Below, in pieces: positions 1 to 64,000 of a stretch of DNA of 64,000 nucleotides. Origin of the DNA: Bradyrhizobium septentrionale (lineage in GTDB: Bacteria > Pseudomonadota > Alphaproteobacteria > Rhizobiales > Xanthobacteraceae); NCBI RefSeq assembly GCF_011516645.4, contig NZ_CP088285.1, forward strand, positions 8,636,501 through 8,700,500, read 5' to 3'. A program made the translations under genes and the position numbers. The notes beneath the pieces were generated by a model that saw only the letters and a program-made list of their open reading frames with translations, had not been told where the DNA came from and searched no databases. The first letter of the stretch is position 1. The number at the start of each line of letters is the position of its first letter.

Positions 1-97
1 AGGAGCGCGCTCTTGCGCGCGTCTCGAAGGGTGCGCGGCCCGGCTGGTGGCCGTCGATCCTTCGAGACGCCGCTTCGCGGCTCCTCAGGATGACGGA
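1..97. repeat. Palindromic intergenic repeat, family B (copy 1, cut by the window edge)
   Basis: The outer arms are complementary: AGGAGCGCGC...CGTCTCGAAGG on the left pairs with CCTTCGAGACG...GCTCCT on the right. The same element, in the other orientation, lies at 5386-5482. It is non-coding and sits just downstream of the histidine kinase gene. Confidence 0.8.
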
Positions 98-120
98 GAT
101 GGAGCGCATTGCTCGATCCA

Positions 121-205
121 CGTCATTGCGAGCGAAGCGAAGCAATCCATCGCCCCGCAAGCGGAAAAATGGATTGCTTCGTCGCTATCGCTCCTCGCAA
201 TGACG
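121..205. repeat. Palindromic intergenic repeat, family C
   Basis: The outer arms CGTCATTGCGAG and CTCGCAATGACG, and the inner arms GAAGCAATCCAT and ATGGATTGCTTC, are inverted repeats, so the unit can form one long interrupted hairpin. It adjoins the family B unit. A partial half-unit (CCGTCATTGCGAGCG) may lie near 19396. Its role is unknown; REP-like elements of this kind gather at gene ends. Confidence 0.75.
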
Positions 206-234
206 GCGGTGAAGGAGTCGTAGCCTCGTCCCAC

Positions 235-2922
235 CTACTCCGCGGCCTGCTCCAGCGGCGCGACGCGCGGCAGGATTATCTGGATGCGCGTGCCGTTGCC
301 CGGCGCGGAGTCGAGCGAGAGCCGTCCGCCGAGCCGCGTGGTGACAATGCTGTAGACGATGTGCAGGCCGAGCCCAGTGCCGCCCTGGTCGCGCCGTGTC
401 GTGAAGAACGGATCGAACGCGCGGCGGCGGACATCGAGGCTCATGCCGCAGCCATTGTCGGCGAAGATCACCTCGACATTGTCGCCGCCGGACGCATGCA
501 CCTGGATCTCGACCTCGCCGGCCTTGCCGTCCGGAAACGCATGTGCGACCGCGTTGAGGAACAGGTTGGTCAGCACCTGGCCGTACGGCCCCGGATAGGA
601 ATTCATGATCAGGTTCGGCTCGCAATCGACGTTGAGCGTCAGATTGTGCTTGCGCAGGCCGGGACGCAGACTCATCACCACCTGCTCGGTGAGGTCGCCG
701 AGATCGAAGGTGCGCTGGTCCGAATAGTTGCGGTCGGCGGCGACCTGCTTGAACGACTGGATCAGTTCCGCGGCGCGATTGAGGTTGGCGACGAGCTGCG
801 AGGACGCATCGCGCGCCGTGTTGAGGAAATCATTGAGGCTGGAGCGGCGCAAATCGCCGCGCTCGACCTGGGTCGCGAAGATCGCGGTCTTGCGCTCCAG
901 TGCGGAGGCCACCGTCAGGCTGATGCCGACGGGATTGTTGACCTCGTGGGCGACGCCGGCCACCAGGCGGCCGAGCGCGGCGAGCTTCTCGGCCTCGATC
1001 AGCGAATTCTGGGTCTCGCGCAGATTGCGCAGCGCGGCCTCGGCGGAGTCCTTTGCCTTGCGCATCTCCTGCTCGGAGCGCTTGCGCTCGCCGATGTCGA
1101 GCGCGACCGTGACGATGTTCTCGATGTCACCCTGCGAGTCCAGGATCGGCAGCTTGTTGACCAGCCATTGCCGCATGTTGCCGGCCGCGTCCTTGTATTC
1201 CTCTTCATAGAAGCCGAGCTCGCGCCGCACCGACAGCACGCGCTTGTCGTTCTCGTCGGTCTTGGCCGCGCCGTAGCGCGACATCAGCTCGGCGGTGGTC
1301 TGGCCGAGCGCGTCCTGCGGATCGATGCCGAAGATTCCCGCCATGTAGCGGTTCATCATCACATAGCGCAGCTCGCCGTTCTTGACGTTGATGACGGCGG
1401 GCACCGTGTCGATCACCATCTGCAGCATGCGACGACCTTCGGCGATGGCGTCTTCGGCGCGCTTCTGGTCGGTGATGTCGCGCACCGTGCCCTCGTAGCG
1501 GATGACCTCGCCCTCGTCGTTGCGCACGACGGTCGCGGAATCCGACAGCCACAATATGGTGCCGTCGCTCGCGCGCACCTGGTATTCGTAGTCGCGCACC
1601 GTGCCGTCGCGCTGCATCAGCTTCTGGTACTGCTCCCGCGCTGCCGGATCGACATAGACCGTGGTTGCGATGTCGTCGACGCCGTTGATCAGGTCCTGCG
1701 GCGTGGCATAGCCCATCATGCGCGCCAGCGCCGGATTGGCGTTGAGCAGCGTGCCGCCCGGCGTCGTGACGTAGATGCCCTCGACCGACGCCTCGAACAG
1801 CTTGTGGTAGCTCTCCTCGGCGAGCCGCTGCTCGGCGAGCGCGCGCAGCGCCGCCTCGCGGGCGCTGTCGGCGTCGATCAGGGTCTGGCGGAACACTTCG
1901 GCGGCGCGCGCGATGTCGCCGATCTCATTGTCGAGATCGGCGCCGGGAATGAACGCGCTCTTCTCGCCGCCCGCGACCTTGCGAATCGATCCGGCGATCC
2001 TGGCGAGCGGGCGGACGGTGCGGCGAACCACCAGCACGGAGGCGAACAGGCCGATCAGCACGCCCGCCGTGCCGAGCACGATGCTCTGCCATTTTGCTTC
2101 GGCCAGCGTCCGCGCAAAATCGCGAGCCAGCACATGGCCGCGACGGCTGGAGAGTTCGCGCAACAGCTCGGTGACCTTCTGAATCAGCCGGCCTTCGGCG
2201 CCGAGCACCTCGCGGTCGATATCGGCGATCTGGCCCTCGCGGACCGAGACCGCGATGATCGCCTCGGCATAATTGTCGACGGCGCTGCGCAAGGCGGGGT
2301 CGGTGACGGTCATCGCCCGCATGCTTTGCGCGGCCTGCTCGGCGGCGGACGTGTTGTGCGCCAGGAGCGCGGTGGCAATCCGGCTCTGGTCCTGTGACAG
2401 CGCGTTGGCCAGCACCGCATCGCCGCTCGAGTCAACCGCCTTGTCGAAGGCGTCGCGCAGCGCCGGCAGCCCGGCGACGATCTCGGCGCGGCGGCTGAGC
2501 AGCGCCGAGATGCGCTCGATCCCGCCGCGATAGGTCGCCAGCCGCTGGGTGACGCCGTCGATCATGTCCTGCTGCTCGGGCGCCAGCTCGATCCGGGTCT
2601 TTTTCAGGATTTCGCTCAGCGACTGGGCCGCCTGCGCGACCTGGGCCGACTGCGACTGGCTGCCGGGCTCGGTGACGAAGTCCCGCGCCGCCAGCCTCAG
2701 CTCGTTGGTGCGGCGGTCGATGTCCTCGGCGATGTCGCCGACGCTCTGCAGCCGCTGCAGCTCGGCGAAGGTCGTATCGATGTGGCGGATCGCGATGACG
2801 CTGGCCGTGGATGTGATGATGATCACAGCCAGCACCAGCAGGAAGCTGCCGAATGTGAGCTGGCCAATTGAGAGGGAGAACGCACGCGGCGCGTGCGAAT
2901 TCGGCGGCAATTCAGCGGTCAT
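235..2922 (-). CDS. Membrane sensor histidine kinase with HAMP and two PAS domains
   Basis: A hybrid-less sensor kinase of about 895 residues. It has one N-terminal membrane segment (about residues 21-45), a helical periplasmic sensor region, a second membrane segment near 290, then HAMP (about 300-350), two PAS domains (about 380-490 and 500-620), a HisKA dimerisation domain with the phospho-accepting histidine in AGVAHEVNNP, and an HATPase domain with N-box NLFLNAVAHAF, G1 box DNGCGM and G2 box GTGLGL. No receiver domain is fused and no response regulator gene adjoins it, so its partner and signal are unknown. The frame extends upstream to a TTG at 2952, but the ATG at 2922 is preferred. 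It is monocistronic in this view and is followed by two palindromic repeats. Confidence 0.93.
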   Translation of the reverse strand: MTAELPPNSHAPRAFSLSIGQLTFGSFLLVLAVIIITSTASVIAIRHIDTTFAELQRLQSVGDIAEDIDRRTNELRLAARDFVTEPGSQSQSAQVAQAAQSLSEILKKTRIELAPEQQDMIDGVTQRLATYRGGIERISALLSRRAEIVAGLPALRDAFDKAVDSSGDAVLANALSQDQSRIATALLAHNTSAAEQAAQSMRAMTVTDPALRSAVDNYAEAIIAVSVREGQIADIDREVLGAEGRLIQKVTELLRELSSRRGHVLARDFARTLAEAKWQSIVLGTAGVLIGLFASVLVVRRTVRPLARIAGSIRKVAGGEKSAFIPGADLDNEIGDIARAAEVFRQTLIDADSAREAALRALAEQRLAEESYHKLFEASVEGIYVTTPGGTLLNANPALARMMGYATPQDLINGVDDIATTVYVDPAAREQYQKLMQRDGTVRDYEYQVRASDGTILWLSDSATVVRNDEGEVIRYEGTVRDITDQKRAEDAIAEGRRMLQMVIDTVPAVINVKNGELRYVMMNRYMAGIFGIDPQDALGQTTAELMSRYGAAKTDENDKRVLSVRRELGFYEEEYKDAAGNMRQWLVNKLPILDSQGDIENIVTVALDIGERKRSEQEMRKAKDSAEAALRNLRETQNSLIEAEKLAALGRLVAGVAHEVNNPVGISLTVASALERKTAIFATQVERGDLRRSSLNDFLNTARDASSQLVANLNRAAELIQSFKQVAADRNYSDQRTFDLGDLTEQVVMSLRPGLRKHNLTLNVDCEPNLIMNSYPGPYGQVLTNLFLNAVAHAFPDGKAGEVEIQVHASGGDNVEVIFADNGCGMSLDVRRRAFDPFFTTRRDQGGTGLGLHIVYSIVTTRLGGRLSLDSAPGNGTRIQIILPRVAPLEQAAE

Positions 2923-3073
2923 GTCATCAAGGCCGGGGTCCAATACGCCCAATATACGGGAAAATACGGGCTTTGGGTAAACATGCTAGGCGGCTGAGCC
3001 GGCCGGCGGTGTGATCTGTGTCACCCCGATGATAGCAGCCGGTGGCTGATTCCGGCACAGGGCGACGTCGGGC

Positions 3074-4045
3074 CTAGTCGGGCGGGATGCCGGCTTCCTT
3101 GACCACCCTGGCCCAGAGGGCGACATCCGCCTTGATGATGTCGGCGAAGCGCCCAAGCGGCGCGCTCGTGGCGTCGCAGCCGGCGACGTCGAGCTTCTGC
3201 CGCACCGCGGCGGAGGCCAGCGCCGTTTCCAGCGCCGCGCTGATGCGTTCGACCACCGGCTGCGGCGTGGCTGATGGCACCACAAAGCCGAACCACGGCG
3301 TCACCTGCGCCTCGGCATAGCCCTGCTCGGCCAAGGTCGGCACATCGGGGAAATATTTCGAGCGGCCGTCGCTGATCGCGCCGATGATCCGGATGCTGCC
3401 GGACTGCACCTGGGCCAGCGCCTGGTTGGCCGACAGGAAGCTCGAGGTGATCAGGCCGCTCGCGATGTCGGGCACCATCTGCGGATAGCCGCGATAGCCG
3501 ATCGCGGTGACGTCGATCCCGGCCAGCCGCTTGAACAGCTCGAAGCCGAGATGGCCGGTCGAGCCCTTACCGGGATGGCTGTAGTTCAGCGTGCCCGGCT
3601 TGGCCTTGGCGAGCGCGACGTAGTCGGCGACGGTTTTCACCGGCAGCGAGGCCGGCACGATGAAGAAGTTCGGCGCGAGGCAGATCTGGCCGATCGGCGC
3701 GAAGTCTTTCACCGGGTCCCAGCGCAGCTGGGTGCTGAGCGCCGGGCTGGCGGTGAAGAAGGTCGTCACCAACAGCCACGTGTAGCCGTCGGGCGCGGCG
3801 CGCGCGACCTCCTCAGCCGCGATCGAGCCGTTGGCGCCGGATTTGGCCTCGACGACGATCGTGCCCTTCCACTGCTCCTGCATGTCCTGTACGACGATGC
3901 GCGCGAACACGTCGGCGACGCTGCCCGGCGCATAGGGAAGCACGATGCGGATCGGCCGGCTCGGAAAATCCTGCGCGCGCGCCATGTCCGCCATCGCCAG
4001 CAACGCCAGGCACGCACCGGCAATGAGGCTGATCCGCCGCAGCAT
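3074..4045 (-). CDS. Tripartite tricarboxylate transporter (Bug family) substrate-binding protein
   Basis: A periplasmic solute receptor of the Bug/TctC family, 323 residues, the usual length. The N-terminus is a signal peptide (hydrophobic ACLALLAMADMARAQ), followed by the family opening FPSRPIRIVLPYAPG. The middle part (SHPGKGSTGHLGFELFK) and the region around DVPTLAEQGY are also typical. Such proteins bind small carboxylates in the periplasm and hand them to a TctAB membrane pair; no tctA or tctB lies nearby, so this is an orphan receptor, as is common for the family. The ligand cannot be read from the sequence. Confidence 0.93.
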   Translation of the reverse strand: MLRRISLIAGACLALLAMADMARAQDFPSRPIRIVLPYAPGSVADVFARIVVQDMQEQWKGTIVVEAKSGANGSIAAEEVARAAPDGYTWLLVTTFFTASPALSTQLRWDPVKDFAPIGQICLAPNFFIVPASLPVKTVADYVALAKAKPGTLNYSHPGKGSTGHLGFELFKRLAGIDVTAIGYRGYPQMVPDIASGLITSSFLSANQALAQVQSGSIRIIGAISDGRSKYFPDVPTLAEQGYAEAQVTPWFGFVVPSATPQPVVERISAALETALASAAVRQKLDVAGCDATSAPLGRFADIIKADVALWARVVKEAGIPPD

Positions 4046-4134
4046 CGTCCCGTTTCCGTAACCCGTGATCTCGTTGCGGGCAGGATGCAGGGATTGGCCC
4101 GCGGCAGCAAGGCGCGGGTTTCGGCTGACGAAAC

Positions 4135-4228
4135 TTCAGGCCGTGGCGATCCTTCGCACCGGAATCGTCATCGCGGCGATGACCTCAGGCGGTGGCGATT
4201 TTTCGCGCCGGAATCGTCATCGCGGCGA
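4135..4228. repeat. Imperfect tandem duplication (49 bp period) at the 3' end of the exporter gene
   Basis: Positions 4135-4179 and 4184-4228 are near-identical (GGAATCGTCATCGCGGCGA in both) with a 49 bp period and a few mismatches. The right copy encodes the last codons and stop of the exporter gene on the minus strand; the left copy lies beyond that stop and still carries an in-phase stop of its own. Confidence 0.8.
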
Positions 4229-5096
4229 CGCCGACCACGACACAGGCGAGCCCGATCCAGGCCGTCGCGCTCAGCCGCTCGCCCAGAAATGCGACGCTGA
4301 GCGCAACCCCGATCGGTACCCGCAGATAGGCCTGTGCGGTGGTGCCGACCGAGCCGAGGGTCTGGATCAGGCGGAAGTAGATCACGAAGGCGATCGCGGT
4401 CGAGAACACCGCAAGCGCCAGCAGAGCGAGCAGCGAGCTAGTCGAGGGCGACAGCGTCCACGGCCGCTCGACGGCGAGGCTGAGCGGCGTGAGGATCGCG
4501 GCACCCGCGATCAGCGAGCCCGCCGCCGGCGCCATCGGATCGAGCCCCTTGAAGCCGCGGCTGAAGATCGCGGCGCAGGCGTAGCAGATGGTGGCGGCGA
4601 CGATCGCGACCTCGGCCACGATCCCCGCGCCGAGATCGCGGAATGCATCGACGCCGACGATCAGGCAGATGCCGGCCATGCCGGCGATCACCCCGAACAG
4701 TTTGCGCGGGCTCGCCGCCTCATGGCGGGTGATCGCGGCGGTGAACAGGAAGGTGAAGATCGGCGAGGCCGAATTGAGGATGGTGGCGAGCCCGGCATCG
4801 ACGTAGCGCTCGCCCCAGGCGATCAGCGTCCACGGGATCACGCTGTTGAGGCAGGCCTGGAAGATGAAGCGGCGCCAGGTCGCGCCATCCCTCGGCATCG
4901 TCACGCCGCGCATCCGCATGATGACGAGCAGCAGCAGCCCTGCGATCGCCGTGCGCGCCGCGATCAGCGTGATCGGCGGGATGGTCGCAACGCCAAGCTT
5001 GATGAAGGTGTAGGAGCCGCCCCAGAGCGTGGCGAGCGCGAGCAGCAGGGCCAGCTCGAAGGCCATGCCGGGTTGGCTGGGCGTGGTGGCGGTCAT
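4185..5096 (-). CDS. EamA/DMT-family exporter
   Basis: A drug/metabolite transporter of 303 residues with about ten hydrophobic helices in two EamA repeats. The family opening LLALATLWGGSYTFIKLG is at the N-terminus, and the second repeat carries the typical FRLIQTLG...AYLRVPIGVALS region. Members export amino acids or small metabolites across the inner membrane; the substrate is not predictable here. It stands alone, with the binding protein gene downstream on the same strand (139 bp away) and a repeat-rich spacer upstream. Its last codons are tandemly duplicated beyond the stop. Confidence 0.9.
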   Translation of the reverse strand: MTATTPSQPGMAFELALLLALATLWGGSYTFIKLGVATIPPITLIAARTAIAGLLLLVIMRMRGVTMPRDGATWRRFIFQACLNSVIPWTLIAWGERYVDAGLATILNSASPIFTFLFTAAITRHEAASPRKLFGVIAGMAGICLIVGVDAFRDLGAGIVAEVAIVAATICYACAAIFSRGFKGLDPMAPAAGSLIAGAAILTPLSLAVERPWTLSPSTSSLLALLALAVFSTAIAFVIYFRLIQTLGSVGTTAQAYLRVPIGVALSVAFLGERLSATAWIGLACVVVGVAAMTIPARKIATA

Positions 5097-5200
5097 GGTG
5101 CCGATTCCGTCTCGTGAATTGAGACGGAGCCTAGATCGGCGCGAGGCGATGATACTTCGCTACAGGCCGAAATGTGGAGAAAGCGATTCTCTCTCCCGTC

Positions 5201-5322
5201 GTCGTCCCGGCGAAGGCCGGGACCCATAACCACAGGGTTGTGTTGTTGGAAAAAGGTGTGGCCCCAGCGTCGCGCAACAATGAAGATCGGTGGTTATGGG
5301 TCCCGGCTTTCGCCGGGACGAC
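5201..5322. repeat. Palindromic intergenic repeat, family A (copy 1)
   Basis: The arms GTCGTCCCGGCGAAGGCCGG (left) and its complement ending CGCCGGGACGAC (right) are inverted repeats, with inner arms ACCCATAACCAC/GTGGTTATGGGT style. Related copies lie at 11122-11253, 21379-21510 and 63152-63272. With the family B unit it fills the 5097-5484 spacer, where I see no gene. Confidence 0.85.
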
Positions 5323-5385
5323 GTCGAATTTGTTGCGCCGCTCCTTCGTTACAGATCGAAGTGTGAAGATGCCGAACCGTCATCC

Positions 5386-5482
5386 TGAGGAGCCGCGCAG
5401 CGGCGTCTCGAAGGATGCACGGCCACAGTCGGGCCGTCGACCCTTCGAGACGCGCGCAAGAGCGCGCTCCTCAGGGTGACGG
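5386..5482. repeat. Palindromic intergenic repeat, family B (copy 2)
   Basis: This runs from CCGTCATCCTGAGGAGCCGC to GCTCCTCAGGGTGACGG and contains the pair CGTCTCGAAGG/CCTTCGAGACG. It is the inverted counterpart of the unit at 1-97 and abuts the stop of the NUDIX gene. Confidence 0.85.
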
Positions 5483-5484
5483 GA

Positions 5485-6285
5485 CTACCCCAGCGCGCCG
5501 ACCTCAAACACCTCGCCGTCGTAACCGGCTTCCTTGGGGATGCGGAGCTGGCGGCCGGTGGCGGTCTTGGTCATCACGGGCATCACGGCGACGACCGGCT
5601 TGCCCTTGCTATCGGCGAGCGCGGCGCCGACATTCGGCTGCTTGCCGAGCTTGATCAGGTTGCGCGTGGTCGGGAACGGCAGCTTGAAGCGGCCGGTCTC
5701 GCCGCCCTCCAGCGCCTCGCGCGGCGATACCCAGATCGAGTCGGTGGATTCCTTGCCGTCATGGGCGCCGAGCTGCTCGGGCGGCGCGGCGGCGAGGAAG
5801 AACCAGGTGTCGAACCGCTTCGGCATGCCCTCCGGCGTGATCCAGTGCGCGTAGGGCACGAGCGCGTCGAGCGCCAGCACCATGCCGTTGTCGGTCAGCA
5901 CCTTGTGGAAGGTGATCTTGCCTTCGTTCAGGGCCGCGCGATGCGCGGTCGCGATCTCGCTCGCGCGCCTGGCGTCGACCAGGTCCTTCGACCCGCTCGG
6001 CCGCGCCAGCTGAATGCCGCTCTCCTCGAAGGTCTCGCGGATCCCCGCGATGCGGAAGCCGAGCGCGTCGGCGTCGAGGCCTTCCCCGCCGGAATAGAGC
6101 GCGGGATTGGCCGCGATCTCCTTGTCGTTCTTGTCGACGCTGCCGCCCGGAAACACCAGCGCGCCCGAGTTGAACTCGATCTGGTGATGGCGGACCATCA
6201 TGAAAATTTCAATTTCGCGCGCCGACGTGCCGTCACGCAGCAACAGCACGGTCGAGGCAAGGCGCGGGGCAACGATCTCGGTCAT
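5485..6285 (-). CDS. NUDIX hydrolase (NUDT19-like)
   Basis: Hydrolyses a nucleoside diphosphate linked to another group; NUDT19-type members prefer CoA and acyl-CoA. The 266-residue protein is longer than a minimal NUDIX domain. GALVFPGGSVD is the strand before the box, and after an insertion of about 40 residues comes RETFEESGI, the metal-binding core of the Nudix box (REUXEEXGU). It begins 2 bp after the stop of the DHDPS-like gene, so the two are almost certainly co-transcribed. The CoA preference is an inference from architecture. Confidence 0.88.
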   Translation of the reverse strand: MTEIVAPRLASTVLLLRDGTSAREIEIFMMVRHHQIEFNSGALVFPGGSVDKNDKEIAANPALYSGGEGLDADALGFRIAGIRETFEESGIQLARPSGSKDLVDARRASEIATAHRAALNEGKITFHKVLTDNGMVLALDALVPYAHWITPEGMPKRFDTWFFLAAAPPEQLGAHDGKESTDSIWVSPREALEGGETGRFKLPFPTTRNLIKLGKQPNVGAALADSKGKPVVAVMPVMTKTATGRQLRIPKEAGYDGEVFEVGALG

Positions 6286-6287
6286 GA

Positions 6288-7241
6288 TTAGCCTGCTGCA
6301 CTGGATTGCGGTTGCAGATTGGCGCGGCGGTCGACGCGCGCCACGCGGGAGAGCAGATAGTCGACTTCCGCCCTCGCCTGCGGCGTGATGACAGTACCCG
6401 GCTTGCGCTGGGCGCTGGACGAGATGATGCCGCGCTTCTGCAGCACGTATTTGCGCACGGTCAGCCCGACGCCGGGCTGCTGCTCATAGCGGATCAGCGG
6501 CAGATGCGCGTCGAACAGATCGTGTGCGGCATCGCGTTTTCCTGCCTTGGATAGGTTGACGACGTCGATCAGGAGCTCGGGGAAAGCATAGCCGGTCATC
6601 GCACCGTCGGCGCCGCGCTCCATCTCGAAATCGAGGAACAGGCCGCCATTGCCCACCAAAATAGACAGCGGCCGCAGCGAGCCGTCCTTCTGGAAGTTGC
6701 GCAAGGTCGAGATCTTCTCCAGGCCGGGCCAGTCCTCGTGCTTGAGCATCACGCAGGACGGCGAATCCATCACGATCTTGCGGATCACTGCGGGCGTAAA
6801 CACGACGGTCAGCGTCAACGGATAGTCCTGCAGCACCCAGGGAATATCGTCGCCGATCGCCTCCTGCGCCTGCTTGAAGTAGCCTGAGATCTGGTCATCG
6901 GTGCGCAGATGCGGCGGCGGTGCGATCATCACGCCGGCGGCGCCCGCATCCATCGACTTCTTCGCCAGCGAGCGCATCGTGGCAAAGCCCGGCGCCGAGA
7001 CGCCGACGATCACCTGCAGCTTCTTGGCGCGCTTGACGAAGCGCAGCGCAACCTGCTCCGCCTCGGCAGCATCGAGCTTCGGCGCCTCGCCCAGGATGCC
7101 CAGCACCGTGACGCCGTCGCAGCCGACCTCGGTGTAGAAATCGGTCAGCCGATCGATCGACGCCTCGTCGATGCGGCCGTCGTCGTGGAACGGGGTCGGC
7201 GCGATCGCGAAGGTGCCTGCGGCCTGGGCGGTGAGTTTCAT
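6288..7241 (-). CDS. Dihydrodipicolinate synthase family aldolase/lyase
   Basis: A TIM-barrel class I aldolase of the DapA/NAL superfamily, 317 residues. APTPFHDDGRID at the N-terminus, GILGEAPKL in the substrate loop, the tyrosine in DYPLTLT and the Schiff-base lysine in CVMLKHEDW match the family. The usual GTTGE loop is GILGE here, so this is probably not the housekeeping dapA but a catabolic lyase for a 2-keto acid. It heads a two-gene operon with the NUDIX hydrolase. The exact substrate is unknown. Confidence 0.88.
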   Translation of the reverse strand: MKLTAQAAGTFAIAPTPFHDDGRIDEASIDRLTDFYTEVGCDGVTVLGILGEAPKLDAAEAEQVALRFVKRAKKLQVIVGVSAPGFATMRSLAKKSMDAGAAGVMIAPPPHLRTDDQISGYFKQAQEAIGDDIPWVLQDYPLTLTVVFTPAVIRKIVMDSPSCVMLKHEDWPGLEKISTLRNFQKDGSLRPLSILVGNGGLFLDFEMERGADGAMTGYAFPELLIDVVNLSKAGKRDAAHDLFDAHLPLIRYEQQPGVGLTVRKYVLQKRGIISSSAQRKPGTVITPQARAEVDYLLSRVARVDRRANLQPQSSAAG

Positions 7242-7257
7242 GGTCTAGCCTTTCTTC

Positions 7258-7351
7258 GTCATTCCGGGGGCGCGCGTCAGCGCGAGCCCGGAATCCATTC
7301 ATCCGTAGTAGCATGGATTCCGGGCTCACGCTTCGCGTGCCCCGGAATGAC
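7258..7351. repeat. Palindromic intergenic repeat, family E
   Basis: The arms GTCATTCCGGGG and CCCCGGAATGAC, plus inner arms GCCCGGAATCCAT/ATGGATTCCGGGC, form a long interrupted inverted repeat. It fills most of the gap between the SDR stop and the DHDPS-like start. Confidence 0.8.
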
Positions 7352-7357
7352 AGCCCA

Positions 7358-8236
7358 CTAAAACCGCCGCGCGCCCATCTTGATCTGCTCCTCGGAGAAG
7401 AAGATCTCCTTGGCGTGGGTGGCGATGTCCTCGGCCTTCCAACCGGTGAACGGCGGCTTCCAGCCCTCCATTTCCATCATCCGCATCTCGCGGACGCCAC
7501 GGGGGCCCGAGACGCCGAGAACCTTGCCGGTCTGGTCGCCCGACAAGTCGCTGACCATGTAGAGCACGGCCGGCGCAATGCCATCCGGTCCGAGCGCCGC
7601 ACCCGGGTTCTCCTTGTAGCGGGGCAGGTCTGCGGTCATGCGGGTCAGTGCGCCGGGTGCCAGCGTCCAGATCCGGATGTTGTACTTGCGGCCCTCGATC
7701 GCCAGCACGTTGGAGAGGCCCCAGATGCCGCCCTTGGCCGCGCCGTAATTGGTCTGTCCGAAATTGCCGATCAGGCCCGAGGTCGACGACGTGTTGACGA
7801 TGACGCCGCCGCCATTGTCGCGCATCCATTTGAACACCGGCTGGGTGCAGCAGAAGGTGCCCTTCAGATGCACCTTCATCACCCTGTCCCAGTTGGCTTC
7901 CTTGGCCTTGTGGAAGGTCTCGTCGAGCAGGATGCCGGCGTTATTGACCAGGATGTCGGCGCGGCCGAAATGCTTGATGGCGTCGTCGAACACCGACTGG
8001 CCGCCGGCGAGCGTCGAGATGTCGGCGCCGTTCGCGACCGCGCGGCCGCCCTCGGCCTTGATCGCATCGACCACCTTGTCGGCCATCGACTTGTCGGAGC
8101 CCGAGCCGTCGCGCGGGCCGCCGAGATCGTTGACGACGACTGCCGCGCCCTCGCGCGCAAACAGTTGTGCGTAGGCTTCACCCAGTCCGCCGCCGGCGCC
8201 CGTGATCAGCGCCACCTTGCCGTCGAGTAATCCCAT
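7358..8236 (-). CDS. SDR-family 3-hydroxyacyl-CoA dehydrogenase-like protein
   Basis: A short-chain dehydrogenase of 292 residues beginning MGLLDGKVALITGAGGGLG. The NAD-binding glycines (TGAGGGLG), NNAG (residue about 93) and the catalytic Ser-Tyr-Lys set (NTSSTSGLIG, then YGAAK) are all present. Sequence style and length resemble the dehydrogenase part of peroxisomal multifunctional enzyme type 2. Together with the MaoC hydratase upstream this suggests hydration and dehydrogenation steps of acyl-CoA breakdown. The frame is open upstream to 8338, but that stretch lies in a palindromic repeat, so the ATG at 8236 is chosen (GGGAGAAG just upstream). Confidence 0.92.
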   Translation of the reverse strand: MGLLDGKVALITGAGGGLGEAYAQLFAREGAAVVVNDLGGPRDGSGSDKSMADKVVDAIKAEGGRAVANGADISTLAGGQSVFDDAIKHFGRADILVNNAGILLDETFHKAKEANWDRVMKVHLKGTFCCTQPVFKWMRDNGGGVIVNTSSTSGLIGNFGQTNYGAAKGGIWGLSNVLAIEGRKYNIRIWTLAPGALTRMTADLPRYKENPGAALGPDGIAPAVLYMVSDLSGDQTGKVLGVSGPRGVREMRMMEMEGWKPPFTGWKAEDIATHAKEIFFSEEQIKMGARRF

Positions 8237-8254
8237 CGTTTCTTCTCCCTTGTT

Positions 8255-8374
8255 ATCGTGTCCCGGACGCGATGCAGCGTGAAACGCTGCTTCGCAGAGC
8301 CGGGACCCACACCCGGCGACTGGGCCCCGGCTCTGCATCGCACCGCTTGCGCGCTGCGTTGCATCCGGGGCACA
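8255..8374. repeat. Palindromic intergenic repeat, family D (copy 1)
   Basis: This runs from ATCGTGTCCCGGACGCGATG to CATCCGGGGCACAAG, with internal arms around GCAGAGCCGGGACCC/GGGCCCCGGCTCTGC. A second copy is at 16682-16812. It fills the spacer between the MaoC and SDR genes of one transcription unit. Confidence 0.8.
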
Positions 8375-8378
8375 AGAG

Positions 8379-9239
8379 CTACGCCAGCACCGTCTTGCCG
8401 CTCTTGATCACGGTGACGCCGCGCGACTTCACCTTGGCCTCGAACGACACCACGTTGCCGTCCTTCCACAGCTCCATGGTCACGGTCTCGCCGGGAAACA
8501 CCGGCGAGGAGAACCGCGCCACGTGCTGCTTGAAGGCGGACGGATCGTAGTCGGCATAGGTCTGAAGCACGCCGCGGCAGGTGATGCCGTAGGTGCACAT
8601 GCCGTGCAGGATCGGCCGCGGGAAGCCGGCCTTCTTCGCAAATTCCGGATCGGAGTGCAGCGGGTTGCGATCGCCGCAGAGCCGGTAGACCAGCGCCTGG
8701 TCGGGCCGCGTGGTGATGTCGACGACCTTGTCAGGTGCGCGCTCCGGCACCTTGTGCGGCTCGGGCTGGCCTTCGGACGGGCCGCCGAACCCGCCATCGC
8801 CACGTGCGAAGCGCGAGGCAACCAGCGTGGCGAGTTTCTCGCCCTTCTCGCACCTGAGCACGGTCTGGTGCCGGATCACCGCGCCCTTGTCCTTGCCCTT
8901 GTCGAACACGTCGAGCACGGTCGAGTCGGCCGTGACGTGGGCCGCGGTCGCGAACGGCTTGTGGAAGGTGATGTCGCGCTCGCCGTCGACCACCATCACG
9001 CGGTTCAGATTCATCTCGCCGGGACCGGCGCCCCACGCGGCGACCGAGGCAAATGTCGGTACCACCTTGAGCGGGCGCGGCGTCAGCACGCCCTCGTTGA
9101 CGAAGGCGAGCTCCTTCTCGTCCATAGGATCGGCGCCGAGCCCGATGCCATAGGCGTACAGCATCACCTCGCGGTCGCTGTAGCTGTATTTCTGGCCGAG
9201 ATTTTTCAGGGCCATCAGCTGTTCGTACACGATCGGCAT
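8379..9239 (-). CDS. MaoC-family 2-enoyl-CoA hydratase (hydratase 2)
   Basis: A double hot-dog (R)-specific enoyl-CoA hydratase of 286 residues. The N-terminal half is the degenerate hot dog; the C-terminal half has the hydratase-2 signature YRLCGDRNPLHSDPEFA with the catalytic Asp and His, followed by FPRPILHGMCTYG. It would hydrate a trans-2-enoyl-CoA for the neighbouring SDR. It lies downstream of the thiolase/DUF35 pair on the same strand, separated by a long palindromic repeat that may end or process the transcript. Confidence 0.93.
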   Translation of the reverse strand: MPIVYEQLMALKNLGQKYSYSDREVMLYAYGIGLGADPMDEKELAFVNEGVLTPRPLKVVPTFASVAAWGAGPGEMNLNRVMVVDGERDITFHKPFATAAHVTADSTVLDVFDKGKDKGAVIRHQTVLRCEKGEKLATLVASRFARGDGGFGGPSEGQPEPHKVPERAPDKVVDITTRPDQALVYRLCGDRNPLHSDPEFAKKAGFPRPILHGMCTYGITCRGVLQTYADYDPSAFKQHVARFSSPVFPGETVTMELWKDGNVVSFEAKVKSRGVTVIKSGKTVLA

Positions 9240-9288
9240 TGTTGTCTTCTCCCCGAACCTTTTTCCTGCTGCGCCGCCAATTGAGGTG

Positions 9289-9441
9289 CCCTCTCCCCTT
9301 GTGGGAGAGGGCTACACCGGCAGTCGTCACAAACTCGCTTCGGTGAGGGGTTCGCGCCGCAGAGAGATCCTTTGCGCGGAGAGAGACCCCTCACCCGCCT
9401 TCGCCTTCGGCGAAGGCACCCTCTCCCACAAGGGGAGAGGG
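9289..9441. repeat. Palindromic intergenic repeat, family F (copy 1)
   Basis: The arms CCCTCTCCCCTTGTGGGAGA and CTCCCACAAGGGGAGAGGG pair, with inner arms GTGAGGGGTT and ACCCCTCAC. Related units lie at 25519-25634 and 27238-27382. It fills the spacer between the DUF35 and MaoC genes. Confidence 0.85.
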
Positions 9442-9446
9442 TAAAA

Positions 9447-9836
9447 TCAGGCCGGCGTGAAGAACGGCAGCGGGGCGCCGTCGGTCGGCTTCCACACCAC
9501 CTTCACCTTCTGGCCGATCTTCACCTTCTCCAGATCGCAATCGACGATGTTGGTCTGCAGCGACGGGCCTTCTTTCAGCGTCACATAGGCGATCGCATAG
9601 GGACCAGTCGGCGACTTCCGCATCAGGCTGTAGGTGTAGACCGTCGCCTCGCCGCTCGATTCTTCCCACACCGTCTTGTCGGAGAAGCAGAACGGGCAGA
9701 TCGCGCGCGGGAAGTAATGCGCTTCGCCGCAGGTGGTGCAGCGCTTGATCATGAACTTGCCCGCCTTCGCCGCTTCCCAGAACGGCGCGGTCTCCGGGTT
9801 GGTCACCGGGGCATTGTACTTCTTCGCTTCAGACAT
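9447..9836 (-). CDS. DUF35 zinc-ribbon/OB-fold thiolase-partner protein
   Basis: A 129-residue acyl-CoA-binding accessory protein. The N-terminal rubredoxin-like zinc ribbon is visible as CTTCGEAHYFPRAICPFC, followed by the OB fold (ATVYTYSLMRKS...KVKVVWKPTDG). Such proteins form complexes with SCP2-type thiolases or hydratases in sterol side-chain and related degradations. The ATG overlaps the thiolase stop (TGATG), so translation is coupled and a complex with the thiolase is likely. The frame is open far upstream inside the thiolase gene, but MSEAKKYNAP is the natural start. Confidence 0.93.
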   Translation of the reverse strand: MSEAKKYNAPVTNPETAPFWEAAKAGKFMIKRCTTCGEAHYFPRAICPFCFSDKTVWEESSGEATVYTYSLMRKSPTGPYAIAYVTLKEGPSLQTNIVDCDLEKVKIGQKVKVVWKPTDGAPLPFFTPA

Positions 9837-10993
9837 CACGCACGCTCCAGAATGCAGGTTGAGGCGGCGTGGCGAACGCCGAGCAGACCGCCGGTGCCGT
9901 GGGCGATCGCGAGGTCGCAGTTCTTCACCTGCACCTTCGGATGCGCCTCGCCGCGCAACTGGCGCACAGCCTCGAGGATTTTCGTCATGCCGCCGCGATT
10001 GACGGGATGGTTGCTGCACAGCCCGCCGCCATCGGTGTTGAACGGCAGCTTGCCGACACCCGAGATCAGATTGCCATCGGCGACGAACTTGCCGCCCTCA
10101 CCCTTCTTGCAGAAGCCGAGGCCCTCGAGCTGCATCAGCACCGTGATGGTGAAGCTGTCATAGATCGAGGCGTATTTGATGTCCTTTGGCGTCACGCCCG
10201 CTTCCTCGAACGCGCGCGGGCCGGACCACACGCCGGCCGAATACGTCAGGTCGAGATCCTTGCCGCCGCGCGGGCCCTTCGCCGCCTCGCCATGACCGAT
10301 CAGGCGCACCAGCGGCTTCTTCAGGCTCCTGGCGATCTCCGGCGTGGTGACGATCATCGCGCCACCGCCGTCGGTGACGACGCAGCAATCCATCCGGTGC
10401 AGCGGATCGGAGATCATCGGCGAGTTCAGCACGTCCTCGACGGTCACGACCTCCTTCAGCATCGCATGCGGATTGTATTGCGCGTGATGCGAGGCCGCGA
10501 CCTTGATCCAGGCGAGTTGCTCCGAGGTGGTGCCGTAGTCGTGCATATGGCGCATGGCACACATGCCATAGGCATTGTGCGTGGTAGCCCCGTAGGCGGA
10601 TTCGAAATCGGCCTCGGCGCCGGAGGCGCGCGGCGGCATCGGGCCGGTGCGCGGCTTGCCTGCCAGCGTGACCAGCGCGACCGAGCATTTGCCGGCGGCG
10701 ATCGCCTCGGCGGCGTGGCCGAGATGGATCAGATAGGAACAGCCGCCGGTCTCGGTGGAATCGATGTGACGCAGTTTCTTCGTATTGAGCCCGAGGTAAT
10801 CGACCATCGGCCACAGCCCGCCCGGCGCGTCGCCGGCGCAGAAATAGCCGTCGATGTCGTCCTTGGTGAGCCCGGCATCCTCGATCGCACCCTTGGCGAC
10901 CTCGGCGTGCAGCTGTGCTGTTGATTTATCCGGTGCATGCCGGGTGGGATGTTCGTAGATCCCGGCAATGTAGGCCTTGCCCTTGATGGTCAA
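9836..10993 (-). CDS. SCP2-type thiolase / acetyl-CoA acetyltransferase family protein
   Basis: A 385-residue thiolase-fold protein that would cleave or exchange a 3-ketoacyl-CoA. It opens KGKAYIAGIYEHPTR, has the putative nucleophile cysteine in ETGGCSYLIHLG, the catalytic-loop histidine in NHPVNRGGMT, and the C-terminal GGLLGVRHAASTCIL motif. The active site departs from classical FadA thiolases, as is normal for SCP2-type members. It is the first gene of the thiolase-DUF35-MaoC-SDR series, whose joint content fits degradation of a branched or cyclic acyl-CoA rather than straight fatty acids (inference). Confidence 0.92.
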   Translation of the reverse strand: MTIKGKAYIAGIYEHPTRHAPDKSTAQLHAEVAKGAIEDAGLTKDDIDGYFCAGDAPGGLWPMVDYLGLNTKKLRHIDSTETGGCSYLIHLGHAAEAIAAGKCSVALVTLAGKPRTGPMPPRASGAEADFESAYGATTHNAYGMCAMRHMHDYGTTSEQLAWIKVAASHHAQYNPHAMLKEVVTVEDVLNSPMISDPLHRMDCCVVTDGGGAMIVTTPEIARSLKKPLVRLIGHGEAAKGPRGGKDLDLTYSAGVWSGPRAFEEAGVTPKDIKYASIYDSFTITVLMQLEGLGFCKKGEGGKFVADGNLISGVGKLPFNTDGGGLCSNHPVNRGGMTKILEAVRQLRGEAHPKVQVKNCDLAIAHGTGGLLGVRHAASTCILERA

Positions 10994-11121
10994 ATCGCTC
11001 TCCGCTGGCGTTTCCTGGCTCCAGCGTTTTTCTGAACCGCCGTCGCGGCCTTGGCAAGCGCGGAAATATTCCGTCAGGCGAGACTGCTATTAGCGAGCAA
11101 TATGCGCGCCGCAAAGCTGGC

Positions 11122-11253
11122 GTCGTCCCGGCGAAAGCCGGGACCCATAACCACCGCTATTCGTTGCTGCGCGACGCTGGGACCGCAGCTCGGTCCAACA
11201 ACACAACCCTGTGGTTATGGGTCCCGGGTCGCGCTCCGCTTGCCCGGGACGAC
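11122..11253. repeat. Palindromic intergenic repeat, family A (copy 2)
   Basis: The arms CGTCCCGGCGAAAGCCGGGA and TCCCGGGTCGCGCTCCGC...CCCGGGACGAC carry the inner ACCCATAACCAC / GTGGTTATGGGT pair. The 10994-11297 spacer holds this unit and no gene that I can see. Confidence 0.85.
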
Positions 11254-11297
11254 ACGGAGTATGTGGCCACGCCTACTACGCAGCGTATGCCGGCAGG

Positions 11298-11642
11298 CTA
11301 GTGATGCTTTTCCAGGACGATCACAGCTCCAAGCGACGCGCACGACCACATCGATGCGGCATAGCAGTAGTTGGCCGGATAATCGCTGAGATCAAGGCGA
11401 TCCACATTTGGTACCGCCAAACGACGCTTCACTTCATCCTTCCAGAACGCAAAGCGATCATCCGCAGCTATCCAACACAGCGGAAGGCCTACGTCGGCAA
11501 CTACCATGGTCGAGCCATTCCGCAGAAGCCGAACGACATCTGCCTCGCCTACCGGCTCAGTGCGATGCGCGTCCAACGGCCCGTTGCTGTCCCAGAGTTC
11601 TGTGAGCGGCGCCTGCGTGACGATTCTCTGACTCGTATCCAT
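11298..11642 (-). CDS. Hypothetical protein
   Basis: A 114-residue protein without a recognisable domain. It begins MDTSQRIVTQAPLTELWD (ATG at 11642; a GTG-like frame two codons upstream is also open), is rich in acidic residues and has the cysteine/tyrosine-bearing stretch NYCYAASMWSCASLG near its end. No signal peptide or membrane helix is evident. Base composition is lower in GC than the flanking genes, which suggests transfer. It is isolated between a palindromic repeat and the 3' end of the oxidoreductase gene. Confidence 0.6.
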   Translation of the reverse strand: MDTSQRIVTQAPLTELWDSNGPLDAHRTEPVGEADVVRLLRNGSTMVVADVGLPLCWIAADDRFAFWKDEVKRRLAVPNVDRLDLSDYPANYCYAASMWSCASLGAVIVLEKHH

Positions 11643-11681
11643 GCCCAAGTCGTTACCTATCGAAGCATCAGCGTGTGAATG

Positions 11682-11712
11682 CGATGGCGGGTTACGCTTC
11701 GCTAACCCACCA
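11682..11712. repeat. Short inverted repeat, family G (copy 1)
   Basis: GGCGGGTTACGCTTCGCTAA followed by CCCACC is a compact inverted repeat (GGGTTA...TAACCC) beyond the end of the oxidoreductase gene. Related units lie at 22169-22292 and 59500-59581. Confidence 0.6.
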
Positions 11713-11730
11713 TACGCATCGTGGCTACGC

Positions 11731-14700
11731 CTACTCCGCCGCCATCTGCCGCGGCGCCGGCGGCGGGTTGGCGAGATCGGCGGCGAGTTGCGCGTAGCGA
11801 ACCTTCGCCTCGTTGATCGCCTTGTCCTTCACCGGGCCGTACCCGCGGATGCGGTCGGGCAGCGACAGCAATTCGACCGCGATGTCGTGATTGAGCGGCG
11901 ACAGCAGACCCAGCACCGTCGCGACATCCTTCTCGTAGCCTGCGATCAGATCGCGCTCGAGCTTGCGGTCGGCGTTGTAGCCGAAGACGTCGAGCGGCGT
12001 GCCGCGCAGGAAGCGGAACCGCGCCATCACCCTGAAGGCCGACATCATCCACGAACCGAACGCACGCTTCTTCGGACGGCCCTGCGCGTCGAGCCCGCCG
12101 CCGAGGATCGGCGGCGCGAGATTGAAGCTGAACTTGAACTCGCCTTCGAACTGGTCGCGCAGCTGCTTCTCGAAGCGGCCGTCGGTGAACAGCCGCGCCA
12201 CCTCGTACTCGTCCTTGTAGGCGAGCAGCTTGGCGTAGTTGATCGCGACCGCCCGCGGCAGCGCCTCGCCATAGCCGCCCTTGGTGGCGACGTCGCGCAC
12301 CTGGTCGACCAGCTTGCGATAACGCTTGGCGAGCCGCGCGTTCTGATAGTCGGTCAGCAACCCCATACGATGGGTGATGATCTCGTCGAGCGACATCGCA
12401 TCCAGCGTCTTCGGCGGCGCGGCCTCGTCCTCGCCTTTCATCATCCCGCTCAGCCGTGCCGGATCGGCCGCGGCCAGACGGCCAAGCTGGAACGCCTGCG
12501 TGTTCATCTTGATCGAGACGCCGTTGACCTCGATCGCCTGCTGGATCGCCTCCGCCGACAGCGGCAGCAGTCCGCGCTGATAGGCAAAGCCCATCATCAT
12601 GATGTTGGTGGCGATGCTATCGCCGAGCAGCGCCTCGGCCGGCTTGGTGAAGTCGAAGAAGGCGGAGTCCTTGCGCAGCTCGGTCTCCAGCACGCTGTTG
12701 ACCTTACGGCTCTGGAAGTTGAAGTCACGGTTGAGGATGAAATCCGCGGTCGGGATCACGTGGCTGTTGATGATGCCGACGGTGCGGCTCGCATCGCACA
12801 GCGTGATGGTGTCCTTGGAGGCCGCCACGACCTCGTCGGCGGCGAGCACCAGATCGGCGGTGCCGGTCACGATGCGCGAACAGGTCACATCAGCGGTGTG
12901 CTCGGAGAGCCGGACATGGCTCAGCACCGCGCCGCCCTTTTGCGCAAGGCCGGACATGTCGAGGATCATCGAGGCCTTGCCCTCGATGTGCGCGGCCATG
13001 CCGAGCAGCGCGCCGATGGTCAGGACGCCGGTGCCGCCGACGCCGCCGACCGCGATGTTGTAGGGACGGTCGAGCGCGGGCTTCGATGCCGGCTCCGGCA
13101 GATTGTCGATGCTGCCGAGATCGGGCGGCGCGCGACGCCTGAGCTTGCCGCCGTCGACCGTGACGAAGGACGGGCAAAAGCCCTTCACGCAGGAATAGTC
13201 CTTGTTGCAGGTCGACTGGTTGATGGTGCGCTTACGCCCGAGCTCGGTCTCCAGCGGCTCGACCGAGATGCAGTTCGACTGCACCGAGCAGTCGCCGCAG
13301 CCTTCGCAGACCGCGGGATTGATCAGCACGCGGCGCTGCGGATCCTCCATCAGGCCACGCTTGCGGCGACGGCGCTTCTCGGCGGCGCAGGTCTGCACGA
13401 ACACGATCGCCGAGGTGCCCTTGGTGTCGCGGCACATCTTTTGGACGTTTTCGAGCTCGTCGCGATGGAACAGCTTGACGCCGGGCGCGATCGTATCGGC
13501 CGGATAGGCGTCGGGAGTTTCCGAGACCAGATAGATCTCGCGAATGCCTTCGGCGTGGAGCTGGAAGGTGATCTGCTGCGGCGAGAGATCGCCGTCGTGA
13601 CGCTGGCCGCCGGTCATCGCGACCGCGTCATTGTACAGGATCTTGTAGGTGATGTTGGCCTTGGAGGCGATCGACTGGCGGATCGCGAGGATGCCGGAGT
13701 GGAAATAGGTGCCATCGCCGAGATTGGCGAAGATGTGGTTCTCGTTGGTGAACGGCGCGATGCCGACCCACGGCACGCCCTCGCCGCCCATATGGGTGAA
13801 GGTCTCGGTCGAGCGGTTCATCCACAGCGCCATGAAGTGGCAGCCGATGCCGGCCAGTGCGCGGCTTCCTTCGGGCACCTTGGTCGAGGTGTTGTGCGGG
13901 CAGCCCGAGCAGAAATACGGTGTGCGGGTGACCGGTGCGGTCGCCTGCATCTGGGTCGACTGGCGGCCGTTGAACCAGTCGGCCTTGGCGCGGAGCATCT
14001 CGGCGATTTCGGGATTGAGATTAAGTCGAAGCAGCCGTTCGGTGAGCGAGCTCGCAAGCGAAGCCACGCTGAGCTCGGCGGCGAAGGTCAGGAAGCGCTT
14101 GTCGTGATCGTCCATCTTGCCGACGATGCGCGGGCGGACGTCGTCGCGCCAGTTGAACAGCTCCTGCTTGACCTGGTTCTCGACGATCTCGCGGCGCTCC
14201 TCGACGATGAAGATCTCCTCGAGGCCGACGGCGAAGTTGCGCACGCCTTCCGGCTCCAGCGGCCACGGCATGCCGATCTTGTAGAGCCGAAGGCCGATCT
14301 TGGCGGCGATCTCGGGCGTGATGCCGAGCTCGCGCAGCGCCTGGCGGATATCCTCATAGCTCTTGCCCGAGGCCATGATGCCGTAGCGCGCGTTCGGCGA
14401 ATCCATGGTGATGCGGTTGACCCTGTTGGCGCGGGCAAAGGCGATCGCGGCAAAGCCCTTGTAGTCCTGCAGCCTGCGGTCCTGCTCGAAACGGTCGTCG
14501 GGCCAGCGGATGTTCAGGCCGCCGGGCGGCAGCTCGAAGTCCGTCGGAATGACGAACGGCGTCATCTCGTCGGTCAGGTCGATCTCGGCGGTGGTCTCGA
14601 CCGTCTCGGTGATCACCTTCATGCCGACCCAGCAGCCCGAGTAACGCGACATCGCGATACCCAGGAGGCCCATCTCGATCATTTCATGGATGCTGGAGGG

Positions 14701-15222
14701 ATAGAGGTAGGGCATCAGCGCGGAGATGAAGGCGTGGTCGGACTGATGCGGGACGGTGGAGGATTTCGCGCCGTGGTCGTCGCCGGCAAGGCAGAGCACA
14801 CCGCCATGCTTGGCGGAGCCGGCCGCATTGCCGTGGCGGAACACGTCGCCGCAGCGGTCGACGCCGGGGCCTTTGCCGTACCAAATGCCGACCGCGCCAT
14901 CATATTTGGCGCCGGGCGACAGCGCGAGCTGCTGCGAGCCCCAGATCGCAGTGGCCGCGAGGTCTTCGTTCACGCCGGGCTGGAATTTGATGTTGTACTG
15001 CTCGAGATGCTTGCGGGCGGCGAACAGCTGCTGGTCGTAACCGCCGAGGGGGGAACCGCGATAGCCGGAGATGAAGCCTGCCGTGTTGAGGCCTGCGGCG
15101 CGGTCGCGTCTGATCTGCGCCATGGGCAGGCGGACCAGCGCCTGGATGCCGGTCATGAAGACGTGGCCGGTGCCCTGGGTGTATTTCTGGTCGAGGCTGA
15201 TAGGCCCTTGGTTGATTCCCAT
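11731..15222 (-). CDS. Indolepyruvate ferredoxin oxidoreductase family protein (fused alpha/gamma subunits)
   Basis: A fused 2-oxoacid:acceptor oxidoreductase of 1163 residues that would oxidatively decarboxylate aryl- or branched 2-keto acids to acyl-CoA. In order: an N-terminal pyrimidine-binding region with the GYRGSPLGGYDQ motif; a TPP-binding segment (CSGCPHNTSTKVP, then GIGCH and a GDGTYFHSG Mg site); a cysteine cluster (CEGCGDCSVQSNC) and a second one (CNKDYSCVKGFCP) for Fe-S; and a gamma domain starting GVGGTGVLTIGALLG. The length is typical of the fused proteobacterial type. It is divergent from a triheme cytochrome gene, with a perfect hairpin in the shared promoter region. Confidence 0.95.
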   Translation of the reverse strand: MGINQGPISLDQKYTQGTGHVFMTGIQALVRLPMAQIRRDRAAGLNTAGFISGYRGSPLGGYDQQLFAARKHLEQYNIKFQPGVNEDLAATAIWGSQQLALSPGAKYDGAVGIWYGKGPGVDRCGDVFRHGNAAGSAKHGGVLCLAGDDHGAKSSTVPHQSDHAFISALMPYLYPSSIHEMIEMGLLGIAMSRYSGCWVGMKVITETVETTAEIDLTDEMTPFVIPTDFELPPGGLNIRWPDDRFEQDRRLQDYKGFAAIAFARANRVNRITMDSPNARYGIMASGKSYEDIRQALRELGITPEIAAKIGLRLYKIGMPWPLEPEGVRNFAVGLEEIFIVEERREIVENQVKQELFNWRDDVRPRIVGKMDDHDKRFLTFAAELSVASLASSLTERLLRLNLNPEIAEMLRAKADWFNGRQSTQMQATAPVTRTPYFCSGCPHNTSTKVPEGSRALAGIGCHFMALWMNRSTETFTHMGGEGVPWVGIAPFTNENHIFANLGDGTYFHSGILAIRQSIASKANITYKILYNDAVAMTGGQRHDGDLSPQQITFQLHAEGIREIYLVSETPDAYPADTIAPGVKLFHRDELENVQKMCRDTKGTSAIVFVQTCAAEKRRRRKRGLMEDPQRRVLINPAVCEGCGDCSVQSNCISVEPLETELGRKRTINQSTCNKDYSCVKGFCPSFVTVDGGKLRRRAPPDLGSIDNLPEPASKPALDRPYNIAVGGVGGTGVLTIGALLGMAAHIEGKASMILDMSGLAQKGGAVLSHVRLSEHTADVTCSRIVTGTADLVLAADEVVAASKDTITLCDASRTVGIINSHVIPTADFILNRDFNFQSRKVNSVLETELRKDSAFFDFTKPAEALLGDSIATNIMMMGFAYQRGLLPLSAEAIQQAIEVNGVSIKMNTQAFQLGRLAAADPARLSGMMKGEDEAAPPKTLDAMSLDEIITHRMGLLTDYQNARLAKRYRKLVDQVRDVATKGGYGEALPRAVAINYAKLLAYKDEYEVARLFTDGRFEKQLRDQFEGEFKFSFNLAPPILGGGLDAQGRPKKRAFGSWMMSAFRVMARFRFLRGTPLDVFGYNADRKLERDLIAGYEKDVATVLGLLSPLNHDIAVELLSLPDRIRGYGPVKDKAINEAKVRYAQLAADLANPPPAPRQMAAE

Positions 15223-15324
15223 TTAGCCCTCTTTGCGCTGGTCGCGACGACTGCATTTTAGCTAGTCATCCGAACTTGTTAGAACCAGTCTATGTCGGAT
15301 TTTCTCGCCTGCGCAGCACAATTC

Positions 15325-15347
15325 TGGGCGACCAAGCCGGTCGCCCA
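15325..15347. promoter_or_regulatory. Perfect hairpin between divergent genes
   Basis: TGGGCGACC, a 5-base loop AAGCC, then GGTCGCCCA: a perfect 9 bp stem in the 234 bp spacer between the oxidoreductase start (15222, minus) and the cytochrome start (15457, plus). It lacks a T-run in either direction, so it looks more like an operator or leader structure than a terminator. Confidence 0.4.
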
Positions 15348-15456
15348 AAAATCGCAACTTAGTGCCGGGAATATCGGAGCGCCGTTTCGGTTTCTGTCGC
15401 AGGACAGGCCCGCGGCGAAATGGCGTAACGCGTCTTGTGGACCGGAAGGTGATTGG

Positions 15457-16680
15457 ATGCGGCGACGACATCGAGCGACGGGTGCGATTCTGGCCGTTGT
15501 GCTGTTGTGCAGTGCGTTCGCGGCCCGCGAATGCGCAGCTCAAGCCACCGACGACGTCATCGCCCGCGGCAAGGCGCTCACCATCGCCGGCGACTGCGCG
15601 AGCTGCCACACTGCCGATCCGGCAAAGCCGTTCGCCGGCGGCAAGCGGATCGACACGCCATTCGGCGCGGTGTTCTCGCCGAACCTCACCCCCGACCGCG
15701 ATACCGGCATCGGCGGCCGGAGCGACGACGATTTCCTCCGCGCGCTGCGCAGCGGCGTCTCGCCAGACGGGGCGCATTATTATCCCGCCTTCCCCTACCC
15801 CTTTTTCACCAAACTGATCCGCGACGACATAATGGCGATCCGCGCCTATCTCGCGACGCTGGCGCCGGTCAGCAACAAGGCGCCGCCGCCGGAGCTGCGC
15901 TGGCCGCTCAACTATCGCGGGCTGATGCGGGCGTGGAATTATCTGTTCCTTGTGCCCGGCATCATCCAGCCGGACCAGAGCAAGGGCACGGAATGGAATC
16001 GCGGTCGCTACCTCGTCGAAGGCCTCGCCCATTGCGGCGCCTGCCACACGCCGAAGAATGCGTTCGGCGCCGACAGACGCGACCAGGCGTTCGGCGGCAG
16101 CATCGTTCAGGGCATGTTCGCGCCGAGGCTCGACGGCGCTGAGCGCAGCGGGCTGAAATCCTGGAGCGCTGGTGACATCGCCGAATGTCTGCAGAGCGGC
16201 CGCAACGGGCACAGCCATGCCGGCCCCCTGATGTCGGAGGTGGTGGTCAACTCGACCTCGAAGATGAGCGACACCGATGTGCGCGCGATCGCGGTCTATC
16301 TGAAGAGCCTGCCGGCCGGCGCGCCGGAGCCTGCGGTCACCCCGCCCTCGCCTGCGCAGATGAGCGACGGCGAGCGGATCTATCGCGGCGCCTGCATCGC
16401 CTGCCATGAGCTTGACGGCTCGGGCGCGCCGCGGATCTATCCGCCGCTGCCCGGCAACGCCAATCTGCAATCGGCCAATCCGGCGAGCACGCTGCGCATC
16501 ATCCTCGATGGCGCCCAGACCGTGACCACGCCGCGCGCGCCGAACGCAGGCTCGATGCCGGCCTATCCGAAGCTGACCGACCAGGAGGTCGCCGACGTTG
16601 CGACCTATATCCGCAATGCCTGGGGCAACGCGGCGCCAGCCGTGAGCGCGGACGAGGTCGCCAAGGCGCGGAGGAAATAG
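15457..16680 (+). CDS. Triheme cytochrome c (alcohol/gluconate dehydrogenase cytochrome subunit type)
   Basis: A periplasmic, membrane-anchored electron carrier of 407 residues with three haem-binding motifs: CASCH, CGACH and CIACH. The N-terminus MRRRHRATGAILAVVLLCSA is a signal/anchor peptide. Three cytochrome c domains in this spacing match the cytochrome subunits that pass electrons from membrane dehydrogenases (gluconate, alcohol, aldehyde) to ubiquinone or a terminal oxidase. No dehydrogenase subunit adjoins it, so its donor is unknown. The frame is open from 15292, but that would put 55 residues before the signal peptide, so the ATG at 15457 is chosen. Confidence 0.92.
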   Translation: MRRRHRATGAILAVVLLCSAFAARECAAQATDDVIARGKALTIAGDCASCHTADPAKPFAGGKRIDTPFGAVFSPNLTPDRDTGIGGRSDDDFLRALRSGVSPDGAHYYPAFPYPFFTKLIRDDIMAIRAYLATLAPVSNKAPPPELRWPLNYRGLMRAWNYLFLVPGIIQPDQSKGTEWNRGRYLVEGLAHCGACHTPKNAFGADRRDQAFGGSIVQGMFAPRLDGAERSGLKSWSAGDIAECLQSGRNGHSHAGPLMSEVVVNSTSKMSDTDVRAIAVYLKSLPAGAPEPAVTPPSPAQMSDGERIYRGACIACHELDGSGAPRIYPPLPGNANLQSANPASTLRIILDGAQTVTTPRAPNAGSMPAYPKLTDQEVADVATYIRNAWGNAAPAVSADEVAKARRK

Positions 16681-16681
16681 G

Positions 16682-16812
16682 TATCGTGTCCCGGGCGCGG
16701 TGCGGCGCGATGCGCTGCTCCGCAGAACCGGGACCCACCTGGCTCAGCGGCTGACATGGGCCCCGGCTCAGCAGCGCACCGCGAGCGCGCTGCGCTGCGT
16801 CCGGGGCGCGAG
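16682..16812. repeat. Palindromic intergenic repeat, family D (copy 2)
   Basis: This runs from ATCGTGTCCCGGGCGCGGTG to TCCGGGGCGCGAG with internal GCAGAACCGGGACCC/GGGCCCCGGCTCAGC arms; it is homologous to 8255-8374. It lies between two convergent genes. Confidence 0.8.
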
Positions 16813-16819
16813 TAGCCGC

Positions 16820-17461
16820 TTACCGCTCCTCGCCGCTGAACACGAATTTCGGCATCTCCCATTTGTAGCGGATCGCCAGCATCCGGAACGTCAGGCCGAG
16901 GGCGAAGGTCAGCACGGTCCAGATCTGGTCGTTGAGATGCAGGCCGAAGGCCGTCGCATAGAACAGCCCCGTCACCACGGATACGCTGGCGTAGAGCTCG
17001 CTGCGGAACAGCAGCGGCACCTCGTTGCAGAGGATGTCGCGCAGCACGCCGCCGGCGCAGCCGGTGATCATGCCGGAGACGATCACGATCGGCAGCGAAG
17101 CCTCGACCTGCCAGGCGATGTCGCAGCCGGCCATGGTGAACACCACGAGCCCGATCGCATCGAGCACGAGGAAGGCGAGATTGAGCCTATGCACCAGCCG
17201 CGCCAGCAGGATGGTGGCGAAGGCGCCCGCCGCCGCGATCGCGAGGTAGATCGGGTGCTTGACCCAGAGCAGCGGATAATGCCCGAGCAGCACGTCGCGG
17301 ATGGTGCCGCCGCCGAGCGCGGTGATTGCGCCGAGCATGCAGACGCCGGCCCAATCCATGCTGCGTCTGCCGGCCGCCAGCGCCGCCGTCATCGACTGCG
17401 CCGCTACCGCAATGAACGAGAGGATGTGCAGCACCGAATCGGCGGGCGGCATGGTCCACAT
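16820..17461 (-). CDS. TRIC-family (UPF0126) cation channel membrane protein
   Basis: A 213-residue inner-membrane protein with about seven hydrophobic helices built from two UPF0126 repeats. Each repeat carries the family GG-x-x-RD turn (GGGTIRDVLLG and AGGVLRDILCNEVP). Bacterial members are homologues of trimeric intracellular cation channels. The ATG at 17461 (MWTMPPADS) has GAGG about 10 bases upstream; longer frame starts are not needed. It is divergent from the 17646 gene across a region with 13 bp tandem repeats. Confidence 0.92.
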   Translation of the reverse strand: MWTMPPADSVLHILSFIAVAAQSMTAALAAGRRSMDWAGVCMLGAITALGGGTIRDVLLGHYPLLWVKHPIYLAIAAAGAFATILLARLVHRLNLAFLVLDAIGLVVFTMAGCDIAWQVEASLPIVIVSGMITGCAGGVLRDILCNEVPLLFRSELYASVSVVTGLFYATAFGLHLNDQIWTVLTFALGLTFRMLAIRYKWEMPKFVFSGEER

Positions 17462-17568
17462 TGGAAAGGCCTCATGGAATAGGTTCGGAACCCTGGAATC
17501 GGCGGTTCCATCATGAACGGGTTGCAACATTGCCGCGGAACATCCCCACGCGCCAGCGATTGTCCCGT

Positions 17569-17620
17569 GCGTTTAGTCTTTGCGTCCAGCCTTTGCGTTT
17601 AGCCTTTGAGTCTAGCCTTT
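17569..17620. repeat. Four tandem 13 bp repeats in a divergent promoter region
   Basis: Four head-to-tail 13-mers: GCGTTTAGTCTTT, GCGTCCAGCCTTT, GCGTTTAGCCTTT and GAGTCTAGCCTTT, followed by a G-run and then the ribosome-binding site of the 17646 gene. Copies differ by 1-4 bases. They could be iterated regulator sites or a slippage-prone microsatellite. Confidence 0.85.
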
Positions 17621-17645
17621 GGGGGGCAAACGGAGGAACTTTGAA

Positions 17646-18101
17646 ATGGCTTACCAACCTGACGATCCGTATCGCGCCAACCTGACCGATGACGAAATCC
17701 GCCGTCAGGCGCGCTTCAACAGCCTGGACAACGAGCTGCAGCCGGATCCGGAACTCCAGGACGGACCGGCCAGCAGCACCAAGGTCGCGATGTTCGCAGT
17801 TGCGGTGGCCGTGGTGCTCGGCGCACTGTTCTACGGGTTGAACAATACGTCGGTGCACGAGGCCGGCACGACGCCGTCGACGCAGACCGCACAGACCCAG
17901 CCGGTCAATCCGGCCGCGCCGCCTCCGGGCATGCGCGACGTGACGCCGAAGTCGAACAGCCAGCCCGGCATGACCACGGGCGCTGCACCGGCCAGCCCGT
18001 CGGCAGCACCGGCCAACCCGCCATCTGACATCAACAAGTCTGACATGAACAAGTCGGACATGAACAAGCCGGCCGCCCCGCCGGCCGAGAATGCGAAGTA
18101 A
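17646..18101 (+). CDS. Single-pass membrane hypothetical protein with disordered Pro/Ala tail
   Basis: A 151-residue protein. The N-terminal 45 residues are soluble and charged (MAYQPDDPYRANLTDDEIR), one membrane helix follows (VAMFAVAVAVVLGALFYGL), and the remainder is low-complexity Pro/Ala/Thr/Asn with a short repeat (DINKSDMNKSDMNK). GGAGGA lies 9 bases before the ATG. The topology suggests a short cytoplasmic part and a periplasmic disordered tail. No known function; a clear intrinsic terminator follows. Confidence 0.82.
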   Translation: MAYQPDDPYRANLTDDEIRRQARFNSLDNELQPDPELQDGPASSTKVAMFAVAVAVVLGALFYGLNNTSVHEAGTTPSTQTAQTQPVNPAAPPPGMRDVTPKSNSQPGMTTGAAPASPSAAPANPPSDINKSDMNKSDMNKPAAPPAENAK

Positions 18102-18126
18102 CGAGCGACGACACTGACCAGGCGCG

Positions 18127-18158
18127 AGCAGCGGGCCGAAACGGCCCGCTGCTTTCTT
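18127..18158 (+). terminator. Intrinsic terminator
   Basis: A perfect 12 bp stem, AGCAGCGGGCCG / AAA loop / CGGCCCGCTGCT, followed by TTCTT. It sits 25 bp after the 17646-18101 stop and before the convergent PEP-mutase gene, which it may also serve. Confidence 0.85.
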
Positions 18159-18165
18159 GTGACGA

Positions 18166-18984
18166 CTATTTGAACATCTTGTTGAGCTCGCCGCCGGAAT
18201 AGCCGTTGGCGAATTCGGTGAAGGTGCCTTTCTCGGCCATCTCCTTCGCCGCCTTCATCACGCCGGTCCAGGCCATCCGCGCCAGCGCGCCGCCGACGCT
18301 GATCCGGCGCACGCCGAGGTCGGTCACCGCCTGCAGCGAAAGCTCGGATGGGCCGCCGATCAGGAGATTGACCGGCTTCGGCGCCACCGCCTTCACGACC
18401 GCTGAGATCTCCTCTCTGGTCTTGATGCCAGGCGCGTAGAGCACGTCGGCTCCGGCATCCGAATAGGCCTGCAGCCGCTCGATCACCAGATTGAGGTCCT
18501 GCTTGCCCCACAGGAACGCCTCGCAGCGGCCGGTGAGCAGCACGCCGCTGTTGTCGGCATCGATCGCCTTGCGCGCCGCGCGGATGCGCTCGACCGCCAG
18601 CTTGTGCTCGAACAGCGGATTGGCGGCGTCTCCCGTGGAATCCTCAATCGACAGCCCGGCGACGCCGGTCTTGACGCCGCGCGCGACGTTGACGGCGACC
18701 TTGTCGGGCTCGACCGCAAAGCCGCCCTCGAAATCCGCGTTGACCGGAATATCGACCGCCGCGCACACCGCGGTGAGATGATCGCAGACGTCGTCGACGG
18801 TGACGCGGTTGTCGGCCTTGGCGATGGTCCAGGCGAAGCCCGCGCTGGTCGACGCCAGCGCCTTGAAGCCGAGATGTTGCAATGCGCGGGCGCTGCCGAC
18901 ATCGAACGGGTTCGGGATGATGAAGCATCCGCTCTCGTGCAGCTTCTTGAAGGCGGCGCGTTTGTCAGCAGTTGTCAGTGGCAT
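18166..18984 (-). CDS. Isocitrate lyase/PEP mutase family protein
   Basis: A 272-residue TIM-barrel enzyme of the PEP mutase/isocitrate lyase superfamily. FIIPNPFDVGSARALQ at the N-terminus, the Mg-site region DFEGGFAVEPD, GLSIEDSTGDA and LTGRCEAFLWG follow family order. The KKCGH loop of isocitrate lyases is absent, so it more likely acts as a carbon-carbon or phosphonate lyase such as an oxaloacetate hydrolase or methylisocitrate-lyase-like enzyme. The ATG at 18984 is preferred over 19029 because it starts MPLTTADKRAAFKKLH, the usual N-terminus. Confidence 0.9.
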   Translation of the reverse strand: MPLTTADKRAAFKKLHESGCFIIPNPFDVGSARALQHLGFKALASTSAGFAWTIAKADNRVTVDDVCDHLTAVCAAVDIPVNADFEGGFAVEPDKVAVNVARGVKTGVAGLSIEDSTGDAANPLFEHKLAVERIRAARKAIDADNSGVLLTGRCEAFLWGKQDLNLVIERLQAYSDAGADVLYAPGIKTREEISAVVKAVAPKPVNLLIGGPSELSLQAVTDLGVRRISVGGALARMAWTGVMKAAKEMAEKGTFTEFANGYSGGELNKMFK

Positions 18985-19066
18985 GGGTCGCTCCCTGATA
19001 TCGTTGGCCGCGCAGAGATAGGCACGCACAGGGCAACACGCCAGTGTGCTCGGTGAAGTGCAATGG

Positions 19067-19375
19067 CTAAGCCTCGACCTTGCGCAGAAATGTCCGCTCC
19101 TCCGCGAGGATGAAGCGGTTTTCCTCCGCGAAGCGGAAGTTCGCCATGCCCTCGTTGTCCTGGCGCAGCCGCGCGCGATAGGCCTCGTAGGCGGCGAGGC
19201 TTTCGAACGAGATCAGCGCGAAGCCGATGTTGTTGGTGCCCTCATGCGGCATCCAGTAGCCGAGCAGGTCGCCGCCGCAGCGCGGAATGATCGAGAGCCA
19301 GTTCTTCGAATATTCCTCGAACATCGCGCGCTTGAACGGATCGAGCTGGTAGCGGATGAAGACGGTGATGGTCAT
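19067..19375 (-). CDS. NIPSNAP-family protein
   Basis: A 102-residue ferredoxin-fold protein with the family opening [20 protein letters not shown] and a central [17 protein letters not shown] strand-helix unit. An excellent ribosome-binding site (AGGAGG) precedes the ATG, so the longer open frame reaching 20320 is antisense to the regulator gene and not real. It is divergent from the ArsR-type regulator across 105 bp, so it is a probable target of that regulator. The biochemical role of NIPSNAP proteins is unclear. Confidence 0.88.
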
Positions 19376-19480
19376 TGGCTGCCTCCTGATTTGTCCGTCA
19401 TTGCGAGCGCAAGACGAGCCTGCTTCCGACGCCGACACTACCCGCTTGCCCGACACCAATGCTTCGTCTATCATCGAACT

Positions 19481-20176
19481 ATGAAAGCAGGACCCGACAT
19501 TTCCCGGATCGCCGCTCTGGTCGGCGATCCCGCACGCTGCAACATGCTGACCGCGCTTATGACCGGCCGCGCGCTGACCGCGAGCGAGCTGGCGCAGGAG
19601 GCCGGCATCACGCCGCAGACCGCGAGCTCGCATCTCGCCAAGCTTGAGGCCGGCGGGCTGATCGAGCCCGAGAAGCAAGGGCGCCACCGCTACTATCGGC
19701 TCTCTGACCCCGACGTCGCCGACGTGCTCGAAGGCCTGCAGGGCATCGCCGCCCGCGCCGGCCACATGCGGGTGCGCACCGGGCCGAAGGATCCGGCGCT
19801 GCGCCGCGCCCGCATCTGCTACGACCATCTCGCCGGCGATCTCGGCGTGCAGATGCTCGACAGCATGAGACGGCAGAAGCTGGTGCGCCAGAGCAAGCAG
19901 GCAATCGAGCTCACCGGCGAAGGCAAGCGCTTCATGGCCGAGGAGCTGCAGATCGACGCCGATGCCCTGACGCATCCGCGCCGTCCGGTGTGCAAGGCCT
20001 GCCTCGACTGGAGCGAGCGGCGGCATCATCTCGCCGGCACGCTGGGCGCCGCGATGATGGACCGCTTCACGGAGCTGAAATGGGCCGCGCGCGATGCTGC
20101 GCCGGGCAGCCGCGTGGTCAATTTTTCGCGAAACGGCGAGAAGCGGTTCGCCGCACTGTTCGGCGCGGGCGAATAG
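19481..20176 (+). CDS. ArsR-family transcriptional regulator
   Basis: A 231-residue winged-helix repressor. The HTH is in the first third ([20 protein letters not shown], then [11 protein letters not shown] and the wing [16 protein letters not shown]). The C-terminal half is longer than in metal-sensing ArsR proteins and carries [10 protein letters not shown] and the cysteine pair region [16 protein letters not shown], typical of the longer ArsR type. No metal-site CxC motif is in the recognition helix. It faces the NIPSNAP gene and probably controls that promoter and its own. Confidence 0.9.
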
Positions 20177-20453
20177 CATCGTGCATTGGGGCGGGCATGC
20201 GCGCCCCGCCGCATTCTCGCGCCCTCGCCGCTCCCGCGCACCGCCTTCGCGCCTGCGAAATATTTCGAATTGATGCTGAATCTGCTTGCGGCGCGCGGAC
20301 GCAGCCGTGAGATGCAACATTCATGTCGCATTCAGCCCGCACCATTAAGGTCGGCGACATCGGGCACGGCTTCTGCAATGATCCGGCCGGGCGAATCGGT
20401 AAGTAAAAGTTTGTTGCGGTGCCGCAGCGCGGCCCAATTAAAAAGGAGAAGAC

Positions 20454-20723
20454 ATGAAGTATCTTTTTGCAGCAGCTGTTTTGGTGACGACCGCGTTCGC
20501 CGGCATCAGCGCTGCTGATGCTGCCGGCGGTTGCGGCCCGGGCTGGCACCGCGGCCCCTATGGCGGCTGCGTCAGGAATCGTGGCCCCGTCGTCGTCGCT
20601 CCGGGCGCGGTCGTGGTCGAGCGCCCCATCGTCGTCGCGCCCGGCCCGGTCGTGGTCGCGCCGCGCGTCCGCGCCTGCCCCTACGGCTTTGCCTGGCGCT
20701 ACGGCCGCTGCCGCCCGATCTGA
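20454..20723 (+). CDS. Small secreted Cys/Val-Pro-rich protein (GCG_CRPN type)
   Basis: An 89-residue exported protein: signal peptide MKYLFAAAVLVTTAFAGISA, then GCGPGWHRGPYGGC, the short cysteine motif common in bradyrhizobial secreted proteins, several VVVAP repeats, and CPYGFAWRYGRC at the end. Four cysteines in the mature part could form two disulphides. AAGGAGAAG lies just before the ATG. It ends at a bidirectional-looking hairpin shared with the convergent His/Trp-rich gene. Confidence 0.85.
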   Translation: MKYLFAAAVLVTTAFAGISAADAAGGCGPGWHRGPYGGCVRNRGPVVVAPGAVVVERPIVVAPGPVVVAPRVRACPYGFAWRYGRCRPI

Positions 20724-20743
20724 TCCGGCACATCTGCGCAAAC

Positions 20744-20772
20744 AAAACCCCGCCTCGCGCGGGGTTTTTCTT
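20744..20772 (+). terminator. Intrinsic terminator between convergent genes
   Basis: AAAACCCCGC, loop CTCGC, GCGGGGTTTT, then a further T-rich run. The A-run on the left makes it functional on both strands, so it can end both the 20454 gene and the convergent 20789 gene. Confidence 0.88.
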
Positions 20773-20788
20773 TGACGTCAAGTCAATG

Positions 20789-21100
20789 TCACCAGCGGCG
20801 CCAGTGATGATGACGCCAATGATGCCTGCGCCAATGGCGGCGGCGCCAGCCCCAATGCCTGTGGTGCCAGCGCCTGTGATGCCAACCCCAGTGGCGGTGA
20901 TGCCAGCGCACCTGCTCGGGCTTCAGGCGATCGACTTCCTCGCCCGTGGTGACGGCCGGATGCGCATCGCCAGCGGCCGGCGCGCGTGCATCGTGATTGA
21001 GGGGAAGCGGAGCGAGCGGCGCGGCCTGCGCGGTCGCTGCGAACGTCACCGCACCGGCGGCAACACCGAAGGCGATCTTCAGAAAATCCCGGCGTTCCAT
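20789..21100 (-). CDS. Tat-exported His/Trp/Arg-repeat protein
   Basis: A 103-residue protein. The N-terminus MERRDFLKIAFGVAAGAVTF is a twin-arginine signal (RRDFLK) with cleavage after AQA. A short linker (GEEVDRLKPEQVRWHH) leads into a C-terminal tail of about 40 residues made almost only of His, Trp, Arg and Gly in WHHRHWGW-type units. Export in folded form and about 13 histidines suggest metal or haem binding; this is inference. The ATG at 21100 is preceded by GGGAAA, and the longer frame upstream is not needed. Confidence 0.8.
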   Translation of the reverse strand: MERRDFLKIAFGVAAGAVTFAATAQAAPLAPLPLNHDARAPAAGDAHPAVTTGEEVDRLKPEQVRWHHRHWGWHHRRWHHRHWGWRRRHWRRHHWRHHHWRRW

Positions 21101-21245
21101 GAGAGTTTCCCTTTGTTGCTGCGTTGGACAAGGCGTCAGCCAGTTTTTTCGCCACGGCCTGAACGCTCGCTGAACCGCGCGTTCAGCTTTCACGGAACCC
21201 GATGCATCGCAGCTGTATTCGCGAGGTTGTGACGTCACATAACCA

Positions 21246-21365
21246 TCACGCCGTCACCTCCTCCGCGAGCACCAGGAGATCGCGCGTGCGCGTCACCTCC
21301 GGCCAGTCGCGGTTGAAGTCGGCGACCAGCCGCTTCATGTCATCGCTGTTGATCGCGCGCTCCGT
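21246..21365 (-). pseudogene. C-terminal remnant of a gene cut by a palindromic repeat
   Basis: The minus strand reads ERAINSDDMKRLVADFNRDW and on to DLLVLAEEVTA followed by a stop, which looks like the last 38 residues of a real protein. Upstream, the frame runs straight into the family A repeat at 21379-21510, whose translation is repeat sequence. A 30-residue peptide could start at the ATG at 21338. I cannot name the parent gene. Confidence 0.45.
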
Positions 21366-21378
21366 GCTTTCTCCACTC

Positions 21379-21510
21379 GTCGTCCCTGCGAAGCAGGGAC
21401 CCATAACCACAGGGTCGTGTTGTTGAAGCGAGCTGTGGACCCAGCGTCGCTTACACAATTGCCATTGGTGGTTATGGGTCCCGGGTCGCGCTTCGCTTGC
21501 CCGGGACGAC
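21379..21510. repeat. Palindromic intergenic repeat, family A (copy 3)
   Basis: The arms CGTCCCTGCGAAGCAGGGAC and CCCGGGTCGCGCTTCGC...CCCGGGACGAC carry the inner ACCCATAACCAC/GTGGTTATGGGT pair, as in the other family A copies. It adjoins a gene remnant. Confidence 0.85.
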
Positions 21511-21555
21511 GTGGGGTGGGATTCCGGTTCACATGTCAAACAGCGTCTTCGGTAT

Positions 21556-21656
21556 CATCACCCGCGAAAGCGGGTGATCCAGTATTCCAGAGACGCCTGT
21601 GCGTGAGCCGAGAGGCCGCGGCGTACTGGATCGCCCGGTCGAGCCGGGCGAAGACA
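21556..21656. repeat. Palindromic intergenic repeat, family H
   Basis: ATCACCCGCGAAAGCGGGTG ATCCAGTA near the left pairs in part with TACTGGATCGCCC...GCCGGGCGAAGAC on the right; short hairpins are nested in each half. From 21657 to 21815 only further repeat-like, non-coding sequence is seen. Confidence 0.65.
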
Positions 21657-21815
21657 GATGAGGATCGGGACACAGCTTCGCACTCTCGCGACATCAGCGA
21701 AGCGACATGCGGGACGGTGCGCGCCGCACCGATAGTCCGGCCCCGGATATCGCGGAGCCAGTCATCGGGCGCGCGTTCGCGCGACCCGTTGGCTGATCCG
21801 GGCTACGACATCGCC

Positions 21816-22163
21816 TCACATCAGCTTCAGCGGCGCATCGTGAACCAGGCGCAGGTCGATGCCGCCGATCAGACGCGCGCGGCGCGCCTCGGCGGTGCTG
21901 ATCGCGGCCTCGGTCTGCCGCAACGTGCTGACATTCGATCCAAGCGACACGATGCCGCCGAGCACCAGCGCAATCGATCCGAGGGCTGCCGTCTCACCGG
22001 AGCCCAACAGGCCGAGCAGCGCGATGAGCAGCAACGCAAAACCGCCCGCGATGGCGACCTTCGAGCCGAGAATGATCCGCCGCGATCGTTCGGCGCTCTC
22101 GGCAAGCTCCTCGATCCGCGCCTCGATCTCTGAAATCTCGTCGGTCGGATCGTCTTCGGTCAT
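21816..22163 (-). CDS. Hypothetical membrane protein
   Basis: A 115-residue protein: an acidic N-terminal helix likely to be coiled (TEDDPTDEISEIEARIEELA), two hydrophobic helices (KVAIAGGFALLLIALLGLLG and AALGSIALVLGGIVSLGSN), and an amphipathic tail. It is a probable two-pass inner-membrane protein. It is flanked on both sides by repeat sequence and has no informative neighbours. Function unknown. Confidence 0.72.
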   Translation of the reverse strand: MTEDDPTDEISEIEARIEELAESAERSRRIILGSKVAIAGGFALLLIALLGLLGSGETAALGSIALVLGGIVSLGSNVSTLRQTEAAISTAEARRARLIGGIDLRLVHDAPLKLM

Positions 22164-22168
22164 CGGTG

Positions 22169-22292
22169 AAACCTGTATGGCGGGTTAGGCGACTGCGTCC
22201 GCCGTAGCTCAACGAGCGAAGGTGGAAGCCGTAACCCGCCGCGGATCGTGCGGAGAAGATGGCGGGTTACGCTTGCGTTAACCCACCCTGCG
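22169..22292. repeat. Inverted repeat, family G (copy 2, two half-units)
   Basis: GGCGGGTTAGGCGAC and a later AAGCCGTAACCCGCC pair, then a compact unit GGCGGGTTACGCTTGCGTTA ACCCACC follows. It lies between the carboxylase gene and the membrane protein gene. Confidence 0.65.
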
Positions 22293-22298
22293 CTCTCC

Positions 22299-23831
22299 TC
22301 ACAGCGGCAGATTGTCGTGCTTCTTCGCGGGGATCTCGACCTTCTTGTCCTTCAGCATCGCCAGTGCCCGCGCGATCCGGCGCCGGGTCGAATGCGGCAT
22401 GATGACGTCGTCGATGTAGCCGCGTTCGGCGGCGATGAAGGGGGACAGGAAGCGGTCTTCGTATTCCTTGGTGCGCGCGGCGATCTTGTCGGGGTCGCCG
22501 ATGTCACTGCGGAAGATGATCTCCACCGCGCCCTTGGCGCCCATCACCGCGATCTGGGCGGTCGGCCAGGCGTAGTTCATGTCGGCGCCGATTTCCTTCG
22601 ACGCCATGACGTCGAAGGCGCCGCCATAGGCCTTGCGGGTGATGATGGTGACGAGCGGCACCGTGCACTGCGAATAGGCGAACAAGAGTTTCGCGCCGTG
22701 CTTGATCAGGCCGCCATATTCCTGCGCGGTGCCGGGCAGGAAGCCCGGCACGTCGACGAAGGTGACGATCGGAATGTTGAAGGCATCACAAAAACGAACA
22801 AAGCGCGCGGCCTTGCGTGAGGCATCGCTGTCGAGCACGCCGGCCAGCACCATCGGCTGGTTGGCGACAAAGCCCACGGTGCGGCCGGCGATGCGGCCGA
22901 AGCCGGTGACGATGTTCCTGGCGAAGGTCTCCGAGATCTCGAAGAAGTCGCCCTCGTCGACGACCTTCAGGATCAGTTCCTTCATGTCGTAGGGCTTGTT
23001 CGGATTGTCGGGGATCAGCGTGTCAAGCGACATGTCAACCCGGCCGATATCGTCAAAGCTCGGCCATTCCGGCACGCCGTCGGTGTTGTTCGACGGCAGG
23101 AAGTCGATCAGCCGCCGCATCTGCAGCAGCGCATCGACGTCGTTCTCGAACGCGCCGTCGGCGATCGAGGAGCGCGTCGCGTGCACCGAGGCGCCGCCGA
23201 GCTCCTCGGCGGTGACCACCTCGTTGGTGACGGTCTTCACCACGTCGGGGCCGGTGACGAACATGTAGCTGGTGTTCTTCACCATGAAGATGAAGTCGGT
23301 CATGGCCGGCGAATAGACATCGCCGCCGGCGCAGGGGCCCATGATGACGGAGATCTGCGGGATCACGCCCGAGGCGATGACGTTGCGGCGGAACACATAG
23401 GAATAACCCGCCAGGGCAGCGACGCCTTCCTGGATACGGGCGCCGCCGGCGTCGTAGAGGCCGATGATCGGCGCCCTCGCCTTCATCGCCATGTCCTGGA
23501 GCTTGGTGATTTTCAGCGCATGGGTTTCCGATAGCGAGCCGCCGAACACCGTAAAGTCCTTGGCGAACACGAAGGTCTTGCGGCCGTTGACCGTGCCCCA
23601 GCCGGTGACGACGCCGTCGCCGGGAACCTTGCTCTTCTCCATGCCGAACTCGGTCGAGCGGTGCTCGACGAACATGTCGAATTCCTCGAACGAGCCCTTG
23701 TCGAGCAGAAGCTCGATGCGCTCGCGGGCGGTCAGCTTGCCGCGGGCGTGCTGCGCCTCGATGCGCTTTTCGCCGCCGCCCAATTTCGCGCCGGCGCGCC
23801 GCTCTTCGAGGGTGTCGAGGATGTCTTTCAT
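22299..23831 (-). CDS. pccB: Propionyl-CoA carboxylase beta subunit (carboxyltransferase)
   Basis: The carboxyltransferase half of a biotin-dependent acyl-CoA carboxylase, 510 residues, the family length. It transfers CO2 from biotin to propionyl-CoA, giving methylmalonyl-Co[20 protein letters not shown] at the N-terminus, the [15 protein letters not shown] acyl-CoA oxyanion region, [16 protein letters not shown] and the second [19 protein letters not shown]...[12 protein letters not shown]...[12 protein letters not shown] block are textbook PccB. The biotin-carrying alpha subunit is not in the adjacent sequence shown, so it must lie outside the window. Confidence 0.96.
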
Positions 23832-23994
23832 TTGTTTCCGCCCGTGTTAGCTACAGTCCGCGTCCCGGCGCCAGCCGGGGTCCCGCTTCGTTCGGAAATG
23901 GCTTTAGCACGGCAATTTCGGAACCGGAAAGCCGCTTGTGGGCGGTATCGGGCGCAAAAACGGTAGGATTTTCCGACATGTGGGGGAGACAGCG

Positions 23995-24396
23995 ATGACC
24001 GAGACAACCGTGACGGAAACCGGCGCGGCAACCGGTGGGGTGCGCACCCTGCTCCGGCTCGAGGGCCTGGTGCTGTTCGTCGGGATGACCGTGCTCTATT
24101 ACAAATGGGAAGGGTCCTGGCTGGTCTATGTCCTGCTGTTCCTGGTGCCGGACCTAAGCTTTGCCGCCTATCTCGCCGGCCCTCGCGTCGGCGCCATCGC
24201 CTACAACGCCGCCCACACCTATCTGGCGCCGGTGGCGCTGATGACGCTGGGCCTTGCCGGCGAAGGGCCGCTGGTGCTGTCGATCGCGATGATCTGGCTC
24301 GCCCATATCGGGATCGACCGCGCGCTCGGCTACGGGCTGAAATATTCGGTCGGATTTGGCACCACCCACCTCGGACGGATCGGCAAAGCGCAATAG
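23995..24396 (+). CDS. DUF4260 family membrane protein
   Basis: A 133-residue membrane protein with four hydrophobic helices. LLRLEGLVLFVGMTVLYY opens the domain, PDLSFAAYLAGPRVGAIAYN follows, and it ends HIGIDRALGYGLKYSVGFG, all characteristic of DUF4260. GGGGGAGA lies 10 bases before the ATG at 23995. It is divergent from pccB. Function unknown. Confidence 0.9.
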   Translation: MTETTVTETGAATGGVRTLLRLEGLVLFVGMTVLYYKWEGSWLVYVLLFLVPDLSFAAYLAGPRVGAIAYNAAHTYLAPVALMTLGLAGEGPLVLSIAMIWLAHIGIDRALGYGLKYSVGFGTTHLGRIGKAQ

Positions 24397-24599
24397 CCCG
24401 GTATGAAGCGATGACGTCCCCGGCAAGCGATTTTGCCTGAACCTTTGCCGGCGCAGCCGACCTATAACTGCCAGGGATTTTGCACCACCCTTCCTGGGGC
24501 TAGGACCAACGCCGCCCGCGGATATTTCAAGCGGACGGCGTTGTGTTGTGGGGCAGCTACCTGGCCTGCGGCGCCTGGGCCCCCGGGCCTCCTCACCAC

Positions 24600-25463
24600 T
24601 CACGCGAACCGGCGCGCGAACACGACGCAGACCACGACGAGCATGGTCGCTGTTATCATCGACCAGGCGACCGGCTCGTGCAGCAACAGCCCGGCCAGCG
24701 CGAGGCCGAAGAACGGTTGCAGCAATTGCAGCTGGCCGACGCTGGCGATGCCGCCGATCGCGAGCCCGCGATACCAGAACACGAAGCCGACCAGCATGCT
24801 GAAGATCGAGACATAGGCGAGCCCGAGCCAGGCCGGCGCGCCGATGCCGTCCCAATTCGGCGGCAGCGTCATGATCGTCATCAGCAGCACCACCGGCGCC
24901 GAGAGCACCAGCGCCCAGGAGATCACCTGCCAGCCGCCGAGCCGGCGCGACAGCGCCGCACCTTCGGCATAGCCGAGGCCGCAGACGACGATCGCCGCAA
25001 CCATCAGGAGGTCGCCGGTCAGCGACGCCGAGCCGTTGCCCGACAAGGCGAAGGCTGCGACCGTCGCGCTGCCGATGCAGGAGAACAGCCAGAACAGCGG
25101 CTTCGGCCGCTCGCCGCCGCGCAGCACAGCGAATATTGCGGTCGACAGCGGCAACAGTCCGATGAACACGATCGAATGTGCCGAGGTGATGTGCTGCAGC
25201 GCCAGCGCGGTCAGCAGCGGAAAGCCGATCACGACGCCGAGCGCGACGATGAGGAGCGACACCAAATCCTTGCGCTGCGGCCAGGGCTGCCGCAACACCG
25301 CGAGCAGCGCGGCACCGAGCAGCGCCGCGATCGCGGCGCGCGCCGAGGTCAGGAACAGCGGCGAGAACCCGGCCACCGCGACGCGGGTCGCCGGCAGCGA
25401 GCCGCTGAAGATAATCACGCCGAGCAGGCCGCTGCCCCAGCCATCGATCGAAGCCTTGTCCAT
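24600..25463 (-). CDS. EamA/DMT-family exporter paired with MocR regulator
   Basis: A 287-residue ten-helix drug/metabolite transporter with two EamA halves (GVIIFSGSLPATRVAVAGFS at the start; GYAEGAALSRRLGGWQVISW opens the second half). It is divergent from a MocR-type regulator, a common arrangement in which the regulator controls the exporter in response to a PLP- or amino-acid-related ligand. The frame is open up to 25664 but crosses a palindromic repeat, so the ATG at 25463 is used. The substrate is unknown. Confidence 0.9.
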   Translation of the reverse strand: MDKASIDGWGSGLLGVIIFSGSLPATRVAVAGFSPLFLTSARAAIAALLGAALLAVLRQPWPQRKDLVSLLIVALGVVIGFPLLTALALQHITSAHSIVFIGLLPLSTAIFAVLRGGERPKPLFWLFSCIGSATVAAFALSGNGSASLTGDLLMVAAIVVCGLGYAEGAALSRRLGGWQVISWALVLSAPVVLLMTIMTLPPNWDGIGAPAWLGLAYVSIFSMLVGFVFWYRGLAIGGIASVGQLQLLQPFFGLALAGLLLHEPVAWSMITATMLVVVCVVFARRFA

Positions 25464-25518
25464 CGCACCTTGCTTTCGCGCATTGCGAGATAGGGTCGAA
25501 CCGCGAGCACCAGTGCGC

Positions 25519-25634
25519 CCCCTCTCCCGCTTGCGGGGGAGGGTTGGGGTGGGGGTATCACCGCGAGTCGTATCGTGGAAAGATCCCCCACCCGCCGCGC
25601 TACGCGCGTCGACCTCCCCCGCAAGCGGGAGAGG
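25519..25634. repeat. Palindromic intergenic repeat, family F (copy 2)
   Basis: The arms CCCTCTCCCGCTTGCGGGGG and CCCCCGCAAGCGGGAGAGG pair, with inner GGGTGGGGGTATC/GATCCCCCACCC. It lies in the divergent region between the exporter and its regulator. Confidence 0.82.
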
Positions 25635-25727
25635 TGCAGCGAGCCTGCCGCCAGACCGATTCAACCGAATCTCATCTTGCTCGTCCCAGCGAACATAGCG
25701 GTCGGGGGCTCGCCAAGGCAGCTACAG

Positions 25728-25755
25728 ATCAGTACAATATCGCAAAACTGTATGG
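25728..25755 (+). promoter_or_regulatory. Candidate MocR autoregulatory site and -10 element
   Basis: AGTACAATATCGC followed by AAAACTGTATGG, directly before the ATG at 25756: two half-sites (GTACAAT and CTGTATG) spaced as in MocR/PdxR operators. TACAAT can serve as a -10 box, which would place the transcript start within about 10 bases of the start codon, giving a leaderless or very short-leader mRNA. Confidence 0.45.
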
Positions 25756-27192
25756 ATGAAGGTAGGCATACACTTGCAACAGCCATCCGATGCGCCGCAA
25801 TCCGATCCGCCGAGAGCGACGCGGACCACCGACGTGATGAACGCGATCCGCGCCAGGGTGGCGAGCCGGGCGCTGGTGGCCGACGACCGCCTGCCCTCGA
25901 TCCGCGGCCTTGCCGCCACGATGGGCGTCTCGCCCTCCACCGTCGTCGAGGCCTATGACCGACTGGTGGCCGAGGGCCTGATCCGCCCGCGGCCCGGCTC
26001 CGGCTTCTATGTCTCTTCAACCGCGCTGCCGCCGCTCGCGCTGGCCAAGGACCAGCCGCAGCGCGACCGCGCCGTCGATCCGTTCTGGGTGTCGCGGCAA
26101 TCGCTCGATGCCGAAGACGGCGCGCTGAAGCCGGGCTGCGGCTGGCTGCCGGCCGAATGGATGCCGACCGAAGCGCTGCGACGCGCATTGCGCAGCCTGG
26201 CGCGGGCCGATGACGCCGTGCTTTCCGACTATGGCGCGACCCGCGGCTCGCTCGCACTGCGTCGCATCCTGATGGCGCGGTTCGCCGACGAGGGCCTCGA
26301 GGTCCCGCCGGAGCAGCTCCTGCTCACCGCGTCCGGCACCCAGGCGATCGATTTGGTCTGCCGCTTCCTGCTGCGGCCCGGCGACACCGTGCTGGTCGAC
26401 GATCCCTGCTACTTCAATTTCCGGGCGCTGCTGCGCGCGCATCAGGTGAAAATCGTCAGCGTGCCCTACACCGCGTCAGGGCCCGACGTCGCAAGCTTCG
26501 AAGCGGTGCTGGCCGCCGAGCGGCCAAGGCTCTATGTCACCAATTCGGCGCTGCATAATCCGACCGGCGCGACGCTGTCGCCGCAAACCGCGCATCGCGT
26601 GCTGAATGCCGCGGCGGCCCATGATCTGACGATTGTCGAGGACGATATCTTCGCCGATTTCGAGCCGGAGCCGTCGGCGCGGCTCGCCGCGCTCGACGGG
26701 CTCAACCGTGTGATCCGGATCGGCAGCTTCTCCAAGACGCTGTCGGCCTCGGTGCGCTGCGGCTTCATCGCCGCACGGACGGACTGGATCGAAGATCTCG
26801 TCGACCTCCAGGTCGCGACCGGTTTTGGCGGCCCGAGCGCGGTCGCAACCGAAATCATCGCGAGCGTGCTGTCGAGCGGTTTCTATCGCAAGCATGTCGA
26901 GGAGCTGCGAAGGCGCCTCGCCCGCGCCCGCCGCGACGTCGGCGACAGACTGCAGCGCATCGGCATCGAGCCCTGGCTGATGCCGCGCGGCGGCTTCTAT
27001 CTGTGGTGCGAGTTGCCCGACGGCCGCGATTCCGCCGACGTGGCGCGCGCGGCGCTCGCCGACAATGTCGTGCTGGCGCCCGGCAACGTATTCAGCGCCT
27101 CGCAGACGGCATCCGCCTTCATGCGCTTCAACGTCGCGCAATGCCGCGACCCCAGGCTGATGCCGGCCTTGCAGCGGGCGATCCGGCGGTAG
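25756..27192 (+). CDS. MocR-type PLP-dependent transcriptional regulator
   Basis: A 478-residue regulator fusing an N-terminal GntR winged helix (DRLPSIRGLAATMGVSPSTV, then EAYDRLVAEGLIRPRPGSGF) to a C-terminal class I aminotransferase fold. The PLP lysine is in RIGSFSKTLSASVRCGF and the aspartate in IVEDDIFADFEPE. It binds its ligand or PLP through the aminotransferase domain and controls neighbouring genes, here most likely the divergent EamA exporter. No ribosome-binding site is visible before the ATG; a later ATG at 25837 would remove residues before the HTH and is possible. Confidence 0.92.
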   Translation: MKVGIHLQQPSDAPQSDPPRATRTTDVMNAIRARVASRALVADDRLPSIRGLAATMGVSPSTVVEAYDRLVAEGLIRPRPGSGFYVSSTALPPLALAKDQPQRDRAVDPFWVSRQSLDAEDGALKPGCGWLPAEWMPTEALRRALRSLARADDAVLSDYGATRGSLALRRILMARFADEGLEVPPEQLLLTASGTQAIDLVCRFLLRPGDTVLVDDPCYFNFRALLRAHQVKIVSVPYTASGPDVASFEAVLAAERPRLYVTNSALHNPTGATLSPQTAHRVLNAAAAHDLTIVEDDIFADFEPEPSARLAALDGLNRVIRIGSFSKTLSASVRCGFIAARTDWIEDLVDLQVATGFGGPSAVATEIIASVLSSGFYRKHVEELRRRLARARRDVGDRLQRIGIEPWLMPRGGFYLWCELPDGRDSADVARAALADNVVLAPGNVFSASQTASAFMRFNVAQCRDPRLMPALQRAIRR

Positions 27193-27237
27193 AGCGCGAT
27201 GAGATTGGGTTGAATAGCCGCCGCGACGGCGCTGCGC

Positions 27238-27382
27238 TCCCTCGCCCCGTCCCTTCACGGGGAGAGGGTTGGGTGAGGGGCTATCTCCGCATAAGCGGTG
27301 ATAGCTGCGCTCGCGGAGACTCCCCCTCACCCGGAACGCATCTCGCGATGCGTTCCGACCTCTCCCCGCACGCGGGGCGAGG
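27238..27382. repeat. Palindromic intergenic repeat, family F (copy 3)
   Basis: This runs from CTCGCCCCGTCCCTTCACGG to CTCCCCGCACGCGGGGCGAG, with inner GGGTGAGGGGC/CCCCCTCACCC and a central GGAACGCATCTCGCGATGCG hairpin. It lies between two convergent genes. Confidence 0.82.
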
Positions 27383-27424
27383 TGAAGCAGAGTCCACTGC
27401 CCGAGCACCTGACCGACGCGGCGA

Positions 27425-28081
27425 CTACTTCTCACCCACCTTAAACGGCTCCTCCTTGCCAGGCGGCACGGTCTCCTCGGCCATCGCCAGGATCATCGCG
27501 ACCATCACGTAATTGCCGGCGAGCGCGGTGAGATCGACGATCTGCTGGTCGTTGAAGATTTTCTTGGCCCGCGCATAGGTCTCGTCGGAGACCTTCTTGG
27601 TCGTGGTCAGCTCGGTGACGAAATCGTACACGACGGCCTCGTCCTCGGCCATTTTCGACGGCCGGTTGCCGGCCTTCAGCTCGGCGATCACGTCAGCCGA
27701 CAGCCCGGCCTTGGCCGCGAGCGGTGCATGCGCGAACCATTCGACCTGCGAGCGCCACTGCCGGCCGATGATCAGGATCGCGAACTCGTTCAGCCTGGTC
27801 GGCACCGAGGTCTGCCAGCGCAGGTAATAAAAGAGATCGTAGAGGCGCTGGCCGAGCACCGGGCTCCTGATGATCGGATTGTAGGGTCCGCCGATGCCGA
27901 CGCTCGACACCTTCATGATCTGCTCGCCGAGCGGCTTTTGCAGATCGTTGAGCTGCTCCATGGTGAGCTGCGGGAAGCGCGGCTCCTTGCTGGTGGCGGG
28001 CGCCGAGAACATCGTGGCCGCGAGCCAGCCACCGGCCGCGGCCAGCGTGAGCGACGACAGCCAGACGGTTGCTGATTGCAT
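27425..28081 (-). CDS. Exported carboxymuconolactone decarboxylase family protein
   Basis: A 218-residue AhpD-like helical protein preceded by an N-terminal membrane anchor/signal (VWLSSLTLAAAGGWLAATMF). The core RLNEFAILIIGRQWRSQVEWF and AHAPLAAKAGLSADVIAELK is the CMD fold; the usual CxxC redox pair of AhpD is replaced by W-S-Q-V-E-W-F-A-H, so a thiol-peroxidase role is unlikely. Many such proteins are of unknown function. It is co-directional with the beta-lactamase gene upstream. Confidence 0.87.
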   Translation of the reverse strand: MQSATVWLSSLTLAAAGGWLAATMFSAPATSKEPRFPQLTMEQLNDLQKPLGEQIMKVSSVGIGGPYNPIIRSPVLGQRLYDLFYYLRWQTSVPTRLNEFAILIIGRQWRSQVEWFAHAPLAAKAGLSADVIAELKAGNRPSKMAEDEAVVYDFVTELTTTKKVSDETYARAKKIFNDQQIVDLTALAGNYVMVAMILAMAEETVPPGKEEPFKVGEK

Positions 28082-28270
28082 GATTTCCTCCGATTCTTGC
28101 TTTTGACGGAGGCATGCTAGTCGAGCCGTGATGCGCCTGCCAGCCGCGCCGCGCGCAGGTCAGCCCGTCACAGCGCGACGATATCGGTGAGGCATTGCTG
28201 CGTGACGCTCATCCGCGCGTCGATCTGCGCCTGGGTCTTGCAGTCCATGTTCATCGCGAACACGGTGACG

Positions 28271-28981
28271 TCACTGCCCCTTCTCGACCCAGCCGACCAG
28301 CCAGCCGAGCGAGCCGTGCTCCTTGTCGGTCAGTCCGGTCTTGGCGCGAATGACGGCGTCGCCGACCTTCGTCACCGGAAGGATGTCGCACACCAGCTGC
28401 TGGCTGCGCTTGCCGACCGGCAGCACGCCGCGGCGCAGCCGGTCGAGGAAATCGATCTGCTGCACCGGATCGATCCGCAAATTGCCGGTCACCCAGAACT
28501 GGTCGATGCCGCCGCCGACGTCGCGGTTGCCGTAGTCGATGATGTCGACGTACTTCTTCATCCGCTCCTCGCCGATCCGGCGGGCGATCTCCTGAAACAC
28601 CGGGAACGCCGACACCGCGAGCGCCGAGCGCAACGTGTGATCCTCGTTCCAGGCCTCGATCCTGCGCGTTGTGCCGTCCCACTTGAAGACGTCCTTGTCG
28701 GGGTCCTGCACCACGCCGGTCTCGAGCGCGATCAGCGCGTTCGGGATCTTGAAGGTCGAGGCCGGCAATTTGCCCTCGCCCGAGCGCACCTTGTCGCTCG
28801 CGATGATCAGATAATCGTCGACCTTGTAGCCGACGAAGGTACCTTCGGTGCCGAGATCGAAGAAGCGCTTTGCCAGATCCTCGCGAAACTCGCTGCGCTG
28901 GTAGGACACGTTGGCGAAGCTGCGCGACGGCAGAATGCCTGCGGCAGCAAGCAGACCGAGCGCATGGCGGCGATTGATCAC
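28271..28981 (-). CDS. Class D beta-lactamase, frameshifted near the C-terminus
   Basis: An OXA-type serine hydrolase. Motif I STFK carries the nucleophile and the carboxylated lysine, the SxV position reads SAF (Val to Phe), YGN is in DYGNRDVGGG, and KTG is in RAKTGLTDKE. A signal peptide (RRHALGLLAAAGILPSRSFA) follows a likely GTG start at 28981. The frame stops at WLVGWVEKGQ. One G fewer in the run at 28277-28280 would continue as SDVTVFAMNMDCKTQ and on to a stop at 28168-28170, matching the missing last beta strand of the family. As read, about 35 residues are lost and the enzyme may be inactive. A sequencing error is possible. Confidence 0.85.
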   Translation of the reverse strand: MINRRHALGLLAAAGILPSRSFANVSYQRSEFREDLAKRFFDLGTEGTFVGYKVDDYLIIASDKVRSGEGKLPASTFKIPNALIALETGVVQDPDKDVFKWDGTTRRIEAWNEDHTLRSALAVSAFPVFQEIARRIGEERMKKYVDIIDYGNRDVGGGIDQFWVTGNLRIDPVQQIDFLDRLRRGVLPVGKRSQQLVCDILPVTKVGDAVIRAKTGLTDKEHGSLGWLVGWVEKGQ

Positions 28982-29112
28982 GAGGAGACCTGAACAGTTC
29001 GGGTTGACGACGATGCTGATGCCATCGTGGTAAAACGATGGCAATCGGACTTGCTTGTTTGACGCATTTTCTTCACGCGAACCGGTGCCCACTTCGCTCG
29101 AAAACGCTATCG

Positions 29113-29376
29113 CTATCGCACCCGGCCCGACAGCCGCAGCACGAACACCAAGACCTCCGCGACGGCCTTGTAGAGCTCGGCCGGGATCTCGTCGCCGAGC
29201 TCGACGTTGGAGAGCGCGCCGGCCAAAACCTCGTTCTCCTCGATCGGGATATCGTTGGCTTTGGCGACCTCGATGATCTTGGCGCCAATCGCGCCCTTGC
29301 CTTTGGCCACCACGCGCGGCGCGCCGGAATGGTCGTAATGCAGGGCGACCGCGAGCTGGCTGTTCGCGTCGCTCAT
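29113..29376 (-). CDS. FlhB-like C-terminal domain protein (FlhX type)
   Basis: An 87-residue free-standing homologue of the cytosolic tail of the flagellar export switch FlhB. It reads AVALHYDHSGAPRVVAKGKG and then IIEVAKANDIPIEENEVLAG, typical of the FlhB C-terminal domain after the cleavage site. The NPTH autocleavage motif itself is absent (the position before AVALHYD is SQL), so this resembles the mature FlhB-CC fragment. It overlaps the FliK-like gene by 4 bases (ATGA), so the two are translated together. FlhB tails and FliK interact in setting export specificity. Confidence 0.92.
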   Translation of the reverse strand: MSDANSQLAVALHYDHSGAPRVVAKGKGAIGAKIIEVAKANDIPIEENEVLAGALSNVELGDEIPAELYKAVAEVLVFVLRLSGRVR

Positions 29377-30965
29377 GATGCGCGGTCCAGGAAGTGGCCG
29401 GCGCGCGCGGGCGCAGGTTGCGGCGGGCTGCCGTCGCGGATCTCGATGTCGCCGGGTGTGAGCTCGGCCCTGCTCAGTGCCTGGCTGAGCTCGGATGCGC
29501 CGGCGCGCAGCTGCGCGGCGGTCGAGGGACGCTCGGCCCACATCCGCACCGAGGTGCGCTCGCCGTTCAACGAGACCAGCGCGTGCACCGGGCCGGCCGG
29601 CTCGACGTCGAGCGTGAAGCGCGCCCGCCATACCCGCTTGGCGGCCTCGACCTCATTGCCGCCGCCGTCGTGGGAAATCTCGAACTGCGCCATCGCCGTG
29701 CCCTGCTGGGTCAGGAACGGGATCTCGAAATTCCAGCGCGGCACCATCGCGTCGAGCTGCGGACGCTGGCCATCGCCGCGATCCGGCAGCGAGGCGACCT
29801 GGAGCAGCGTCTGCCGCGCCAGTGCCGCGTCGGTGTTTTCCAGGAGGCGATGCGCGGCGGCAGCAATCGGCGTGCCCGGCGCGATCGACGGCTCGGCCAC
29901 GGCCTGCGCCGACGGCAGCGCGCCGTGAAACGGCGGTGGCGGCGTGTTACTGCGTGCGGACACTTCGCCCGGCAGCATCTCCCTTGGCGCGGCGGCCTGC
30001 CGTGCCGGGTTGCCGAGCTCGTGCAGCGCTTCCTGAATGAGATTGAGCGTGCCGCCCGCCGACGGCCCGGCATCGAGCGCATCCGCGAGAACCCCGGCGA
30101 GCCCAGTGGCGCCGCGGCTGAGATCGTCGGCAACCGGCACGCGGGCCTGCGGCAGCAGGATTTCCTGAACGTCGAGGTCGCCCGTTGGCGCCGGCACGAT
30201 GCTCGGCGCCGTGCCGGCATTGGCAAGCGTCGGTTGCTGGAGTGGCGTGGATGCAGGCTTGGCGGTGTCGCCGGCACCAAGCGACGTCAGCGCCTGGCGC
30301 AGCACGATCAGCGCGGCCTTCAGATCGGGCGCGCTGCCGCTCGCGGGCGCAACGCCCGAGGCAAGCGTCGCCTCGAACAACAGGCCGGATTTCTGGAAGC
30401 CGGTCTTGACGGCATCGCCGCTCAGATTCTCGTCGAGGCCGGTCTGCTGCGCCAGCACCTGTGCGATCGCGGCCTGAAGCTTTGGCGGCAGATTGGCCGA
30501 GGCGACCGCCGCGAGATTGGCAAATAGCGGCGCCTGGCTGCCCTGCACCGCCGCCGCGTTCTGGGCCGTTGCGGTGATGGTGACGCGCTCGAGCGGCGTC
30601 AGCACCGCCTTCGGCGCCGTGGCGACGGGCTGCGACGCGGCGCTGACGTCGGCCGCCCCCTGGGCATGCGGCGACAGCTGCACCGCATCGCCGGCGTCGG
30701 CGCCCGGCCCGACCAGTTGCAGGCGGACGCTGCCGTCACTGGTCTGCGACACCGCAAGCTGCAAATTCTGGCCCTGCTGCAGCGGCACCTCGGTCTGGAC
30801 GTCGATCGACAGGCTCGCGATCGCGATCCGCACCAGATCGGCCGACAGCACCTTCAAGACCTGCGCGTTGACGACGCTGCCCGCCTCGAGCGTGAGGTCT
30901 GGCGCAACACTGCCCGCCTCGTTCGAGGCAAGCACCGGCAGCACGGGATTGATCGCAAGTGCCAT
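29373..30965 (-). CDS. FliK-like flagellar hook-length control protein
   Basis: A 530-residue protein with a low-complexity Ala/Gln/Pro-rich N-terminal two thirds and a C-terminal hook-length control domain (about residues 420-510: TAMAQFEISHDGGG, then RVWRARFTLDVEPAGPVHAL and ERTSVRMWAERPSTAAQLR). In flagellar systems FliK measures the hook and triggers the FlhB switch. It is coupled by an ATGA overlap to the FlhB-tail gene, and both are away from any flagellar cluster in this window. It could serve the second flagellar system or a related export system. Confidence 0.88.
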   Translation of the reverse strand: MALAINPVLPVLASNEAGSVAPDLTLEAGSVVNAQVLKVLSADLVRIAIASLSIDVQTEVPLQQGQNLQLAVSQTSDGSVRLQLVGPGADAGDAVQLSPHAQGAADVSAASQPVATAPKAVLTPLERVTITATAQNAAAVQGSQAPLFANLAAVASANLPPKLQAAIAQVLAQQTGLDENLSGDAVKTGFQKSGLLFEATLASGVAPASGSAPDLKAALIVLRQALTSLGAGDTAKPASTPLQQPTLANAGTAPSIVPAPTGDLDVQEILLPQARVPVADDLSRGATGLAGVLADALDAGPSAGGTLNLIQEALHELGNPARQAAAPREMLPGEVSARSNTPPPPFHGALPSAQAVAEPSIAPGTPIAAAAHRLLENTDAALARQTLLQVASLPDRGDGQRPQLDAMVPRWNFEIPFLTQQGTAMAQFEISHDGGGNEVEAAKRVWRARFTLDVEPAGPVHALVSLNGERTSVRMWAERPSTAAQLRAGASELSQALSRAELTPGDIEIRDGSPPQPAPARAGHFLDRAS

Positions 30966-31029
30966 GTCGAAGGTTTCGGCCAGGCGCGAGGGACGTGCCG
31001 CAGGCTAGCCCGGCGCCGTAAACCCCTCG

Positions 31030-31815
31030 TTAACCGGCGGCCGGCTTGAGCTCCCTCAGGACGCCGGCGGCGGCCTTGAAATCGACCTGCCGGGCGGTGC
31101 GGCGGACGGCGACCTCCTCGTCGACGCCCCATTTCTCGATGTTCCAGTCCTCGTCGACATGGGCGGCGGCCCAGATCTGGTCCTCGTCGCAGACACCATG
31201 CATCAAGGCCAGCGCCAGCAGCGCCGAGCCGGTCAGCGTCGTCACCACATGGAGCGCCGCGACCGACCATGGATCGGCCGGGAACGCCGCGCGCGCCGCC
31301 TTGATCGCGGGCTCGGGCTGGCCGACATGCATCACCCCCTCGGCCATCACGAAATGGGCGCCGAGCGCATCGGCGGCCCAGAACAGGATCGGGTCCCAAT
31401 GCCGGGCCTCGCGCGCCACCAGGGAATCGGGATGGCCGGCGCGATAGAACAGCAGGTCGCTGCCGAGGAATTTTGCGGCGTCGTCGGCGACCTCGTCGAC
31501 GCGATCGATCACCCCCTCGATCACGCTGTTGGCTAGCCGCGTCAGCGGCATGGTCATGGGATCGATGGTCTCGCCCTGCGCATTCCATTCCGCCGCGACC
31601 GCGTCCGCAAGGGCGCGCGTCGGCACCACGATCGGCTTGCCGGACGGCGAGCGGATCTGCTTGCCATCGAGCGTGATCGCAAATCCGCCACTGGCGTCAG
31701 TGACGCCGGCGCCGGTGTAGAAGCGCTTGCGCCGGGGCGTGCGGATGTGGCGCCGCACCGCCTCCTGCGGATCGAGCGGGGATTGTTCGGCGGGTTCGTC
31801 AAACAGTTCGCGCAT
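31030..31815 (-). CDS. ATP12-family F1-ATPase assembly chaperone
   Basis: A 261-residue homologue of mitochondrial ATP12, which binds F1 alpha subunit during ATP synthase assembly; alphaproteobacteria keep it. Features include RFYTGAGVTDASGGFAITLD, GKQIRSPSGKPIVVPTRALA and AVAAEWNAQGETIDPMTMPL, and the C-terminal ALALMHG...HVDEDWNIEKWG. The ATG at 31815 (MRELFDEPAEQ) is chosen over the TTG at 31854, because the upstream codons fall inside the diverged duplicate described for 31818-31952. Confidence 0.94.
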   Translation of the reverse strand: MRELFDEPAEQSPLDPQEAVRRHIRTPRRKRFYTGAGVTDASGGFAITLDGKQIRSPSGKPIVVPTRALADAVAAEWNAQGETIDPMTMPLTRLANSVIEGVIDRVDEVADDAAKFLGSDLLFYRAGHPDSLVAREARHWDPILFWAADALGAHFVMAEGVMHVGQPEPAIKAARAAFPADPWSVAALHVVTTLTGSALLALALMHGVCDEDQIWAAAHVDEDWNIEKWGVDEEVAVRRTARQVDFKAAAGVLRELKPAAG

Positions 31816-31817
31816 CG

Positions 31818-31952
31818 CGCCGGCCAGCTTTCGTTCAGATGGATTTGCCCGCAAGATATGTCAGGGACAACGGCAAATAAAGCTGATGCGACGCGTCAAA
31901 TTTCGCCCGTCTCGGCGGTTTTCGAAGCCGCCACCGCCGATCCCGGGTTCCG
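31818..31952. repeat. Left diverged direct repeat bracketing the CorA/ZIP islet (broken 5' copy of the 34649 gene)
   Basis: This aligns with 34581-34728: CTTTCGTTC, GCAAGATATGTCAGGG, CGGCAAATAAAGCTGATG, GACG-GTCAA and finally GGGTTCCG occur in the same order in both. The ATG at 31886 matches the true start at 34649, but this copy has lost about 13 bp and shifts frame, so it no longer encodes the signal peptide. It is therefore a remnant of the same 5' region. Confidence 0.85.
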
Positions 31953-32002
31953 TTGACCGGCCCGTCCGATGACCCCGGATTGTCTGGCAGAAGCGAACGT
32001 GG

Positions 32003-33061
32003 CTAAAGCCAGCCATCACGCTTGAAACGCGCATAGAGCAGAGCGCAGGTGCCGAGGATACCGGCCAGCACATAGTAGTAGCCGTATTCCCACTTCAGCT
32101 CCGGCATGTGCTCGAAGTTCATGCCGTAGATGCCGGCAATCGCCGTCGGCACGGCGAGGATCGCGGCCCATGCCGCCAGCCTGCGGGTGATCGCCGTCTG
32201 TTGCGCCTGTCCGGCCATCATGCTGGCTTCGAACACGAAGGCCAGAATTTCGCGGAGCGAATCGATATCCTCTTCGGCCCGCTTGGCATGATCGAGCACG
32301 TCGCGGAACAGCGGCTTCATTTCCTTGTCCATCGCGATCAGATCGGCATGCTCAAGCCGTTTGCAGACATTGACCACCGGACCGACCGCGCGCCGCAGAC
32401 TGAGCAGATCCCGCCGCAACCTGTACAAGCGGTCGAATTCCCGCCGGACCAGCGACCTCTGCAGTACTTCCTTTTCGAGCTCTTCTGCCTCGGTCTGCAC
32501 GCTTTCGATAACGGGTCCGTAATTGTCGACGATGAAGTCCAGGATGGCGTAGAGGATGTAGTCCTCGCCCTGCGAAAGCGAAGCCGGACATGACTCGCAG
32601 CGAGCCCGAACAGCCTTGTAAGAACTCGATGCGCCATGCCGCACCGAGACGACGTAGCCGGTTCCGAGAAAGATATGCGTCTCGCCGAATGCGATCTCGT
32701 CATCGACGATTTGCGCGGTGCGCGCCACCACGAACAACGCGTCGTCGTACTGCTCGACCTTTGGCTGCTGATGTGCAGTGGAGGCGTCTTCGATCGCCAG
32801 GGGGTGCAGGTCCAGCTGCGCGGCAACGCGCTCGAGCAGCGCCTTGTCAGGCTCATGCAACCCGATCCAGACCACATGGCCGGATTTCTTCGACCACTCG
32901 CCGGCTTCCTCGATCGAAATATCGGAAACGCGTCGCCCGCTGACATAGACGCTCGCTGCGACCACGCCTGGCTCGCTCGGCGAGAGGCGCTCCGGCGCGG
33001 AATTGACTTCGACAGGTCGTAGGCGAGCCCGCTGTCTCAAGACTGTCGCTCCCTGCACCAT
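32003..33061 (-). CDS. corA: CorA-family magnesium/cobalt transporter
   Basis: A 352-residue pentameric divalent-cation channel. The cytoplasmic funnel domain comes first (VVWIGLHEPDKALLERVA, then HPLAIEDASTAHQQPKVEQY), then the long stalk helices, and two C-terminal membrane helices with the selectivity motif YGMNFEHMPEL between them. It ends with the positively charged cap KRDGWL. It is divergent from the ZIP-like transporter, the two sharing a spacer of about 160 bp, and both lie within a segment bracketed by imperfect direct repeats. Confidence 0.95.
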   Translation of the reverse strand: MVQGATVLRQRARLRPVEVNSAPERLSPSEPGVVAASVYVSGRRVSDISIEEAGEWSKKSGHVVWIGLHEPDKALLERVAAQLDLHPLAIEDASTAHQQPKVEQYDDALFVVARTAQIVDDEIAFGETHIFLGTGYVVSVRHGASSSYKAVRARCESCPASLSQGEDYILYAILDFIVDNYGPVIESVQTEAEELEKEVLQRSLVRREFDRLYRLRRDLLSLRRAVGPVVNVCKRLEHADLIAMDKEMKPLFRDVLDHAKRAEEDIDSLREILAFVFEASMMAGQAQQTAITRRLAAWAAILAVPTAIAGIYGMNFEHMPELKWEYGYYYVLAGILGTCALLYARFKRDGWL

Positions 33062-33219
33062 TGAACTGCTGCAGACAAACGTCCGCGCCGCAGGTCTCGT
33101 TCCAGATGCATCAGATATGGTCGCCCCGCAACCTGAATTCTACAGGCTCCTATATCATGCCTATACGGACCCCGGCCGATTCATATCGATTTCCTATAAG
33201 CAGGCTCGATACGGTGCCG

Positions 33220-34470
33220 ATGAGAGCATTCTCGGGACCGATGACCGGATTTGTTGACATCGCCGCCGTGGCCTTCGTCGGCTTCGTCACGACATCATCG
33301 ACGATGTTCGGCGCGCTCCTCGGCCTGTGGGTGCGGATTCCCAAGAGCGTGCTGGCGGCGCTGCTGGCTTTCGCGGCGGGGTCGCTGATCTGCGCGCTCG
33401 CCATCGAGCTTGCATTTGAGAGCGTGCTAGCCCTCCAGCATCAGCAATTCGGCCGGATGCAGGCCTGGCAATTTGTCGGCGGCGGCTTCGCGTTGGGCGC
33501 CGCGATCTACTATTGCGGCGCGATGTTCCTCGAGCAGCGTGGCGCCGCGGTCCGTCTGCCGACCCGCTTTTACGAATTCGCCGTCAATCAGAAGCGCAAG
33601 AGCTCGCAAGAGTTGATCGGACTGCTCAGCAAATCCGATCTGATGCGCCATCTTCCGCCGGAGCGCATCGAAGCGTTGCTGCCGTACATTGAAGTACGGA
33701 CCTTGAACGCAGGCGACGACCTGTTTCGCGCGGGCGACAAGGGCGATGCGCTCTACATCGTCAAGCATGGCAACGTCGCCGTGTTGCCGGATCGCGGCGA
33801 GAACACCTCGTCGGCGGAAAAGCCGATCGCTCAGCTTTCGGAAGGCCAGATCCTGGGGGAGATGGCGCTTCTGACGGGCAATCCACGCAGCGCCACGATC
33901 CGCGCCACGATAACGACCGAGTTGCTGCGGATCGGCAAGGACGATTTCGAGCGGCTGATCCACGAAGATCGTGACCTGGAAGCCGCCGTCAGGCGCCTCA
34001 GTCACGAACGGGCCATCAGCAACCTCAGCTCCAGCGGGGTCAATCCCGCGACCTGGGCCGCGATCGCCGCCAGCAACGTCCATCACCTCACCCGGCGCGA
34101 GTCGGACACGTTGCTGGTCAAGGCCGGCCATGGCGCGGGATTGGCGATCGTGCTGGGCAACATCCTGGACACGATCCCGGGCTGCCTTGTGATCGGGGCC
34201 AAGTTCGATGGAATGCAGACGCTGTCGCTCAGCCTCATCCTCGGCATGTTCATCGGCGGCATTCCGGAGGCGGCCGCCAGCGCCGCGATACTTCGCAAAG
34301 CAGGGTATAGCGCAGGGACGGTGCTGCTGCTGTGGTCGACCGTTATGGTCGCCGGCATCGTCTCGGCGGTGGCCGGGCATGACCTGATCGGCAACTCCCC
34401 GTCGCTGGTTTCGACCTTCTTGCAGGCGGTCGCCGGCGGGGCGTGCTTGCCCTCGTCGCGCACGCCATGA
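33220..34470 (+). CDS. ZIP-like metal transporter with a cyclic-nucleotide-binding domain in the central loop (3' frameshift)
   Basis: Three N-terminal membrane helices (AFVGFVTTSSTMFGALLGLW; SVLAALLAFAAGSLICALAI; VGGGFALGAAIYYCGAMFLE) precede a complete cNMP-binding domain of about 125 residues. Its phosphate-binding cassette reads LGEMALLTGNPRSATIRA with the key Glu and Arg. ZIP-type helices follow (NILDTIPGCLVIG; GMFIGGIPEAAASA). The domain sits where ZIP proteins have their variable TM3-TM4 loop. After TFLQAVAGGA the frame is lost: adding one G after 34443 would continue VLALVAHAMIPEAIHQGG to a stop at 34569-34571, restoring the last helices. As read the protein ends early at CLPSSRTP. 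The ATG at 33220 or 33241 is the likely start. Function: cNMP-gated metal uptake or efflux (inference). Confidence 0.82.
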   Translation: MRAFSGPMTGFVDIAAVAFVGFVTTSSTMFGALLGLWVRIPKSVLAALLAFAAGSLICALAIELAFESVLALQHQQFGRMQAWQFVGGGFALGAAIYYCGAMFLEQRGAAVRLPTRFYEFAVNQKRKSSQELIGLLSKSDLMRHLPPERIEALLPYIEVRTLNAGDDLFRAGDKGDALYIVKHGNVAVLPDRGENTSSAEKPIAQLSEGQILGEMALLTGNPRSATIRATITTELLRIGKDDFERLIHEDRDLEAAVRRLSHERAISNLSSSGVNPATWAAIAASNVHHLTRRESDTLLVKAGHGAGLAIVLGNILDTIPGCLVIGAKFDGMQTLSLSLILGMFIGGIPEAAASAAILRKAGYSAGTVLLLWSTVMVAGIVSAVAGHDLIGNSPSLVSTFLQAVAGGACLPSSRTP

Positions 34471-34580
34471 TTCCGGAAGCGATCCATCAGGGTGGATCGG
34501 TCATCGTGCTGCCGACGGTCGGAGGCTTCCTGTTTGCGTTGTATTTTGCGCTTTCGAGTGCGCCGCTGTAGCCAGCATTA

Positions 34581-34728
34581 CGCCGGCAGGCTTTCGTTCG
34601 GGAGGATTTCCCTGCAAGATATGTCAGGGTCACCGGCAAATAAAGCTGATGGGACGGGTCAATATCCTCGCGGGTTTTTCGCTCGTTGCGGTGGCCTTCG
34701 GAGCCGCCGGCGCCGAGGCCGGGTTCCG
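34581..34728. repeat. Right direct repeat bracketing the CorA/ZIP islet
   Basis: The counterpart of 31818-31952. It covers the promoter-proximal sequence and the first 80 bases of the 34649 gene, which is intact here, so this copy is likely the original and the left one the decayed duplicate. Confidence 0.82.
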
Positions 34729-35104
34729 CACGCCGGAATCGCTGATCCGCAACGTCTACGCCCATTATGGACGAGGCAGCGCGGCGTTTTCCAACGGCCT
34801 GCCGCGCGACGAGGAAACCGCCCGGCAATTCTTCGATTCCCCGCTGCGCGCCGCCTGGACCGCCCTGCACGACGCACCCTACGATTTCCTGGTGCAGAGC
34901 CCGAGCTGGCGGATCGGCCCGATCTCGATCGCGATCCTGCGCAGGCAGTTCGACCGCACCGATGCGACCGTGACGTTCGACAATGAGGGCCGTGCGGTCA
35001 CGCTCAACTTCATCGTCGTCAACGGTCCCGACGGCTGGGTGATCTCTGATGTCGAGAGCCCGCACGATTCGTTATGTCTGTTTCTGACGCAGTTCAGGCG
35101 CTAG
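34649..35104 (+). CDS. Exported hypothetical protein (DUF3828-like)
   Basis: A 151-residue protein with a signal peptide (LAGFSLVAVAFGAAGAEA) followed by a small alpha+beta domain: RTPESLIRNVYAHYG, the hydrophobic-aromatic middle DAPYDFLVQSPSWRIGPISI, and TVTFDNEGRAVTLNFIVVNG. The arrangement resembles DUF3828 periplasmic proteins. Its 5' end and upstream region are duplicated in decayed form at 31818-31952. It is followed 58 bp later by the IclR regulator on the same strand. Confidence 0.75.
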   Translation: MGRVNILAGFSLVAVAFGAAGAEAGFRTPESLIRNVYAHYGRGSAAFSNGLPRDEETARQFFDSPLRAAWTALHDAPYDFLVQSPSWRIGPISIAILRRQFDRTDATVTFDNEGRAVTLNFIVVNGPDGWVISDVESPHDSLCLFLTQFRR

Positions 35105-35121
35105 GCAAGTGTCAGTGTTGC

Positions 35122-35134
35122 TGTAGAATCTATA
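35122..35134 (+). promoter_or_regulatory. Candidate IclR operator upstream of the regulator
   Basis: TGTAGAATCTATAG contains the near-palindrome TAGAATCTA. Its reverse complement core (ATAGATTCT) recurs at 35949-35957, ahead of the enzyme/symporter genes, suggesting a shared site. Confidence 0.35.
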
Positions 35135-35162
35135 GGGCGACATCGACGCAGAGGGATGGATC

Positions 35163-35972
35163 GTGGCCAACGAACCTGACAGTTCCAACGACGGGCCGCT
35201 GGATCGGGCCATCGCGATCCTGGTCTTCGTTGCCGAACAGAAGAAGGCGTTGTCGGCTGCCGAGATCGCCGCCGCGCTTTCCCTTCCACTTCCGACGGCG
35301 CATCGGCTGATCGGCAATCTCGAAACCCGAGGCCTGATCCAGAAGGCGCTCGGGACCAAGCGCTACGTGGTCGGAAGCAAGCTGGTGACGCTGGCCGCCA
35401 AGACGATCGGCGCAGCGTTCCGCACCGTGCGCCGGCACGCCGTGCTGAGTGCGGTGGCCGACCGCATCGGCGAACAGTGCGAGATCGGCGTCGTCCGCGA
35501 CAACGTCGTGGTCTATGTCGACAGCGTTCGCTCCAAGCAACAGCAGGCGTTGCAGTTCAATCCGGGCGAAGCGGCTCCGCTCCACTGCACGTCGACGGGC
35601 AAGATCTACATGAGCCGGCTGCCCGCGAAGGTCCGCGAGCGGCTGGTCAAATCGCTCCCCCTCGTCCGCTACACGCCGACGACGATTGCCGATCCCGACG
35701 CGTTGTTGGCTTTGCTCGACGAGACACGGCGCAGAGGCTGGGCGAAGACCAACGAGGAATTCGTGCAGGGCGTTGTGGGTTGCGCTGTGCCGATCGTCTC
35801 GCCGGCCGGCGATCTCATCGCATGCCTGGGCGTTTCAGTGCCTGCCGCGCGGGTCGGCTTCGCGGGGCTCGATGCCTTCATCGCCCCATTGCAGGAGGCG
35901 GCAGCGCTGCTGTCCGAAACGATCCTACAGGATTACGAAGAAGATCTCATAGATTCTCATTTTTCGGAATAA
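35163..35972 (+). CDS. IclR-family transcriptional regulator
   Basis: A 269-residue regulator: N-terminal winged helix (AAEIAAALSLPLPTAHRLIG, then NLETRGLIQKA) and a C-terminal effector domain (AAPLHCTSTGKIYMSRLP, FVQGVVGCAVPIVSPAGDLI). It starts at GTG (35163) with GAGGGA 9 bases upstream. IclR proteins usually sense a small acid and regulate the adjacent catabolic or transport genes; here a class V aminotransferase-fold enzyme and a dicarboxylate/amino acid symporter follow on the same strand. Confidence 0.93.
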   Translation: MANEPDSSNDGPLDRAIAILVFVAEQKKALSAAEIAAALSLPLPTAHRLIGNLETRGLIQKALGTKRYVVGSKLVTLAAKTIGAAFRTVRRHAVLSAVADRIGEQCEIGVVRDNVVVYVDSVRSKQQQALQFNPGEAAPLHCTSTGKIYMSRLPAKVRERLVKSLPLVRYTPTTIADPDALLALLDETRRRGWAKTNEEFVQGVVGCAVPIVSPAGDLIACLGVSVPAARVGFAGLDAFIAPLQEAAALLSETILQDYEEDLIDSHFSE

Positions 35973-35990
35973 TTACTCTCATTTTTTGAA
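35945..35990 (+). promoter_or_regulatory. TCTCAT iterated motif at the end of the IclR gene and start of the next promoter
   Basis: TCTCAT occurs at 35945, 35955 and 35977, the last two extended to TCTCATTTTT-GAAT, in an AT-rich stretch between the regulator and the enzyme gene. The first two overlap ATAGATTCT, the reverse complement of the motif upstream of the regulator. It is a candidate operator/promoter region for the downstream genes. Confidence 0.35.
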
Positions 35991-36179
35991 TCGAAACTCG
36001 ATCTCGCGCAAATCCTGTGTATCCTCTGGGCAGATGATTGAGCTGACCACGATTGAGGCAGCTCTCTCCAAGTCTGCATCAAGGCCACTTCGCCACCACC
36101 AGAACTGATCGCCGCCGCCGGCCATCCGGCGGAGCGTTTTGCCGTGCCGAAAGCCTATGCCCGAGCCACCGGAGTGATC

Positions 36180-37361
36180 ATGCGCCAGCACTACGACGTA
36201 TCAGCCGTCCGCAAGGCCTTTCCGGCTGCCGAGCACGTGGTTTATCTCGACAGCGGTTTTCAGACGCCGCTCTCCCGGCCGGTGAAGGAGGCCTATGAAC
36301 GCTTTCTCTGGGAAGGCTTCGAGAATGCTGGCCCGAAGCGGATCTGGCTCAATCGCCTCGAAGAGACCCGCGCGAAAGTTGCTGATTTCCTCGGGGTCGA
36401 GCCACACGAGATCGCGTTCACCAAGAACACGTCCGAGAGCATGAACATCGCCGCCAACGCGCTGCCGCTTCGTGCCGGCGACAAGGTTCTGATGATCCAC
36501 GGCGATCATCCCAACAACGCCTACGCCTTCCTCAATCTGCGAAAGAAGGGCGTTGAGATCGTCTTCATCCCCATGACCGACGTCGTCGATGCGGAGAGCT
36601 TCCGGCCGCATATCGACGACAGGACGCGCGCGATCTCGATGTCGCACGTCACATTTCACGCAGGTCATCGCTTCGATGTGGAGAGCGTGGGCGAACTCTG
36701 CGCGCAGCATTCGCTCTACTTTGTCGTGGACGTGATGCAGGGCATCGGCGTGGTGCCGATCGACGCCAAGGCCATGAAGGCCACATTCATCGGCTCCGGC
36801 ACGCACAAGGGTCTGCTCGTGCCGCAAGGGCTCGGCCTGCTCTACTGGGACTCGACGCGGACCGAGCTGGAGCCGGCCTATCTCGCGGCGGCAAGCCTCG
36901 CCGAACCGCCGCTCGACTTCATCGCCCGGCCGGACAACATGGCCCTGCCCACGACTGCGGGCCGCTTCGAGCTCGGCAACTACAACCTTCCCGCAATCCA
37001 AGCCTTGGGCGCGGCGATCGACCTCATCAACCAGGTCGGGATCGAGAAGATCCAGCAACATTGTTTCGACGTCGGCGATTACCTGATCGAAGGTCTCGAT
37101 CGGCTCGATGTCGGTCTGGTCGGCCCGCGCGAGCGGCAGCACCGCGCGCCGCACATCTATGTCATCGCCTTGCCGACTGCCGAATGGCTGGATTACTTCA
37201 CCCAGAACGGCATCCGCGTCTCGCCGGAGCGCGACGGCATCCGCGTGTCGCTCGGCATGTTCAACACCACTGAAGACATCGACCGCCTCATCGAGGCGAT
37301 CCGCGCCCGCAACGCGCCAGCAAGCCAGGCCCGTACGGCGGTTCTGTCAAAGCTCGGTTAG
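36180..37361 (+). CDS. Class V aminotransferase-fold PLP enzyme
   Basis: A 393-residue PLP enzyme of the cysteine desulfurase/isopenicillin N epimerase group. VVYLDSGFQTPLSRPV opens the fold, EIAFTKNTSESMNIAANALP is the cofactor phosphate region, FVVDVMQGIGVVPID contains the ring-binding aspartate, and the Schiff-base lysine is in GSGTHKGLLVPQGLG. The active cysteine of desulfurases is not evident, so an epimerase, lyase or transaminase reaction is more likely. Two starts compete: GTG at 36144 and ATG at 36180 (GGAG 8 bases upstream, preferred). It lies between IclR and a symporter, probably as a catabolic unit. Confidence 0.88.
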   Translation: MRQHYDVSAVRKAFPAAEHVVYLDSGFQTPLSRPVKEAYERFLWEGFENAGPKRIWLNRLEETRAKVADFLGVEPHEIAFTKNTSESMNIAANALPLRAGDKVLMIHGDHPNNAYAFLNLRKKGVEIVFIPMTDVVDAESFRPHIDDRTRAISMSHVTFHAGHRFDVESVGELCAQHSLYFVVDVMQGIGVVPIDAKAMKATFIGSGTHKGLLVPQGLGLLYWDSTRTELEPAYLAAASLAEPPLDFIARPDNMALPTTAGRFELGNYNLPAIQALGAAIDLINQVGIEKIQQHCFDVGDYLIEGLDRLDVGLVGPRERQHRAPHIYVIALPTAEWLDYFTQNGIRVSPERDGIRVSLGMFNTTEDIDRLIEAIRARNAPASQARTAVLSKLG

Positions 37362-37460
37362 CCGGACCGGCTCTCCGCTCAATCAAGCAGCCCTCCGAGA
37401 CGCCGGAACGGCGCGCCACAGCTCGGATGCCGCAACTCTCCGGTGGCGAAGGATCACGTC

Positions 37461-38759
37461 ATGCAGCCAGGCAGCAGAGTCCAGACCCCGAACAGGCTGA
37501 CCACGTACATCATGGTGAGCCTGTTTCTCGGCATCGCCGTCGGTTACGCGTGCAACGTTGTCGCGAGCCCGGAACAGGCCAAGGCGATCGCCGGCTATTT
37601 CGCGATCGTGTCGGACATCTTCCTGCGCATGATCAAGATGATCATCGCGCCACTGGTGTTCGCCACCATCGTCTCCGGGATTTCCAGCCTCGGCGCCAGC
37701 GGCGGCGCGGTGGGACGCATCGCCGTCAAATCGCTGGCCTGGTTCATCACCGCCTCGGTGCTGTCGCTGTCGGTCGGGCTCGTGCTCGCGAACCTGCTCC
37801 AACCGGGACACGGTCTCGGTCTCGCGCTGCCCGATGCGAATGCCACGGCCAATGTCCAGACCAGCAGCCTGAACATCAAGGATTTCGCCGCCCACGTCTT
37901 CCCGATCAGCGTCGTCCAGGCGATGGCCGGCAACGAGGTGCTGCAAATCCTCGTGTTCTCGATGTTCTTCGGCTTTGCGCTGAGTGCGGTCAAAGGCACG
38001 CTTGCCCCTGATATCGCGCGGTCGATCGATCAGATCGTCCCAGTGATGCTGAAGTTCACCGACTATGTCATGCGCTTTGCGCCGGTTGGCGTGTTCGCGG
38101 CCATGGCCGCGGTCATCACCACGCAGGGGCTCGGCGTCCTCGTCACCTATGGAAAGTTCGTCAGCGCCTTCTACTTCGGATTGGTGGTGCTCTGGGCGAT
38201 CATCATCGGCGCGGGCAGCGTCGTGCTCGGCGGGTCGATCAAGGAGCTGCTGCGGCTGCTCCGGCAACCGATGATGATCGCCTTCTCGACGTCCAGCAGC
38301 GAGGCGGCCTTCCCGAAGATGATCGAGCAGTTGATGAAGTTCGGCGTATCGGAGCGGATCACCGGCTTCGTCCTGCCGCTCGGGTATTCGTTCAATCTCG
38401 ACGGTTCGATGATGTACCAGACCTTCGCCGCCCTGTTCGTCGCACAGGCTTTCAATATCGAGATGCCGCTCACGACCCAGATCGCGATGCTGCTGCTCCT
38501 GATGATCACCAGCAAGGGCATCGCCGGCGTGCCGCGCGCGTCGCTTGTCGTTGCCGCCGCCACCCTCCCGACCTTCGGCCTGCCGGCAGGCGGCCTCGTC
38601 CTGCTGATCGGGATCGACGCCTTCCTGGACATGGGACGGACGATGACCAACGTCATCGGAAACGGCGTTGCAACCGCCGTCGTTGCAAAATGGGAGAACG
38701 AACTGGGCGAGCCCGTCGAGCAAGACGCCAACTTCCTGTCGACGGCCGCCGCGGGGTAG
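37461..38759 (+). CDS. Dicarboxylate/amino acid:cation symporter (DAACS family)
   Basis: A 432-residue member of the GltP/DctA family that takes up C4-dicarboxylates or acidic amino acids with protons or sodium. Hallmarks: STSSSEAAFPKM (re-entrant loop HP1), GYSFNLDGSMMYQTFAALF (TM7), ITSKGIAGVPRASLVVAAAT (HP2) and DAFLDMGRTMTNVIGNGVAT (TM8). The ATG at 37461 is preferred over GTG at 37443. It follows the class V enzyme by about 100 bp, so it likely imports that enzyme's substrate (inference). A hairpin lies 27 bp after the stop. Confidence 0.92.
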   Translation: MQPGSRVQTPNRLTTYIMVSLFLGIAVGYACNVVASPEQAKAIAGYFAIVSDIFLRMIKMIIAPLVFATIVSGISSLGASGGAVGRIAVKSLAWFITASVLSLSVGLVLANLLQPGHGLGLALPDANATANVQTSSLNIKDFAAHVFPISVVQAMAGNEVLQILVFSMFFGFALSAVKGTLAPDIARSIDQIVPVMLKFTDYVMRFAPVGVFAAMAAVITTQGLGVLVTYGKFVSAFYFGLVVLWAIIIGAGSVVLGGSIKELLRLLRQPMMIAFSTSSSEAAFPKMIEQLMKFGVSERITGFVLPLGYSFNLDGSMMYQTFAALFVAQAFNIEMPLTTQIAMLLLLMITSKGIAGVPRASLVVAAATLPTFGLPAGGLVLLIGIDAFLDMGRTMTNVIGNGVATAVVAKWENELGEPVEQDANFLSTAAAG

Positions 38760-38785
38760 CGCGAGACTGCGCCTTCGGAACCACG

Positions 38786-38812
38786 CGGCGGTTTGCTGGA
38801 ACCAAACCGCCG
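38786..38812 (+). terminator. Hairpin after the symporter gene
   Basis: CGGCGGTTTG, loop CTGGAAC, CAAACCGCCG: a perfect 10 bp stem 27 bp after the stop, without a T-run. It is probably a transcript-end structure. The rest of the spacer up to 39124 shows no gene that I can support. Confidence 0.5.
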
Positions 38813-39124
38813 TCGGCACGACGGCACATGACAGAATCCGCGACGACGAAAAAATATCTGACGGCTGCCGGCGCGTCGCGCTTTCTCCGCAATTGCGTCG
38901 GCGAATGGTCCATCCGATTGATCGCTCAGCAAGTTTGAACATCCTGCTCGCGTTCTGCGTCGAAGTGCCGCAAGAAGCTGTCATCTGCGTGTTAAAAACC
39001 TGCCAGATTTCGGCAACAACGCGCGGCTAGCCTTCCGATACCAAACAGAAGCATTTGTCGACCATTGCGGTCGCAAGACGTGGACTGACGTCACGCATGG
39101 CGTCGGTTGCGCGTTTGCGCGCCT

Positions 39125-40957
39125 ATGTCGACGTATTGGCAGGGCGGCGTGGCACGACGACTTTCGACAGCTTGTTGTGTCATCGCCGCGGCCTGTCTCG
39201 GGCTTGCTGCGAGCGGCATGACGGCTTGGCTCGGCGCAACGGGCTTGCAGGACGCGCCGCGAACGCAACAAGACGTTTGTGCGCGGCCGGAGCCTGGCAG
39301 CGCGCTCGAGGAACCCGCCGAATTGCGCAGCCGCGACGGCGTGCTCGAAACCGACCTCAGTATCCACGATCAGAAGCTGCCGGATGGAACGAGCCGCTAT
39401 TGCTACCTGACACCGGACGGCAAGCCGTCGCCGACGCTGCGGTTGAAGCCGGGCGATCAGCTGGTCATCCATTTCAAGAACGACCTCGTCGACCTCGACA
39501 CGGCAACGCCGGCGATCGACCGCCCGCTCGCCGGCGCACCGATCTGCACGACGAGACCGAAAGCCGACGTTTGCGCGAGCGGCGCGATGACGCCGATCTC
39601 GACCAATCTGCACTTCCACGGGCTGACCGTGCCGCCGGTCTGCCACCAGGATGATGTGCTGAAAACCTCGATCCAGCCCGACGATGCGCCGTTCGAGTAT
39701 CGTCTGCGCATCCCGGACGACGCCCCGCCCGGCCTCTATTGGTATCACCCGCATCTGCACGGCTTCAGCAAGACCCAGGTGCTCGGCGGCGCCTCCGGCG
39801 CGCTGATCATCGAAGGCATCGAGCGCGCCGATCCGTCGCTCGCCGGCCTCCCCGAGCGCGTGCTCGTGATCCGCGACCAGGATCTCGTCAATCCCGATGC
39901 GCCGCCGTCGAAATCCGAGCCGGTGATGACCAAGAGCCAGCTCGACAATGATGGCGACGTCGCCAATTCCGGCACCGGCTTCGGCAAGCCGTCGAAGGAT
40001 CTCTCCGTCAACTTCGTGCCGGTGCCCTATCCGAACTATCCGCCGGCCCAGCTCACGATGAAGCCGGGCGAGCGACAGCTGTGGCGCGTGCTGAACGCGT
40101 CCGCGATCACCTATCTCAACCTCGCTCTGCTGGTCGGCCGCACGCCACAGCAGATCGGCATCGTCGGGCTCGATGGGGTGCCATTGCAGTTCGAGGGCAG
40201 CCCGTCGCCCTCGGTGCAACGGGTCAACCACATCGGCCTGCCGCCGGGCGCGCGTGCCGAGTTCATCGTCGAAGGACCGCCGGCCGGCGCGCAGGCCTTG
40301 CTGGTGACGCGCGCGGTCGACACCGGGCCCGCCGGCGAGAACGACCCCAACCGCGCGCTGGTGGCCATCACGACCTCAGTCAATGCGAGCGAACCGCAGG
40401 CCCGACTACCCGCGCACGCCGAGCCGCTGCCGCGCTCCGAGCGGCCGTGGGTCGGCGACGTCGCACCGGTGCGCGTCAGAAAACTGTTCTTTTCCGAGCA
40501 GCCGGAGAACCCGAACGACCCGAACAGCCCGACCAAGTTCTTCATGACCCTCGACGGAGAGACGCCGAAGCCGTTCGATCCGCAATCTGACATTCCCGAC
40601 ATCACCGTGCGGCAGGGCGACGTCGAGGACTGGATCATCGAGAACCGCTCGATGGAGCTGCATGATTTCCACATCCATCAGCTTCACTTCCAGCTGCTCG
40701 ACTGGTCCGGCGTCGCCGTCAACGAGCCGTTCCTGCGCGATACCGTCAATGTGCCCTATTACAACGGCCGGATGCTGAAATATCCCAGCGTGCGCCTGCG
40801 CATGGATTTTCGCGATCCCAGCATCGTCGGCACCTTCGTCTACCACTGTCACGTCCTCGAACATGAGGACGGCGGCATGATGGGACGGATCAAGGTCGTG
40901 CCGCGAGACACTGCAAGTTCCACCAAACCGCTCAACCAGCAAAAAGGAGAGCTTTAA
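39125..40957 (+). CDS. Secreted multicopper oxidase
   Basis: A 610-residue three-domain copper oxidase. After a signal peptide (VARRLSTACCVIAAACLGLA) all four copper-ligand motifs are present: NLHFHG (about 170), WYHPHLHGF (about 215), HDFHIHQLHF (about 525) and FVYHCHVLEHEDGGM (about 575). The last holds the T1 copper Cys and the axial Met. Substrates of such enzymes include metals, bilirubin and phenols. The preferred start is the ATG at 39125. The stop overlaps the next start (TAATG), so the phosphoesterase is translationally coupled. No Met-rich insert typical of CueO is apparent. Confidence 0.93.
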   Translation: MSTYWQGGVARRLSTACCVIAAACLGLAASGMTAWLGATGLQDAPRTQQDVCARPEPGSALEEPAELRSRDGVLETDLSIHDQKLPDGTSRYCYLTPDGKPSPTLRLKPGDQLVIHFKNDLVDLDTATPAIDRPLAGAPICTTRPKADVCASGAMTPISTNLHFHGLTVPPVCHQDDVLKTSIQPDDAPFEYRLRIPDDAPPGLYWYHPHLHGFSKTQVLGGASGALIIEGIERADPSLAGLPERVLVIRDQDLVNPDAPPSKSEPVMTKSQLDNDGDVANSGTGFGKPSKDLSVNFVPVPYPNYPPAQLTMKPGERQLWRVLNASAITYLNLALLVGRTPQQIGIVGLDGVPLQFEGSPSPSVQRVNHIGLPPGARAEFIVEGPPAGAQALLVTRAVDTGPAGENDPNRALVAITTSVNASEPQARLPAHAEPLPRSERPWVGDVAPVRVRKLFFSEQPENPNDPNSPTKFFMTLDGETPKPFDPQSDIPDITVRQGDVEDWIIENRSMELHDFHIHQLHFQLLDWSGVAVNEPFLRDTVNVPYYNGRMLKYPSVRLRMDFRDPSIVGTFVYHCHVLEHEDGGMMGRIKVVPRDTASSTKPLNQQKGEL

Positions 40958-43113
40958 TGCCCGACAAGCACAGGTCACGTTGGCTGCAGGGATGCCGCCT
41001 TACCCTCAGCGCACTTGCGCTAGGTCAGTTCACCGCCGGCCCGGTGCTGGCGGAGGACTGGAACCACCACGGTGGACACGAGACACGGTCGCCGATCAAG
41101 CACGTGATCGTCATCATCGGCGAGAACCGCAGCTTCGACCACGTGTTCGCGACCTACGTGCCTGAGCGGCACGACGAGAGCGTGTTCAACCTGCTCTCGC
41201 AGGGCATCGTCAAGCTCGATCACAACAAGAACGCGATCCCCGGGCCTAACTTCGAAAAGGCACATCAGCAAGCCGCAACCGACACCGGCCTGAACGATGC
41301 GTTCCTGCTGAGCCCGCCGAAGCAGAACTTCCCGAAGGACCAGTTGCCGGCTCCGCTGGTCGGCGGCCCCAAGGTCTCCTACATCCCGAACAAATGCGGC
41401 AGCTCGCCGATCACCACCTGCGAAGCGTCGCTTGCGCTGGCGCAGCAGTCGGAATCCGGCCTGCCGTCCGAGTACTACCAGTACCTGTTGACCGGCGGCA
41501 CCGGTCAGACGTCGGCGACCCCCGACGCGCGCATCACCAATGTCAGCGCGCTGCCGGCCGGTCCGTTCCAGCTCACCAACAGCGATGCGATGCCCTACGA
41601 CACCTATTCGGCGAGCCCGGTGCATCGCTTCTACCAGATGTGGCAGCAGCTGAACTGCAACCACTCGGCGGCCAGCCGCGACAATCCGTCGGGCTGCGGC
41701 GGCAATCTGTTCGCCTGGGTCGAGGTGACCGTCGGCGCCGGCGCCAATGGCGCGGCGCAGCCCTCCAACTTCTCGACGGACTATTCGCCGACGGCGACGA
41801 CCACGGGCGAAGGTTCGACGGCGCTCGGCTTCTACAACGTGCAGAAGGGCGACGTGCCGTACTTCACGTCTCTCGCGCAGAAATACGCGATGAGCGACAA
41901 CTTCCACCAGTCCGTCAACGGCGGCACCGGTGCCAACCACATCATGTTCGGTCATGCCGACATGCTTTATTTCAGCGACACCTACGGCAACGCCGCCGTG
42001 CCGCCGAACGGCACGCAGGTGTTCGGCGGCACGCCCGACGCCGGCATCGTGCATCAGATCGAGAATCCGAATCCGGCTGTCGGCACCAACAACTGGTACA
42101 CCGAGGACGGCTACGGCGCCGGCGGCAATGGCGGCTTCCCGGCGCCCTACCAGACGAGCCCGGTGTCCGGCGGCGGCTCCTACAGCGACTGCTCGGATCC
42201 GAGCCAGCCTGGCGTCAAGCCGATCCTGGACTATCTGAAGGGGCTCCGGATCAATCCGAACTGCGAACCGGGTCACTACTATCTCTTGAACAACTACAAT
42301 CCGGGTTATTTCGGCAACGGCAAGAACGCCTACACCGACACCAATCCGTCCAACACGCCGTTCACGATCCCGCCGTCGACCCGCAAGAGCATCGGCGACA
42401 GCCTGAACGAGCGCAACGTCTCCTGGAAGTATTACGGCGACCAGTGGAACAACTACGTCAACGATCCCTACCAGCTCAACTGGGGCGTGGCTGGTCCGAA
42501 TGCCGACGAGTACTGCAACATCTGCAATCCGTTCCAGTACGACACCTCGATCATGTCGCACCCGGACCAGGTCGCCGCCCATATCAAGGACTCGTCTGAC
42601 CTGTACTCCGACCTCTCCAAGCATTCGCTGCCGGCGGTCTCGATCGTCAAGCCGAGCGGCTTCACCGACGGCCACCCGGCGTCGTCCAAGCTCAACCTGT
42701 TCGAAGGCTTCACGAAGAAGATCGTCGATCAGGTCCAGGCCTCCGACTACGCCAAGGACACGGCGATCTTCATCACCTTCGACGAGGGTGGCGGCTACTT
42801 CGACTCAGGCTATGTGCAGCCGCTCGATTACTTCGGCGACGGCACGCGGATTCCGCTGATCGTGGTGTCGCCGTTCGCGCGGCAAGGCCACATCTCGCAT
42901 GAATATGCCGATCACGTCTCGATCATCAAATTCATCGAGCGCAACTGGGACCTGCAGCCGATCACCCATCGCAGCCGCGACAACTTCCCGAACCCGGTTG
43001 CGACGCCCAATAATCCCTATGTTCCGGTCAACAGCCCGGCGCTCAGCGATCTCTTCGACTTCTTCGACTTCGACGGCGGCGACCATCATCATGGCGGCGG
43101 CTGGGAGCACTGA
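40957..43113 (+). CDS. Secreted phosphoesterase (phospholipase C / acid phosphatase superfamily) with His-rich termini
   Basis: A 718-residue exported alkaline-phosphatase-fold enzyme. A signal peptide (RLTLSALALGQFTAGPVLAE) is followed by a His-rich mature start (DWNHHGGHETR) and the catalytic motif HVIVIIGENRSFDHVF of the phosphoesterase family. GGTGANHIMFGHADML, DTAIFITFDEGGGYFDSGY and VSPFARQGHISHEYADHVS carry further metal ligands. The C-terminus (FDFFDFDGGDHHHGGGWEH) is acidic and His-rich. It probably cleaves phosphate esters or phospholipids outside the cell. AAAAAGGAGAG precedes the ATG, which overlaps the oxidase stop. Confidence 0.9.
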   Translation: MPDKHRSRWLQGCRLTLSALALGQFTAGPVLAEDWNHHGGHETRSPIKHVIVIIGENRSFDHVFATYVPERHDESVFNLLSQGIVKLDHNKNAIPGPNFEKAHQQAATDTGLNDAFLLSPPKQNFPKDQLPAPLVGGPKVSYIPNKCGSSPITTCEASLALAQQSESGLPSEYYQYLLTGGTGQTSATPDARITNVSALPAGPFQLTNSDAMPYDTYSASPVHRFYQMWQQLNCNHSAASRDNPSGCGGNLFAWVEVTVGAGANGAAQPSNFSTDYSPTATTTGEGSTALGFYNVQKGDVPYFTSLAQKYAMSDNFHQSVNGGTGANHIMFGHADMLYFSDTYGNAAVPPNGTQVFGGTPDAGIVHQIENPNPAVGTNNWYTEDGYGAGGNGGFPAPYQTSPVSGGGSYSDCSDPSQPGVKPILDYLKGLRINPNCEPGHYYLLNNYNPGYFGNGKNAYTDTNPSNTPFTIPPSTRKSIGDSLNERNVSWKYYGDQWNNYVNDPYQLNWGVAGPNADEYCNICNPFQYDTSIMSHPDQVAAHIKDSSDLYSDLSKHSLPAVSIVKPSGFTDGHPASSKLNLFEGFTKKIVDQVQASDYAKDTAIFITFDEGGGYFDSGYVQPLDYFGDGTRIPLIVVSPFARQGHISHEYADHVSIIKFIERNWDLQPITHRSRDNFPNPVATPNNPYVPVNSPALSDLFDFFDFDGGDHHHGGGWEH

Positions 43114-43134
43114 CGACCGCTGACGACACACCAA

Positions 43135-43165
43135 TCCGCCGGCCCGAAAGGGCCGGCGGATTTCA
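43135..43165 (+). terminator. Intrinsic terminator after the oxidase/phosphoesterase operon
   Basis: TCCGCCGGCCC, GAAA tetraloop, GGGCCGGCGGA, then TTTCATTT: an 11 bp perfect stem with a T-rich tail, 22 bp after the phosphoesterase stop. Confidence 0.9.
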
Positions 43166-43242
43166 TTTGCCCCCAGCTGGATGTCCATAGCCAGCGCGAG
43201 CCTGTAAGGTATCCGGCTTCGTCTCTGTGGAAATCCTGCTCA

Positions 43243-43701
43243 ATGACATCAATCGGTTTCCGCCAAGCCCAAGCGGCCGACCTGCCGGCGATCATTGCGC
43301 TGCTTGCCAACGACGTCCTGGGGCAGCAGCGGGAGGATAAGAGCTCGCCGCCGAATCCAAAATATGTCGATGCATTCGATGCCATCGTCGCCGATCCCAA
43401 CCAACTGCTGGTCGTGGCGACTGCGGATGACGAGGTGATCGGCACGCTGCAACTCACCTTCATCCCCGGAATGGCGCGGCTGGGAGCCTGGCGCGGGCAG
43501 ATCGAAGCGGTCCGAATTGCCGAGACGCACCGCAACTCGGGCGTTGGGCAGCAGATGTTCGAATGGGCGATCGCGCAATGCAGGGCGAGAGGCTGCAACC
43601 TCGTGCAGCTCACGACCGACAAGGCGCGCCCCGATGCGCACCGCTTCTATGAGCGGCTGGGATTCACCGGTAGCCACATCGGCTACAAGCTGATGCTCTG
43701 A
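43243..43701 (+). CDS. GNAT-family N-acetyltransferase
   Basis: A 152-residue acetyl-CoA-dependent acyltransferase. The N-terminal strand-helix (MTSIGFRQAQAADLPAIIAL) and the acetyl-CoA site HRNSGVGQQMFEWAI (Q/RxxGxG/A in motif A) are clear, followed by CNLVQLTTDKARPDAHRFYE and RLGFTGSHIGYKLML. The acceptor is unknown; HRNSGVG suggests small-molecule or peptide N-acetylation. It is monocistronic here and convergent with the amidohydrolase gene. Confidence 0.93.
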   Translation: MTSIGFRQAQAADLPAIIALLANDVLGQQREDKSSPPNPKYVDAFDAIVADPNQLLVVATADDEVIGTLQLTFIPGMARLGAWRGQIEAVRIAETHRNSGVGQQMFEWAIAQCRARGCNLVQLTTDKARPDAHRFYERLGFTGSHIGYKLML

Positions 43702-43736
43702 CGCGACCGCCGAGCCCGCCCTGTCATCACGTCCGT

Positions 43737-45098
43737 CTATTTGTTCCGGTCACCACCAAGAAGATTCTTGTAGACCTTCCCATCCTTCATGATGACCACG
43801 AAGTTCTTTGCCGGGTCTTCTATCAGCTTGATGTTGTCGATCGGGTCGCCGTTGACCAACAGAAGGTCGGCCAGCGCGCCTTCCTCCACCACGCCCAGTC
43901 TGCCCGGATACGGATTTCGAGGCCCAGACAGACCGAGCAATTCGGCATTCGTCGATGTCGCCATCGTGAGCGCTTCGGCCGGCGTATACCATCGCGTGAG
44001 CGTCGTCAGCATGGCTCCTTGCCGGTCGGCGAGCGCCTTCGAGAACAAGACGTCGGTGCCGAATGCCGTCTTCAACTTGTACTTCTTCGCAAAGCCGTAG
44101 ACCCTGTCGGTGCCGGCAACGACCTGTCGCATCTTGTCCTGCTCCGCAGGCCCAAGGACGCTGGCGCCCGACAGATCGACGAAGGGCTGGGTGCTCAGCC
44201 AAATTCCCTTCTCGGCCATCAGGCGGGCCGTCGCGTCGTCCATCAGGTGACCGTGCTCGACACATTTGGCTCCCGCTGCGATCGATCGCTGGATCGCGAC
44301 CGGCGTGTAGGCGTGTACGGCGACATAGGTCCCCCAGTTCTCGGCAGCTTCGACCGCGGCGCGCAGCTCCGGTTCAGTGAATGTGGACACATCGAGCGGA
44401 CTGAATGGCGACGCGACCCCGCCGCCCGCGGTGAGCTTGACCTGCGTAGCCCCCTGCATGAGCTGCTCGCGCGCGCGCACACGGACCTCATCGGGGCTGT
44501 CCGCGACCATGGCGCCGCCTATCCTCTCCATGCGGCTGAGCATGCCGCCGATCGTTCTGGGCAGTTCGGACAGCTGCCGGAAGTCGCCATGGCCGCTGGT
44601 GATGGTGATCATGGCACCGGATGGGTAGATGCGCGGACCGGCGACGAGCCCCTCGTCGATCGCCCGCTTGAGGGAAAAGGCCGGCCCGCCCATGTCGCGA
44701 ACGGTGGTAAAGCCGCGCATCAGCGTGGCCGTTGCTTCCGCGGCCGCAAGGAGATTGGTGTAGCCGACATCACCGGCTATCGCGGTCGCCGGCGTCGGGC
44801 GTATCAGCATCGCATGCCAATGCGCGTCGATCAGCCCGGGCATCAGCACCCGTCCGTCGCCGGCGATCACCTGCGCGTCGGCCGTGATCGCCGCAGTCGA
44901 AATCTTCTCGATCTTGTTGTTCCGGATCAGCACATTGGACGGCCCGGAGAGCGCGCCATTCTTGCCATCAAAGACGCGGACATTCTGGAACAGCACGCCG
45001 GTATCCTGCTGAGCTTGCGCAGGCAGCGGGCCAAGGAGGCTCAACCCAATCGAGGCGATCAGTGCAGGCACCCCGAAGCTTTTGCTCAAATCTGACAT
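43737..45098 (-). CDS. Exported amidohydrolase family protein
   Basis: A 453-residue metal-dependent hydrolase of the imidazolonepropionase/prolidase-like group. A signal peptide (ALIASIGLSLLGPLPAQAQQ) precedes the family start (TGVLFQNVRVFDGKNG). The metal-binding HxH is in PGLIDAHWHAML, with further ligands at VHAYTPVAIQ, CVEHGHLMDD and the aspartate in AFGTDVLFS. It may cleave a dipeptide or cyclic amide in the periplasm. It is the last gene of the 48520-43737 run on the minus strand. A paralogue lies at 49372-50586. Confidence 0.92.
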   Translation of the reverse strand: MSDLSKSFGVPALIASIGLSLLGPLPAQAQQDTGVLFQNVRVFDGKNGALSGPSNVLIRNNKIEKISTAAITADAQVIAGDGRVLMPGLIDAHWHAMLIRPTPATAIAGDVGYTNLLAAAEATATLMRGFTTVRDMGGPAFSLKRAIDEGLVAGPRIYPSGAMITITSGHGDFRQLSELPRTIGGMLSRMERIGGAMVADSPDEVRVRAREQLMQGATQVKLTAGGGVASPFSPLDVSTFTEPELRAAVEAAENWGTYVAVHAYTPVAIQRSIAAGAKCVEHGHLMDDATARLMAEKGIWLSTQPFVDLSGASVLGPAEQDKMRQVVAGTDRVYGFAKKYKLKTAFGTDVLFSKALADRQGAMLTTLTRWYTPAEALTMATSTNAELLGLSGPRNPYPGRLGVVEEGALADLLLVNGDPIDNIKLIEDPAKNFVVIMKDGKVYKNLLGGDRNK

Positions 45099-45193
45099 GT
45101 CCACGCTCCGCCTATGGCACATCGCTCGAGATTATCATTGATCTCGCTGTGTAGGAGGGGCCGACCTGATTGCGGCTGGAAGGGATTGACGGC

Positions 45194-45757
45194 CTACCGG
45201 GCTGCTCTGGCGGCAGGCTGCAAAGCGTAGGTCAGCCATCCGACGCCATGAGACAGCAGATCGATCCCCAGCAACAGCCCGAGCACCCACAGGCCGGTTG
45301 CCGGAAACCCGGTCAGAATGACGAGGCCTGCCAGGACGCCAAACAGCCCGGAGGCCAGCATGATCCAGCCGGCCTGCCGCCAATGGCCGATGCCGACCAG
45401 CATGCGCACAATACCGGAGACCAACAGCAGGAGACCGAGCGCATAGGTCAGGATCAGCGCACTCGTCACCGGCTGGCTCAGCATAACGATTCCGCATGCA
45501 AGGTAGAGGACCCCGAGCAGAAGCTGCCACACGAACCCGCCCCAGCCCTTGGTCCAGAACGCGTGCATGATTTCGAACGCACCGGCGACGATTGCCGTCC
45601 AGCCGATGAAGATGGCGCTGATCACGGTGAAGAGCACGACATCGCCCAGGACCAGAAGGCCCGCGGCGATCATGACGAGCCCAAGCAGCACACACACCCA
45701 TAAAGGTGGGCCCGGCAGGCCGCGGAGCATTGTGGAACTGTTCTCATAGGTGGCCAT
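45194..45757 (-). CDS. HdeD-family (DUF308) membrane protein
   Basis: A 187-residue inner-membrane protein with six hydrophobic helices in three DUF308 pairs. GPPLWVCVLLGLVMIAAGLL opens the fold and the typical G-x(3)-EI-x-HAF motif reads AGAFEIMHAFWTKG. E. coli HdeD contributes to acid resistance at high cell density. GGGAGG lies 5 bases before the ATG at 45757. It sits between the MFS and amidohydrolase genes, with the glutaminase further upstream, in one direction with short gaps. Confidence 0.9.
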   Translation of the reverse strand: MATYENSSTMLRGLPGPPLWVCVLLGLVMIAAGLLVLGDVVLFTVISAIFIGWTAIVAGAFEIMHAFWTKGWGGFVWQLLLGVLYLACGIVMLSQPVTSALILTYALGLLLLVSGIVRMLVGIGHWRQAGWIMLASGLFGVLAGLVILTGFPATGLWVLGLLLGIDLLSHGVGWLTYALQPAARAAR

Positions 45758-45797
45758 GTCATCCTCCCTAATCCCAAGCGGCCGCGGCGCGTGCCAA

Positions 45798-47450
45798 CTA
45801 GGCCGATCGTTCACCCTCGCCTGTCGCTCCGTCGTCCGGTATTTCTCCCGGCCGGTAATTCGGCAGCCGGCCCGCGGGAATGACTGCGAGCAAGGCGAGG
45901 CCGGCCATGATCAACAATCCGATCTTCAACGCGCGCAGGCGCGCTTCGGTGTTGACGCGCACCGCTTCCTCGATCTGCTGCGGCGTACCGCTGGTGCCTT
46001 CGAGCACGCTACGCAGCCGGTCATTGCTGACGAAGGTGATGTTGCCGAGATCGACCTGGCTCTGGAGCTCCTTGGTCAGCACCGGACTGGCCGCGATCCT
46101 GCCGAGCGCGATCGTACTCAACAGACCGACGAGAAGCGCTCCGGCAACCGCGGTGCCGACTGCAGCCGCCAGATTCTGTGAGGTTCCGCGCAAAGACCCG
46201 ACGTCCCCGGCCAATTCCTTGGGCGAGGCCGTGACCAGAACGTTGAACAGCAGCGTCACCAGGGAGCCCTGGCCAATGCCGAACAGCACGAGTCCAAAGA
46301 GAACGGGAAACTCGCTCCAGTCGTTGCGCACGACGAACGCGAGCCATAGCAACGCGACGGCGCAGAGGCCAAAGCCGAAGCGTCCGATCTGGCGAGGCGT
46401 CAGTTTTTCATAGAGATTGACAATCAGCATCGCCGACAGAAAAACGGTCAGATTGAAGGGCATCATCGCGATCGCCGTCGCAATGGGCGAACGTCCCTGC
46501 ACGATCTGGATGTAGAGCGGCACCGTGAAGTTCAGGGCCGCCTCGAGCGCCACAACCGCGAACAGCGCATAGACGGCACACCTCTCCTCCGGCGAGTCGA
46601 TCACCTGCAACGCCAGCAGGGGCGTTTTCCCTGCGGCCTGTTGCCGATGCGTCCACATCAGGAACGCCTGCCCGAGTACGATGCCAAGCACGATCAGGAC
46701 CGGTGCCGGCGAAACGCCCAGCAAGTCGAACGGCGCGTTAGGCGTCGCCAGGATCACCCCCCAACCGTTCAAATTATTGAATCCGAAACTGATAAAGATG
46801 ATTGCGCTCGCGGCAAGAACGACGCCGATCAGATCGATCTGAACATCCTGGCGACCGCGGTCGGGCCGCAGGCGGAAACTCAGGGCGAAAGCGATCGCAG
46901 AAGCAGCAATGAGAATCCCGAACGCGGGGCGCCAGCCGATATAGGTGCCGAGCAACCCACCGATGACAAATGCCAGCACGCCGGCGGCAGCCCGCGCCGA
47001 GCCAAGCGCACCAAGGGCCGTCGCTTGCTGGCGTCCGGCATAGTTCTCGGCAATCAGCGCGACGAGCGAAGGCACGATCACCGCGCCCGCAGCGCCGCAA
47101 AGCGCCTGAGCGGAAATCATCACCGAGGCCGTGGGGCTGAACGTCATCGCGATCTGAGATATCAGGAAGAGCACGACGGCAACGCGAAAGACCTGCACCG
47201 CCCCGAACCTTTGGGCGAGTTTCGCGCCGAGCATCACGAACCCGGCCACCAGCATCGAGTAGGCCACGATTCCGGTCGCGACTGTGGTCGGCGGCACGCC
47301 GAAGCTGGCCACCATTCCCCCCATGGCAACCGGCAACGACGCGACATTGAACGACATGATCATCTGACCGAAGGCGATCGCGATCATGGGCACCCATGAT
47401 GCACGCTCTTCCTGATGAACGTCGCCGATCGAGATAGCTTGCGTTGCCAT
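45798..47450 (-). CDS. MFS transporter (DHA2-like, 14 helices)
   Basis: A 550-residue major-facilitator transporter. It begins MATQAISIGDVHQEERASWV, the A-motif region reads GAKLAQRFGAVQVFRVAVVL, and the C-motif-like segment GALGSARAAAGVLAFVIGGLL is typical of drug:proton antiporters. Fourteen hydrophobic stretches can be counted and a soluble segment follows near the C-terminus before the last helix. TTGGAGGACG precedes the ATG at 47450; the longer open frame upstream runs through the intergenic region and the glutaminase gene. The substrate is unknown. Confidence 0.9.
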   Translation of the reverse strand: MATQAISIGDVHQEERASWVPMIAIAFGQMIMSFNVASLPVAMGGMVASFGVPPTTVATGIVAYSMLVAGFVMLGAKLAQRFGAVQVFRVAVVLFLISQIAMTFSPTASVMISAQALCGAAGAVIVPSLVALIAENYAGRQQATALGALGSARAAAGVLAFVIGGLLGTYIGWRPAFGILIAASAIAFALSFRLRPDRGRQDVQIDLIGVVLAASAIIFISFGFNNLNGWGVILATPNAPFDLLGVSPAPVLIVLGIVLGQAFLMWTHRQQAAGKTPLLALQVIDSPEERCAVYALFAVVALEAALNFTVPLYIQIVQGRSPIATAIAMMPFNLTVFLSAMLIVNLYEKLTPRQIGRFGFGLCAVALLWLAFVVRNDWSEFPVLFGLVLFGIGQGSLVTLLFNVLVTASPKELAGDVGSLRGTSQNLAAAVGTAVAGALLVGLLSTIALGRIAASPVLTKELQSQVDLGNITFVSNDRLRSVLEGTSGTPQQIEEAVRVNTEARLRALKIGLLIMAGLALLAVIPAGRLPNYRPGEIPDDGATGEGERSA

Positions 47451-47521
47451 CGCGTCCTCCAACCTGCCTGGTGTTGCGATCGATCGAGCCACGGCTCTAC
47501 CGATCCTCAGAGCATCTTGTT

Positions 47522-48520
47522 TCACTCGTCCGGTTGGGACACGAACAGATCCATGCCCAGTCTTTGCGACAGGAACTTCGCGGCGAGCTGCCCTCGCACA
47601 CTGTTGCCGGCCGCATCCAGTGGCGGGGCGAAGGTGCCGAAACCACCTTTCCCCGGAGAAACCGCAACGATACCGCCGCCGATGCCGCTTTTGCCGGGTA
47701 GACCGATGTCGTACAGCCAGTCGCCCGACGTCTCGTACAGCCCTGCAGTGACCATGACGGCCAATGCATAGTGGCACACGGCCGCATCGACCACCCGCTG
47801 CCGGGTGACTGGATTGACCCCGCCGTCAGCCAGCGTCGCGCCCATCACGGCGAGATCCCTGGCGCTCACATTGAGGGAGCACTGCCGGGTGTAGAGATCG
47901 GTCGCCTGTTTGGCGTCGCAGTAGATCCGGTCATAGCTCTCCAGCAGCCGGGCGATACTTCGATTGCGAAAATTCGTCTTCGACGCCGACGCGTAGACTT
48001 CCTCGTTGAGCGGGAGCTTGCGACCGGCAAAGCGTGAAAGGCCGTCATGGATCAACCGCCATCGCTCTTCCGCGCTCGCACCCGGAACGAGGCTGGTGGT
48101 CGCGATCGCACCTGCGTTCACCATCGGGTTGGTGCGCCCGGCCCCGTGCTCGATTGCCGCCAGCGAATTAAACGGCAGCCCGGTCGCATTCGCGCCCAGT
48201 CTTGCTCGCGCCTCCTCAGGGCCGATGGCCTCGCACACCAGCGCGAACACGAATGGCTTCGACACACTCATGATCGAGAATTCGTATTCGATGTCGCCGG
48301 CACCGTAGATGCGCCCGCTGGCACCGGCCACGCAGATGCCGAACAGTTCACTCGGCACCCTGGCCAAGGCCGGATAAACCTGCGAATTGGTCCCTTCGCT
48401 GTTCGACTTGAAGCGCAGATGAGCTTGGGACACCAGCTCCTGCACCATCTCGGGATCGGGCAAGTGCCCCGTCGAGATGTAAGGCCGCTCCGCTTGTTCA
48501 GCGATCGAAGGTGGCCACAT
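47522..48520 (-). CDS. glsA: Glutaminase
   Basis: Hydrolyses L-glutamine to glutamate and ammonia; a serine-dependent beta-lactamase-like fold of 332 residues. The nucleophile motif SxxK is in FSIMSVSKPFVFALV, the glycine/asparagine region GRTNPMVNAGAIATTSLVPG is characteristic, and YTRQCSLNVSARDLAVMGAT and VMVTAGLYETSGDWLYDIGL follow in family order. GAAGGAAAG precedes the ATG at 48520. It heads the run glutaminase-MFS-HdeD-amidohydrolase. In E. coli a glutaminase plus a glutamine/glutamate antiporter forms an acid-resistance system through ammonia release. Confidence 0.95.
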   Translation of the reverse strand: MWPPSIAEQAERPYISTGHLPDPEMVQELVSQAHLRFKSNSEGTNSQVYPALARVPSELFGICVAGASGRIYGAGDIEYEFSIMSVSKPFVFALVCEAIGPEEARARLGANATGLPFNSLAAIEHGAGRTNPMVNAGAIATTSLVPGASAEERWRLIHDGLSRFAGRKLPLNEEVYASASKTNFRNRSIARLLESYDRIYCDAKQATDLYTRQCSLNVSARDLAVMGATLADGGVNPVTRQRVVDAAVCHYALAVMVTAGLYETSGDWLYDIGLPGKSGIGGGIVAVSPGKGGFGTFAPPLDAAGNSVRGQLAAKFLSQRLGMDLFVSQPDE

Positions 48521-48823
48521 TGGCTTTCCTTCCCGATTTCGACCTTGGTGTTTCAGGTCTTCCAGTCGGCAACCGGAAGTAGGCACCCAAAAAAACACGG
48601 AGTCAACGACCGGGCTGATGGCGCTATCAGGTAAGCAGCATTGCCCAATCATCAGATGCGCAATTGAATCAAAGAGAAGTCATCAGGCCATCAACGAGAT
48701 TTCCATCGCTGGCGCTCGAGAGTACGATCGCCGCGTGCGGATGTGAGCCCGCCGCCTGTCCAAACAACACCGGCCCGCGGCGATGGCGGCAATGACCGCA
48801 TCACTTGAATGGTGAGGTTGATC

Positions 48824-49033
48824 ATGGTGGCGCGCGCAAGCGACGGACAGCTTTTGCTGGTGAAGAAGCTGGGTGGGCTTTTTGCTATCATTCTTGGCTG
48901 CCTGCTGACAGCGGTCGGTGTGACATTCGAATCCACCAGCACAATTGTCGTCGGCGTCCTGTTTCTTGTGCTCGGCGCGGCCCTGCTCGCGCTCAAGATC
49001 ATGAGACGAAATCAAACTGGTCCGTTTGGATAG
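48824..49033 (+). CDS. Small two-helix membrane protein
   Basis: A 69-residue hypothetical protein with two hydrophobic helices (LGGLFAIILGCLLTAVGVTF and TSTIVVGVLFLVLGAALLAL) and a basic tail (KIMRRNQTGPFG). GTGAGG lies 8 bases before the ATG. Local base composition is lower in GC than the surrounding genes. From 48521 to 48823 and from 49034 to 49371 I see no gene or structured repeat. Confidence 0.6.
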   Translation: MVARASDGQLLLVKKLGGLFAIILGCLLTAVGVTFESTSTIVVGVLFLVLGAALLALKIMRRNQTGPFG

Positions 49034-49371
49034 CCTTCCGGCCAAATAGACCGACGCAACCGGGGCAATTTCAATTGTGGGGACGCGGCTGCAATCGCAA
49101 CCGGCGAGCCCGCCATTGCGGTCGAGGGGACGCTTGCTCAATTTCGGTATATTGGAAATTTATCCCTGATTTGCCCGACGTGTCAAGTTGCCTTGTCGAA
49201 CGCCGGCAGCCGCCAGCTACTTTGCATGGGGTTGTTTTCGATATTTTGGCAGCGCGCACCTGCGGCGGGGAGTTCCTCCACCGTCACCCGCAGTTATGCC
49301 GGCAAGGCACGATGCGATACGCATGGTAACGGGTGCTCGCGTTGCACGGCAGCGCGTTCTGCGGCCAGCCA

Positions 49372-50586
49372 TCACGGCTTCTGATAGATCACATGACCTG
49401 CGCGGATGGTGGTGCTCACCTTCGCGAGGTTGCCGACGTCGCTGAGCGGATCGCCGTCGAGCACCACGAGATCGGCGTCAAAGCCCTGCTCCACCTTGCC
49501 TTTCTTCGCGGCCTTGAAGAACCGCGCCGGATTGGTGGTCAGCGAGGCCAGCACCTGGCGCTCCGACAGCGCGCGATGCATCAGCTCGACTTCCTGCGTG
49601 GTGTCGTACTGCGTGGTGAAGCCGACATCGGTACCGAACAGCACCGTGCCGCCATTCTCGGAGAACTGCTTGAGCTGGTTGACGGTCGCGGCCACCAGAC
49701 GGTTGGTGACACCAGGGTCGAGCACGACGGTGGTGAACAGTGCCAGCGTCGGGATCAGCGCAGTCCCCTGCGCCTTGAACCGCGCCAGCTGGTCCTCGCT
49801 ATAGGCGCGCTCGCTCGGCGTGGTGTGCGCGAGCACGTCGACATCCGATGCGATCACCGTCTCCACACCGATCTTGTTCTGCGGGTGGGCGAACACCGGC
49901 CTGCCCTGCGCATGCGCGACGTCGACGGCCGCCTTGGCAATGGCCGGGTCCATGTTCACGACCGGCTTGTCTCCCATGAACGCGCCGGTGAACAGCTTGA
50001 TGCCGTCCTCGCCCATCGCCAGCCAGTCCCGCGCCCACTTCGCAGCCTCCTCCGGCGTCGCAGCTTCCGGAAGCTGTATTTCAGGCGGCAGGTACACAGG
50101 ATGGCCGCCCTTGGGAAAGACGTTGCCGGCCAGCAGGATGTTGGGACCGGCGACTTCGCCCGCCGCAATGCGCCGGCGCAGCGGCAGCGTATTTCTTGGA
50201 TCGGAGCCGAGATCCCAGACCGTGGTGAAGCCCCAGCGCGTCAGCATCTCCTGCATGTGCTGCGTCAATGCCGCGGCCGGTGCGGCGCCGGCCCCGCGCC
50301 AGACATTTTGCGTGAAATGCACATGGCTGTTCCAGAACCCGGCAACGATGGTCTTGCCGGTACAATCGATCACGCGCGAATCCGAGGGCAGCGTGACGTC
50401 GCCGGACTTGCCGACCGCACTGATGACTCCGTCGGTCATCACGATCACCGCATCCGGCAGCGCAGCCGCATCGGGCGAGGCGTAGACGCTGCCACCGCGC
50501 AGCACGACGGTCTCGGCATGCACCGCCACTGAGGCGAGAACCGAGCCAACAACAACAAGCGCGACGCGTAGCCAGGTCCCGATCAT
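49372..50586 (-). CDS. Exported amidohydrolase family protein (second copy type)
   Basis: A 404-residue metal-dependent hydrolase with a signal peptide (ALVVVGSVLASVAVHAE). VVLRGGSVYASPDAAALPDA opens the fold, and VAGFWNSHVHFTQNVW carries the HxH metal pair, with VFAHPQNKIGVE, DVLAHTTPSERAYS and LFGTDVGFTTQ supplying the later ligands. It is a member of the same superfamily as 43737-45098 but the two differ clearly, so it is not a recent duplicate. The reaction is unknown; the export signal suggests a scavenging role. Confidence 0.9.
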   Translation of the reverse strand: MIGTWLRVALVVVGSVLASVAVHAETVVLRGGSVYASPDAAALPDAVIVMTDGVISAVGKSGDVTLPSDSRVIDCTGKTIVAGFWNSHVHFTQNVWRGAGAAPAAALTQHMQEMLTRWGFTTVWDLGSDPRNTLPLRRRIAAGEVAGPNILLAGNVFPKGGHPVYLPPEIQLPEAATPEEAAKWARDWLAMGEDGIKLFTGAFMGDKPVVNMDPAIAKAAVDVAHAQGRPVFAHPQNKIGVETVIASDVDVLAHTTPSERAYSEDQLARFKAQGTALIPTLALFTTVVLDPGVTNRLVAATVNQLKQFSENGGTVLFGTDVGFTTQYDTTQEVELMHRALSERQVLASLTTNPARFFKAAKKGKVEQGFDADLVVLDGDPLSDVGNLAKVSTTIRAGHVIYQKP

Positions 50587-50703
50587 GGACAGCCCTTTCA
50601 AGATTGCACGCCGGCAACGGCCGGCGCGCGGCAACATAGAGGCTGCGCGCGGCGCGGTTTGATCGTTCTTGCTGTCGGAAACGGATTTGCGGGCGGCCGC
50701 CCG

Positions 50704-51912
50704 TCACTCCTCGGGCGCGTTCTCGATCGGGTCGAAGCGGTCGGCCTCGAGCCCGAGCAGATTCCAAGATTGCAGCATGTGCGGCGGCAGCGGCGCGGTC
50801 GCATCGATCACGCCGCCGCGCGGATGCGGAATCACGATGCGGCGGGCCAAAAGATGCAGCCGGTTCTGCAGGCCGCCGGGCAGCTGCCAGTTCTCCTTGT
50901 TGAAATATTTGGGGTCGCCCACGATCGCGTGGTCGATATGCGCCATATGGGCGCGCAATTGATGGGTGCGGCCGGTCACCGGCTTGAGCGACACCCAGGC
51001 AAGCTTGGTCGCCGAGGTCTCGACCACGGCGTAATAGGTCACCGCGTGGCTGGCGCCCTCGTCGCCATGCGCCGCGATCCGCATGATGCTGTCCTCCTCG
51101 CTCTCCTCCTTGGCGAGGTAGGTCGAGATGCGGCCCTGCTTCGGCTTCGGCACGCCGGCGACCAGCGCCCAGTAGATCTTGCGCGCCGAGCGATGACGAA
51201 ACGAACCGGTCAGCGCGGTCGCGGCAAAGCGCGTCTTGGCGATCAGCAGACAGCCCGAGGTCTCCCGGTCGAGCCGATGCACCAGGCGCGGCTTCTGCCC
51301 CTTGGCGTCGCGCATCACCTCCAGCATGTCGTCGACATTGCGCGTGATGCCGGAGCCGCCCTGAACCGCCAGACCTGCGGGCTTGTTCAGCACCATCACG
51401 TCGGCGTCCTCGAACAGGATCATGTCCTTGAGGTCCTGCAGGGTCTTCTTGGCGGCTTCAGAGAGGCTGGCGGCGGCCTTCGGCGTATCGAGCTTGAGCG
51501 GCGGAATACGGACGCTCTGGCCTTCTTCCAGCCGGTCCTTGCTGTCCGCACGCTTGCCATTGACGCGCAACTCGCCCTTACGAACGATGCGCTGGATGTG
51601 GGAAAACGACAGGCCGGGGAAACGCGCCTCGAGAAAGCGGTCGACGCGCATGTTGTTCTCGTCCGCCGTCACGACCACGGTCTGCACCTTGGTCGGTAGC
51701 GGCGGTGGCTCGGCGACATGCTTCTCGGGCTCAGGCACGAAGGGCTTGGGCGCACGCTGCTTGTCGCCAAGCCGCACCACTGGCTTGCCGCCCGGACGAT
51801 GCGCCGGCCCCCGCTCGGCCGCCGAGCCGCGATGGGGACGCGCACCCTTGGGACGCGCGCCTTTGGCGCGGTCGGCGGCAGGGCGGAGGGGTCTCTTGAC
51901 GCGGCGGCTCAT
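50704..51912 (-). CDS. RluA/RluC-family pseudouridine synthase
   Basis: Converts uridine to pseudouridine in 23S rRNA. It has 402 residues: a basic Pro/Arg-rich N-terminal tail of about 75 residues, an S4 RNA-binding domain (MRVDRFLEARFPGLSFSHIQ, then RIVRKGELRVNGKR), and the catalytic domain with its aspartate in LVHRLDRETSGCLL, followed by KPVTGRTHQLRAHMAHIDHA. The N-terminal extension is longer than in E. coli RluC. It is divergent from the esterase gene. It is one of the conserved genes on which the accessory block borders. Confidence 0.94.
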   Translation of the reverse strand: MSRRVKRPLRPAADRAKGARPKGARPHRGSAAERGPAHRPGGKPVVRLGDKQRAPKPFVPEPEKHVAEPPPLPTKVQTVVVTADENNMRVDRFLEARFPGLSFSHIQRIVRKGELRVNGKRADSKDRLEEGQSVRIPPLKLDTPKAAASLSEAAKKTLQDLKDMILFEDADVMVLNKPAGLAVQGGSGITRNVDDMLEVMRDAKGQKPRLVHRLDRETSGCLLIAKTRFAATALTGSFRHRSARKIYWALVAGVPKPKQGRISTYLAKEESEEDSIMRIAAHGDEGASHAVTYYAVVETSATKLAWVSLKPVTGRTHQLRAHMAHIDHAIVGDPKYFNKENWQLPGGLQNRLHLLARRIVIPHPRGGVIDATAPLPPHMLQSWNLLGLEADRFDPIENAPEE

Positions 51913-52038
51913 GGGGTTGCAACTCCGAAGTTAGGCCGTTGGGTAGCGCAAATGCCGCGAATCGTCACGGCGAAATCGGTAAATCCTGCCACATCGGCCG
52001 TGTTCGGCCGCACGCGGCAAGCGACGGAGAGCCCTGGA

Positions 52039-52977
52039 ATGAGACTGGCGGTATCGGCTTTGGCGGCGGCCCTGACGCTCGCGGGGCCGGCGCGGGCCCA
52101 GGAGAGCCCGATGCCCGAGGAGCTCGCCTGGAAGCTCCTGGAACTCGGCCGCGTCGTCGAGATGCCCAAGACGGCCGCGCTCTACGCACCGCTGCAACAG
52201 AGGGAGCCCTATCAGGGCGTCAAGGTCGAGCGCGACGTCAAATACGGCCCCGCCGACCGCCATCTGCTCGACGTCTTCACGCCGGACGCAGCGTCGCCGC
52301 CACGCCCGGTGCTGATCTACATCCATGGCGGAGGCTTTGTCGCTGGCAACAAGCGCACGCCTGGCAGCCCGTTCTACGACAACGTCATGCTGTGGGCCGC
52401 CAAGAACGGCTTTGTCGGCGTCAACGCGACCTATCGCCTGGCGCCGGCGTTTCCCTGGCCGGCCGGCGCGGAAGACATGGGCGCGATCGTGCGATGGGTC
52501 GCGGAGAACATCGTGCTCCGCGGCGGCGATCCCAAACGCATCTTCCTGATGGGCCAGTCGGCCGGTGCGATCCATGTCGCGAGCTATGTCTCGCACGGCG
52601 AATTCCACAAGGTGAAGGGCGACGGCCTTGCCGGCGCGATCATGGTGTCCGGCATCTACGATCTGACGGCTTCGCCCGTCGGCGATGCCGAGCTCGTCTA
52701 TTACGGCTCCGACCCCTCGCGCTACGCCGAGCGCTCCTCGCTGCAGGGTCTCGTCGCGAGCCCGATCCCGTTCCTGATCACCGCAGCCGAGCTCGATCCG
52801 CCGCGCTTCGTCGAGCAATTCGAGCTCATGAAGCAGGCCAGCTGCAAGCGGCCAAGCGGCTGCGCCCGCAGTTTCATGCTGCCGCAGCACAGCCACATGT
52901 CGGAGGTCTATGCGATCAACACCCCGGACACGCGACTGACCGACGAGATTTTGGAGTTTGTGAAGAGCGTGAAGTGA
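52039..52977 (+). CDS. Exported alpha/beta-hydrolase (carboxylesterase, HSL-like)
   Basis: A 312-residue secreted serine esterase. After a signal peptide (MRLAVSALAAALTLAGPARA) the oxyanion motif IYIHGGGFVAGNK, the nucleophile GQSAGAIH and the acid/histidine region (AELDPPRF; QHSHMSEVY) give the full triad. It resembles hormone-sensitive-lipase-type esterases. It is convergent with rarA (stops 4 bp apart) and divergent from the pseudouridine synthase. The open frame reaching back to 51718 is antisense to the neighbour, so ATG 52039 is used. Confidence 0.92.
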   Translation: MRLAVSALAAALTLAGPARAQESPMPEELAWKLLELGRVVEMPKTAALYAPLQQREPYQGVKVERDVKYGPADRHLLDVFTPDAASPPRPVLIYIHGGGFVAGNKRTPGSPFYDNVMLWAAKNGFVGVNATYRLAPAFPWPAGAEDMGAIVRWVAENIVLRGGDPKRIFLMGQSAGAIHVASYVSHGEFHKVKGDGLAGAIMVSGIYDLTASPVGDAELVYYGSDPSRYAERSSLQGLVASPIPFLITAAELDPPRFVEQFELMKQASCKRPSGCARSFMLPQHSHMSEVYAINTPDTRLTDEILEFVKSVK

Positions 52978-52981
52978 GGAG

Positions 52982-54316
52982 CTATTTGCCGCCCCGCTCC
53001 TTGCGAAGCCTGTCCCAATAATCCAGCCGCTTGCGGATCTCGCGCTCGAAGCCTCGGTCGGGCGGATCGTAAAAAGTCTGGCGGCCCAGGGCTTCCGGAA
53101 AGTAGTCCTGGCCGGAGAACGCGTCGGGCATGTCGTGGTCATATTGATAGCCGGAGCCATAGCCCTCCGACTTCATCAGCTTGGTCGGTGAATTCAGGAT
53201 GTGCTTTGGCGGCAGCAGCGAGCCATTCTGCTTCGCGGTCTGCATCGCCGAGCCGAACGCGGTGTAGACCGCGTTCGATTTCGGCGCGGTGGCGAGATAG
53301 ACTACGGCCTGCGCGATCGCGAGTTCACCTTCGGGTGAGCCCAGGAAATCATAGGCATCCTTGGCGGCGTTGCAGACCGCCAGCGCCTGCGGATCGGCAA
53401 GACCGATGTCCTCGACCGCCATGCGCACCACGCGCCGCGCCAGAAAGAGCGGATCCTCGCCGGCATCGAGCATGCGCGCGAGGTAGTACAAGGCTGCATC
53501 CGGATCGGAGCCGCGCACCGACTTGTGCAGCGCCGAGATCAGATTGTAGTGACCATCGGCCGACTTGTCGTAGATCGGCGCGCGGCGCTGCAGGATGGCC
53601 TGCAGCTGCTCGGCGTTGAACACCTCGCCCTTGCGCGCGGCGCGCCAGACCTCCTCGGCGAGCGTCAGCGAGGCGCGGCCGTCGCCGTCGGCCATCCGCA
53701 CCAGCACGGCGCGGGCTTCCGCATCGAGCGGCAGGCTCTTGCCCTCGACCTTCTCGGCATTGGCGAACAGGCGTTCGATCGCAGCGGTATCGAGCGAGTG
53801 AAACACCAGCACGCGGGCGCGCGACAAGAGCGCCGCGTTGAGCTCGAACGACGGATTTTCGGTGGTGGCGCCGACCAGCACCACGGTGCCGTCCTCCATC
53901 ACGGGCAGGAAGGAATCCTGCTGCGCGCGGTTGAATCTGTGCACCTCGTCGACGAACAGCAGCGTGCCCTTGCCGGTCTCACGGCGGGCGCGCGCGGCAT
54001 CGAACGCCTTCTTCAGGTCGGCGACACCGGAGAACACCGCGGAGATCTGCTCGAAATGCAGCTCGGTGGCGTCGGCCAGCAGCCGCGCCACCGTGGTCTT
54101 GCCGGTGCCGGGCGGTCCCCAGAACACCAGCGAGCCCAGCGTGCGCGTCTCCAGCATGCGGGTCAGCGCGCCGTCGGGGCCGAGGATGTGATCCTGGCCG
54201 ACGACGTCGGCCAGCGTACGCGGGCGCAGCCGGTCCGGCAGCGGGTGCGGCGCGTCCTGCTCCATCCCTGCCGCAGCGAACAGGTTGCTTACTTCCCGCG
54301 GTTGCTTTGGGCTCAC
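52982..54316 (-). CDS. rarA: Replication-associated recombination protein A (AAA+ ATPase)
   Basis: A 444-residue MgsA/RarA/WRNIP1-type clamp-loader-like ATPase that acts at stalled forks. RLRPRTLADVVGQDHILG, Walker A FWGPPGTGKTTVA, Walker B TLLFVDEVHRFN, sensor GATTENPSFE and the C-terminal tetramerisation domain (LISALHKSVRGSDPDAALYY; PKHILNSPTKLMKSEGYGSG) are all present. It starts at GTG (54316) inside an 11 bp tandem repeat just after the protease stop; a later ATG at 54265 (MEQDAPHP) is an alternative. It is co-transcribed with the upstream protease (18 bp gap). Confidence 0.95.
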   Translation of the reverse strand: MSPKQPREVSNLFAAAGMEQDAPHPLPDRLRPRTLADVVGQDHILGPDGALTRMLETRTLGSLVFWGPPGTGKTTVARLLADATELHFEQISAVFSGVADLKKAFDAARARRETGKGTLLFVDEVHRFNRAQQDSFLPVMEDGTVVLVGATTENPSFELNAALLSRARVLVFHSLDTAAIERLFANAEKVEGKSLPLDAEARAVLVRMADGDGRASLTLAEEVWRAARKGEVFNAEQLQAILQRRAPIYDKSADGHYNLISALHKSVRGSDPDAALYYLARMLDAGEDPLFLARRVVRMAVEDIGLADPQALAVCNAAKDAYDFLGSPEGELAIAQAVVYLATAPKSNAVYTAFGSAMQTAKQNGSLLPPKHILNSPTKLMKSEGYGSGYQYDHDMPDAFSGQDYFPEALGRQTFYDPPDRGFEREIRKRLDYWDRLRKERGGK

Positions 54317-54337
54317 TTGGGGCTCACTTGGGGCTCA
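54305..54337. repeat. Three tandem 11 bp repeats spanning a stop and a start codon
   Basis: On the plus strand: CTTTGGGCTCA, CTTGGGGCTCA, CTTGGGGCTCA. On the minus strand the unit is TGAGCCCCAAG; the first copy supplies the protease TGA, the last supplies the start GTGAGCCC of rarA. Gain or loss of a unit would alter spacing without changing either protein's body. Confidence 0.85.
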
Positions 54338-55747
54338 TCCGCCGAGCGTCACGTTGATCTGCTGGCCGCCGCGCACCAGCGTGATGCGCCACACCCGCGT
54401 CCCCGTCTTCGATGCCTTCTCGAGGTCGCTGGTCCGCGCGATCTTCTCGTTGTTGACGGCGAGGATGATGTCACCCTTCTGGAAACCGACATTGGCGGCG
54501 GTGCCGTCATCGGCGAGCTCGGTCACCACGACGCCCTCGGCGCCGGCGTCGAGATGCAGCTCGTCAGCCAGCGCCGGCGAGATGTTGGCGACCCTTGCGC
54601 CCTGGAACGGCGAGCGCGCAGTCAGCACGATCTCGTCGCGGTTGGTATCGGGCGCGGTCTCGAGCGGCACGGTGAGCTTCACCGGCTTGCCGGCGCGCTG
54701 CACCTCGATCTCCGCGCTGCCGCCGAGCGGGCGGGTCGCGAAGCGGTAGTCGAACGCGTTGGGGTCGTCGATCGCCTGGCCGTCGATGCCCACGATCAGG
54801 TCGGAGAGCTTCAGCCCGGCCTTCGCCGCCGGGCTGTTCGGCGCGACATTGGCGACCAGCGCGCCGGTCGGCAGCTTCAGCCCGAGCGTCTCCGCGATCT
54901 CCGGTGTGACCGCCTGCAGCCGCGCGCCGAGCCATGGCCGCTTCACATTCTTGCCACCGCCCTTCGCGGAGGCCACCACCACGCGCACCATGTTGGCGGG
55001 GATCGCAAAGCCGATGCCTTGCGAGCCGCCGGAGCGCGAGAAGATCGCGGTGTTGATGCCGGCGAGCCGGCCGGTCATGTCGACCAGCGCGCCGCCGGAA
55101 TTGCCGGGATTGATCGCGGCATCGGTCTGAATGAAGAATTGATAATCCGTGATCCCGACTTGAGTGCGCGCCAAGGCCGAGATGATGCCGTGCGTCACGG
55201 TCTGGCCGACGCCGAACGGATTCCCGATCGCGAGCACGACGTCGCCGACCTGCAGCTGGTCGGAGTTCGCGAAATCCAGCGTCGCGAACTTCTCCTTGTT
55301 GGTCCCCTTCAGCCGCAGCACCGCAAGGTCGGTGCGGCTGTCCTTCAGCACGATCTCGGCCTCATATTCGCGCTTGTCGGCAAGCGATACCTTCACCTGG
55401 TCGGCGCCCTCGATCACGTGATTGTTTGTGACCACGAGGCCCGAACCATCGACCATCACGCCGGAGCCAAGCGAACGCTGCATCTGCTCGGGCTGCTGCC
55501 CGGGCACGCCGAAAAATCGACGAAAAATAGGATCGTCCAGGAATGGATTGCGGTTCTGCACGGTCTTGGCAGCATAGACATTGACCACCGCCGGCTGCAC
55601 TCGCTGCACGATCGGCGCATAGGACAGCTGCAGCTCGGCCTGCGAGGACGGCACGCGGCGGTCCTGGGCCGCGGCAGGGCCGAGATTCCCAATGAAAGCC
55701 AACGTGCACAGAGCGGATAGGGCAGCAAAGCGGACGGGTCGGAGCAT
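54335..55747 (-). CDS. Do-family (DegP/DegQ/MucD type) periplasmic serine protease
   Basis: A 470-residue HtrA protease. Signal peptide (FAALSALCTLAFIGNLGPAA), then the trypsin-like domain with His in LVVTNNHVIEGA, Asp in KDSRTDLAVLRLKG and Ser in NPGNSGGALVDM, and two PDZ domains (about 270-350 and 375-460: GALVANVAPNSPAAKAGLKL; VVVTELADDGTAANVGFQKG). It degrades or refolds damaged envelope proteins. It is followed by rarA with only 18 bp between, so the pair is co-expressed. The frame reaching 55897 is open, but MLRPVRFAALSA is the natural start. Confidence 0.95.
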   Translation of the reverse strand: MLRPVRFAALSALCTLAFIGNLGPAAAQDRRVPSSQAELQLSYAPIVQRVQPAVVNVYAAKTVQNRNPFLDDPIFRRFFGVPGQQPEQMQRSLGSGVMVDGSGLVVTNNHVIEGADQVKVSLADKREYEAEIVLKDSRTDLAVLRLKGTNKEKFATLDFANSDQLQVGDVVLAIGNPFGVGQTVTHGIISALARTQVGITDYQFFIQTDAAINPGNSGGALVDMTGRLAGINTAIFSRSGGSQGIGFAIPANMVRVVVASAKGGGKNVKRPWLGARLQAVTPEIAETLGLKLPTGALVANVAPNSPAAKAGLKLSDLIVGIDGQAIDDPNAFDYRFATRPLGGSAEIEVQRAGKPVKLTVPLETAPDTNRDEIVLTARSPFQGARVANISPALADELHLDAGAEGVVVTELADDGTAANVGFQKGDIILAVNNEKIARTSDLEKASKTGTRVWRITLVRGGQQINVTLGG

Positions 55748-56038
55748 TCTCACCTCTCGTGGAAAACGCCGGAATATAGGCGTGTTCGCCGGGCAATTGA
55801 AGGGCGCCGGGCCCGATAACTGCCCCCCGCCGCCGCGGTGCAAAACCCGTGGCAGCCGCGTTGAAGCGCGCCGCCAAACTTCTATGATGATTGTCATCTC
55901 ACTGCGCCGCTCCGCTTGTTGCCCGCGGACAACAAGCGGAACTGCGATGCTAGGCAGCGCTGTCGTGCGTCAGTCACGATCAACTCCTAGGACGTTTCAG
56001 TGAGTGAGTGGGGACTTCAAACACAACAGGGGTGCACA

Positions 56039-57637
56039 ATGAGTGCGACAAAAGTTGGTGCAATCGCCATAGGGCTGGCAGGGGCGCTCGCCGCCTCGCC
56101 GGCCTATTCACAATCCGCCGGGGGCGGCAGCGATGCCGAGATCGCGCTGCTGAAGCAGCAGCTGAAGATGCTCGAGCAGAAGCTCGACAACCTTCAGAAG
56201 CAGACCAACGCCAACACCGCGACCGCAGCCAGCGCAAACGCCAACGCGAAGGCCGCGGACGCCAAGGCCGCGCGGGTCGCAACCGCCAATGCCGCCATCC
56301 CGGTCAAGGGTCCGGTCGCGCCTTCAGGCGTCGTGGTGACGTTGCCGAACAACCGGCCGACGATCTGCACCGCGGACGAACAGAACTGCATCGCGATCAC
56401 GAGCCGCATCCACTGGGACGTCGGCGGTTACGACTATCGTCCGAACACCGCGGGCACGTCGCCGCAGAAGCTCGACAGCGGCGAGAATCTCCGCCGCGCC
56501 CGCATCGGCGTGATCGGCAAATTCTTCGGCGACTGGAATTACGCGCTGATCTACGACTTCGGCGGTTCGTCCGACGGCTTCGGTGGCACGGCGGCGGGGT
56601 CGCTGCCCGGCGGCGGCACCTCCGGCGTCGAGAATGCCTATCTCAGCTACACCGGCTTCAAGCCGTTCGGCGGCAAGATGGCGATCGAAGGCGGCATCAT
56701 GGATCTGCCCTGGACGCTCGACGAGTCCACCAGCTCCAACGACATCCTGTTCATGGAGCGCGCCTCGGCCGGCATCATCGCGCAGAACGTCGCGGCGGGC
56801 GATTTCCGTTCGGCCGCCGGCACCCGCTGGTGGAATGACCAGCTCTGGCTCGGCGGCTATGTCACCGGACCGACCACTGGCCAGATTCACTCGGCGTCCA
56901 GCGTCACCCCGCCCGGATCATCGGAGCAGTATGGCGCGGTCGTCCGCGTCGCCGGCAATCCGATCAGCGGCAACAACTATTCGGTGCATATCGGCGCCGA
57001 CGCGGAATGGCTGATCCAGCCGCCGCGCAATCTGGTGACGCAGGCGCAGACCCTGACGCTTAGCGACCGGCCCGAGCTGCGCATCGATCCGACGACGCTG
57101 ATTTCGACCGGTGCGATCGCCAACGTCTCCGGGGCGCAGGTCTACGGCGTCGAGGCGGCGGCGACCTATGGCCCGTTGATCGCACAGGGCGAGTACTACT
57201 GGTTCAACGTCGATCGCACTGCGAATACCGGGCTGCCGCCGTTCGGCGCGTCGAGCCTGAAATTCGACGGCGGTTACGCGCAGGTCGGCTATGTGCTGAC
57301 CGGCGAGAATCACGCCTACAACCCGGCAACGGCCTCCTATGGCGGTATCAAGCCGCATGATCCGTTCTCGCTCGCCAGCGGCGGCTGGGGCGCCTGGGAA
57401 ATCGCCGGCCGCGTGAGCCAGATGAACCTCAACGATCAGATCGGCCAGGCGGTCGGCATCGCCGGTGGACGGCAGACCGTCTACACCGCCGCGCTGAACT
57501 GGTATGTCAACAACAACGTCCGCTTCATGCTGAACTACCTGCACGGCGACGTCGCCAAGCAGGCGTCGGCGACTTCGACTGCGGATGTCGGCTCGAAGTT
57601 TGATGCGGTCGCGCTGCGCACGCAGGTTGCGTTCTGA
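56039..57637 (+). CDS. OprO/OprP-like outer-membrane porin
   Basis: A 532-residue porin. After a signal peptide (VGAIAIGLAGALAASPAYSQ), a coiled-coil segment (LKQQLKMLEQKLDNLQKQ) is followed by an Ala/Asn/Lys-rich linker and then the beta-barrel with alternating aromatic strands (DWNYALIYDFGG; NNVRFMLNYLHGDV) ending in the classic C-terminal phenylalanine (ALRTQVAF). OprO/P porins carry anions such as phosphate or pyrophosphate. The ATG at 56039 follows GGGGTGCACA; an upstream ATG-free start at 56000 would only lengthen the signal. The 55748-56038 spacer holds its promoter but no visible motif. Confidence 0.9.
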   Translation: MSATKVGAIAIGLAGALAASPAYSQSAGGGSDAEIALLKQQLKMLEQKLDNLQKQTNANTATAASANANAKAADAKAARVATANAAIPVKGPVAPSGVVVTLPNNRPTICTADEQNCIAITSRIHWDVGGYDYRPNTAGTSPQKLDSGENLRRARIGVIGKFFGDWNYALIYDFGGSSDGFGGTAAGSLPGGGTSGVENAYLSYTGFKPFGGKMAIEGGIMDLPWTLDESTSSNDILFMERASAGIIAQNVAAGDFRSAAGTRWWNDQLWLGGYVTGPTTGQIHSASSVTPPGSSEQYGAVVRVAGNPISGNNYSVHIGADAEWLIQPPRNLVTQAQTLTLSDRPELRIDPTTLISTGAIANVSGAQVYGVEAAATYGPLIAQGEYYWFNVDRTANTGLPPFGASSLKFDGGYAQVGYVLTGENHAYNPATASYGGIKPHDPFSLASGGWGAWEIAGRVSQMNLNDQIGQAVGIAGGRQTVYTAALNWYVNNNVRFMLNYLHGDVAKQASATSTADVGSKFDAVALRTQVAF

Positions 57638-57665
57638 GACGATCCGATCCGTCGTCGACGAACAG

Positions 57666-57696
57666 ACGGCCGGGGCATCGCTCCGGCCGTTTTCAT
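57666..57696 (+). terminator. Intrinsic terminator after the porin gene
   Basis: ACGGCCGG, loop, CCGGCCGT followed by TTTCATTTC: an 8 bp perfect stem with a T-rich tail about 30 bp after the porin stop. Confidence 0.8.
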
Positions 57697-57763
57697 TTCA
57701 ACTGCTCTCACGGCGTGGGCGCGCTACGACTGCCGCTCCAGCGTCTACATATCTAGACCGGCC

Positions 57764-57943
57764 TTATCCAGTTCGCTCCTCATTCGACCGGAAAAATCGA
57801 CGATCTGCTGCTTGTCGAATCCGCAATATGTCGGAGCGATTTCTCAGGGACATTTGCGCGAGAGCAGCCCCGCAGCGAATTATGTATCTCAGCTCTTCTG
57901 GTGTTACCTTGATTTGCATCTCGTAATTCCCGGACAAAGGCAT
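57764..57943 (-). CDS. Small hypothetical protein
   Basis: A 59-residue frame, MPLSGNYEMQIKVTPEELRY and onward, predicted to be helical with charged and hydrophobic residues alternating. It lies in a lower-GC stretch between the porin terminator and the HxlR regulator, on the regulator's strand. No family is recognised and no strong ribosome-binding site is seen, so it may be non-coding. Listed because the frame composition is protein-like. Confidence 0.35.
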   Translation of the reverse strand: MPLSGNYEMQIKVTPEELRYIIRCGAALAQMSLRNRSDILRIRQAADRRFFRSNEERTG

Positions 57944-57969
57944 GGCATTGCTCACGCAGGAGCACGCTT

Positions 57970-58350
57970 CTACGCCGCGCGCTTGGACTTCTTCACGACG
58001 ACCTCAGGCGCTGGCGCGCAGGATAGCCGCTCCTGATGGCCCTCGCCCCACGCTTTCAGAATATCGATCACCGGACGCAAGCTCTCGCCAAGTTCGGACA
58101 GCGTGTATTCGACCCGCGGCGGCACTTCGGCATAGACCTTGCGGATCACGAGACCATCGTCCTCGAGCGCGCGCAGCTGCTTGGTCAGCATGCGCTGGGT
58201 GATGCCGGGCATCCGCCGCCGCAACTCGCCGAAGCGCTGGGTGCCGGCCTGCAGATGATACAGGATCACGCCCTTCCATTTGCCGTCGATCAGGTCGAGC
58301 GCCGCCTCGACCGCGCAGCCCGGCCGGCGCGCGAAATTCTTCCGTTTCAT
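57970..58350 (-). CDS. HxlR-family transcriptional regulator
   Basis: A 126-residue MarR-like winged-helix regulator. ARRPGCAVEAALDLIDGKWK with the single conserved cysteine, ILYHLQAGTQRFGELRRRMP and TQRMLTKQLRALEDDGLVIR are the canonical HxlR signature. HxlR proteins often sense electrophiles or quinones through that cysteine and repress a divergent oxidoreductase, which is exactly the arrangement here. The ATG at 58350 is chosen over 58374. Confidence 0.94.
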   Translation of the reverse strand: MKRKNFARRPGCAVEAALDLIDGKWKGVILYHLQAGTQRFGELRRRMPGITQRMLTKQLRALEDDGLVIRKVYAEVPPRVEYTLSELGESLRPVIDILKAWGEGHQERLSCAPAPEVVVKKSKRAA

Positions 58351-58374
58351 CGGTATTTTCCCAATAGTATACAA

Positions 58375-58392
58375 ACAGGGACTAGTTCCCTG
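58375..58392. promoter_or_regulatory. Candidate HxlR operator
   Basis: CAGGGACTAGTTCCCTG, an imperfect palindrome in the 118 bp between the regulator and the oxidoreductase, preceded by GTATAC and followed by an AT-rich stretch. It lies where a divergent repressor site would act on both promoters. Confidence 0.4.
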
Positions 58393-58468
58393 ATTTTACA
58401 GTACTTGCCAAATGGACGCCAGCGCGACAGGTATCACGGCAGGCAATCGCCCATTACGGAGACCAGGC

Positions 58469-59482
58469 ATGAAGGCCGTCGGATACCAAAAATCGCTGCC
58501 GATCGAGGCGGCGGACTCGCTCGTCGATTTCGAGATCGCCAAGGCCGAGCCGAAGGGGCGCGACATCAGAGTCGCGGTGAAGGCCATCTCGGCCAACCCG
58601 GTCGACTACAAGGTGCGCAAGCGCGCGGCGCCGACCGACGGCGGCTACAAGATCCTCGGCTTTGACGCAGCCGGCGTGGTCGACGCGGTCGGGCCCGACG
58701 TCTCCCTCTTCAAGCCCGGCGACGAGGTGTTTTACGCGGGCTCGATCCTGCGCCAGGGCACCAATTCGGAATTTCATCTGGTCGACGAGCGTATTGTCGG
58801 CAACAAGCCGGCATCGCTGTCCTTCGCGCAGGCGGCCGCCCTGCCGCTGACCTCGATCACCGCATGGGAGCTGTTGTTCGACCGGCTCGGCGCCGTGCCG
58901 GGCAAGAGCCTCGATCCGCGCACGCTGCTGATCACCGGTGGCGCCGGCGGCGTCGGCTCGATCCTGATCCAGCTTGCACGCCGCCTCACCGGACTCACCG
59001 TGGTCGCAACCGCGACGCGGCCTGAGTCGCAGAAATGGTGCCTCGATCTCGGTGCGCACGCGGTGATCGATCACTCGCAGCCGATGAAGGAGCAGATCGA
59101 GAAGCTGAAGCTGCCGCCGGTCGGCCTCGTCGCCAGCCTCACCTTCACCGACCAGCACTACAAGTCGATCGCCGACTTCATCGCGCCGCAGGGCAAGTTC
59201 GGCCTGATCGACGATCCCGCGGAATTCAACGTCGCCGCATTCAAGGGCAAGGCGGTCTCGGTGCACTGGGAATCGATGTTCACGCGCTCGTCGTTCCAGA
59301 CACCTGATATGATCGCGCAGCATCATCTGCTCAACGATGTCGCCGACCTCCTTGACAAGGGCGTGCTGCGCACCACACTCGATCAAACCTTCGGCACCAT
59401 CAACGCCGCCAACCTCAAGCGCGCCCACGCGCTGCTGGAAAGCGGCAAGTCGCGCGGCAAGATCGTGCTGGAAGGCTGGTAG
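58469..59482 (+). CDS. Zinc-type alcohol dehydrogenase-like / quinone oxidoreductase
   Basis: A 337-residue MDR-superfamily NADPH reductase. MKAVGYQKSLPIEAADSLVD opens the fold, and DIRVAVKAISANPVDYKVRK, LGFDAAGVVDAVGPDVSLFK and the Rossmann motif ITGGAGGVGSILIQLARR follow. The zinc-ligand cysteines of true alcohol dehydrogenases are missing, so it reduces quinones, enals or similar electrophiles without zinc. It is divergent from an HxlR regulator, a well-known detoxification pairing. GGAGA lies before the ATG. Confidence 0.93.
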   Translation: MKAVGYQKSLPIEAADSLVDFEIAKAEPKGRDIRVAVKAISANPVDYKVRKRAAPTDGGYKILGFDAAGVVDAVGPDVSLFKPGDEVFYAGSILRQGTNSEFHLVDERIVGNKPASLSFAQAAALPLTSITAWELLFDRLGAVPGKSLDPRTLLITGGAGGVGSILIQLARRLTGLTVVATATRPESQKWCLDLGAHAVIDHSQPMKEQIEKLKLPPVGLVASLTFTDQHYKSIADFIAPQGKFGLIDDPAEFNVAAFKGKAVSVHWESMFTRSSFQTPDMIAQHHLLNDVADLLDKGVLRTTLDQTFGTINAANLKRAHALLESGKSRGKIVLEGW

Positions 59483-59499
59483 TAGGATCGGGACAAATG

Positions 59500-59581
59500 G
59501 GTAGGGTGGTGGGTTAGGCGAAGCCGTAACCCACCGCCTCTCCAAGGGCGGCGGGTTACGCTGACGCTAACCCGCCCTACC
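59500..59581. repeat. Inverted repeat, family G (copy 3)
   Basis: GGGTAGGGTGGTGGGTTAGG with an opposing CTAACCCGCCCTACCC, and inner arms AAGCCGTAACCCACCGCC/GGCGGCGGGTTACGC. It lies between the oxidoreductase and the phosphotransferase genes. Confidence 0.75.
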
Positions 59582-59727
59582 CGACTTCCCCACAGGCCGC
59601 CGCGTCGCTTTTGCCAAAGCCGCGAGATCGCCTGTATAGTTTGCGCAACGATCACCCCGTCCTCAATCCTGCCGACGCGAGACGCGGCTGGAGCGGTGGT
59701 GACGCCCACGGGGATGGGAGGAAGCCG

Positions 59728-60807
59728 ATGAATTTGCTCACGGCCGATCCGTCGCGGATCGATCCGGAGTGGATGACGCGGGCGCTGCGCGAAGCCGGTG
59801 TGATCGACCAGGTCAGAGTCACTGATCTCGCCTGCAAGCCAGTCGGTAATGGCCTTGTCGGCGACTCCTATCGATTTCGTCTGAACTATGACGGTGACGC
59901 GCCGAACGCGCCCTTAAGCGTCATCGGCAAATTCCCGGCCGCAGATCCCGACAGCCGGCGCTCCGGTTCCGCGCACATGCTTTATGTCCGCGAAGTCGCG
60001 TTCTATCGCGAGCTGGCGGCGACCGTCGCCATTCACACCCCGCGGCCGATCCTCGCCGAAATCGATCCGGCGACCGACGACTTCACGCTGATTCTCGAAG
60101 ATCTGGCGCCCGCACGTCAGGGCGACCAACTCGCCGGATGCTCGATCGCGGACTGCCGGATCGCGATGGCCGAGGCCGCCGCCCTGCATGCGCCGCGATG
60201 GAACGATCCGACGCTGGACGCGGTGCATTGCTTCGTGGTGGCAGCAAGCAGGCGCAAGGATTTTCGCGCGACGCTGCCCGCCATCATCGGTCACTACAAG
60301 GAGCGATATCGTGGCGTGATCGAGCCGGAATTCCTTGATCTGATCGACCGGCTTCCGGACGCGGTCCCGCGCTACCAGTCCGAGCAATCGACGCCGCGAA
60401 CCCTGCAACACGCGGACTTCAGGCTCGACAACATCCTGTTTGACGTCCGCGGCAATACCCGACCGATGGCGACGCTGGATTGGCAGACGCTGACGGTTGG
60501 CCCTGGAATCGTCGACGTCGCCTATTTCCTGTCAGCCGGCATCGAACCGTCCGAGCGGCAGCTTCATGAAGCCGATCTGGTGCGATTCTATCATTCGGAA
60601 CTGATCCGTCGCGGCGTGCGGGACTATGGCTGGGATCAGTGCTGGCGGGATTACCGGCGCTACACCCTGCATGGCATCATGATGGGCGTCGTCTCCGCAC
60701 TGAGCGTGCAGCGTTCCGAGCGCGGCGACGCACTGTTCCTGAAGATGACCCGCGGCGCCTGCGCGCAAGCGCTGGATCACGACAGTTTTGCATACTGGCA
60801 GGACTAG
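59728..60807 (+). CDS. Phosphotransferase (ecdysteroid kinase/APH-like) family protein
   Basis: A 359-residue kinase-fold protein of the EcKL/DUF1679 type. The N-terminal lobe has the lysine region NAPLSVIGKFPAADPDSR, and the catalytic and metal motifs are LQHADFRLDNILF and TLDWQTLTVGPG. Such proteins phosphorylate small hydroxylated compounds (sterols, antibiotics). GGGAGGAA precedes the ATG at 59728. It is directly followed by 60829-61956 on the same strand (21 bp gap), so a joint pathway is likely. The substrate is unknown. Confidence 0.9.
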   Translation: MNLLTADPSRIDPEWMTRALREAGVIDQVRVTDLACKPVGNGLVGDSYRFRLNYDGDAPNAPLSVIGKFPAADPDSRRSGSAHMLYVREVAFYRELAATVAIHTPRPILAEIDPATDDFTLILEDLAPARQGDQLAGCSIADCRIAMAEAAALHAPRWNDPTLDAVHCFVVAASRRKDFRATLPAIIGHYKERYRGVIEPEFLDLIDRLPDAVPRYQSEQSTPRTLQHADFRLDNILFDVRGNTRPMATLDWQTLTVGPGIVDVAYFLSAGIEPSERQLHEADLVRFYHSELIRRGVRDYGWDQCWRDYRRYTLHGIMMGVVSALSVQRSERGDALFLKMTRGACAQALDHDSFAYWQD

Positions 60808-60828
60808 GGAATACCGAAAGGGATCCGC

Positions 60829-61956
60829 GTGCTCAACAAACTCGACGACTTCCCGATCCACCAGACGCCGGAACCGATCGCGGTTCCCATCACCAGCGAC
60901 CGCAATGTCTATGACCGGACCTGGTTCAACGGCTACACCGCCGACGGCGCGTATTATTTCGGCATCGGCATCGCGATCTATCCGCACCGCAAGATCCTCG
61001 ATTGCGCGTTCAGCGTCGTCGAGCGCGGCGGACGGCAGCACTGCTTCTACGGTTCGCGGCGGGCGCCGATCGAGCGCACCGAGATGCAGGTTGGTCCTTT
61101 CAGACTCGAGGTGCTCGAACCGATGCTGCGCACCCGGGTCGTGCTCGACGACAATGCGACGGGGCTGGCGTGTGACCTGACCTTTTCCGCGCGCACCGCT
61201 GCGATCCAGGAAGCGCGCCAGACGCTTTGGTCGGGCGACCGCCGTGCCATGGACTCGACCCGGTTCGACCAGTTCGGCCGCTGGCACGGCGTCATCAGCC
61301 ACCCCGATGGCGAGATCAAGGTCGACGATCGCTCATGCTACGGCACCAAGGATCGCTCCTGGGGCGTTCGCAATGTCGGTGAGCGCGATGTCGGAGGCGC
61401 GCCGATGCCGCCGCCGAGCGTGTTCTTCCTGTGGGCGCCGCTGGTCTGGGACGACCACATCTCGCACGCCATCTTCTTCGACGGGACGCGCGGCGAGGCG
61501 CTGGTCCGCGAGGGTATCATCGCCCCGCTCTACCGGAGCGAGGTCGAGATCCCCGGCGTCGTCGACGGGCTCGATCGCCGCATGGCGACCGCGCGGCACC
61601 GCGTGACCTACGTGCCGAACACACGGCTGGCGCGCTCGGCCGAAATCGACCTGGTCGACGTCGACGGCCACACCAGCACGATCGCGCTCGATCCGATCCT
61701 CAAATTCCAGATGAAGGGCCTCGGCTACGGTCATCCGCAATGGGGCCAGGGCATGTGGAAGGGTGAGCTCGAGATCGGCGGCGAATCGTTCGATCCTTCG
61801 ACGCTCGATCCGCTGGCGCGCGAGAACGTGCACGCGCAACAGGTGGTACGCGCCCGCCAGGGCGACCGGACGGGAATCGGCGTTCTCGAGCAATTGTGCT
61901 TCGGCCCCTATCGCCCCTCAGGCTTCAGCGAGTTCCTCGACGGAGCGAAAGGTTAG
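60829..61956 (+). CDS. Hypothetical protein (CrtC/AttH-like, DUF7064/7065 type)
   Basis: A 375-residue protein starting at GTG (60829, MLNKLDDFPIHQTPEPIAVP) with no signal or membrane helices. It is beta-rich, with two related halves: NVYDRTWFNGYTADGAYYFG and RTAAIQEARQTLWSGDRRAM, then DDRSCYGTKDRSWGVRNVGE and FFLWAPLVWDDHISHAIFFD, resembling lipocalin-like AttH/CrtC hydratase folds. It follows the phosphotransferase gene, and its stop overlaps that of the convergent DUF1330 gene (TTAG). Function unknown; I cannot name a reaction. Confidence 0.75.
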   Translation: MLNKLDDFPIHQTPEPIAVPITSDRNVYDRTWFNGYTADGAYYFGIGIAIYPHRKILDCAFSVVERGGRQHCFYGSRRAPIERTEMQVGPFRLEVLEPMLRTRVVLDDNATGLACDLTFSARTAAIQEARQTLWSGDRRAMDSTRFDQFGRWHGVISHPDGEIKVDDRSCYGTKDRSWGVRNVGERDVGGAPMPPPSVFFLWAPLVWDDHISHAIFFDGTRGEALVREGIIAPLYRSEVEIPGVVDGLDRRMATARHRVTYVPNTRLARSAEIDLVDVDGHTSTIALDPILKFQMKGLGYGHPQWGQGMWKGELEIGGESFDPSTLDPLARENVHAQQVVRARQGDRTGIGVLEQLCFGPYRPSGFSEFLDGAKG

Positions 61957-62249
61957 CTCGGCGGCACACCCTCGACGAAGATCAGCCGGCGGTCGAGCGC
62001 AGTGCGCCGATGCTTGAGCGCCTCGGCATATTCTGCCGACGCGTACCACTCGCGCAGACGCCTCATCGACGGGAATTCGACGACGATGATGTTGTTCGGC
62101 GGCGGTTCGCCCTCAACCACTTCGGCGACACCGCCGCGCACCAGATAACGCCCGCCATAGTGCGCGATCGCCTTGGCCGCGATCGTGCGATAAGCCTCGA
62201 AGCCGGCGGCATCCTTCACGTCGACTTCGGAAATCACATAGGCTGACAT
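61953..62249 (-). CDS. DUF1330 family protein
   Basis: A 98-residue dimeric ferredoxin-fold protein with the family start MSAYVISEVDVKDAAGFEAY, the GGRYLVRGG turn and the NNIIVVEFPSMRRLREWYAS helix. DUF1330 proteins are small and of unsettled function, some acting in aromatic or polyketide metabolism. It lies 9 bp after the SDR gene and is co-transcribed with it. The convergent stop is shared with the 60829 gene. Confidence 0.93.
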   Translation of the reverse strand: MSAYVISEVDVKDAAGFEAYRTIAAKAIAHYGGRYLVRGGVAEVVEGEPPPNNIIVVEFPSMRRLREWYASAEYAEALKHRRTALDRRLIFVEGVPPS

Positions 62250-62258
62250 GGGACCACC

Positions 62259-63053
62259 TCAGGCAATGGTGTTGACGATGCCGCCTTCGGCGCGCAGCGC
62301 GGCGCCATTGGTAGCGGAGGCCTGCTTCGAGCAGACATAGACCACGAGATTGGCGATCTCCTCGGTGCTGGCAAAGCGCTGCAGCAACGAAGTCGGCCGG
62401 TGCTGCTTGACGAAGTTGGAGGCCGCCTCCTCGACCGACTGCCCGTTCTGCTTCGCCAGATCCTTGACGAAGGTCTCGACGCCCTCGGACAGGGTCGGCC
62501 CGGGCAGCACCGAGTTGACGGTGACCGCGGTGCCGCGGGTCAGCTGCGCCAGCCCGCGCGCGATCGCAAGCTGCGCGGTCTTGGTCGTGCCGTAATGGAT
62601 CATCTCGGTCGGGATGTTGAGGCCGGATTCCGAGGAGATGAAGACGATGCGGCCCCAGTTGCGCTTCAGCATGCCCTGCATGTAGCCGCGCGACAGCCGC
62701 ACCCCCGACATCACGTTGACCTCGAAGAAGCGGCTCCAGTCCTCGTCGGGAATGTCGAAGAACGCCTTCGGCTCGAAGATGCCGGCATTGTTGACGAGGA
62801 TGTCGACCTCGGGTAGCGCCGCCAGCAGCGCCTTGCAGCCGGCTGATGTCGAGACGTCGGCGGCAATACCGCGGATCTTGGCGCCCGGCACCGCCTTTGC
62901 GATCGCGGCAATGGCCGCGTCGACCTTGGCCTGGCCGCGGCCGTTGATGACGACCTCGGCGCCGGTCCCGGCCAGTCCCTTTGCAATGGCGTTGCCGATG
63001 CCCGCGGTCGAGCCGGTCACCAGCGCAGTCTTTCCGGAAAGGTCGATTTTCAT
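62259..63053 (-). CDS. SDR-family oxidoreductase
   Basis: A 264-residue short-chain dehydrogenase: TGSTAGIG cofactor motif, NNAG in DILVNNAGIFEP, catalytic Ser in FISSESGLNI and YGTTK. It reduces or oxidises a carbonyl/hydroxyl pair with NAD(P). It is followed by the DUF1330 gene after 9 bp. Together with the phosphotransferase and its partner gene across the convergent boundary it may form a small secondary-metabolite or detoxification group (inference). Confidence 0.93.
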   Translation of the reverse strand: MKIDLSGKTALVTGSTAGIGNAIAKGLAGTGAEVVINGRGQAKVDAAIAAIAKAVPGAKIRGIAADVSTSAGCKALLAALPEVDILVNNAGIFEPKAFFDIPDEDWSRFFEVNVMSGVRLSRGYMQGMLKRNWGRIVFISSESGLNIPTEMIHYGTTKTAQLAIARGLAQLTRGTAVTVNSVLPGPTLSEGVETFVKDLAKQNGQSVEEAASNFVKQHRPTSLLQRFASTEEIANLVVYVCSKQASATNGAALRAEGGIVNTIA

Positions 63054-63151
63054 CTGTCATCTCCATTGATGTTGAAGGAGATATCGGGCGCGGCATGATG
63101 CACCGCAATTGCATCTCACCGACGAATGAGGAAGATTACGCATAGAACGAC

Positions 63152-63272
63152 GTCGTCCTGGCGAAAGCCAGGACCCATTACCCCAGATGCGAATTGTTAC
63201 GCGATGCTGGGGCCACAGTCTCTCCAACCACAAATGTCGGTGGTTATGGGTTCTGGCTTTCGACAGGACGAC
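63152..63272. repeat. Palindromic intergenic repeat, family A (copy 4)
   Basis: The arms GTCGTCCTGGCGAAAGCCAG and GGGTTCTGGCTTTCGACAGG...ACGAC carry the inner GACCCATTACC/GGTTATGGGTTC pair; related to the other family A copies but more diverged. It sits between the SDR gene and the rplQ terminator. Confidence 0.8.
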
Positions 63273-63293
63273 AAGAGATAGAACGCAGCCACC

Positions 63294-63321
63294 AACAAAA
63301 AACGGCGCCCGGAGGCGCCGC
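63294..63321 (-). terminator. Intrinsic terminator after rplQ
   Basis: On the minus strand: GCGGCGCC, loop TCCG, GGCGCCGT then a run of T residues (plus-strand A-run 63296-63302). It lies about 27 bp after the rplQ stop and ends that transcription unit. Confidence 0.9.
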
Positions 63322-63347
63322 TTTCAAAACCTTGGCTCGAGACCGGC

Positions 63348-63764
63348 TTACGCCGCCTCGGCTTCCTTGTCCTGGGTCGGACCGGAGTCCTGGCCCTTGG
63401 CATCGACGTCGCGATCGACGAACTCGATCACGGCCATCGCTGCGTTGTCGCCGTAGCGGAAGCCGGCCTTGATGATGCGGGTGTAGCCGCCCTGGCGGTC
63501 CTTGTAGCGGGTCGCCAGCGTGTCGAACAGCTTCCTGACCTGGTCGACGTCGCGCAGCTCCGAGATCGCCTGACGGCGCAGGGCCAGCCCGCCCTTCTTG
63601 CCGAGGGTGACGAGCTTCTCGACGATCGGCCGCAGCTCCTTGGCCTTCGGCAGCGTGGTGACGATCTGCTCGTGCTTGATCAGCGCGGCCGCCATGTTGG
63701 CGAACATCGCACGCCGGTGCTCGGCGGTGCGGTTGAGCTTCCGATGAACCTTGCCGTGACGCAT
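63348..63764 (-). CDS. rplQ: 50S ribosomal protein L17
   Basis: A 138-residue ribosomal protein of the large subunit. [56 protein letters not shown] and [14 protein letters not shown] match L17 through its whole length; the acidic tail after [10 protein letters not shown] is a common alphaproteobacterial extension. It stands downstream of rpoA, the usual end of the alpha operon, but a strong hairpin with a T-run separates the two. Confidence 0.97.
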
Positions 63765-63841
63765 TGACTTCTTCCTTCTTCAATTCTGCCGCGGTGGTTC
63801 AGCGACAAGTCTTGCAGGTGGGCATCCTGCGTTCGCCCATT

Positions 63842-63874
63842 AAAAAATCGTGGCCGGAGGTTTTCCGGCCACGA
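63842..63874 (-). terminator. Terminator-like hairpin between rpoA and rplQ
   Basis: Minus strand: TCGTGGCCGG, loop AAAACCT, CCGGCCACGA, then TTTTTT: a perfect 10 bp stem with a six-T tail, all features of an intrinsic terminator, placed inside what is normally a continuous rpoA-rplQ transcript. It may attenuate rplQ or rplQ may have its own promoter. Confidence 0.85.
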
Positions 63875-63887
63875 CGGTGAAAACGGA

Positions 63888-64000
63888 TCAGTAGTGATCC
63901 TCGAAGCGCTTGGCGAGCTCGTCGATGTTCTCCGGCGGCCAGCCCGGCACTTCCATGCCGAGATGCAGACCCATCTGGGCCAGCACTTCCTTGATCTCGT
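63888..64000 (-). CDS. rpoA: RNA polymerase alpha subunit (3' end, partial)
   Basis: The last 37 codons of rpoA run off the window edge. They read [20 protein letters not shown] and onward to [14 protein letters not shown] and stop, the expected C-terminal domain end of alphaproteobacterial RpoA, following the DNA- and activator-binding alpha-CTD. The stop is at 63888-63890. rplQ follows after the hairpin at 63842-63874. Confidence 0.93.

Follow-up and report, generated by a model that had tools for sequence, protein, structure and literature searches.

Insertion sequences and transposons usually duplicate a stretch of target about ten times shorter than the one described below, and we know of no bacterial transposition with target duplications of that length. 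Small variable segments have been surveyed in three species, where 10-18% of them were flanked by direct repeats and 66-94% of these repeats were shorter than 30 bp (PMC2884548, available text). The same text describes homology-facilitated illegitimate recombination for naturally transformable species. Here we present a locus of Bradyrhizobium septentrionale at which a pair of transporter genes, corA and ZIP-cNMP, is located between atp12 and a gene that we name g34649, with a direct repeat at each side. The locus lies in a stretch of 64,000 nucleotides, called the window, and the positions of its features are given in Table 1. We conclude, with a probability of roughly 0.8, that the pair was inserted between atp12 and g34649 in this lineage and that both neighbors kept their upstream regions.

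Table 1. Features of the atp12-g34649 region of B. septentrionale (window positions).
Feature	Positions	Strand	Basis and remarks
atp12 (ATP12 chaperone)	31030..31815	-	Pfam ATP12, E 2.2e-35; left neighbor
LEFT repeat	31812..31960		Upstream region of atp12 followed by what reads as the decayed start of a g34649 copy; lacks 13 bp
Inserted stretch, 2614 bp	31961..34574		Missing here from the relatives examined
corA, CorA-type Mg/Co transporter	32003..33061	-	TIGR00383 and Pfam CorA
ZIP transporter gene with inserted cNMP-binding domain, frameshifted	33214..34568	+	tblastn with P0001; cNMP Pfam match; P0001 fold
RIGHT repeat	34575..34736		g34649 upstream region plus first codons; begins at the former atp12 start codon
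g34649, 151-aa protein	34649..35104	+	Open reading frame; signal peptide by eye; right neighbor

When LEFT was used as query against its own 10.4-Mb genome it matched only itself and RIGHT (E 7.5e-26, with scores computed for 40 of 99 first-look candidates). The original prediction that imperfect direct repeats flank the transporter pair is therefore correct, with the extents listed in Table 1. The alignment of LEFT with RIGHT scored 82, far above the best score of 17 obtained among 3,000 random pieces of the window. It consists of a gap-free block of 88 nt with 85% identity (31812-31899 versus 34575-34662) and a block of 52 nt with 79% identity (31901-31952 versus 34677-34728), which share one register except for the 13 bases absent from LEFT. 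The left copy had also been predicted to be decayed by small deletions. It is indeed decayed, but by one 13-bp deletion, located in the g34649 codons, together with substitutions, and not by several deletions. Its right half reads as decayed coding sequence, and the atp12 start codon (31815-31813) lies at its left end. A scan for consensus promoters from 31700 to 34900 gave one site, against 0.6 expected, outside the repeats and none inside them, and any promoter activity of the repeats is therefore putative. We also considered that the repeat itself might be mobile and rejected this, since its own genome holds a single further copy (RIGHT) and no second place was found in the 30 other carriers among 265 genomes.

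The position of the divergent genes corA and ZIP-cNMP between the two copies is as predicted, with the amendment that the ZIP gene is itself broken by a frameshift. In a tblastn comparison with the intact ZIP homolog P0001, which is encoded on a metagenome contig, frame 1 of the window matched over 33214-34449 and frame 3 over 34443-34568; the frameshift is thus located at about 34443-34449, and the open frame ends at 34470. This truncated frame gave a Pfam cNMP_binding match (72.3 bits, cut-off 27.5) and no Pfam Zip match at E 0.001, and P0001 matched Pfam Zip with 47.6 bits (cut-off 35.1). The corA product matched TIGR00383 with 202.6 bits (cut-off 200.75) as well as Pfam CorA. No Pfam match was found for g34649, whose relatives carry the source names hypothetical protein or DUF3828. 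P0001 has a ZIP fold in which the cyclic-nucleotide domain sits after helix 3. Proteins of this type differ from the prokaryotic ZIP transporter BbZIP in that a cNMP-binding domain (about residues 116-271) separates helices 3 and 4, and in having Gly at the position of BbZIP His177; the conserved residues N316, D319 and E352 are found at a candidate binuclear metal center (both assignments were matched by eye). A sequence search of solved structures returned matches to the cNMP part only, among the best 60 of 208 and of 251 matches. Foldseek gave cNMP proteins among the 50 matches listed, and BbZIP was recovered by a second structure aligner. Our literature search listed no description of a ZIP-fold transporter in which the loop that follows helix 3 contains a cyclic-nucleotide domain, and a cargo of this kind is of some interest in its own right.

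The state of the site in relatives was determined from two overlapping sets. Scanning genomes with the g34649 protein gave 33 loci. The second set came from a DNA search of 265 genomes of the genus, including the own genome, 175 of which contain the RIGHT-plus-g34649 stretch, and the best 29 loci of relatives were read. Together the sets gave 42 aligned repeat sequences (18 and 24), and after removal of 17 that were identical across sets 25 were left. All 33 loci of the protein scan have atp12 adjoining g34649 in divergent orientation without corA or ZIP, and likewise atp12 and g34649 are neighbors without the transporter pair in all 29 loci of the DNA search. The interval to which the original prediction had pointed is thus empty throughout, and the pair was not found there, flanked or unflanked by repeats, in any locus examined. 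The repeat is present at one place, over its length, in 18 of the 33 protein-scan loci (L003-L019 and L035); more distant loci keep the order of atp12 and g34649 and have no repeat match over its length. A pattern search for the repeat core, allowing three mismatches, detected it in 31 of the 265 genus genomes, as a single copy in 30 relatives and as a double copy only in B. septentrionale, and a reversed control pattern gave no match in these genomes. Four of the 30 relatives fall outside the 29 loci that were read. In all four the core is next to atp12, corA and ZIP are missing, and no relative of g34649 was detected next to the core.

The same relatives define the edges of the duplication. 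For all 17 protein-scan relatives aligned the right block starts at 34575, and LEFT aligns to the single copy of the relatives up to 31952-31960 in 15 cases and up to 31895 and 31898 in the other two. When the whole window was compared with four relatives, the blocks to the left and right of the insert overlapped by 162 bp in each of them. The duplicated target therefore starts with the start codon of atp12, ends at codon 27-29 of g34649 and spans the whole space between both start codons. That a unit entered next to the 34649 gene is upheld by these results; the length of target duplicated, predicted to be about 140 bp, has to be raised to 162 bp. Because the duplicated stretch holds all of the space between the start codons, each neighbor kept a full upstream region. 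We propose that the pair entered the short divergent atp12-g34649 region in such a way that 162 bp of target were left on both sides, after which LEFT would have gone on serving atp12 and RIGHT g34649. Retention of both upstream regions is probably the reason why the outcome of the insertion survived. Parts of the repeats that had become useless would then have decayed, and the ZIP gene would also have broken.

The empty sites bear directly on the opposite reading, according to which the pair was present at this site ancestrally and disappeared from the relatives through recombination between the repeats. Among the routes given for the variation of small segments is such a loss between repeats at the two flanks (PMC2884548, available text). 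In the present case however it would require a loss in every locus examined, including those with g34649 relatives of only 60-70% identity, and it does not agree with a LEFT copy whose right half resembles decayed coding sequence. We consider an ancestral filled site very improbable. An artifact of the assembly might be suspected, as the arrangement is seen in one genome only and the ZIP frameshift could be a sequencing error. Such an artifact is hardly credible, given that both junctions lie within a contig of 9.8 Mb, that the two copies differ at many sites and that a corA gene of 98% identity is listed for Bradyrhizobium sp. 6(2017).

The distribution of the cargo fits horizontal entry, since ZIP-cNMP is rare both in the genus and in a sample of the order. 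An ortholog is present in 7 of the 265 genus genomes, including the own genome (E 1e-113 or better; the next match has 4e-15), and in the own and two other genomes of a 397-genome sample of the order (E 1e-50). DNA of the insert was matched in 260 of the 265 genus genomes, most of which have a corA match, with up to 79% identity; the transporter pair was absent from the best 29 loci matching insert DNA. One of the six other genus carriers of ZIP-cNMP, G089, has corA beside ZIP, in another orientation and with 63% identity, and its ZIP copy contains stop codons. A ZIP homolog (P0002, 87%) and a corA homolog (P0255, 91%) are each listed for an ENA contig with a length of 15,818 bp. The equal length suggests that this is a single contig and hence that the pair pre-existed; corA and ZIP probably formed a unit before the insertion took place. 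A ZIP homolog of 96% identity is listed with a contig, and a g34649 homolog of 97% identity is found in Bradyrhizobium sp. 27S5. The G+C content of the insert windows (60-66%), the left flank (65-73%) and the right flank (59-66%) is not decisive.

Carriage of the pair by plasmids or phages was considered and rejected. ZIP is matched by 283 plasmid records, none of which covers more than 80% of it; in the 15 listed the match spans 41-54% of ZIP and is located around the cNMP domain. A 16-base core of the repeat occurs in 107 viral contigs, none of which matches the repeat (E 1e-4) or any of seven proteins (E 1e-6). Scanning viral contigs with ZIP, an analysis that reaches close relatives only, gave no relative.

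Open frames and Pfam matches give corA and ZIP-cNMP as the only genes of the insert and no transposase or integrase/recombinase, which confirms what had been noted at the outset. Terminal inverted repeats were not detected either: the outer 100 bases of the two ends scored 8, random pairs having a median of 9 and a 95% point of 12, and none of the best 25 of 49 repeat pairs joins the ends of the insert. No tRNA was found within 29000-39000, and no Rfam family within 31000-35500. These results weigh against the idea that the locus is the relic of an integrative element, whose site-specific recombinase would have used the g34649 upstream region for attachment, the element itself carrying a look-alike, and of which all but the cargo was later lost. 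Direct repeats of which the element-borne copy has diverged are typical of integrative elements, and insertions of 119 and 15 kb in the neighborhood show overlaps of 17 and 47 bp, respectively. The relic would nevertheless have to have lost its recombinase gene and to have used a site without a tRNA. Moreover, the repeat core occurs nowhere else in the 265 genus genomes, and the searches of viral contigs (0 of 107 matching, no ZIP relative) and of plasmid records (none covering 80% of ZIP) provide no candidate element. An origin from an integrative element is thus improbable.

The mechanism that we favor, tentatively, is an illegitimate insertion. Foreign DNA would have been joined into a staggered break, the long single-stranded ends of the break would have been filled in, and the joining would have occurred through end joining or through template switching of a polymerase. 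End joining is possible in this organism, as its genome contains five Ku matches above the cut-off, at four places. End joining reportedly serves the acquisition of heterologous DNA.

LEFT and RIGHT are unlike each other to the same degree as copies of different species. They differ at 11 of 77 noncoding sites and at 18 of 72 sites outside the noncoding part; of 300 pairs of relatives, 260 and 239, respectively, differ less than this. Divergence at this between-species level is not expected from a recent simple duplication of one allele. In a shared-state comparison with the copies of relatives, RIGHT had two two-way states in common with L018 (B. tropiciagri SZCCT0338), whereas LEFT had two in common with L007 (B. 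pachyrhizi) and a single one with L017. LEFT shows seven private states and RIGHT four, and no state is confined to the two together. A late duplication of one allele would leave shared private states, of which LEFT and RIGHT have none. In AU tests of little power, sisterhood of LEFT and RIGHT was not rejected (p 0.325 for the whole repeat and 0.0515 for the first 78 columns), nor was sisterhood of RIGHT and L018 (p 0.204). The left-flank tree did not place the own genome and contained two misfit rows, L006 and L087, whose flank is broken by other DNA. In the right-flank tree the own genome grouped with L015 (95/87). The two trees disagree, for example on L012, whose partner is L015 in one tree and L083 in the second, and this conflict makes a later exchange of flanks plausible. 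Three histories would fit: an old event, close to the base of the branch of the species, different parentage of the copies, or a later exchange of each flank with empty-site alleles.

Different parentage would be explained if the incoming DNA bore its own copy of the repeat, that is, if corA-ZIP was already joined to the upstream region of a g34649 homolog of another Bradyrhizobium. Such DNA could have entered by homology on one side and an illegitimate join on the other, or as a circle via one crossover in the repeat. This explanation competes with the staggered-break step only and not with the insertion itself. It agrees with the resemblance of LEFT and RIGHT to alleles of different species, and homology-facilitated illegitimate recombination, one of its possible routes, is known from transformable bacteria (PMC2884548, available text). 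On the other hand, no second place of the repeat core was found in the 30 other carrier genomes, and the repeat was absent from the 15 kb read around ZIP in all six other genus carriers and from 16 kb around ZIP in both other carriers of the order sample. Later exchange of flanks with empty-site alleles, for which the conflicting flank trees leave room, would in addition give the same pattern. We therefore regard a repeat copy brought in by the donor as somewhat unlikely.

To place the 162-bp overlap among other insertions, 464 kb of the own chromosome was compared with that of one relative, G239. This gave 41 gaps of at least 300 bp, 20 of which were clean (13 present here and 7 there). The overlap of the window is the largest of these 20; the next ones are 47, 19 and 17 bp, the first and last of which belong to the 15- and 119-kb insertions mentioned above. 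Five genomes were also compared over this region in all ten pairwise combinations, which gave 63 clean indels that are not independent. Overlaps of at least 80 bp were seen at three places: 162 bp in the window, 81-83 bp for G036 and 90-110 bp for G238. The overlap in G238 was rejected as a target duplication, since it is a dispersed repeat, palindromic in sequence, of which the window contains further copies. In G036, an insert of 573 bp is bordered on each side by a copy of an 83-base stretch, the two copies being identical at 79 of 83 positions. This stretch starts at the stop codon of the neighboring gene, covers its last codons (3' end) and is single in G238, G239 and G092. An insert of about 1.5 kb to the left of atp12 in Bradyrhizobium acaciae (L006) is not flanked by any direct repeat of more than 22 bp. 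Long duplications of unique sequence are thus rare, yet the case of the window has company in G036, and scars of this kind may recur. Both have one edge at the start or stop codon of a gene; as there are two cases, this may be a coincidence.

There is good support for the insertion reading, and the duplication is long. It is conceivable, though doubtful, that Bradyrhizobium has a route of insertion that uses no mobile-element genes and duplicates about 80-160 bp of target at the two sides of the insert, and that the window and G036 are two of its products. If true, an edge at the start or stop codon of a gene would let small gene cargoes enter without damage to either neighbor. Gene gain in bacteria is often ascribed to illegitimate recombination that leaves no readable scar. 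Here the scar is unusually legible: many relatives have the empty site, the duplication is long, and one edge coincides with a start codon, which hints at the reason for the tolerance of the event. The second, shorter scar of G036 makes a systematic count worthwhile, as more cases could date the route and tie it to a repair pathway. The wider importance rests on the existence of more cases like these two.

Compared with insertion sequences and transposons, the locus is alike in having a direct duplication of target on both sides. It differs from them in that the insert has neither a transposase nor terminal inverted repeats, and in that the duplication is 162 bp and not short. With integrative elements bounded by att repeats it shares the direct repeats at both ends, but there is no recombinase gene and no tRNA attachment gene here. 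Homology-facilitated illegitimate recombination would require homology at one side and no mobile element to bring in foreign DNA (PMC2884548, available text), but no genome with the repeat beside corA-ZIP was found. Our literature search, covering abstracts in part, gave no precedent for a target duplication of 160 bp. The locus is also like the small variable segments known as microdiversity loci, which vary in presence or absence between relatives, in some cases have direct repeats at their edges and mostly lack mobile-element genes; the repeats there are mostly shorter than 30 bp (PMC2884548, available text), whereas here they comprise 162 bp of target including a whole intergenic region. 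A variable segment with flanking direct repeats is a known kind of locus, and the length of the duplication is what is unusual in this one.

Several relatives vary around atp12 and g34649, the left and right neighbours of the corA/ZIP-cNMP pair. In Bradyrhizobium acaciae a segment of ~1.5 kb lies to the left of atp12 and holds a membrane-protein-like frame, which we take to be PAP2-like; long direct repeats were not found on the flanks of this segment. The related genome G150 carries ~108 additional bases within the repeat region between the two neighbour genes. The repeat core was kept beside atp12 in four genomes (loci L316-L319), and in none of the four was a g34649 relative found adjoining it. 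Within the pair itself, the ZIP-cNMP gene has a frameshift close to its 3' end, and intact homologues of this gene exist.

A second variable block is absent in many relatives and present in loci L010, L014, L016 and L018; comparison with relatives revealed no long overlap at its edges. A 119-kb stretch of the window's own genome, ending ~65 kb left of the window, is absent in the relative G239, with an overlap of 17 bp, and looks like an integrated island. Elsewhere in this genome two partial Ku matches lie adjacent to each other and possibly represent one broken ku gene.

A palindromic dispersed repeat with copies in the window also flanks a 1.3-kb indel in the relative G238. In another relative, G036, a 573-bp insertion is flanked by two 83-bp copies of the neighbouring gene's 3' end, identical at 79 of the 83 positions, and this 83-bp stretch is single copy in G238, G239 and G092.

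Positions of the variable segments and associated features (G000, own genome)
Feature	Position	Remarks
Segment left of atp12, B. acaciae	L006, about 3622-5153	
Additional bases, G150	L133, about 3909-4016	
Frameshift, ZIP-cNMP gene	window 34443-34470	
Second variable block	window 35105-38811	IclR regulator, class V aminotransferase, further transporter-like frame
119-kb stretch	G000:C2:8452145-8571540	
Partial Ku matches	G000:C2:2897488-2898037	
Palindromic dispersed repeat	window 17-98 and 5377-5483	~110 bp
Insertion, G036	L149-L153 joined	counterpart of window 11721-11811
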